From a virus: DNA of 26,397 nucleotides. The notes below the pieces were generated by a model. The model worked only from the letters and a program-made list of their open reading frames with translations. It had not been told where the DNA came from and made no database searches. Shown here piece by piece: positions 1-26,397 of this stretch (positions are counted from its first letter, which is position 1; each line of letters begins with the position of its first letter). The stretch covers positions 10,082 through 36,478 of IMG/VR virus record IMGVR_UViG_3300030202_003956; one strand, given 5' to 3'. A program made the position numbers and the translations under genes.

Positions 1-355
1 TATATAGTCTCTCTTCTCGTTTAATATTACGTTCGAATTTAAAATAATTAGCCCAATCACTAGGATCTAAACCTACAGATTCATACTTAGCTAGCATAAT
101 AGTTGTAGTGTTTAGGTATTCATGAATACCATCTAATTGAACTTCAAAAGAATTTATTGGTTTTACAAAATCTGATAATTTTACATATTTTATATTTTCA
201 TCTATTAAATAATCCTTTAAATAAATAAAATTATCAATAACCGGCCAAATGACAATATTAGCTTTATTTTCACTTAATATTTTTTTAGCAATTTTTTGAG
301 TATAAAAAATATCGCCTAACCCTGCAGGCTGTCTAATTATACAATTCTTTTCCAT
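1..355 (-). CDS. Partial glycosyltransferase-like protein, N-terminal part
   Basis: An open frame on the minus strand starts with ATG at 355 and runs off the left edge, giving about 118 residues. It begins M-E-K-N-C-I-I-R-Q-P-A-G-L-G-D-I-F-Y. The G-L-G-D-I-F/L-x motif close to the N-terminus followed by a K/A-rich helix resembles the first Rossmann strand-loop-helix of GT-B glycosyltransferases, such as heptosyltransferase-like enzymes. It lies 15 nt downstream of the GT10-like gene on the same strand, so it is probably part of the same surface-sugar operon. The C-terminal half, which would hold the donor site, is outside the window. The glycosyltransferase call rests on this motif and on context only. 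Confidence 0.55.
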   Translation of the reverse strand, partial: MEKNCIIRQPAGLGDIFYTQKIAKKILSENKANIVIWPVIDNFIYLKDYLIDENIKYVKLSDFVKPINSFEVQLDGIHEYLNTTTIMLAKYESVGLDPSDWANYFKFERNIKREERLY

Positions 356-370
356 AAGTTAAAGCTTTGT

Positions 371-1189
371 CTAATTGAATAAAAATGTATAATTAAGATA
401 CATCCAATCTTCAGGAATTCTATATTTTTCCACTGCTAAGAAGTTTTTTTCTATAGCTGCCTTTTTAGAATTATATATTTCTTCTCCATTAGTTTCTAAA
501 TCTTTTAAAATATTACCTAACTCTTTAATATCGTTAAAGTATATAATGCCATCTGGATCAAAAAAATCATTTACAGCGTTATCTCCCCAAAATATAGGAA
601 TTGTCTTAGTAGCAAAACAATCTACAATTTTCTCAGTCCAATAACCTTGTTGTCTACAATTTTCAATAGTAATAGAAAACATATATTGTAATAATGCTTC
701 TTCTTTATTTTCCACCACTTTATATCCTCGACCAAACGCATCTATATTATATTTAAACCTATCAATAACTTGATGTCTTAACTGATGACCTTCAGTCCAA
801 TTTTTATCAGATGCTATAGTTGAAACTTTATTCTCCTTCTCCACATCTTCGTAATTATTAATCCAGCATCTACCATGTGGATAATATAAATAATTTTCGC
901 CTTTAGATAGTAAATACTTATCAAAAGTTAAAACATAATCAAACAATCTATTATTGGTTTGAATCCATTCATACATTTGTGAATGTATGGCATTAGGCTC
1001 TAATAACCATGCTACTTTACGTTTTATACCGGTTGCCTTATGAATATCCTGCAGGCACATATCCGTTAAAAAGCACGTATCACTTACCCGGTTATTAGTA
1101 AAGTTCCATTTAACATGTTTATTAATTCCTTTATGGCATGATGATATTTCATCTCCAAAGCTTTTATCTCTTATATTTACTTCAACCAT
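371..1189 (-). CDS. GT10-family fucosyltransferase-like protein
   Basis: The 272-residue protein carries the hallmark of family GT10 (alpha-1,3/1,4-fucosyltransferases) in its C-terminal half. This is F-S-I-T-I-E-N-C, then G-Y-W-T-E-K-I-V-D-C-F, then I-P-I-F-W-G, the segment that forms the GDP-fucose pocket in the family. No signal peptide or membrane segment is seen, so it should act in the cytoplasm on a nucleotide-sugar donor. The N-terminal part holds conserved-looking W-L-L-E-P and D-Y-V-L-T-F-D stretches typical of acceptor domains. A sigma70-like promoter lies just upstream, giving a 5' leader of only a few bases. The true acceptor, virion protein or host polysaccharide, cannot be told from sequence. 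Confidence 0.85.
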   Translation of the reverse strand: MVEVNIRDKSFGDEISSCHKGINKHVKWNFTNNRVSDTCFLTDMCLQDIHKATGIKRKVAWLLEPNAIHSQMYEWIQTNNRLFDYVLTFDKYLLSKGENYLYYPHGRCWINNYEDVEKENKVSTIASDKNWTEGHQLRHQVIDRFKYNIDAFGRGYKVVENKEEALLQYMFSITIENCRQQGYWTEKIVDCFATKTIPIFWGDNAVNDFFDPDGIIYFNDIKELGNILKDLETNGEEIYNSKKAAIEKNFLAVEKYRIPEDWMYLNYTFLFN

Positions 1190-1201
1190 GATAGATATTT
1201 T

Positions 1202-1229
1202 ATTATATAGTTAATTTATAGATATGCAA
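1202..1229 (-). promoter_or_regulatory. Sigma70-like promoter of the GT10-like gene
   Basis: On the minus strand TTGCAT (1224-1229) and TATAAT (1202-1207) are separated by 16 nt. The expected transcription start is about 6 nt before the ATG at 1189, so there is almost no leader and no room for a Shine-Dalgarno site. Confidence 0.5.
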
Positions 1230-1247
1230 ATTATATTGTAAAATAGT

Positions 1248-2867
1248 TTAATTTTTTAAGTCCCATGTTTTAATATATTTTATAAGATCATTTTCTGTCA
1301 TTTCAGACACATCTTTCCATTCTCTCGCATTATGCGCGTAAAATTTATGATCACTTTTATCATTTAACGCTACTTTATAAGTATCTTCATGCGGTAAATG
1401 AAATAGAAAATACGTACTATCTTTCGACATTATATTTGTAACCGTTTTACCTAACTGACCAGCGCGTGATAAAATTTCATTATCTTCAAATCCCCAACCT
1501 ATAAAATTTGGGTTAAATCCATTTATATCTAAAAAGGTATCACGTTTACCGATAAGACATCCACCTACAGCATTTATATTACCAACTGTATATAAATCTG
1601 TACTATATAAATTAGTAATATTAGATGAATCTACTTTAGATTGTAAATAATCATATAATTTATATATTCCTTTCGAAAATTTAGTATTAGTAACACCATC
1701 TTTTAAGTTATATTCTGCATAAATTGCAATACCGTTATAACCAATACAAATAGAATCTTCTAATGTATTAACTATCTTTATACTTTTTGATAAACTATCA
1801 ATACTAACAATACAATCTATATCTAAAAAACAAACTATATTATTGATAGATTTGTTTAAACCTATATTATAACTTTTACATTTGTTATAAACATCATCAT
1901 TTTTATTAAAGATATATTGATCTTCATCACGTACAAGATGCTCTATAGTTTTTTCCGGACCATCTTCTACAAATACGAACTCACAACTGGGGTATATAGC
2001 TTTATAATAGTTATAAACAATATCAAAATTCTTTTTACGTTCTTCTGTATCTTCTCTATAATGGACAATAAAAGATATAGGTTCCTTAGGCTTTCGTATT
2101 TTTAACACATCTAAAACTTCTGCTATATTTACATCTGGTACTTCTGTAGGGTATAATTTATGTCTCCTACGAAAAACTTTGTACGAGTTTTCAATATTGC
2201 TCTGCCAATCTTTACGCGGTCTAATAGCAGAACTATCTTCAGAGCATGCTTGCTCTTCAACATAATCTAAACTATTAGCTATATCAGGCCACCACCAGTA
2301 GGGTGTGGAATAACCAGCGTTTGCTAATCTGTAGGAATGCTCAACATGCTCAAAAGCATTTATTAGTTCATCATCATGTAATCCGATATCCTCTAAACAT
2401 TGTTTAGTATAAAAAGTAACAGCACCTACGCAATGATAATTTAACGCGATCTTTAACTCCCCATAATCAATAATTTTTCTTGGAGCCGGCTCACCACCAC
2501 TAATACCGTTTTTATTTGCCGGCCCATGATACCCAAACATAAAATGATGTAGCCCAGTCTTTTTATGAGCGTCTATATATGCTTCAAATAAATTATTTTT
2601 AAATAGCATATCGTCTTCTACTAAAATTATGTAATCACAACCACTATCCAATAATTTGCGAAATGCTACATTTTTAGCATAACCGACTCCTCTAGATCTA
2701 GAACTAATTATTTCACCTTTAATAGAATCTACTTCACTATTACCATCATTAATAGTAATAATTTCATCATACCACTCATCTTGAATTGAGTTAATGCATT
2801 TTTTATAAAATTCCGGCCTATTGCATGTTATAACAGCAATTCCAATTTTTTTATTTAAAGTTTCCAT
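1248..2867 (-). CDS. Two-domain glycosyltransferase (GT2-type plus galactosyltransferase-like)
   Basis: This 539-residue protein has two GT-A domains. Domain 1 (about residues 7-235) begins I-G-I-A-V-I-T-C-N-R-P and has I-I-L-V-E-D-D, the DxD-type metal and donor site of GT2 enzymes. Domain 2 (about 262-539) begins I-S-F-I-V-H-Y-R-E-D and has F-L-D-I-D as its DxD motif. It then shows G-G-C-L-I-G-K and G-W-G-F-E-D-N-E, the motif of galactosyltransferase C-terminal domains. It is cytoplasmic by appearance. The start overlaps the preceding gene's end by 13 nt, so the pair is likely translated together. Domain 2 is clearly related to the whole upstream protein (2855-3670). Donor and acceptor sugars are unknown. 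Confidence 0.85.
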   Translation of the reverse strand: METLNKKIGIAVITCNRPEFYKKCINSIQDEWYDEIITINDGNSEVDSIKGEIISSRSRGVGYAKNVAFRKLLDSGCDYIILVEDDMLFKNNLFEAYIDAHKKTGLHHFMFGYHGPANKNGISGGEPAPRKIIDYGELKIALNYHCVGAVTFYTKQCLEDIGLHDDELINAFEHVEHSYRLANAGYSTPYWWWPDIANSLDYVEEQACSEDSSAIRPRKDWQSNIENSYKVFRRRHKLYPTEVPDVNIAEVLDVLKIRKPKEPISFIVHYREDTEERKKNFDIVYNYYKAIYPSCEFVFVEDGPEKTIEHLVRDEDQYIFNKNDDVYNKCKSYNIGLNKSINNIVCFLDIDCIVSIDSLSKSIKIVNTLEDSICIGYNGIAIYAEYNLKDGVTNTKFSKGIYKLYDYLQSKVDSSNITNLYSTDLYTVGNINAVGGCLIGKRDTFLDINGFNPNFIGWGFEDNEILSRAGQLGKTVTNIMSKDSTYFLFHLPHEDTYKVALNDKSDHKFYAHNAREWKDVSEMTENDLIKYIKTWDLKN

Positions 2868-3670
2868 TCCTTAATATATTTTTGTAATTCCTCTAAAGTT
2901 GCTGATTGTGTATAAGTAACTAATTTATGATTTTGATCTATATAGGGGTTATTACCTCTTATTGAATTAGGATGAGGCATATGCCAAGCTATAGCGTCTT
3001 TATCACTAACACGAGAAGTCATTGCATTAAATTTTTTAACCCTAGATGCCATTTCATCATCCTCATAGCCCCACCCTATAAATTTAGGATTATAACCGTT
3101 CACCTTTTTATATATATCAGAACTATACATCACACATCCTCCACAACTCTCAGTACTGTTTATAAAAATATAATTATTTTCATAACAATTAATTAAATTT
3201 TTTGATGTTGGTTTATTAGATAAAAATGTATTAACATCTAAGGAATTTTTAAATTTCTGTACAAGATTGTCTTTAACAGTGCAAAAAAGACCGTTATAAG
3301 GGTATACGTGCTCCGACCTACCGTTTAATATATCATCTGCACCTTGAAGGATATGTTTAGGATCAATAATAACATCCGTATCATGAGCAATTATAATTTT
3401 TCTCGAAGTTTCTTTAAAAGCTGAATTAAGGGATAAACTCTTATTATGGTAAGAGTTGTTTTTTAAAAATAATACCTTTATATTTTTATACTTATCATAA
3501 AAATATTTTAGTTTGCTTTCTGGCTTAACATCATCATTAACTATAATAAACTCTAAATTTTTACATATTTTATTATAATATTCTAAAACCACTTCTAAAT
3601 TACGCAACCTTTCCGGAACATCAACTCTTAAATGTATAATAAAGGATAACTCTTTAAAATCGTATTTCAT
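2855..3670 (-). CDS. Galactosyltransferase-like GT-A glycosyltransferase
   Basis: A 271-residue single-domain protein. It begins with L-S-F-I-I-H-L-R-V-D and P-E-R-L-R-N-L-E, has a DxD-like A-H-D-T-D-V-I-I-D at about residue 95, then G-G-C-V-M-Y and G-W-G-Y-E-D-D-E near residue 200. The order matches the C-terminal domain of the neighbouring two-domain transferase, so both probably arose by duplication. The ATG overlaps the stop of the GT11-like gene by 4 nt (ATGA), indicating translational coupling in one operon. GWGxED-type enzymes often transfer Gal or GalNAc, but the specificity here is not known. Confidence 0.8.
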   Translation of the reverse strand: MKYDFKELSFIIHLRVDVPERLRNLEVVLEYYNKICKNLEFIIVNDDVKPESKLKYFYDKYKNIKVLFLKNNSYHNKSLSLNSAFKETSRKIIIAHDTDVIIDPKHILQGADDILNGRSEHVYPYNGLFCTVKDNLVQKFKNSLDVNTFLSNKPTSKNLINCYENNYIFINSTESCGGCVMYSSDIYKKVNGYNPKFIGWGYEDDEMASRVKKFNAMTSRVSDKDAIAWHMPHPNSIRGNNPYIDQNHKLVTYTQSATLEELQKYIKEWKL

Positions 3671-4425
3671 TTAATAATAAATTTATCTGTGTATATATCA
3701 CTCCAGTCTTGAGGCCCAGCCGGTCCAAACCACACCTCCGGAAAAATACATCTTTTACTATTACTCAAATAAGCAGCCCACCATGCAAAAGAACTATTAC
3801 CACCTATAATATAATCTGCATTCATTATGTAGTAGAAATCTTCTATTTCATTTTTACCGTTTACATGGATAAAATCAATATCTACAAATTCCCTACTTAC
3901 AGTTTTTATATCATCAGTAACGACTAGAATTGTTGGGGTTTTAACATCTATAAAATCTAAACATTTTTTATAATATTCTACCGGTATTGTTGGGTGATGT
4001 GCACTATTTTCTAAATAATCACCGCGTCTGATATGTAAAACTACTTTATTTTTAAGATCGGAATATTGCTTATTTTCTTTAACACAAGAAAAATCAAATA
4101 ATTTTTTAATTTTGGTTATATTTTTAGAAAAATATTTTTCAGATTGAAAATAACCGTCTAGTAATAAATTTTTCCTGTTAGGAATTGGCTTATAGGAAAA
4201 GTCAACTTCTGTATAATGATCTTGTGGTATTATATTTGTCGAGTTAATTTTAGAAAAAATATTATCTCTATATTTTATACATTGTTCCCCTTGCCCTAAA
4301 TAATGAGTTATATTATAATTTATAGCAAAATTATCCTCTACATCTAACGCATGTGAATAGGCAGCAGCAATTTGAAATAACTGGTTACCTAACCCACCCT
4401 TTAGTCGAGGTACAATCATTAACAT
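3667..4425 (-). CDS. GT11-family alpha-1,2-fucosyltransferase-like protein
   Basis: The 252-residue protein starts with P-R-L-K-G-G-L-G-N-Q-L-F-Q, the GT11 N-terminal signature. It has H-I-R-R-G-D-Y at about residue 131 (the GDP-fucose-contacting HxRRxDY motif) and a C-terminal G-G-N-S-S-F-A-W-W-A-A-Y-L motif. These three blocks in this order define bacterial alpha-1,2-fucosyltransferases, and the length is slightly short of the usual 280-300. The start may be the second Met codon (4419), because family members usually begin directly with M-I-x-x-K-L-K-G-G. It heads the minus-strand sugar operon, which faces away from the tail-spike gene. Confidence 0.88.
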   Translation of the reverse strand: MLMIVPRLKGGLGNQLFQIAAAYSHALDVEDNFAINYNITHYLGQGEQCIKYRDNIFSKINSTNIIPQDHYTEVDFSYKPIPNRKNLLLDGYFQSEKYFSKNITKIKKLFDFSCVKENKQYSDLKNKVVLHIRRGDYLENSAHHPTIPVEYYKKCLDFIDVKTPTILVVTDDIKTVSREFVDIDFIHVNGKNEIEDFYYIMNADYIIGGNSSFAWWAAYLSNSKRCIFPEVWFGPAGPQDWSDIYTDKFIIK

Positions 4426-4459
4426 AATTTAATGTCTATAGGTAATATTTCAACTATAT

Positions 4460-4473
4460 ATCATATATATGAT
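4460..4473. promoter_or_regulatory. Perfect 14-bp palindrome in a divergent intergenic region
   Basis: ATCATATATATGAT is its own reverse complement. It sits between the divergent GT11-like and tail-spike genes, where an operator could lie. In such AT-rich DNA it may be chance. Confidence 0.2.
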
Positions 4474-4505
4474 CTTAATATGCGCAAATATATTTTGATA
4501 TAAGT

Positions 4506-4524
4506 TATAAATAACGTATAAATA
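4506..4524 (+). promoter_or_regulatory. Tandem T4-type late promoters of the tail-spike gene
   Basis: TATAAATA occurs at 4506-4513 and again at 4517-4524. The second continues as TATAAATATTATT, close to the extended T4 late consensus, and ends 5 nt before the ATG at 4530. The expected start of transcription is therefore the A of ATG. No Shine-Dalgarno sequence is present. Confidence 0.8.
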
Positions 4525-4529
4525 TTATT

Positions 4530-6524
4530 ATGCCGTGTTCAGATAATGATAAATTAATTTATAATATAAAAGAGCTGCCAGAGGCATTTTCTCTAACTCC
4601 TGGAGATCTATTTATTATAGAAGATACAGAAGGTACAAAAACACTAGCTTTCGACAATTTTATTGTTGGTTTAGATAATACTACGTTCGGTACCACGATT
4701 ACCCAAAACGCTACTGATATCGTGGCATTATCAAGTGAGTTATCAAGTGCGTTATCTGGTAGTAGTGGGGTGGTAATTAAAACAGAGGCTGATATTAGTG
4801 CAGCAATCGCCCGTACTGGCACCGACCAAGTTAGTGAAATTGTTATTACAGAAAATATTACGATTACCGGTAATATTGAAATCCCTAGAAGAATCATGTT
4901 ACGTGTCACTTCTGGAGCTTTAATTCGGGTGGATGGTACGCTAATACTTAATAACCAACCTGCCCCATACGGTCAACATGTTTTCGATGGACGTAATAGT
5001 ACAGGTCAAGTTATAGGTACCTTCGGTAAAGGTTTAGTTCATGCTCCATGGTTTGGAATAACCGGTGAGTCTGGCGCTAGTCAAAAATTTGTTAATGGAA
5101 CCGTTACAGCAGATCACACCATGATAGCAGGTGACAAGGTAATGTTTACTGGTGGAGTTGATGGTTTAGTGGTTGGTACTCCTAATACAGTTACTAGTGT
5201 TACTGACACAACGTTTACAATAGAAGGTATACTAGATGGTGATAATAGTTGGCAGAGATTTTATGACAAAGAGTTTGCGTTCATGAAAAAAGCTGAAAGC
5301 AATAACACAAACACTGGCAATAAAGAGATTCATATAGATTTTCCACCAGGTAATTATTCTTTTGAAAATGCTTGGACATTTCCGGAGCTTGCTACTGGTG
5401 GTGGTATTAACTACGGAAACGTTCGAATAACAGGGTGGGGAGAACAGGCAACTCGGATAAATTTCTACTGTGGTGATTGGTCTGATGGTGATGCTGCTAT
5501 CCATTTTGGAGGTAAAGACACATCTGTAAATGGTATTCAGTTTGCTAGCTCTTTATTTGGATTCTTCGTTCGATTGTGGTCTGCTGGTAGTGTAGACATT
5601 GATTCAATCAGATTAGAGAACATGGGAGAAGGTACAAAGATTGAAAAACTTTGGGTTAGTGGATCAAGTCGCCGAGGAATTGACATTCCTAGTGGTACTT
5701 ATGGATTAGAAGCATCTCATATTCATTTAATAAGTTATGGAATTACGTCAGAAAGTCGTGGTATTAGATGTGTAGGCTTTTACACAGATTTAGCTAATGG
5801 AACTATTAATGCGTCTCAGACTCAAACAGTAGAATCCTTTGGAAGAGACTTGACTGTAACAGGAGCTAACATCACTTGGCGCAACCATGGGTTTTCAGTT
5901 AATCAACCTGTAGTTTTAGGGTTTCATGAAGGTAATAAAGAAACTGCTAATACTGTAGCAGCGTTTGCCTCATCAAATTTAGTCCAAGATGGTAGTAGAT
6001 CGAACAGCGTTGTTTATTATGTTCAAAGCGTTGTAGATGCCGACACAATAACAATTTCTGCGACTGAAGGTGGTTCTGCAGTTTCAATTACCAATCCGGT
6101 TGGCCTGCCTCTACGTGGAATGCTAGCATATATACCTGTTGGTATTGAATTGGTAAGCGGGTCACTTCCAATGACGTCAGTAGCAGGATGGAATCTTCAA
6201 CATTGTGATACTTGTATTGTGGCTGGTCACAACTGTGATATTAGAAGAATTATATTTTACGAACCTTACAATATTTGCTTGGATATTTTGAATAGGGCAG
6301 ACACCGGAGTCACTTTGAAACCTTCCCGCTTACAATATGATTCCAAAGATGCCGACGGTAATTTTCTAACCACCCTAGGGTTCAGAATCTTCGACCGTCG
6401 CAGGAATGGGCCTTATTGGCCGGATGGAGCAGCATTAGGAGCTGGATCAAACGGGTCTTTTGAGTATCAGCGCAGTCGAGTTGGAAATTTGGTTGTAGCA
6501 GCATCCGGAACACGGGGCATATAA
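4530..6524 (+). CDS. Tail spike or fibre protein with beta-helix domain
   Basis: A 664-residue protein. The first 75 residues include I-K-E-L-P-E-A and D-L-F-I-I-E-D, like N-terminal virion-attachment modules of phage fibres. A Ser/Ala-rich linker (about 70-90) follows. After it, many Gly-, Asn- and Thr-rich short strands such as I-V-I-T-E-N-I-T-I-T-G-N-I and V-S-G-S-S-R-R-G-I-D suggest a right-handed parallel beta-helix of the pectate-lyase-like type seen in spikes that bind or cleave host polysaccharide. Catalytic residues cannot be assigned. The gene is visibly richer in G and C than the sugar genes beside it, as expected for an exchanged host-range gene. It has its own late promoter and may work with the adjacent glycosyltransferases in host surface interplay. 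Confidence 0.8.
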   Translation: MPCSDNDKLIYNIKELPEAFSLTPGDLFIIEDTEGTKTLAFDNFIVGLDNTTFGTTITQNATDIVALSSELSSALSGSSGVVIKTEADISAAIARTGTDQVSEIVITENITITGNIEIPRRIMLRVTSGALIRVDGTLILNNQPAPYGQHVFDGRNSTGQVIGTFGKGLVHAPWFGITGESGASQKFVNGTVTADHTMIAGDKVMFTGGVDGLVVGTPNTVTSVTDTTFTIEGILDGDNSWQRFYDKEFAFMKKAESNNTNTGNKEIHIDFPPGNYSFENAWTFPELATGGGINYGNVRITGWGEQATRINFYCGDWSDGDAAIHFGGKDTSVNGIQFASSLFGFFVRLWSAGSVDIDSIRLENMGEGTKIEKLWVSGSSRRGIDIPSGTYGLEASHIHLISYGITSESRGIRCVGFYTDLANGTINASQTQTVESFGRDLTVTGANITWRNHGFSVNQPVVLGFHEGNKETANTVAAFASSNLVQDGSRSNSVVYYVQSVVDADTITISATEGGSAVSITNPVGLPLRGMLAYIPVGIELVSGSLPMTSVAGWNLQHCDTCIVAGHNCDIRRIIFYEPYNICLDILNRADTGVTLKPSRLQYDSKDADGNFLTTLGFRIFDRRRNGPYWPDGAALGAGSNGSFEYQRSRVGNLVVAASGTRGI

Positions 6525-6531
6525 GGTGCAG

Positions 6532-7272
6532 TTATTTGTCATCTGATATACCAAACTTGTTAAATAATTCCTCTTGAGCTTTTTCACTCTCTTGAGCTGC
6601 TTTTTGCTGCATTACTAGTCTTTCTAGATCTGCAATATTATCAGGATTTAGAATAGAATCTTCGTCACCATACATAGCACCTTCAGGTGTTACATATTCA
6701 GATATCATATCTATTCTTTGTTGCTGCTTATTAGGTAGCTTTATAACACATGGTGAATCATCCTTTGGAAAGAATATATCTGCTTCTAAATTTTGTTTAT
6801 ATTGCTGATAAAGAGATTCAAATATATTATTCATCTCTGTAATATAACCCCTATCTATATCTCTTTGATCATCTGCAACAGGATCTAAATTATTATTATA
6901 TTTACATAAAAATATAATATCTAAAAATCTCATAGACTCTTTAACAATATTAATTTGTTCTGTGAGAAATTCATCATTAAAACCAGTTACACCCTTTTCA
7001 CCAGCCCACATTGTATAACATAAAACATCTAACGGGCATCTATCGTAAATAACATTATCATCTACTGTACTATTCATCATATGATCGATCATACTATCCA
7101 GAATTACTTTTTGAGTTTCTGGTGTTGTGTTTGATGAATGATCTAGATTAGACTCTTTTAACTTTTGCCTATATGTTTCTTTAGGTGTATTATAGTTTGT
7201 CCATGTATGTAGAAAACTACGAACTAATGTAGATTTTCCCGTATTTTGTGCTCCGGAGATTGATATTCTCAT
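6532..7272 (-). CDS. P-loop ATPase/kinase, NadR-kinase-like (AAA_28 type)
   Basis: The 246-residue protein begins M-R-I-S-I-S-G-A-Q-N-T-G-K-S-T, a Walker A motif at residues 7-15. Next comes an E-T-Y-R segment, then Y-D-R-C-P-L-D (about 99-105), which resembles the DR-x-x-x-D motif of NadR-type and deoxynucleoside kinases, and a hydrophobic strand F-L-D-I-I-F-L-C. The C-terminal 60 residues are charged and probably helical. Phage proteins of this type are annotated as AAA_28 or NadR-like kinases; the substrate is unknown. It lies 20 nt downstream of queE on the same strand and converges with the tail-spike gene, leaving only 7 nt between them. A nucleotide or nucleoside kinase role is inference. 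Confidence 0.7.
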   Translation of the reverse strand: MRISISGAQNTGKSTLVRSFLHTWTNYNTPKETYRQKLKESNLDHSSNTTPETQKVILDSMIDHMMNSTVDDNVIYDRCPLDVLCYTMWAGEKGVTGFNDEFLTEQINIVKESMRFLDIIFLCKYNNNLDPVADDQRDIDRGYITEMNNIFESLYQQYKQNLEADIFFPKDDSPCVIKLPNKQQQRIDMISEYVTPEGAMYGDEDSILNPDNIADLERLVMQQKAAQESEKAQEELFNKFGISDDK

Positions 7273-7292
7273 AATATATTTTAGTAAATTGT

Positions 7293-8063
7293 TTAAACTC
7301 TTAAGGCTTTATCCCAGAGTAGTAAATGTAATCGTGACGAAAAATTAACATGTAGTTGCTTAGCATATTCAGCTACAACTTCTGCCTTCTCAATATGCTC
7401 TTCCCGTGATCCACAACACGGCATCAACCAAATTCTATTAAGAGGTATATTAACTCCTTCACTATCGTCTACATATTTTCGCCATACCTCTTCAATATCT
7501 TCTGATGTTTGAATAACAAACTTAAAGCCTGACCCATTCTCTTTATGCCATTTAAGTGTTTCTGGCTTATATGTTCTACTCTCTGGATCACCGTTTGTCG
7601 TAAGTTTAGGCGATGTAGTAAAAGTTGCATTGTATTTATCTACCCACTCCTGCTTAGGAGTCATTGTAGCATTAGTCTCAAAATCAATACGTGGAGTAAA
7701 TTTATACTTATCAATAAATGCTTCAGTAAATTTAAGTAATTGTTTTTGACGCACCATAGGTTCACCACCAGTATATTTAAAGATTGCACCAGCTTTTAAA
7801 TGATCAACAAATTTATTACGTTCTAATAATTCAAATAACTCATTAAATGTAAGTTTATTCTTTTGAGACCAAGAGATAAACGAATCACATCCATATGGAG
7901 CATCTTCTGATATAAAACCTTTACATGTTAGATTGCAGCCGAATAATCTAAGAAAGACAGAAGGATAACCTACATATTCACCTTCACCTTCAACTGTATA
8001 GAACACCTCCGGTTCTTGATTCTCGCCAGCGAGTAACAAATATTCTTTATCACAATCTATCAT
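7293..8063 (-). CDS. queE: 7-carboxy-7-deazaguanine synthase (QueE-like radical SAM enzyme)
   Basis: QueE converts 6-carboxy-tetrahydropterin to 7-carboxy-7-deazaguanine using SAM and a 4Fe-4S cluster. The chosen start (8063) gives 256 residues; an in-frame ATG at 8093 would add ten hydrophobic residues of doubtful value. Visible motifs are F-Y-T-V-E-G-E-G (21-28), the QueE N-terminal signature; Cys43, Cys47 and Cys59 for the cluster; and Y-T-G-G-E-P (97-102), the radical-SAM GGE motif. The cysteine spacing is CX3CX11C instead of the common CX3CX2C, with a small insertion before the last Cys-Asp pair. With FolE2 and QueD in the same window it forms a 7-deazaguanine route. Confidence 0.85.
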   Translation of the reverse strand: MIDCDKEYLLLAGENQEPEVFYTVEGEGEYVGYPSVFLRLFGCNLTCKGFISEDAPYGCDSFISWSQKNKLTFNELFELLERNKFVDHLKAGAIFKYTGGEPMVRQKQLLKFTEAFIDKYKFTPRIDFETNATMTPKQEWVDKYNATFTTSPKLTTNGDPESRTYKPETLKWHKENGSGFKFVIQTSEDIEEVWRKYVDDSEGVNIPLNRIWLMPCCGSREEHIEKAEVVAEYAKQLHVNFSSRLHLLLWDKALRV

Positions 8064-8101
8064 ATATATTATAATATAACGTATACATTTCAATATTCAA
8101 G

Positions 8102-8109
8102 TATAAATA
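8102..8109 (+). promoter_or_regulatory. T4-type late promoter of phoH
   Basis: TATAAATA, continuing as TATAAATATTATTAT, is identical over 15 nt to the main late promoter of the tail-spike gene. The predicted transcript start falls about 3 nt before the TTG start codon at 8118. Confidence 0.75.
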
Positions 8110-8117
8110 TTATTATA

Positions 8118-8861
8118 TTGAGTAAAAAAACAGTTTCAACGCGTCGGGAAGAAATTACCTTTGCAAATGAAGATAATGACTTTGATAACAACCATTGGCT
8201 CTATGGAGCAGAAACTAAGCTTAAAAATCCATTCTATTTTAATGCGAAACATCAGTTGTTTTATGATTGTTTAAAAGAAGCAACTACAAAGATGGCTTTT
8301 GTTGATGGTAGAGCAGGTACTATGAAAACATATATAGCTGTCTACGCAGCGTTAGAAATGATATATGATGGTTCTTTTGACAAGCTCATATACATTAGAT
8401 CAGTTGCAGAGTCAGCTCAAAAAAGCTTAGGATCTTTACCTGGAGAGGTAGATGATAAATTTCTACCATATGCTATGCCATTACTAGAAAAGGTTCAAGA
8501 AATAACTAACAATAGCACTAGTAATATGCTCAGACAACGTGGTATTATTGAAGCTATACCGGTAAATTTTGTAAGAGGTTTAACGTTTAATAAATCAGTT
8601 GTTATTGTAGATGAAGCTCAAAATCTTACAAAAAGCGAGCTTACAACTATTCTTACCAGATTTGGAAGACATAGTAAATACATTATAGCTGGTGACTGCC
8701 AACAAGCTGATATCGGTAATAAATCAGGATTTAAAACTATCTTTGATAAATTTAATAAAGATGAAAGTGTGGAAAAAGGTATATATTCATTTAAGTTTCA
8801 TAATTCTGAAATTATGAGAAGTAAAATTCTTAAATTTATATGTTCTACCCTAGGTACTTAA
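8118..8861 (+). CDS. phoH: PhoH-like P-loop ATPase
   Basis: A 247-residue PhoH-family protein, common in marine T4-like phages. It has Walker A G-R-A-G-T-M-K-T at about residues 63-71, Walker B V-V-I-V-D-E-A-Q-N at about 159-167, and the family motif A-G-D-C-Q-Q-A-D at about 193-200. The family is linked to RNA metabolism and phosphate stress in bacteria; the phage role is not settled. The usual Gly before Lys in Walker A is Met here. Translation is taken from TTG at 8118 because the conserved S-R-R-E-E-I-T-F-A-N-E-D-N-D-F segment follows directly and no ATG lies upstream in frame. Its stop overlaps the stop of the convergent DUF2452 gene by 4 nt. Confidence 0.9.
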   Translation: MSKKTVSTRREEITFANEDNDFDNNHWLYGAETKLKNPFYFNAKHQLFYDCLKEATTKMAFVDGRAGTMKTYIAVYAALEMIYDGSFDKLIYIRSVAESAQKSLGSLPGEVDDKFLPYAMPLLEKVQEITNNSTSNMLRQRGIIEAIPVNFVRGLTFNKSVVIVDEAQNLTKSELTTILTRFGRHSKYIIAGDCQQADIGNKSGFKTIFDKFNKDESVEKGIYSFKFHNSEIMRSKILKFICSTLGT

Positions 8862-9298
8862 TCTAGTTGAATAAACTGCTCAAGATCAAACCCTTCAGCA
8901 ACTTCAATTACATTCCATCGACCATCAGAATCTAGTCGGAATGAACCTATATACTTATGGCTCCATTCCGCTGGTGATATTAATGATAATCTCATACTAT
9001 CAGATATTTCATATAGATAGTAAGTTTCACCTAAGATAGGTTCAAAATTATAGTGTGCTTCGTAAACTAACTTATTCCAATTAAATTCATCAACAATACT
9101 CTCATACTGCTCACGTAATTCTTTAAGCTGTTGCCTTAAAGCTTTTTGTACTTTAGAAGCACCTCGAGACTTAAATGATGTGAGATCGTTAGGTACAATA
9201 CATGGACTAAGTGTTGATCTTGGATAGGGTAAGTAGTTAGACTTTTTACTATCGCCCTCCACTGTATAATTAATTATTAGCCCATGACGTACCAGCAA
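8858..9298 (-). CDS. DUF2452-family protein
   Basis: The 146-residue protein contains Y-P-R-S-T-L-S-P-C-I-V-P-N-D, then a helical K-A-L-R-Q-Q-L-K-E-L-R-E-Q-Y-E segment, then F-E-P-I-L-G-E-T-Y-Y-L-Y and a closing L-S-L-I-S-P-A-E-W with I-G-S-F-R-L. I recognise this order as DUF2452, a small family of unknown function found in phages, bacteria and eukaryotes. The listed ATG overlaps the queD end by 29 nt. A GTG at 9262, 7 nt after the queD stop, is an alternative start and would keep all conserved blocks. The tail overlaps the convergent phoH stop at TTAA. No function can be assigned. Confidence 0.75.
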   Translation of the reverse strand: MLVRHGLIINYTVEGDSKKSNYLPYPRSTLSPCIVPNDLTSFKSRGASKVQKALRQQLKELREQYESIVDEFNWNKLVYEAHYNFEPILGETYYLYEISDSMRLSLISPAEWSHKYIGSFRLDSDGRWNVIEVAEGFDLEQFIQLD

Positions 9299-9908
9299 AC
9301 CAGTTAGATTTACCTTGTGTAACCTTATTACCTACCTGCGCCGGTATTTTATTATCCTTAGGAGCAATATCTGCATCTACCTTAGCCTTAATAGGTGCTG
9401 GTGTCTTTTCTTTTAAAGCATCTCTTATAGCATCACCTGTAGTTTCATCAACAACCCGAGCATACGTAGCTGAATTATCTTCATGTTCGTATACTTCAAC
9501 CTTATCTACCCAACACCTTCCTTCACTTCTACTATTAACAAAATCATTTGCGTCATTATAAACAACCTCTGCTACTTTTTCAATACCAACACCATCTTCA
9601 AATACCCTTAATTGAATTAGACCCAATTTATCTAAGTTTTTAAATGTTTCTAATTCCGGATCATCTGCAGCGACAGTAGTTGTATGATCAAACTTATCAT
9701 TTAGATGTGTCTTGAGATCTTTTAGAGCACCAAAATCTACTACCCAGTTTTTATCATCTAGACTATTACTACCGAACCATAATTTAGCTTTAAGCTGATA
9801 GCCATGTAGATATTTACAATGCGAATGATCAGCTTTCCATTGTCTAAAAGCCGTACTACCTAATTCTAACATCTTAGTACTCTGCCACTTACTAGTAAAA
9901 TTTTCCAT
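9270..9908 (-). CDS. queD: 6-carboxy-tetrahydropterin synthase (QueD-like)
   Basis: QueD makes 6-carboxy-tetrahydropterin from dihydroneopterin triphosphate, the step before QueE. The 212-residue protein shows F-R-Q-W-K-A-D-H-S-H-C-K-Y-L-H-G-Y at 21-37. His28, His30 and His35 are zinc-ligand candidates and Cys31 is in the position of the catalytic cysteine. W-V-V-D-F-G follows at 55-60 and F-D-H-T at 73-76, with the catalytic Asp-His pair. The usual HGH is HGY, as I recall for a FRQW-type QueD-like group. The C-terminal 50 residues (A/P/K-rich, ending W-F-A-G-T-S-W-A-N-N) extend beyond the family domain. A sigma70-like promoter sits directly upstream. Confidence 0.82.
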   Translation of the reverse strand: MENFTSKWQSTKMLELGSTAFRQWKADHSHCKYLHGYQLKAKLWFGSNSLDDKNWVVDFGALKDLKTHLNDKFDHTTTVAADDPELETFKNLDKLGLIQLRVFEDGVGIEKVAEVVYNDANDFVNSRSEGRCWVDKVEVYEHEDNSATYARVVDETTGDAIRDALKEKTPAPIKAKVDADIAPKDNKIPAQVGNKVTQGKSNWFAGTSWANN

Positions 9909-9914
9909 ATATAT

Positions 9915-9942
9915 ATTATAATAGTGACATTATTAAAATCAA
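9915..9942 (-). promoter_or_regulatory. Sigma70-like promoter of queD
   Basis: On the minus strand TTGATT (9937-9942) and TATAAT (9915-9920) are 16 nt apart. The expected start of transcription is at or beside the ATG at 9908, so the message appears leaderless. Confidence 0.5.
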
Positions 9943-9993
9943 CTAGCTTTTAGAGAAATTTATGCCTCTTTTCTTTCACCCCTACAGTCCATT

Positions 9994-10026
9994 TATCGAT
10001 AATATAATTAATTGCAACTATCGATA
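9994..10026. repeat. Paired TATCGATA palindromes between queD and the repeat-protein gene
   Basis: TATCGATA occurs at 9994-10001 and 10019-10026, 25 nt apart start to start. Each copy is self-complementary, and together they could form an 8-bp stem with a 17-nt loop downstream of the Pro/Lys-rich gene. There is no following T-run, so it is not a clear terminator. The rest of the 159-nt gap (9909-10067) shows nothing else beyond the queD promoter. Confidence 0.3.
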
Positions 10027-10067
10027 TATAAAGAAATAAATAAATTATTAAATAGACGTTAAGATTG

Positions 10068-11003
10068 CTAACTCTTCTTGCTGAAATCGATCTTGTCGAA
10101 ATTATCTCTAAAGTTATCATCAGCTGATGGTTTTTTCTTTTTAGGTTTTAATTTTTTTGCGCGTGAGTTTTTAATTATATCTTTTTGAGATTGTTGATCA
10201 GCTTGAATTATAGTGGTGGCGCCGGTATTTTGTGTCATATCAGGCCCTTGCATAGTAATCGACGTGCCGGGATCAGAGCCTGAGTTTGGAGATTTCGGCC
10301 GTTTCGGTCGACGACCTCCACCCTTTCCTGATTTTGGGTTTGGTAGTGGCCTTGAGACTCCCCCTGGTTTTGGCTTTGGTTTTGGCTTTGGCTTTGGTTT
10401 TGGCTTTGCTCCTGGCGTTGGCTTTGCTCCTGGTTTTGGGTTTGGCAGTGATATTGAGCCTCCTGGCTTTGCTCCTGGTTTTGGGTTTGGTAGTGGCCTT
10501 GAGACTCCTCCTGGTTTTGGGTTTGGTAGTGGCTTTGAGACTCCTCCTGGTTTTGGAGCTTGGCCACCTTTTGAGCCTGAGCCCTTGCCAGGTTCTGGAT
10601 CCGGAGTAGCATTACCAGGGTTTATTATACCTGCCTGTTCTCCCGGTGTAAGAGTTATTTCCTCGAAGTTATCACCGTCTAGTCTATAAAATTTAGTTTC
10701 ACCATCAGCAACTTCAGCTGCCCATGTATTGGACTTTTTATCATGGTGTGTAATATTAAATGTATCTATATTCGGGTCAGCTTTTAACTTACTATCTAAT
10801 TTTGCAAATAATTCTTCTTCAGGTGTTAAAGCTCGAACAACGTCTGAAACTACACCAGAAGTAACCGGGGCTGCATCCCTTGCAACAGCTTTTGCCGCTC
10901 CTAAAGCAGCTTTACCGGCGGTAGATGCAGCAGTTTTTGCCGCTCCTATTAGTGCTGATCCAAAGCCTTCACGTAGTAGTTCCTTCTGTGACATTTTTTT
11001 CAT
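10068..11003 (-). CDS. Pro/Lys/Gly-repeat protein with Ala-rich N-terminus, probably virion-associated
   Basis: A 311-residue protein of unknown function. It starts M-K-K-M-S-Q-K-E-L-L-R-E-G-F-G, followed by an Ala/Gly-rich helix-like stretch (16-50) and a compact domain (about 60-125) ending near Y-R-L-D-G-D-N-F-E-E-I. Residues about 130-235 are low-complexity repeats built on P-G-G-V-S-R-P-L-P-N-P-K and K-P-K-P. The C-terminus is basic, with a K-K-L-K-P-K-K-K-K-P cluster. L-R-E followed by Gly fits the loose consensus of T4 gp21 prohead-protease sites. A late-type promoter upstream also suggests a late structural or internal protein. Long open frames on the opposite strand here are compositional shadows. 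Confidence 0.65.
   Translation of the reverse strand: MKKMSQKELLREGFGSALIGAAKTAASTAGKAALGAAKAVARDAAPVTSGVVSDVVRALTPEEELFAKLDSKLKADPNIDTFNITHHDKKSNTWAAEVADGETKFYRLDGDNFEEITLTPGEQAGIINPGNATPDPEPGKGSGSKGGQAPKPGGVSKPLPNPKPGGVSRPLPNPKPGAKPGGSISLPNPKPGAKPTPGAKPKPKPKPKPKPKPGGVSRPLPNPKSGKGGGRRPKRPKSPNSGSDPGTSITMQGPDMTQNTGATTIIQADQQSQKDIIKNSRAKKLKPKKKKPSADDNFRDNFDKIDFSKKS
10332..10550. repeat. 36-bp tandem repeat region encoding PGGVSRPLPNPK units
   Basis: Near-identical 36-bp units lie at 10332-10367, 10479-10514 and 10515-10550, with a degenerate copy from 10434. Between them is a run of short GGYTTT-type units that encodes (KP)n on the minus strand. The repeat is in frame with the coding sequence and could vary in copy number. 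Confidence 0.85.
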
Positions 11004-11013
11004 ATTATGTAAA

Positions 11014-11021
11014 TATTTATT
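11014..11021 (-). promoter_or_regulatory. Late-promoter variant before the repeat-protein gene
   Basis: AATAAATA followed by TTTAC matches the T4 late consensus except for the first base. It ends 10 nt before the ATG at 11003, farther than at most other late genes here. Confidence 0.5.
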
Positions 11022-11022
11022 C

Positions 11023-11050
11023 TTGATATACGAATTCTATAGTATATAAT
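11023..11050 (+). promoter_or_regulatory. Sigma70-like promoter of folE2
   Basis: TTGATA (11023-11028) and TATAAT (11045-11050) are separated by 16 nt. The predicted start lies about 6 nt before the folE2 ATG at 11063. It faces away from the late promoter of the repeat-protein gene, so the two genes may be expressed at different times. Confidence 0.55.
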
Positions 11051-11062
11051 ATATATAACGAT

Positions 11063-12106
11063 ATGGTTAAGAATGATAATGGTTACGAATGGCTAGGTGA
11101 GGATGATGAACTTACCGGTGAGAAGGATATTGTTGCAAGAGAAATAATGGGAGAAGAATATAGTAAGAGCTACTTTCCTCCTACAAGAATCTATGATGAT
11201 AATATCAAAGCTGATAAGAAATATATATCTTCGTTACCTGATCTACAAAATGGTCCTTCTAGCTTAATTCAAGGAGCTGCTGTACCTATTCAACAGGTAG
11301 GTATTCATAACTTTAAATTACCCTTAACATATAAAAAGAGAAATGGTAAAACTATAGAACTTGAAACTAGTGTAACTGGTAGTGTAAGTTTAGAGGCACA
11401 TAAAAAAGGTATTAATATGTCACGTATTATGAGAAGTTTTTATGATCATAAAGACGAGACGTTTAGTATGGATAAGATTAAAGATGTTTTAGAGACATAT
11501 AGAAATAATCTTAAATGCTTTGATTCACGTATAATGCTTAAGATATCATATCCTATCAAGCAAAATAGTTTACGTAGTGGTCTAGAAGGATATCAATACT
11601 ATGATGTTGTCTTCGAAGGTGATTTGACTAAAGATGGTGAGTTTAAGAAGTATATTCATTTTGATTTTGTTTATTCATCAGCATGTCCTTGTAGTTTTGA
11701 ATTGAGTGAGCATGCAGAAAAATATCGTAATCGTGCTACTGTACCTCATAGTCAAAGAAGCGTTGCTCGTGTAAGTGTTAAATTTGATGATATGCTTTGG
11801 ATTGAAGATATTCAAGAGTTATGCTTAGCTGCTCTACAGACTGAAACGCAAGTTATGGTTAAGAGAGAAGATGAGCAAGCGTTTGCAGAGAAGAATGGTG
11901 CTTACTTGAAGTTTGTTGAAGATGCAGTTAGATTACTTTATCAGAAGCTTACTAGTGAACCGCGTATTAAAGACTTTAAAATTGTAGCATCTCATAATGA
12001 AAGTCTGCATAGTCATAACGCTGTATCAGTTATTGTTAAAGGTATAGAAGGTGGCTTTACTGCTGGTGTTACAAGAGATGTTTTTGAATCTACTGGTTTG
12101 AGATAG
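11063..12106 (+). CDS. folE2: GTP cyclohydrolase IB (FolE2)
   Basis: FolE2 converts GTP to dihydroneopterin triphosphate, the shared first step of folate and 7-deazaguanine synthesis. The 347-residue protein has the family blocks in order: [13 protein letters not shown] (53-65), [17 protein letters not shown] (about 113-119), the metal-site segment A-C-P-C-S-F-E-L (about 207-214), P-H-S-Q-R-S, and [10 protein letters not shown] near the C-terminus. The N-terminal 50 residues are acidic and variable. As type IB it can use metals other than zinc. It supplies QueD and QueE encoded within 4 kb. A sigma70-like promoter suggests early or middle expression. Confidence 0.92.
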
Positions 12107-12139
12107 TATACAGCATAAGGAACTATCATATAATTAGGT

Positions 12140-12673
12140 ATGAATATTTTCGTAACCGATGATGATCCAATTGTCGCTGCTAGAAATCTATGTGATCAGC
12201 ATGTTAGAAGTAAAATGCAGATTGAAGGTGCTATTATGCTAGCGCATGCATTTGATCAGGAAGTTCTTAATCATCCAGATACACCGAGAACATCTACCGG
12301 TAAACCTAGAAAGAGTGGTAAGGGATATGCTAAACATCAATGCTCAAAATGGGCAAGAGAATCGAAGGATAACTTTGAATGGTTAGTAGATCATACTTTA
12401 GAAATGTTTACAGAAAGGATGCATCGATGGCCGGAGTCAAAAGAGCATTATACAAAAACGTTCATTCAATGGTGTAAGGATAATATTGATAAAACATCAA
12501 TAGATAAGATACCTCAAACACCTTATGTGGTAGCTATTAGCGAGGTAAGCGAATGTAGAAAGGTCGTAAAAGATTTTAATAAACTACCAGTTATTGAGCA
12601 GTATAAGCATTATATCAAAATTGATAAAACCTTCGCAACATGGACGAAGCGTGATAAGCCATATTGGTATTAG
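12140..12673 (+). CDS. Conserved phage protein, possibly endonuclease V-like
   Basis: The 177-residue protein opens with N-I-F-V-T-D-D-D-P-I-V-A-A-R-N-L-C-D-Q-H-V. A central H-Q-C-S-K-W-A-R-E-S and W-L-V-D-H-T-L-E-M segment follows, and it ends K-T-F-A-T-W-T-K-R-D-K-P-Y-W-Y. I recognise this as a phage family with distant resemblance to pyrimidine-dimer DNA glycosylase (T4 DenV: an N-terminal L-A-D-Q-H segment and an aromatic-rich C-terminus). If so it would repair UV damage, but the catalytic N-terminus is not clearly conserved and the call is tentative. It follows folE2 by 33 nt on the same strand, and its stop overlaps that of the convergent nucleotidyltransferase gene by 4 nt. Confidence 0.55.
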   Translation: MNIFVTDDDPIVAARNLCDQHVRSKMQIEGAIMLAHAFDQEVLNHPDTPRTSTGKPRKSGKGYAKHQCSKWARESKDNFEWLVDHTLEMFTERMHRWPESKEHYTKTFIQWCKDNIDKTSIDKIPQTPYVVAISEVSECRKVVKDFNKLPVIEQYKHYIKIDKTFATWTKRDKPYWY

Positions 12674-13398
12674 TCTGTATATTGGTTATCATATAGTAAA
12701 TTAGCAACATCAATAAGTTTCTCTATATAACCAGAGTTTCTTAGCTCTTTAAATGCTAAATTACCAATACCAAACTCACCAGAAGCTGCAAGGGAGTCTT
12801 TTCGCATAGAAGATACTTTAGATCTTAATGCTGCAGCTATGCCAGTAAGTTCTGCTAACTCTGCAGGTGAATTAATTGATCGTGCTGCTGTTTCGAGTTC
12901 ATCAATATGCCCTTTAACACTACCAGCTTTACGCTGAACGTCGTTCTCATCGATTGTCGGTGGGTCATACGTTGGCACTGTAATCCACTCATCTTTAAGA
13001 AGAGAAAATAGACCAGATGCTACATGCGGATCCTCCATATCTTGGAAGTATAATTCAACATCATGACCACCTATGCTAATATTATGACGCAAATTCCAAA
13101 TGAATCTTTTACCGTCTAATGCAGCTCGTACTAAATCTTCATCTGAGTTTATATCTGCAAAGTCTAATAATATATGTACATCTAAATCGGAATATTTAGT
13201 ATAGTTGTAGTTAGCCATTGAGCCAGTTAATTGTACATCTTGCACTTCACCTGCAACACCAGCCTTATCAGCGACATCTGCTGCAATCTTTAAAAGTTTG
13301 TCACGTACTTCAGGATCAAACTTATCATCGTCCCAAAAACGTTCTGGTAAAGTATCATTATACCAGTTACTCTCATAGAATAATTTAAAATTAATCAT
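12670..13398 (-). CDS. Polymerase-beta-type nucleotidyltransferase with capsid-targeting-like N-terminus
   Basis: In this 242-residue protein residues 1-10, M-I-N-F-K-L-F-Y-E-S, resemble the N-terminal peptide shared by neighbouring genes. The catalytic pattern of the polymerase-beta nucleotidyltransferase superfamily is visible: G59-S60, then Y-S-D71-L-D73-V-H, with the third acidic residue in H-D113-V-E115-L-Y-F. The C-terminal third is helical. Such enzymes add nucleotides to nucleic acids, proteins or small molecules; the target is not predictable here. The start overlaps the preceding gene by 8 nt, so it is probably coupled in the operon that starts at the late promoter at 14269-14276. 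Packaging into the capsid is inference. Confidence 0.75.
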   Translation of the reverse strand: MINFKLFYESNWYNDTLPERFWDDDKFDPEVRDKLLKIAADVADKAGVAGEVQDVQLTGSMANYNYTKYSDLDVHILLDFADINSDEDLVRAALDGKRFIWNLRHNISIGGHDVELYFQDMEDPHVASGLFSLLKDEWITVPTYDPPTIDENDVQRKAGSVKGHIDELETAARSINSPAELAELTGIAAALRSKVSSMRKDSLAASGEFGIGNLAFKELRNSGYIEKLIDVANLLYDNQYTD

Positions 13399-13834
13399 AC
13401 TCTACTTCTAAATTTTTACCAGCAATATCTTCAGCTGTTACATCAATAAGTGCATTAAGTTTCTTCTCGATAAAATCTTTACCCACTAAAATCTTGTAGA
13501 GGTTTGTAGATCTATTACCTATGGAAAAAGGTATTTTGAGATGTTCTTTGTCTCCAATTTTAATATCAAACTCTACTACAGGTCTATGCTCTATATTACC
13601 AGCTCCAACGTTAATAGAAACTTCACCTTTCTTATCCTTTAGTAAAGTTTTACCGTTAACTGTTCTAAAGAATACCTTATTACCTTGTTCTTGTATGTCT
13701 TCTCCATGGAGTACATTATATGCACCGTTACCAGAATCAAGCTTCGCCGGTATCTTACCGACACCGTCTAAATCAAAAAACTCTATTAGTCCGAGCACGG
13801 CTCTTTCTTCGAAAAATTGTCTAAACTTTTGCAT
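13391..13834 (-). CDS. Retropepsin-like (RimK-associated protease family) protein
   Basis: The 147-residue protein starts M-Q-K-F-R-Q-F-F-E-E, again the shared N-terminal pattern. Residues 27-36, K-I-P-A-K-L-D33-S-G-N, match the DTG-like motif of retropepsin-fold proteins, especially the family annotated as ATP-dependent zinc protease/RimK C-terminal (I-P-A-K-x-D-T-G-A). Near the C-terminus I-L-V-G-K-D-F-I is the matching second conserved strand (I-L-x-G-R-D-F). The fold call is fairly firm; protease activity is not proven for this family. It lies 12 nt downstream of the 13847-14263 gene and overlaps the nucleotidyltransferase by 8 nt. Confidence 0.68.
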   Translation of the reverse strand: MQKFRQFFEERAVLGLIEFFDLDGVGKIPAKLDSGNGAYNVLHGEDIQEQGNKVFFRTVNGKTLLKDKKGEVSINVGAGNIEHRPVVEFDIKIGDKEHLKIPFSIGNRSTNLYKILVGKDFIEKKLNALIDVTAEDIAGKNLEVEYD

Positions 13835-13846
13835 AATAAATTACTA

Positions 13847-14263
13847 TTAATAACTTTCTTCGTAATCTTCATGACCTGCATTAAAGTGACTATCGGGAGA
13901 ACCATGATCATCCTTATTTTCATCATAATCTAGCCAATGATATACAGATGATAAGTAATCAGATGCTTTAGTAATCTTTGATGCAGTCCATCCTTTTAAA
14001 CCAGTTGATGATTTAATAATATCCTCTATCTTACTAGCATAATCCTTTGTTTTTCTTAGCTGAGCTAATGCCATATGTATTTCAGAAGAATCATGCTCTT
14101 TATGCGAACATTCATCATCACCGCAACACCCTTGATCTGAATGATGGTCAGTATTATCACCGGTATCGATACCTAAGACAACTTCATCTTGACCTGGCAC
14201 TGGTATAGTCATATAAGCTTCAGAAAGCAAATCTCTATCTTTACTCCAATTGTTATGCTGCAT
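13847..14263 (-). CDS. Conserved acidic phage protein with His/Cys-rich linker
   Basis: A 138-residue protein of unknown function. The N-terminus holds D-L-L-S-E-A-Y, where L-S-E followed by Ala fits the T4 prohead-protease consensus. Residues about 35-60 are rich in Asp, His and Cys (D-H-H, G-C-C-G-D-D-E-C-S-H) and could bind metal. The C-terminal half has L-K-G-W-T-A-S-K-I-T-K-A-S-D-Y-L-S-S-V, a segment I recognise from many phage proteins of unassigned function. It is the first gene of a three-gene late operon, with the promoter ending 5 nt before ATG. Confidence 0.7.
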   Translation of the reverse strand: MQHNNWSKDRDLLSEAYMTIPVPGQDEVVLGIDTGDNTDHHSDQGCCGDDECSHKEHDSSEIHMALAQLRKTKDYASKIEDIIKSSTGLKGWTASKITKASDYLSSVYHWLDYDENKDDHGSPDSHFNAGHEDYEESY

Positions 14264-14268
14264 AACAA

Positions 14269-14276
14269 TATTTATG
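14269..14276 (-). promoter_or_regulatory. T4-type late promoter (CATAAATA)
   Basis: On the minus strand CATAAATA is followed by TTGTT and then ATG at 14263. The 5-nt gap is the same as at the tail-spike gene and predicts a leaderless message. Confidence 0.7.
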
Positions 14277-14292
14277 CTAAACTACACCATTC

Positions 14293-15132
14293 CTACCATT
14301 TTTTACAAGACCAGTATCTTGCTTTTGTTTTCGGTCCTGGATTATCGCAGTTATGTCTAGCTCTAAATGATTTACGAGCTTTAGGATTACTCTTACGTAT
14401 TTTCATCGTCTTTTCACCCCTTCTTTTTGCAGAGGTACCACCATGCCCAAAATTAACTTTCCTTATATTACCAGTTTTTGGATCTTTAACATAAACCTTA
14501 AACTTCTTAACATCCCCTCTTGTAGGTTTATTAAGAGTTACTTTACGACCACGATATTCTGCATCTTCTTCTGGTAGCCCACGACCCGGGTGATCTAATA
14601 TTTCTTTTATATCTTTAGCATGTACATCAGAAATACCTTCTGGCGTAAAATATTTAACAGCTTTATCTATATCTGTATTGATAAGCTCTCTAGTAGCAGT
14701 ACCTGATATACCTTCTGACTGTAGAGGGATTTTAATTACATTTACTAATGGATATTTATCGATATTTCTACTAAAATAATCATACCGCTTCATATCTTCA
14801 TCTTTATCACCAGCACCTACAATTATATTAGATTCTTTATTATTTTCTGCAAACTCATAAACAGATCGAACTGGTGTAACATCTGCGACTGTAATATCGA
14901 TAGGTTTATTTAAATACTTAGAATATATCTCCCATACAGCTTTTGCCTGATCAGCAGTAATACCATCTCGTTCTTTACGGCCGATTACCACTACACCTTT
15001 ATCAGCATCATCTAACAAATACTTAAGAGCTTGGAAATGACCTTTAGTAGGAGGTTTAAATCCTCCAGGTAATAACGCGATTGTATCTGCTGCTGTTTCT
15101 TGTTGTTCGAAATATTCTTTAAATGTTCTCAT
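14293..15132 (-). CDS. HxGH-type nucleotidyltransferase (cytidylyltransferase/NMNAT-like) with C-terminal Cys motif
   Basis: The 279-residue protein begins M-R-T-F-K-E-Y-F-E-Q, the shared N-terminal pattern. It then has L-L-P-G-G-F-K-P-P-T-K-G-H (20-32), the (H/T)xGH nucleotide-binding motif of cytidylyl- and NMN adenylyltransferases, and G-I-S-G-T-A-T-R-E-L, matching the ISGTxxR motif of that superfamily. The substrate could be NMN, a phosphosugar or a phosphoalcohol; nothing visible decides it. A separate basic C-terminal part (about 200-279) ends C-D-N-P-G-P-K-T-K-A-R-Y-W-S-C-K-K-W, a tail I recognise in other T4-like phage proteins. The gene has a strong Shine-Dalgarno site, unlike most genes here. 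Confidence 0.82.
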   Translation of the reverse strand: MRTFKEYFEQQETAADTIALLPGGFKPPTKGHFQALKYLLDDADKGVVVIGRKERDGITADQAKAVWEIYSKYLNKPIDITVADVTPVRSVYEFAENNKESNIIVGAGDKDEDMKRYDYFSRNIDKYPLVNVIKIPLQSEGISGTATRELINTDIDKAVKYFTPEGISDVHAKDIKEILDHPGRGLPEEDAEYRGRKVTLNKPTRGDVKKFKVYVKDPKTGNIRKVNFGHGGTSAKRRGEKTMKIRKSNPKARKSFRARHNCDNPGPKTKARYWSCKKW

Positions 15133-15134
15133 AA

Positions 15135-15632
15135 TTACTCCTCCATACTGTTAGGGTACCAATCTGGTAAAGGCGCTTCTTGTATTCTATTAGCATACTC
15201 TTTTTTAGCTATCTCAAAATCAGTTGAAACTTTACCATCAACCATATCTCTTACAAAACCTAATGTAGCTGCATTAGCATACAGGTCACCACATCTTGCA
15301 GTAACCTCTTTCTTAAGACCGTCATATATAATACTACCTGTAACGTATCCTAACGTATCAAGCATATCAGCAGGTACATCAATAATCATAGTTGAATATA
15401 CATAATCTCTATGCGGTGCAGGAAACTCATGTGGTATACTCTCATCTTTAATATAGACTGATTCGAAAGGTGGTTCAATATTATTCCAAAGTAGCATATT
15501 CTCAGTTACTTCATCAGGCTCGCCAAACTTATTAATAAGATTCACAGCATAACTTTTTGCATCATCATGCTCCCAACCTCTGAGTGAGTCTACTGCTCTA
15601 TTTTCTTTAAAATATTCTTTAAATAATTTCAT
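15135..15632 (-). CDS. Conserved phage protein with capsid-targeting-like N-terminus
   Basis: A 165-residue protein of unknown function. It starts M-K-L-F-K-E-Y-F-K-E-N. The core has S-V-Y-I-K-D-E-S-I-P-H-E-F-P-A-P-H-R-D-Y-V, then T-G-S-I-I-Y-D-G-L-K-K-E-V-T-A-R-C-G-D and A-N-A-A-T-L-G-F. These are sharply conserved-looking blocks with His, Asp, Glu and Cys that suggest an enzyme, but I do not recognise the fold. Its ATG overlaps the upstream stop (ATGA), and its stop is 2 nt before the next ATG, so it is embedded in the operon. Confidence 0.7.
   Translation of the reverse strand: MKLFKEYFKENRAVDSLRGWEHDDAKSYAVNLINKFGEPDEVTENMLLWNNIEPPFESVYIKDESIPHEFPAPHRDYVYSTMIIDVPADMLDTLGYVTGSIIYDGLKKEVTARCGDLYANAATLGFVRDMVDGKVSTDFEIAKKEYANRIQEAPLPDWYPNSMEE
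15138..15144 (-). promoter_or_regulatory. Strong Shine-Dalgarno site for the HxGH nucleotidyltransferase
   Basis: GGAGGAG on the minus strand lies 5 nt before the ATG at 15132, inside the last codons of the upstream gene. It supports the chosen start and stands out because most first genes in this window have no Shine-Dalgarno site. Confidence 0.7.
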
Positions 15633-16843
15633 TTTTTTGTACTTGTTTGTCCTCCACTAAAGTTAGCCCTACTGAATTCTAATCTATCTACTAATTTAAC
15701 TGCGTCTCCTGCTTTAGATACACTTACGTACCCTTCAGGGGATGTTACTTTTAACGTACCATCCTCTGCATCGAGGAAATGCTTTGTACTATATACAGCA
15801 TTGTTATATTTATTAATAAAAATTTGCTTTGCTTGTGAGAGTAATTTACTAACTTTAAGTATATTAACAATGCTATCTTTCTGCCCTTTAAACTCAGCTA
15901 TTTTCTTCTTGAAACTCTCTTCAACCTTTACCTTCCCGGCTTTAGATTTTCTTTTATCTATCTCTTTAGCCATCCGGCCCTTAAACCACTCTACGAAATT
16001 GTTATATGAATTTTCTGGATCTTCAAGAAATGTACCTCTCTGTATTTCTGAGTTAGCATAAATGTTTAGAAGATCTAACGGTAAATCTTTATAGTTAATT
16101 TTTACTGAATCAGCTGTTTTAACTAGATCTCTAATTTGTTTAGCTTCATCCTTAGTAAGTGTTACAGTTCCAGTAGCATCAGTAAATACCGCATCATCTA
16201 CCCAAACACCTGGGATCTTTTTAAGACCTCTAACGTTAATACCGTATTGCGGTGAGCTATTAAGATCATCATACCCTGTATGGAAGACTATACCAAATAC
16301 TGAATTAGCAATTTCTTGACCCAACTTCGAATCTGCTTCAACTGCATATTTAATAGTATTGGGTTTAAATATATAATGTGTTACACCATCAATGTTTACC
16401 TTACCTACAGATGATGAATCAAACATAAAGTCACCTTGAAGTATACCTTTGATACCTAATTTGGGTAGATACTTAAGAGCCTTCTTAAGTTTATCTGCTA
16501 ACCCAGGAGCATGCCCATGATTCATTTCTACATCATTATCAGTATAGTTAATCTTTGGCTCTTTATTAAATATAGATTTTGTGCCGACAAAGAATTTACC
16601 GGTATCAGGGTGTTTACCAGCAAAAATAGCAGGTGCACCATCCCACTTAACTGAAGTATTAACCTTACGTTTACTTTTACCTTGTAAGTGTGAAAGTAAA
16701 TCTGTGATAAAGCCTCTAGCTGTATTGTATCCCTTCTCTCCCTTAGTTAGAACCAATTCTTCTAAGTGTGTGAGGTGTGTATTAGCTTTAGTAGCTTCTT
16801 CTATGAGCTTATATTGCTCGAAATATAGTTTAAAGTTTTTCAT
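15629..16843 (-). CDS. DUF6267-like protein with KxDG ligase-type motif and capsid-targeting-like N-terminus
   Basis: Starting at the ATG at 16843, the protein has 404 residues and begins M-K-N-F-K-L-Y-F-E-Q. An ATG at 16924 would add 27 residues overlapping the upstream gene and hide this N-terminus, so I reject it. The core resembles covalent nucleotidyltransferases (DNA/RNA ligase fold). V-K66-W-D-G-A-P is motif I with the candidate nucleotidylated Lys, I-L-Q-G-D-F-M-F-D (134-142) resembles motifs III/IV, and F-K-P-N-T-I-K-Y (159-166) may be a later motif. I believe the family corresponds to DUF6267 of T4-like phages. The C-terminal 150 residues are Lys-rich and helical. Ligase activity is not shown. 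Confidence 0.72.
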   Translation of the reverse strand: MKNFKLYFEQYKLIEEATKANTHLTHLEELVLTKGEKGYNTARGFITDLLSHLQGKSKRKVNTSVKWDGAPAIFAGKHPDTGKFFVGTKSIFNKEPKINYTDNDVEMNHGHAPGLADKLKKALKYLPKLGIKGILQGDFMFDSSSVGKVNIDGVTHYIFKPNTIKYAVEADSKLGQEIANSVFGIVFHTGYDDLNSSPQYGINVRGLKKIPGVWVDDAVFTDATGTVTLTKDEAKQIRDLVKTADSVKINYKDLPLDLLNIYANSEIQRGTFLEDPENSYNNFVEWFKGRMAKEIDKRKSKAGKVKVEESFKKKIAEFKGQKDSIVNILKVSKLLSQAKQIFINKYNNAVYSTKHFLDAEDGTLKVTSPEGYVSVSKAGDAVKLVDRLEFSRANFSGGQTSTKK

Positions 16844-16856
16844 ATCAGTTAATTTA

Positions 16857-18005
16857 TTATTCACTTGGGGCCTGCTCATCAGGTATATTTCCAATTTTTG
16901 GAGCACCAACACTAGGGTATACATTCAAGGAAGTTATCGTACCGGCACTTAAGGCGCCACCATTTATATATGCAGATATATCCTCTTTAACAAAGATAAT
17001 ATATTGTCCGAAATTTGCTGTAGGTGTCTTTACCTCGGATCCCGCCTTTTTAGAGGTTCCGGTATTAACGAATATAAAATAAGAAACTTTTTCTTTATTA
17101 GCGTAATTCATATAATAGCATGTTTCTAGATATTTTCTTACTGTATCTAAATCACTAAAATCAATCCCACTACCACAATCTGCATCACTGTAGTTACTTT
17201 TAACAAACTCATCTACCGCATCTTTTAGAACTTTATCTTCAGTACCTAACCGTTTTAAATTAAATATTGTTTCTGCTATATTATATTTTAAACCTCCTTT
17301 AGTAGGTCTACCTTCAAATTTTGCAGCAACTGCCAGTTGACCTAATTTTGTCTGTTCAAACCCTGCAACTGCTACATCTCTTCCCCCTAGTCTAGCTTTA
17401 CTACCTTTCACTTCTAGATAGGCTCCATTAAGACTGAGATCTCCATGATCGTCACGATCTGATACGTCCTTAAATATGGTGGCTAGCCCTAACTCGCATT
17501 GACCTACACCTCTACCACCTTCTATACCTTCAAACTGCATTAGCTCAACAATTACACTTTTAGGGATATCATATTGTTCTAGGTCTTTTGAAATTTTATC
17601 AATCAGATTACCAGACTTTCTCATAGATGTAAATTCTAATGGTGATTTAATATATTTTACAAAATTACCAGCAACTCCATTTGTTTGTAAAATATTAGTT
17701 ATACCTTTAATGGCGTCCTTATCAGTTAAGGTTTTTTCTGTTATATTTTTACTGTAGAGGTATTCTTTTATAACCGGTACTGAGACTCGAGCATCTAAAT
17801 ACTGATTTAAATATAAAATATCATCTGCCGCTAAATACCCAGTTTTACCAATACTAACGACTTTTGCAGCTAAATTTTCTACTGCATTTTTATCGGATGA
17901 CTCCTCAACCTCTTCACCGAAAATATTTAAATGTCTACGCGGGGAAACCTCTTTACTAGCTACTTCACCATACAAATCTGCTAAACTTCTACTACCATAA
18001 TTCAT
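16857..18005 (-). CDS. Putative PD-(D/E)XK-type nuclease-like phage protein
   Basis: The 382-residue protein starts N-Y-G-S-R-S-L-A-D-L-Y-G-E-V, different from its neighbours. An N-terminal region (1-150) is helical and of unknown role. The middle shows G-V-G-Q-C-E171-L-G, then D-D-H-G-D189-L-S-L, then A-Y-L-E198-V-K200-G-S-K. The order Glu ... Asp ... Glu-x-Lys is that of PD-(D/E)XK nucleases, where these residues bind metal and activate water. The function is inferred from this motif alone. The ATG overlaps the upstream stop (ATGA), so it belongs to the operon from the late promoter at 18334-18341. Processing at L-Y-G-E by a prohead protease is possible but unproven. Confidence 0.6.
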   Translation of the reverse strand: MNYGSRSLADLYGEVASKEVSPRRHLNIFGEEVEESSDKNAVENLAAKVVSIGKTGYLAADDILYLNQYLDARVSVPVIKEYLYSKNITEKTLTDKDAIKGITNILQTNGVAGNFVKYIKSPLEFTSMRKSGNLIDKISKDLEQYDIPKSVIVELMQFEGIEGGRGVGQCELGLATIFKDVSDRDDHGDLSLNGAYLEVKGSKARLGGRDVAVAGFEQTKLGQLAVAAKFEGRPTKGGLKYNIAETIFNLKRLGTEDKVLKDAVDEFVKSNYSDADCGSGIDFSDLDTVRKYLETCYYMNYANKEKVSYFIFVNTGTSKKAGSEVKTPTANFGQYIIFVKEDISAYINGGALSAGTITSLNVYPSVGAPKIGNIPDEQAPSE

Positions 18006-18328
18006 GATTCAATATCAGTAATCTTATCTAATGATTGTTCAGTATCAACAGGGCTTATTTCTAGAAAATTTTCGATAGTTTCGACTACATCTTTAGGGTT
18101 ACCTTCTAACATTGTAGCTTGCAATTCTCTAGCAATCTTAGCTTCACTATCATCTGCTGTATGTAAAAAAGCTTTAACCACTAATCCAATTAAATATTTT
18201 TCTCCTTCAGCAGTAAGAGGTGTAGGCGCTTCAGGCTGCTCTGTTACATCTGTTGCATCAGCTAAACCTAAATCCTCATCTTGTTCAAGTAAGGTTTTAT
18301 ACTTCTCTATTAATTGTAATGTTTTCAT
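18002..18328 (-). CDS. Small acidic late protein of unknown function
   Basis: A 108-residue protein beginning M-K-T-L-Q-L-I-E-K-Y-K-T-L-L-E-Q-D-E, partly like the neighbouring N-termini. A Pro/Thr/Glu-rich linker (about 27-40) leads to a helical C-terminal part with E-K-Y-L-I-G-L-V-V-K-A-F. No enzymatic motif is seen. L-L-E within the first 18 residues is a possible prohead-protease site. It is the first gene of the operon that includes the PD-(D/E)XK-like and KxDG proteins, with its late promoter 5 nt upstream of ATG. Confidence 0.65.
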   Translation of the reverse strand: MKTLQLIEKYKTLLEQDEDLGLADATDVTEQPEAPTPLTAEGEKYLIGLVVKAFLHTADDSEAKIARELQATMLEGNPKDVVETIENFLEISPVDTEQSLDKITDIES

Positions 18329-18333
18329 AATTT

Positions 18334-18341
18334 TATCTATA
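18334..18341 (-). promoter_or_regulatory. Late-promoter variant (TATAGATA)
   Basis: TATAGATA on the minus strand, followed by AAATT and ATG at 18328, differs from the consensus at one base and has the same 5-nt gap to ATG as other late genes here. Confidence 0.55.
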
Positions 18342-18702
18342 CTTTGTTAGCTACCGCTTTAACTTTCGCTGCAACTTTTTTATACATATCACCTAAAGCT
18401 CTCTCTAAAGTTTTCTTAGGATCTGATCGAAAAGAACGCCTTCTAGGATCTTTAACTAAGCTACCAGCTACTTCTAATGCATCAGTTTCTGCCGGTGACA
18501 ACACACCACTTTCATCCTCAGCCGGTACTTCAATATCCTCTCCCATTTCAATAATCTTTTTAATATTCATGAAGAGATCGTAAGCATACTCTGTACCGGA
18601 AAGATCTACCTTTGATACATCACCATCAGGCCCGCGTAATACTATTTCATACTTAGAATTACCTGGAGTGTTTTCCTCCACCAACTTAAGAAAGTTTTTC
18701 AT
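18337..18702 (-). CDS. Small late protein with capsid-targeting-like N-terminus
   Basis: A 121-residue protein starting M-K-N-F-L-K-L-V-E-E-N. The middle (Y-E-I-V-L-R-G-P-D-G-D-V, then E-Y-A-Y-D-L-F-M-N-I-K-K) may form a small alpha/beta domain. The C-terminus is strongly basic and Ala/Lys-rich (P-R-R-R-S-F-R-S, then Y-K-K-V-A-A-K-V-K-A-V-A-N-K-V), which would suit DNA contact inside a capsid. It has its own late promoter. No known family was recognised. Confidence 0.65.
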   Translation of the reverse strand: MKNFLKLVEENTPGNSKYEIVLRGPDGDVSKVDLSGTEYAYDLFMNIKKIIEMGEDIEVPAEDESGVLSPAETDALEVAGSLVKDPRRRSFRSDPKKTLERALGDMYKKVAAKVKAVANKV

Positions 18703-18707
18703 ACATA

Positions 18708-18715
18708 TATTTATG
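18708..18715 (-). promoter_or_regulatory. T4-type late promoter (CATAAATA)
   Basis: CATAAATA on the minus strand, then TATGT, then ATG at 18702; the gap is again 5 nt. The site covers the stop codon of the upstream gene. A full TATAAATA at 18734-18741 on the same strand, inside that gene, may be an additional start. Confidence 0.65.
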
Positions 18716-19175
18716 GAAGTAGTGATCGTTTTATATTTATATTACTTTTAAATTTATGCTCTAATTCTTTTAAGTCATACCTTCGAACAAAGTTAAAAAA
18801 TTTTTGAAAACTAACTGCTGATACATCTTTTCTAATGTAAGCACTATACTCTCTATTTGCTATAAATTCATTAAAATCACATGTATCATAAGTAATATTT
18901 GATGGTAGAGAATTAAAAAGTCTTTTAACTAATTTAGATTCTATACTATCTGATGTCTTATAATAAAACCATTTACTATCTGATGTTTCAGAGCAAACGT
19001 CTAATATCTGATTAATAATAAAATGTAAACCTAGCTTATTTTTATCAGCTCTAGACAATGTTAATTCATTCTCAGTTATATAGAGAGTATACTCTTTAAA
19101 CGAATTATACAATGAATAGTTAAGATCAATAAATGTAATATCTCTTTCAGTATCTACTACATATTGAGAAGCCAT
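18711..19175 (-). CDS. Hypothetical phage protein
   Basis: A 154-residue protein with no motif I recognise. It is rich in aromatic and charged residues (K-W-F-Y-Y-K-T near residue 68, F-Q-K-F-F-N-F-V-R-R-Y near 123), has no signal peptide or membrane segment, and has mixed alpha/beta character. It starts 7 nt after the GIY-YIG gene in the same direction, so both are probably cotranscribed from the late promoter at 19843-19850. A late promoter for the next gene is embedded at its 3' end. Confidence 0.6.
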   Translation of the reverse strand: MASQYVVDTERDITFIDLNYSLYNSFKEYTLYITENELTLSRADKNKLGLHFIINQILDVCSETSDSKWFYYKTSDSIESKLVKRLFNSLPSNITYDTCDFNEFIANREYSAYIRKDVSAVSFQKFFNFVRRYDLKELEHKFKSNINIKRSLLP

Positions 19176-19182
19176 ATATCAA

Positions 19183-19605
19183 TTATATATCTTTTCCTTT
19201 TCCTATACGGCAATTAATTATACCGTTGTAAAAGTCTTCTCTAAGTAAAACCTCTTCTTCAAACTGTAATTTAGCTTCATGGTAACTTAATTGCCACTTA
19301 GAAACACAAAACTTTATAATTTCAAACTTAAAATTATCTTTACCTAAACGCTTAATATCTTTATTAAGTTCATTAGAGGAAGAAGTATAATCACGCCAAT
19401 CTGTCTCCTTAATAATGTGTCTTTTATTTTTTTTACCCTTAAGTGGGGGTCGTTTAATTGTAGTTAGGCATTGTTTTTTACCAATATACTTTTTATTAGT
19501 TTGTAAATTGGTAATTTTATATATGAATCCAAATGGTACTGTTGTATTCTCACACAGTATATTCGACTCCCAATGACCTAAATCAATCTCGTTTTTTTCT
19601 GACAC
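19183..19605 (-). CDS. GIY-YIG endonuclease-like protein (SegE type)
   Basis: The 140-residue protein has G-F-I-Y-K-I-T-N (26-33) and K-K-Y-I-G-K-K-Q (38-45), the GIY and YIG halves of the GIY-YIG nuclease motif. W-R-D-Y-T-S-S-S-N-E-L and Y-H-E-A-K-L-Q-F-E follow, with the later catalytic Glu probably in the second. The arrangement and the C-terminal Y-N-G-I-I-N-C-R-I match the SegE-like domain of T4-like phages, associated with mobile or free-standing endonucleases. The start is GTG, overlapping the upstream gene by 23 nt. No DNA-binding C-terminal domain is present, so homing ability is uncertain. Confidence 0.8.
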   Translation of the reverse strand: MSEKNEIDLGHWESNILCENTTVPFGFIYKITNLQTNKKYIGKKQCLTTIKRPPLKGKKNKRHIIKETDWRDYTSSSNELNKDIKRLGKDNFKFEIIKFCVSKWQLSYHEAKLQFEEEVLLREDFYNGIINCRIGKGKDI

Positions 19606-19837
19606 TATTTTTCTTTTTCCGCTTTTTTTTCTTCTTCTTAATTAAGGTGCCTCTTGTCTGTATGCCACCCAAAACTTTAGGTCTTCGTGCATCGCCTGGC
19701 GCGTAAAAATCTGATGAGTTAATATTTTCTGGTGGATTAAACCCCCCAGGAGATCCACCTAATGCACCAGTAGTATCGATATCTTCGTGAAGGTAATATA
19801 AAAAGAGCTGCTCAAACTTATTACTTGATTTTGGCAT
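19583..19837 (-). CDS. Small phage protein with Lys-rich tail
   Basis: The start is set at the ATG at 19837 because TATAAATA ends 5 nt upstream, as at four other late genes; the ATG at 19873 lies upstream of that promoter. The resulting 84 residues begin M-P-K-S-S-N-K-F-E-Q-L-F-L-Y-Y-L, followed by G-G-S-P-G-G-F-N-P-P and S-S-D-F-Y-A-P-G-D-A-R, then a tail of about ten Lys/Arg. I recognise this type from T4-like phages but know no function. The A-rich tail contains the heptamer A-AAA-AAG in frame (19622-19628), the slippery type used in E. coli dnaX. A -1 shift there would end at TAG, overlapping the GTG of the next gene. Confidence 0.7.
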   Translation of the reverse strand: MPKSSNKFEQLFLYYLHEDIDTTGALGGSPGGFNPPENINSSDFYAPGDARRPKVLGGIQTRGTLIKKKKKKRKKKNSVRKKRD

Positions 19838-19842
19838 ATAAT

Positions 19843-19850
19843 TATTTATA
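19843..19850 (-). promoter_or_regulatory. T4-type late promoter (TATAAATA)
   Basis: An exact TATAAATA on the minus strand is followed by ATTAT and ATG at 19837. It lies between this gene and the divergent uvsY-like gene and decides the start of the former. Confidence 0.78.
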
Positions 19851-19858
19851 TTATATGT

Positions 19859-20254
19859 ATGGAACTTCTTCAAAGATATATCAAAGAGGTTGGTGCAGAT
19901 TTAGTTATCGATGATTTCAATCTTAAAAATGTGCAGCTTAAATTACCAGCTACAAAACATTTTTGGGTAGCAAGATTAGTTGAAGCGCGCGTTGCGAAAG
20001 ATAAACTAATTAAATCTAAAAAACAGCGCAAGAAAGATATAATTAAGGAAGTTATTTCCGCATCACCTATTAAGATATCTATAACAGCGGCCGAGCAAGC
20101 AGCAGAAAAGCATGACGCTATTATGTCTATTGCAGATGATATCAAAGAATATGATTTGATAATAACTTATCTTGAAAAGGTTGAGAAGATATTACATCAA
20201 ATGACTTGGGATTGTAAAAATATTATAGAGATTAACAAGTTAGAAACTCTATGA
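19859..20254 (+). CDS. uvsY: UvsY-like recombination mediator
   Basis: A 131-residue, mostly helical protein directly before uvsW, the relationship found in T4. The pattern resembles T4 UvsY (137 residues). An acidic N-terminus with V-I-D-D-F-N-L comes first, then P-A-T-K-H-F-W-V-A-R-L, a Lys-rich helix (K-S-K-K-Q-R-K-K-D-I-I-K), a middle stretch and a C-terminal helix with L-E-K-V-E-K-I-L-H and I-I-E-I-N-K. UvsY loads UvsX recombinase on ssDNA coated with gp32; neither partner is in the window. The assignment depends on position and overall pattern, since UvsY proteins diverge quickly. Its stop overlaps the uvsW ATG (ATGA). Confidence 0.7.
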   Translation: MELLQRYIKEVGADLVIDDFNLKNVQLKLPATKHFWVARLVEARVAKDKLIKSKKQRKKDIIKEVISASPIKISITAAEQAAEKHDAIMSIADDIKEYDLIITYLEKVEKILHQMTWDCKNIIEINKLETL

Positions 20255-21681
20255 TAACATTTGATTATATTAAAAGCTCTAATAGGCTTGTAATAAATTG
20301 CGAAGATAAAGCTATTCTTAGTCAAATACGTGAAAATTTTAGCGTTAACAATGATGATGCTAGGTTTGCTAGACGTTTTAATAAGTTTGCACCGCGGAGA
20401 AAGTACGTTATAACACCTAACGGTACATGTGAATTAGGTTTATATTGGGATATTCGAATATTTCTACGTGAGAATCAAATCAATATAGATGTTAACATTA
20501 CAGATAACCTACGTTCAGTTCTCAATGTAGGTATACCTGGTGTTATATACAATAATTTTAAATTTACATTACGTGATTATCAGCTGGATGTAGTTGAACG
20601 TGCATTGAGCTTGGGGAGAGGTACATGTGTACTAGGGACAGGTGCAGGTAAGACATTTACAACTGCAGCTCTTATTGAGAATTTTTATAGAAAAGCTCCG
20701 GATATTGATACATTTAAATGTTTAGTCATTGTACCAGACCTAGGCTTGGTTGAGCAAACATATAAAGAGTTTATAGAATGCGGTTCTACGTATAAACTTA
20801 CAAGATGGACTGGTAGTATCGATCCAGATCTAACGGCTAATGTTATAATCGCTAATACTGGAGTAATTCAAAGTAGGTTTGATAAGAATGATTGGATAAA
20901 ATATATAGATTTGTTAATAGTTGATGAGTGTCATCGTATAACAGCAACATCTAAAACAGCTAAGCTTATTAAACAAATTAAAACGCAGAATAAATTTGGG
21001 TTTACAGGTACGTTATCCGAAAATCTGTTAAATAAATGGGCTGTAATAGGTAGATTAGGACCAGTTATATATGAAAAGAATAGTTATGAGCTAAGACAGG
21101 AAGATCATCTTGTAAATGTGACTGTCAAAGTACTGACTCTCAAATATTCGAAGCCTTTACGCTATATTACAGATAACAAATATAAAGAAGAGTTAGATTT
21201 TATTTATGATTCACATGATCGTAACAATTTTATACGTAAAGTATGTGAAAAGCTTAGTAATAATACCCTATTACTAGTTAATCATATAAAACATGGTGAA
21301 AAACTGGAAGAATATCTAGCAAATGTAACAGATAAGCAGGTATTCTTTATACGTGGTGAGGTAGAAGTCGACGAAAGGGAAAAAATCAAACAAATAATGG
21401 AGAATAGTTCTAATGTTATATGTATCGCTATTAGTGCTATCTTTTCAACAGGTGTAAACGTTAAAAACTTGCATAATATTATTTTTGCAGCTGGTGGTAA
21501 GTCCTTTATACGTACAGTTCAATCAATAGGTAGAGGTTTAAGAAAACATAATACAAAAAACAGGTTAGTAATATTAGATATATGTGATGATCTAGTATAT
21601 GGTGTAAAGCATAGTGCTAAACGTAAGCAAATTTATAATAAAGAAAAAATTTCTTATACTGAGAAGACTTTTAACATTTAA
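20251..21681 (+). CDS. uvsW: UvsW-like SF2 DNA helicase
   Basis: A 476-residue superfamily 2 helicase close in length to T4 UvsW (about 500), which unwinds branched DNA such as R-loops and recombination intermediates. An N-terminal module (1-95) is followed by Y-Q-L-D-V-V-E (Q-motif-like), G-T-G-A-G-K-T (Walker A, about 130-136), V-D-E-C-H-R (motif II, about 224-229), G-F-T-G-T-L (motif III), and in the second RecA domain I-S-A-I-F-S-T-G-V-N-V and Q-S-I-G-R-G-L-R-K (motif VI). It is coupled to uvsY. Together they point to recombination-driven replication as in T4. Confidence 0.93.
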   Translation: MITFDYIKSSNRLVINCEDKAILSQIRENFSVNNDDARFARRFNKFAPRRKYVITPNGTCELGLYWDIRIFLRENQINIDVNITDNLRSVLNVGIPGVIYNNFKFTLRDYQLDVVERALSLGRGTCVLGTGAGKTFTTAALIENFYRKAPDIDTFKCLVIVPDLGLVEQTYKEFIECGSTYKLTRWTGSIDPDLTANVIIANTGVIQSRFDKNDWIKYIDLLIVDECHRITATSKTAKLIKQIKTQNKFGFTGTLSENLLNKWAVIGRLGPVIYEKNSYELRQEDHLVNVTVKVLTLKYSKPLRYITDNKYKEELDFIYDSHDRNNFIRKVCEKLSNNTLLLVNHIKHGEKLEEYLANVTDKQVFFIRGEVEVDEREKIKQIMENSSNVICIAISAIFSTGVNVKNLHNIIFAAGGKSFIRTVQSIGRGLRKHNTKNRLVILDICDDLVYGVKHSAKRKQIYNKEKISYTEKTFNI

Positions 21682-21719
21682 TACCTTGTTTTTTAGTAAT
21701 AGTATGCTATATTAATATA

Positions 21720-22142
21720 ATGTCCAAGGAACAATACTATATTCAACCTAAGATCTTTAAAGAGTCTCTTCGTAAGTATTATGATTCAGACAATTTGACA
21801 GATGACTTGGCTGAAAATATTAAAAAGATTGCCTACGGTCTAAGTTATAATTCTTCTTTTATAAATTATACATATAAAGATGATATGATAGGAGATGCTC
21901 TTATTAAAATGTATTCTGCTTTAAAGCATAAAAAATATAAATTTGAAACTGGATCTAACCCCTTCTCGTACTTTACTACAATAGCATATCACGCTTTTAT
22001 TAATCGTATTAAGAAAGAGAAAAAGCATCACGAAGCTATTTGTAATTATAAAGAAAAGGTTTACGAAGAATACATGGCAGACCCTAACAACACTCACGGT
22101 CATATATATGTAAAGCCTGTTGATGATGATTCCGACGATTAA
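21720..22142 (+). CDS. 55: gp55-like late-transcription sigma factor
   Basis: A 140-residue protein resembling T4 gp55 (185 residues), the small sigma that directs host RNA polymerase to TATAAATA promoters. Residues about 50-100 (Y-K-D-D-M-I-G-D-A-L-I-K-M-Y, then F-S-Y-F-T-T-I-A-Y-H-A-F-I-N-R-I-K-K-E-K) match sigma region 2, including the core-binding helix and aromatic melting residues. The C-terminus is acidic (D-D-D-S-D-D), the place where gp55 binds the sliding clamp in T4. Late promoters with this consensus occur throughout the window. It overlaps the gp47 gene by about 20 nt. Confidence 0.9.
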   Translation: MSKEQYYIQPKIFKESLRKYYDSDNLTDDLAENIKKIAYGLSYNSSFINYTYKDDMIGDALIKMYSALKHKKYKFETGSNPFSYFTTIAYHAFINRIKKEKKHHEAICNYKEKVYEEYMADPNNTHGHIYVKPVDDDSDD

Positions 22143-23190
22143 TAATTCTAAAGTCGCTATTATATCTGACTTACACTTAGGTGTACATGGTAACAGCCCG
22201 GAATGGCATAAGAATGCTGTTGAATGGGCTAACTGGTTTAAGCAGGAATGTATATCAAACGATATTGTTGATATTATCTTTTGTGGAGATTGGCATCATA
22301 ATAGAAGTGAAATATCTGTAAGTACATTACAAGTATCAGCTGATATTTTAGATATACTAGCGGATTTTAACCTTATTATAATAACAGGTAATCATGATAT
22401 CTATTACAAATATAGAACTGATGTTAATTCTCTATCAGTTTTTAAGAGTAGAAAAAATATAACTGTATTAGACAAGTATCAGACTGTTGAAGCGTTTGAT
22501 AAGAAAATATCTTTTTGTCCATGGAATACATCTATTAGTGAAATCGAGAATAGTGATATAATTTTTGGTCATTTTGAAATTGAGACGTTTAAAATGACAG
22601 CTTTTAAAGTATGTGAAGAAGGATTAAAGATAAAAGACCTCCTTAAAAGGTCAAGCTTAATTATCTCAGGACATTTTCATACAAGACATGAAAAGAAGTT
22701 CGGTGCTGGTACTATATTATATGTAGGTAATCCATTTCAGATGGATTTCGGTGATACAGAAAATCAAAAAGGTTATTATATATTAGATATCAATAGTAAT
22801 AACTATCAATTTACTCCTAATAATGTTTCATCACGATATAAAAAGCTTAATTTAAGTGACCTCGTACGTGAAAAGAATATTACACCATATATTATTGAAA
22901 GTATAGCTAATAATTTAGTTAAACTTAAAATTGATATGAATATATCGCAAAGTGATATGGATATATTATTGAGCGTTCTACATAAACTTAAACCTGAATC
23001 ATTAACTGTAGATTATGATATTAATTTCAATAGATTATTGAATGATACGGTAGATGTAGAAGATATGTCAGGGATTGAGATAAATCAAGCTATTCAAGAA
23101 TTTGTAAAGCTGTTAGATATTGGTAATAAGAAAGAAATTATTGATTATACATTAGACTTATATGAAAGAAGTAAATTTTCAGCGAATTAG
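22120..23190 (+). CDS. 47: gp47-like recombination nuclease subunit (Mre11/SbcD type)
   Basis: A 356-residue calcineurin-like phosphoesterase, equivalent to T4 gp47 (339 residues). The metal motifs are all present: I-S-D-L-H-L-G (about 15-21), C-G-D-W-H-H-N (about 54-60), T-G-N-H-D (about 90-94), and G-H-F-H-T-R near residue 185. It pairs with gp46 to resect double-strand ends. Three consecutive ATG codons (22120, 22123, 22126) could be the start, all inside the end of gene 55. The stop overlaps gene 46 by 29 nt, giving an operon 55-47-46. Confidence 0.94.
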   Translation: MMMIPTINNSKVAIISDLHLGVHGNSPEWHKNAVEWANWFKQECISNDIVDIIFCGDWHHNRSEISVSTLQVSADILDILADFNLIIITGNHDIYYKYRTDVNSLSVFKSRKNITVLDKYQTVEAFDKKISFCPWNTSISEIENSDIIFGHFEIETFKMTAFKVCEEGLKIKDLLKRSSLIISGHFHTRHEKKFGAGTILYVGNPFQMDFGDTENQKGYYILDINSNNYQFTPNNVSSRYKKLNLSDLVREKNITPYIIESIANNLVKLKIDMNISQSDMDILLSVLHKLKPESLTVDYDINFNRLLNDTVDVEDMSGIEINQAIQEFVKLLDIGNKKEIIDYTLDLYERSKFSAN

Positions 23191-24967
23191 TATAGTAAAT
23201 TTTTTATCTGTCGGTGATGAGGTAGTATCTGTAGACTTTAATAAAGGTTTGCATGTTATAACGGGTATTAATTACGATAAACCTGACCGTAGAAATGCAA
23301 TAGGTAAAAGTACAATAGCAGACGCTATATATTTTGCAATTTTTGGTGAAACCTTACGCGATATTAAAAAGGATCTTATACCTAATAATATGACTAGCGG
23401 TAAGACTCATATTGAATTAGATTTTGAGGTTAAAACTCCAGCTGGTACAAATCAATATAAGATAGTACGTGAATTAGGACCTTCTAAGGTCTATATCTAT
23501 AAGAATGATAAAGATAAAACGAGAGATAGTATATCAAATACAAACAAATATATTTGTGATGTAACCAGTGCTTCACCTTCTATTTTTAAAAACTGTATTA
23601 TAATGACAGTTAACAATGCTATACCGTTTATGGCTAAAAATAAAGTTGAAAAGCGAAAGTTTATTGAAGATATTTTTGGTATGGAGGTATTTTCTCAAAT
23701 GCTATCAACACTACGTGCTGAATATAATGAAATTAAAAAAGAGTATGATATTGAAAGTACTTTATTAGACGAATTAAAGAAAACATATGATGAATATACA
23801 TCTCAACGGGATGAAGTAATTAGCAAGCGTAATAGTAAGAAGGAGGTTTATAAAAATAGACAGCAGAATAATATAAACGATCTGCAAAAATTAGAATCAC
23901 ATATAACAGAATGTAAAACTAAAGATTTGACAAGTATTAAGAGTTCAATCGATGAATTAAATACACGTGTAACTAAATGTGATACAAAAATCGTTGAACA
24001 GTTAGAAGCTGTTAGTTCAGAAAAAGCTAAACGTGACCATCTTAAAAATACGTTAGAAAAGTTAGGTACTAAAGAAGAGACTTGCCCTGTTTGTTTAAGA
24101 CGAGTTGAAGATCATGATATAGATCATATCAATAACGAAAAGAAAATACTAACATCTAATTTAGATGATACATGTAAAAATATTAAGGCTATAACTAAAT
24201 CACTTAATAATTATCGTAATGTAAAAAGTAAAATAATTGAGGCAGTTAATGATAAAAATAAAAAGTTAGTAGATGCTAAATTAGCTGAACAACGTGTTGA
24301 TAGTATCAAAGATAAAATTAAACAAATAAATAAATGGCAAGAAGAGCTTCTAATAGACTTAGAAGCAATAGAAAGTACAGATACAGACTTCGATAATTTA
24401 ATTGATACGTCGGGTGAAAGAATTAGCAATTTAGCAGAAAAGGTAGATGATCTTAAAAAGCAAATATCTAAATTAGATGTTGTTAAATATGTAGTATCTG
24501 AAGAGGGTGTTAAGTCTTATATTGTTAATAAACTATTAGAACTACTAAACAGTAGATTACTACAATACCTTAAAAGATTAGATTCAAACTCTATATGTAT
24601 TTTTAATGAATATTTTGAAGAAGAAATAATTAATGAAAAGAATAAGATATGTTCTTATTTTAATTTTTCTGGCGCGGAAAGAAAAGCTATTGATTTAGCG
24701 TGCTTGTTTACGTTTTCAGACATTAGAAGACTTCAAGGTGGTGTTAGATATAATATTAGTATATATGATGAATTGTTTGATAGTTCATTCGATGAAAAGG
24801 GTATTGAAATGGTGACACAGATATTACAAGATCGTGTTAATGAACTAAACGAGAGTACAATTGTTATATCACATAGAAAGGAATCTATCAAAGCTGTTAC
24901 TGGTGATGTTATATTCTTAACCAAACAAAACGGTATAACTCGTAGGGTTGATTATACTGAAATTTAA
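23162..24967 (+). CDS. 46: gp46-like recombination ATPase (Rad50/SbcC type)
   Basis: A 601-residue Rad50-like ATPase, longer than T4 gp46 (560). The N-terminal P-loop reads I-T-G35 ... G48-K-S-T, with 12 residues between the two Gly instead of four. A long coiled coil (about 190-480) is interrupted by C-P-V-C at about 308-311, the zinc hook that joins two subunits. The C-terminal part has F-S-G-A-E-R-K-A-I-D-L-A (ABC signature), S-I-Y-D-E-L-F-D (Walker B), and I-S-H-R (switch His). With gp47 it forms the end-resection complex that feeds UvsY-dependent strand exchange. Confidence 0.94.
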   Translation: MKEVNFQRISIVNFLSVGDEVVSVDFNKGLHVITGINYDKPDRRNAIGKSTIADAIYFAIFGETLRDIKKDLIPNNMTSGKTHIELDFEVKTPAGTNQYKIVRELGPSKVYIYKNDKDKTRDSISNTNKYICDVTSASPSIFKNCIIMTVNNAIPFMAKNKVEKRKFIEDIFGMEVFSQMLSTLRAEYNEIKKEYDIESTLLDELKKTYDEYTSQRDEVISKRNSKKEVYKNRQQNNINDLQKLESHITECKTKDLTSIKSSIDELNTRVTKCDTKIVEQLEAVSSEKAKRDHLKNTLEKLGTKEETCPVCLRRVEDHDIDHINNEKKILTSNLDDTCKNIKAITKSLNNYRNVKSKIIEAVNDKNKKLVDAKLAEQRVDSIKDKIKQINKWQEELLIDLEAIESTDTDFDNLIDTSGERISNLAEKVDDLKKQISKLDVVKYVVSEEGVKSYIVNKLLELLNSRLLQYLKRLDSNSICIFNEYFEEEIINEKNKICSYFNFSGAERKAIDLACLFTFSDIRRLQGGVRYNISIYDELFDSSFDEKGIEMVTQILQDRVNELNESTIVISHRKESIKAVTGDVIFLTKQNGITRRVDYTEI

Positions 24968-24975
24968 TATAAATA
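24968..24975 (+). promoter_or_regulatory. T4-type late promoter before the 46-43 glycosyltransferase
   Basis: An exact TATAAATA begins at the last base of the gene 46 stop codon and stands 6 nt before the ATG at 24982. It suggests that this glycosyltransferase is expressed late, unlike the replication genes around it. Confidence 0.72.
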
Positions 24976-24981
24976 ACGCCG

Positions 24982-26208
24982 ATGTTTACACCACCATTCG
25001 TACAACCCCATGTACAACCACACCCTGCGCCATATTATAATTCTGCGCCTCAAAATAATCTCAGCCCGGGTCAGAATAATCCTGAACCGCCTGAAATGTC
25101 TTTACCGAGATATATTAATTATTTAGCTGATCTCTCCGGGTGTGGCCATTGGCGAATTCTTTGGCCAGAACAAGTTATCAACGCTACATCTGTTGGTATC
25201 TCCCATTCTATTACATCTATGGTTACTGATCCTAGATTTTATCAGAATGTAAAAGTTGTTAAACTTCAGAGACAGGCATCTAATACTCAAGTTCAATTTG
25301 TTAAATTTCTTAAAAAAATACAACCAGAATATGGATTTAAACTAATATATGAAGTAGATGATGTTGTATTCAGAGAAGATATCCCTGACTACAATAAATT
25401 TAAGTTCGCATTCGATAATGATGAAATTCGTAACAACTGTATTGAAATTATTAATAGCGTTGATGAGGTCACAGTGACGTGCGACTTCATGAGACGGTTA
25501 TATAAGGAGAGGACAGGTCAGCAAAATATTACTGTTATCCCTAACTTTGTACCAAATTTTTGGTTAGGGCATTTATTTGATGGTCAAAAAGTTGCAAAGC
25601 AGTTGGAGGTAAATAGAAAAAAGCCAAGAATTCTATATACAGGATCTGGAGCTCATTATGATGTAGAAAATAAAGTGGATGGTAAGGATGATTTCGCTGG
25701 TGTACGAGATTATGTTAGAAAAACAGTAGATAAATATCAGTGGGTATTTGTTGGTGCATTTCCACCACAATTAGCAGACTTAGTTAAAGGTAATAAAATC
25801 GAATTTTATCCGTGGCAGAATTTATTGAATTATCCGAGGTTAATTAGCAAGTTGGATGTTCAGTTAATGGTAGCGCCGCTTCAAGTTAACAATTTTAATA
25901 AAGCTAAATCAGATATTAAATTTATTGAAGCGTGTACTTTAGGTATACCTTGCTTATGTCAAGATATGGAAACATATAGTACAGCTCCACCTTCTCTCAA
26001 ATTTAGTAGTGTTGAGGAATTTAGTGATAAAATAGACACTATTTTGAGATGGAAAAATAGAAGTAAATATTACAAAAATATTAAAGCCTTACGTGAAATT
26101 GGCGTGAATAGAATATTAGAGCAGGACTCTAATATTGGTGCTATTTTAGAGTCTCTAAATACACCGTATAACTCTACGGAGAGAACATTTCTACAAGAGT
26201 GGAATTAG
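24982..26208 (+). CDS. GT-B fold glycosyltransferase-like protein
   Basis: A 408-residue protein. The first 40 residues are Pro/Asn/Gln-rich (Q-P-H-V-Q-P-H-P-A-P-Y), probably disordered. After it come Y-E-V-D-D-V-V-F (about 131-138), V-T-C-D-F-M-R-R-L, I-P-N-F-V-P, and R-I-L-Y-T-G-S-G (about 216-223), as in GT4-type transferases. The C-terminal domain has Y-P-R-L-I-S-K-L-D-V-Q-L-M-V-A-P-L and K-S-D-I-K-F-I-E-A-C-T-L-G-I-P, the donor-binding E-x7-E-like region. The target, phage DNA, virion or host glycan, is unknown. A late promoter is directly upstream. Confidence 0.82.
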   Translation: MFTPPFVQPHVQPHPAPYYNSAPQNNLSPGQNNPEPPEMSLPRYINYLADLSGCGHWRILWPEQVINATSVGISHSITSMVTDPRFYQNVKVVKLQRQASNTQVQFVKFLKKIQPEYGFKLIYEVDDVVFREDIPDYNKFKFAFDNDEIRNNCIEIINSVDEVTVTCDFMRRLYKERTGQQNITVIPNFVPNFWLGHLFDGQKVAKQLEVNRKKPRILYTGSGAHYDVENKVDGKDDFAGVRDYVRKTVDKYQWVFVGAFPPQLADLVKGNKIEFYPWQNLLNYPRLISKLDVQLMVAPLQVNNFNKAKSDIKFIEACTLGIPCLCQDMETYSTAPPSLKFSSVEEFSDKIDTILRWKNRSKYYKNIKALREIGVNRILEQDSNIGAILESLNTPYNSTERTFLQEWN

Positions 26209-26245
26209 TAGTAGATTATATTAGGAACTACTATATACTATATAT

Positions 26246-26397
26246 GTGGCGTATAGGAATGCAATTTATAACGGTCGTGAAGGTGTAATTAACCTATTCA
26301 CGTGGGATGAAGATGGTAATCGTATTATGACGACTACCTCACATGATCCGTATCTTTATGTTGAAAGTCCAGCAGGTGATAAGGTATCAATTTTTGG
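26246..26397 (+). CDS. 43: gp43-like DNA polymerase, N-terminal fragment
   Basis: An open frame starts with GTG at 26246 and continues past the right edge, giving 50 complete residues. It reads A-Y-R-N-A-I-Y-N-G-R-E-G-V-I-N-L-F-T-W-D, then D-P-Y-L-Y-V-E-S and K-V-S-I-F-G. This fits the N-terminal domain of T4-type family B polymerases (a strand pair, then P-x-L-Y/F-V and a K-S-x-F-G segment). An ATG at 26244 in another frame ends after 14 codons. The exonuclease and polymerase domains lie outside the window, so the call rests on the N-terminus and on its place after genes 47 and 46. Confidence 0.75.
   Translation, partial: MAYRNAIYNGREGVINLFTWDEDGNRIMTTTSHDPYLYVESPAGDKVSIF

Follow-up and report, generated by a model that had tools for sequence, protein, structure and literature searches.

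INTRODUCTION

In bacteriophage T4, IPI, IPII, IPIII and Alt carry a capsid-targeting sequence (CTS) of ~10 N-terminal residues (Mullaney and Black 1996, summarised in PMC9026906), the same length as the peptide described here. IPII and IPIII start MKTYQEFIAE, as a sequence-only reading of our locus had stated for IPIII, and residues 4 and 7 of IPIII are reported to matter for targeting (PMC9026906). The ejection proteins of the giant phages phiKZ and SPN3US have an N-terminal propeptide that is cut after Glu and has been proposed to direct them to the inner head (PMC5694885). Enzymes have also been reported from cyanophage virions (T4-GC190 cytidylyltransferase/NMNAT, kinase and SAM hydrolase; phages S-SM1, S-SCSM1, S-SZBM1, S-CREM2 and S-CRM01), in papers that name no signal and leave contamination open. 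We found no description of such a signal in cyanophages in the open-access literature, which is the part that we covered.

We analyzed a 26,397-nucleotide stretch (the window) from a T4-related marine phage, IMG/VR virus record IMGVR_UViG_3300030202_003956, positions 10,082 to 36,478, in which that reading had proposed a CTS-like peptide shared by a run of late proteins. We describe the motif, its conservation, its restriction to protein starts, its modularity, its correlation with published virion content, and a control in T4.

RESULTS

All nine clustered minus-strand open reading frames (ORFs) were found where the sequence-only reading had placed them, and five of the nine late proteins do have near-identical starts, of the form M-x-x-F-x-x-[FY]-[FY]-(x)-E: MINFKLFYES (start at 13398), MQKFRQFFEE (13834), MRTFKEYFEQ (15132), MKLFKEYFKE (15632) and MKNFKLYFEQ (16843). 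We call this start the class I tag. A sixth start, MKNFLKLVEE (18702), is close, and a seventh, MKTLQLIEKY (18328), is partial. MKNFKLYFEQ begins at an internal ATG of an ORF listed from 16924, and relatives align from the ATG at 16843. In a scan of the 36.5-kb contig, a fragment without head genes, six called genes matched at their start; shuffling columns gave an expectation of 1.0 (at most 4 in 1000 shuffles), and shuffling within each protein gave 0.16. Because genes were called on longest ORFs, the DUF6267 ATG at 16843 is a seventh match. These values confirmed that the sharing of the peptide by the clustered proteins exceeds chance. Two proteins beyond the tag families also matched a loose pattern: UvsY (MELLQRYIKE), which has L4, and the gp44 clamp loader of relatives (MIDFDKIWVE), which has I7 and W8. 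Neither matches a pattern that demands an aromatic residue at both of these positions, 4 and 7, and we consider the two matches coincidental. The sequence-only reading had named as a refuting finding an equal occurrence of the motif on phage enzymes that are plainly early and cytoplasmic; a search for early enzymes with the aromatic form found none.

The cluster is headed by a T4-type late promoter-like CATAAATA (18708..18715, minus strand), and relatives G001 and G002 have this element 5' of the corresponding gene. A second copy lies within the cluster (14269..14276, minus strand). These two elements point to late expression of the cluster. The genes, all on the minus strand, are given here from the head of the cluster, with a slash at each putative cleavage point. 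A 121-amino-acid protein (18337..18702) has a variant class I tag, MKNFLKLVEE/ (18673-18702), and its relatives MSKFLELVEENNPEKD and MNKFLSIVEQNLPEKD retain F4, L/I7, V8 and E9. A 108-amino-acid protein (18002..18328) has the partial tag MKTLQLIEKYKTLLE/ (18284-18328); KTLxLFxKY...LxEAD, a hydrophobic helix with an LxE site further in, is common to many of its orthologues. The hypervariable p382 (16857..18005), with PD-(D/E)XK-like residues, starts with a class II leader, MNYGSRSLADLYGEVASKEVSPRRHLNIFGE/ (17913-18005). The 404-amino-acid DUF6267 protein (15629..16843; PF19782, 2.5e-95) combines the class I tag MKNFKLYFE with a second site, LIEE/A, at residue 16 (16796-16843). A 165-amino-acid protein (15135..15632; tag MKLFKEYFKE/ at 15603-15632) had no match in Pfam, PHROG or NCBIfam. 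The 279-amino-acid NMNAT/cytidylyltransferase-like enzyme (14293..15132; tag MRTFKEYFE/ at 15106-15132) has a fused C-terminal phrog_7595 domain; it is assigned from phrog_395 (5e-4) and a weak PF01467 match, and its T4-GC190 relatives in cyanophages occur in virions. A 138-amino-acid protein (13847..14263) lies immediately downstream of the internal CATAAATA and has an N-terminal LLSE/A (14219-14263). The 147-amino-acid retropepsin-like peptidase of the RimB/RloA kind (13391..13834; tag MQKFRQFFEE/ at 13805-13834) matched NF052264 RloA3 (1.9e-7) and PF05618 (2.7e-5), both below the curated cut-offs, and PDB 9g58 (2e-5). The 242-amino-acid nucleotidyltransferase (NTase)-fold protein (12670..13398; tag MINFKLFYE/ at 13372-13398) is assigned from phrog_36119 (5e-38), a weak PF01909 match (E 0.001) and a GS...SDLDVHIL signature. 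Potential cleavage sites had also been proposed for the two proteins without a tag. The LLSEA of 14263 does sit at an [LI]-[LI]-x-E position that recurs in many orthologues. In 18005, conservation does not single out L-Y-G-E; the conserved leader of this protein ends in FGE at residue 31.

The tag is restricted to protein starts. It occurs at 15 of 1110 start Met residues versus 4 of 4681 internal ones (p=2.8e-8). The DNA form of the tag matched 61 IMG/VR stretches, and 60 of the 62 matches lie at ORF starts, ahead of many unrelated domains. Two codon-scrambled control patterns gave 0 matches, and 257 Gb of cellular genomes gave 4 matches to the tag DNA pattern, none at a plausible gene start.

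Among orthologues picked by domain alone, four families from near relatives keep the tag in 127/129 cases (peptidase, 48/48; cytidylyltransferase-like enzyme, 53/55; 165-amino-acid protein, 15/15; NTase, 11/11 with an ATG start), counts that are not independent, since the orthologues stem from related phages. The DUF6267 orthologues have the full tag in 41/80 cases and almost always keep F4 and Y/F7; across the five families, very few orthologues lack F4 or F/Y7. In DUF6267, E9 is variable, and E16, where the canonical LxE/A is present, is invariant in 24 sequences. Residues 1 to 24 of the DUF6267 AF2 model are of low confidence, and a Foldseek search with this model gave no significant match. 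Its KWDG stretch resembles ligase/nucleotidyltransferase motif I, a likeness that no tool backed. PADLOC returned nothing useful. A need to initiate translation on near-leaderless late mRNA, which would constrain the N-terminal codons and not the peptide, could also keep these starts alike, as the tag codons are AT rich and late promoter-like elements lie 6 to 13 nucleotides from some starts. However, where the residue is conserved, its codon still varies synonymously (peptidase F4, 84 synonymous and 0 nonsynonymous pair differences; NTase F7, 12 versus 0), and further late-promoter genes of the window have no tag, so we consider this explanation very improbable.

The domains behind the tag are unrelated, as the sequence-only reading had claimed; past the tag the proteins form separate BLAST clusters and match different families. 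Paralogy of whole proteins would fit the adjacency of the genes and the presence of several nucleotidyltransferase-like enzymes, but these distinct clusters led us to reject it, and the tag is missing from orthologues elsewhere, namely the DUF6267 of cyanophages and the NTase of G001 and G002. We give paralogy even less credence than a constraint on initiation. Phage HTVC008M has weak tag-like starts at most, and its DUF6267 has no tag. A gp21-type protease (PF03420) was found in 6/9 relative contigs, and in G001 it adjoins a scaffold-like ORF and a gp23-like capsid gene.

As a control, we applied the same pattern to T4, where it found IPII, IPIII, gp24 and Alt among 6 matches. A pattern derived from the window therefore picks out T4 head proteins that gp21 is known to cleave, and the conserved tag positions match IPIII residues 4 and 7. 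Amphipathic helices can have many kinds of binding partner, and the peptide might instead bind another assembly partner (tail, baseplate or membrane) or a lytic-phase enzyme complex, with the enzymes acting in the producing cell. The recovery of T4 head proteins, the identity of the conserved residues with known T4 head-targeting determinants and the occurrence of tagged cyanophage enzymes in virions all argue against this, and we judge it unlikely, if less so than the two explanations above.

The unchanged pattern matched six S-CREM2 proteins, and five of these six are in the published virion proteome (P=0.003): a SAM hydrolase, a kinase, a cytidylyltransferase and two unknowns. With the aromatic pattern, 4/4 matches were in the virion list (P=0.003). 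A slightly wider pattern was still enriched (p 0.009), and a very loose one was not (p 0.32). The cytidylyltransferases detected in virions of S-CREM2, S-SCSM1 and S-SZBM1 start MKNFSSFLTEA, MKSFLQFLKEA and MRFRQFIIEA, the last with the tag offset by one residue, and the kinase reported from S-CRM01 virions begins MISFDQFLSEK. The untagged DUF6267 proteins of S-CREM2, S-SCSM1 and S-SZBM1 are missing from the virion lists or labels of these phages. Many S-CREM2 virion proteins have no tag, including structural parts, gp160 and the NTase orthologue gp156, and therefore the tag is not the sole way in. The S-CREM2 authors noted that low-level carry-over into CsCl preparations is possible.

The class II leader of p382 is a second leader type, new here, of 28 to 31 amino acids that ends, mostly at LGE, ahead of a hypervariable protein. 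Defined as the gene upstream of DUF6267, the p382 slot holds 61 distinct proteins, in which leader identity is 0.50 versus 0.09 after the Glu (30 aligned members); a tight class II leader regular expression gave only 7 members. The invariant residues (29 sequences) are E171, G188-D189 and E198-x-K200. The AF2 model (pLDDT, 84.6; residues 23 to 36 of low confidence) predicts a core of helix 171-177 and strands 181-183, 190-192 and 195-200, placing E...D...ExK on a helix-strand-strand. A Foldseek search of this model against PDB gave nothing significant, and for this reason we term p382 PD-(D/E)XK-like and do not class it as a family member. Relatives of the p382 core bear a CTS-like tag in place of the class II leader, and the leaders therefore look exchangeable, in keeping with the proposed transferable address.

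DISCUSSION

The recovery of T4 head proteins, the prediction of S-CREM2 virion membership and the absence of the tag from a DUF6267 undetected in virions support reading the peptide as a CTS. We consider it very probable that the peptide is a T4-type CTS that loads a set of enzymes into the prohead, with cleavage and ejection as part of this explanation. Packaging of the cargo is supported, the virion evidence being the published lists of related cultured phages. In this very phage, the tag would form a short amphipathic helix, and the aromatic face of this helix (F4, F/Y7 and F/Y/I8) would bind the prohead scaffold core, so that the tagged enzyme would be enclosed as the shell assembles. A gp21-type prohead protease would then cut past the tag Glu or at a later [LI]-x-E site; because P3 is F/Y rather than the I/L of gp21, cleavage exactly at the first Glu is uncertain. 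The cut would free the enzyme within the head, from which it would most likely be ejected with the DNA, a reasonable extrapolation from T4. Under this scheme the nine-gene late cluster would be mainly a cargo operon, carrying the NMNAT-like enzyme, the retropepsin-like peptidase, the nucleotidyltransferase, DUF6267, the PD-(D/E)XK-like hypervariable protein and small unknowns.

A broader proposal, which we rate at even chances, is that the marine T4 superfamily uses an exchangeable address code, with no fewer than two types of leader (the CTS-like helix and SLEDIYxxxVxGxIPPRxHLxVLGE), to load rotating, unrelated enzymes into the head, so that the virion would inject a changing set of effectors aimed at the DNA of the host or of competitors. 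The cargo would include a hypervariable nuclease-like protein that keeps only its leader and catalytic residues. If this is true, the whole payload could be listed from genomes.

Since the virion proteomes of related cyanophages hold tag-bearing proteins, probable delivered proteins can be read from the genome. Such a sequence rule predicts the cargo of T4-like viruses, where earlier each case needed proteomics that could not exclude contamination, and it accounts for puzzling enzymes of cyanophage virions. With it, the idea of capsid targeting would reach beyond a few Escherichia coli phages to marine phages that are abundant. It also points to many uncharacterized enzymes among the delivered proteins (NAD metabolism, peptidase, nucleotidyltransferases, kinases and nuclease-like proteins), which likely act within the initial minutes of infection and may be directed at host defenses.

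The T4 CTS and the window tag have in common the aromatic residues 4 and 7, hydrophobic residue 8, a Glu at 9/10, unrelated carrier proteins, a late-type promoter and a gp21-type protease, here found in relatives. They differ in cargo, which is enzymes here and small basic proteins or type IV restriction inhibitors in T4, and in P3 of the tag Glu, F/Y here and I/L in T4, with the Glu at 9/10 conserved; the second, longer leader and the LxE sites further in are also present here. The phiKZ and SPN3US ejection proteins resemble ours in an N-terminal propeptide with a Glu cut, which for our proteins is predicted, but several of their propeptides exceed 100 residues, whereas the class II leader has 28 to 31 and class I about 10. 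The cyanophage virion enzymes are of the same kinds as those encoded here, and every N-terminus checked (S-SM1 left out) has a CTS-like start; unlike in those phages, in the window lineage the tag is found on other enzymes too, including DUF6267.

A tagged late gene cluster in a T4-superfamily phage

The window occupies positions 10082-36478 of a 36,478-base IMG/VR contig. It belongs to a marine myovirus of the T4 superfamily, as indicated by close relatives that encode a protease of the gp21 type and a gp23-like capsid protein. Nine minus-strand genes, mostly adjoining or overlapping, lie at 12670-18702, and sequence matches to a T4-type late promoter-like element (CATAAATA) lie at 18708-18715 and 14269-14276. 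Exactly as the sequence-only reading had noted, five of the nine proteins begin M-x-x-F-x-x-[FY]-[FY]-(x)-E (the class I tag, read as a T4-type capsid-targeting sequence [CTS]), a sixth comes near to this pattern, and a seventh matches it in part. The internal ATG at 16843 that it chose for the DUF6267 gene is the start conserved in relatives.

Several other features of the window were recorded. Late promoter-like elements ([TC]ATAAATA) at 4517, 8102, 14276, and 18715 lie only about 5-14 nt 5' of start codons, a spacing at which late mRNAs may have almost no leader. The phrog_7595 domain C-terminal to the NMNAT-like enzyme (14293-15132) lies elsewhere in the relative G001 (85929-86207) and is 94.6% identical there, against only 64% for the enzyme part, suggesting a mosaic or recent fusion. 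A 311-aa protein with proline/lysine/glycine repeats (10068-11003, minus strand; N terminus MKKMSQKELLREGFGSALIGAAKTA) has LLRE near its N terminus, as in T4 gp24 (MAKINELLRES), and is possibly a further head protein. QueE-like, QueD-like, and FolE2-like genes (7293-8093, 9270-9908, and 11063-12106), identified by eye, form a probable 7-deazaguanine pathway, which would allow possible DNA modification.

The tag is a conserved start peptide

Six called genes of the contig match the tag at their start, against a shuffle expectation of 1.0 or 0.16. Across two long relatives, T4, S-SCSM1, and S-CREM2, the aromatic form (aromatic residues at positions 4 and 7) was carried by 15 of 1110 start Met residues versus 4 of 4681 internal ones (p=2.8e-8). 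A scan of about 80 related contigs gave 192 matches; 188 were close to an ORF start, and the tagged proteins fell into five principal families and several smaller ones. Orthologues picked by domain alone, ignoring the tag (a tagged ATG within 45 residues was preferred where several were possible), retained it in the peptidase (48/48), the NMNAT-like enzyme (53/55), the 165-aa protein (15/15), and the nucleotidyltransferase (11/11).

Written as degenerate DNA, the tag matched 61 IMG/VR stretches; 60 of the 62 matches lie at the starts of ORFs, whose domains are many and unrelated (adenylate kinase, PF00406, 1.6e-34, is one). Two codon-scrambled versions gave no matches in IMG/VR. In 257 Gb of cellular genomes the unscrambled pattern gave four matches: two fall within long ORFs, and the other two start ORFs of just 41 codons. 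Codons at the kept residues vary synonymously, which indicates that peptide, not RNA, is conserved. The sequence-only reading, which proposed packaging and injection of the tagged enzymes, took the same motif on clearly early enzymes as evidence against it, and none turned up with the aromatic form.

In the relatives G001 (16.3-17.0 kb) and G002 (58.1-58.8 kb), both minus strand, the nucleotidyltransferase orthologue has no tag at its N terminus; instead, a tag-like MENFKTFFEYYQG or MENFKTFFEYFQG with its Met lies where the protein passes into a C-terminal extension of about 100 aa, apparently a fusion scar or internal start. Among other contigs, L068 (2858-3412) encodes a protein of 185 aa that carries the class I tag (MKKFKEYYTEGLFN) and a hydrophobic domain resembling DUF4112 (8.9e-5). 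A small tagged protein with weak PARP/KptA ADP-ribosyltransferase similarity (L180, 4101-4418) and one with a HAD-like FDIDDTLF motif (L155, 476-1105) are candidates for further delivered enzymes.

Tagged proteins in cyanophage virions

The S-CREM2 virion list holds 52 of 219 genes (PMC10665884). The regex first used on the window, unchanged, matched six S-CREM2 proteins; the virion list contains five (P=0.003): a SAM hydrolase (MKDFDSFLEEF), an APH/ChoK-like kinase (MKRFDAFLTEE), a cytidylyltransferase (MKNFSSFLTEA), gp13, and gp136. All four matches to the aromatic form are on the list (P=0.003). In gp12, a virion protein annotated as Cas9, RFASFMAEA occurs slightly inside the N terminus. 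Virion-detected cytidylyltransferases begin MKSFLQFLKEA in S-SCSM1 and MRFRQFIIEA in S-SZBM1, and family members from six further cyanophages begin MKKFSAFLTEA-like or MKLFNQFFKEA; this family (T4-GC190) was detected also in S-SM1 virions (PMC3037559).

DUF6267 is a natural control for the tag/virion link. It is tagged in the window lineage and contigs L269 and L237 but untagged in cyanophages (MPNKHLEHPEDS and similar; S-CREM2, S-SCSM1, and S-SZBM1), and it is not among the virion proteins in published data for these three phages. Among DUF6267 proteins of near relatives, F4 and Y/F7 almost always persist and Glu 9 is often lost, but all of 24 sequences have Glu 16 within a canonical [LI]-x-E|A, so targeting and processing functions look separated.

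A second leader on a hypervariable protein

The slot upstream of DUF6267, which encodes p382 (16857-18005, minus strand), held 61 distinct proteins in 81 contigs, a few being other genes or fragments. p382 is hypervariable, with 20% mean column identity among 29 aligned sequences. In its 28-31-aa class II leader, M1 and Y12 are invariant and L8, L26, and E31 nearly so; in the PD-(D/E)XK-like core, G168, E171, G188, D189, E198, and K200 are invariant. Identity fell from 0.50 before the leader-end Glu to 0.09 after it in 30 aligned members. P3-P1 usually read LGE, and Ala is the commonest P1' residue. These members were selected with Glu required, and the independent evidence is conservation of E31 in at least 90% of the separate 29-sequence alignment. 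The AF2 model (pLDDT 84.6) is of low confidence over residues 23-36, and its folded part starts at about residue 39.

A leaderless core profile found relatives with the class I tag instead (contigs L170, 1.7e-35; L172, 5.9e-18; L138, 4.4e-16). The two leaders thus appear to be interchangeable modules, an argument that they share one address. Foldseek against the PDB gave no match for p382, so we infer its putative nuclease activity from residues and topology.

Proposed delivery and comparison with T4

By analogy with T4, late-made tagged enzymes would probably bind the scaffold by the aromatic face of a helix and be enclosed in the prohead, where the prohead protease would probably cut after Glu, freeing enzymes that would remain with the DNA and be ejected with it. 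The NMNAT-like enzyme has a candidate role in NAD or nucleotide metabolism; together with the RimB/RloA-like peptidase, the nucleotidyltransferase, and the putative nuclease, it would fit early takeover or counter-defence.

Run on T4, the motif found IPII, IPIII, gp24, and Alt, which are all established substrates of gp21; its two other hits were gp61.1 (MKTFKEFIKED) and e.6. The 54-aa gp61.1 (AF158101 18966-19130, minus strand; loci L120-L123), annotated as hypothetical, starts with a near-perfect CTS; possibly it is an internal head protein that has escaped notice. In the open-access literature we found no paper naming a CTS in cyanophages or on metabolic enzymes; the second leader and the payload are possibly new. 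T4 IPs are known to inhibit Type IV restriction enzymes (PMC12373910), and the same paper cites an earlier signal-guided search for internal proteins in T-even phages. A review proposes the CTS as a general mechanism of T4-like phages and assigns targeting by T4 IPIII to residues 4 and 7 and processing to residues 8 and 10 (PMC9026906); these are the positions kept in the window tags.
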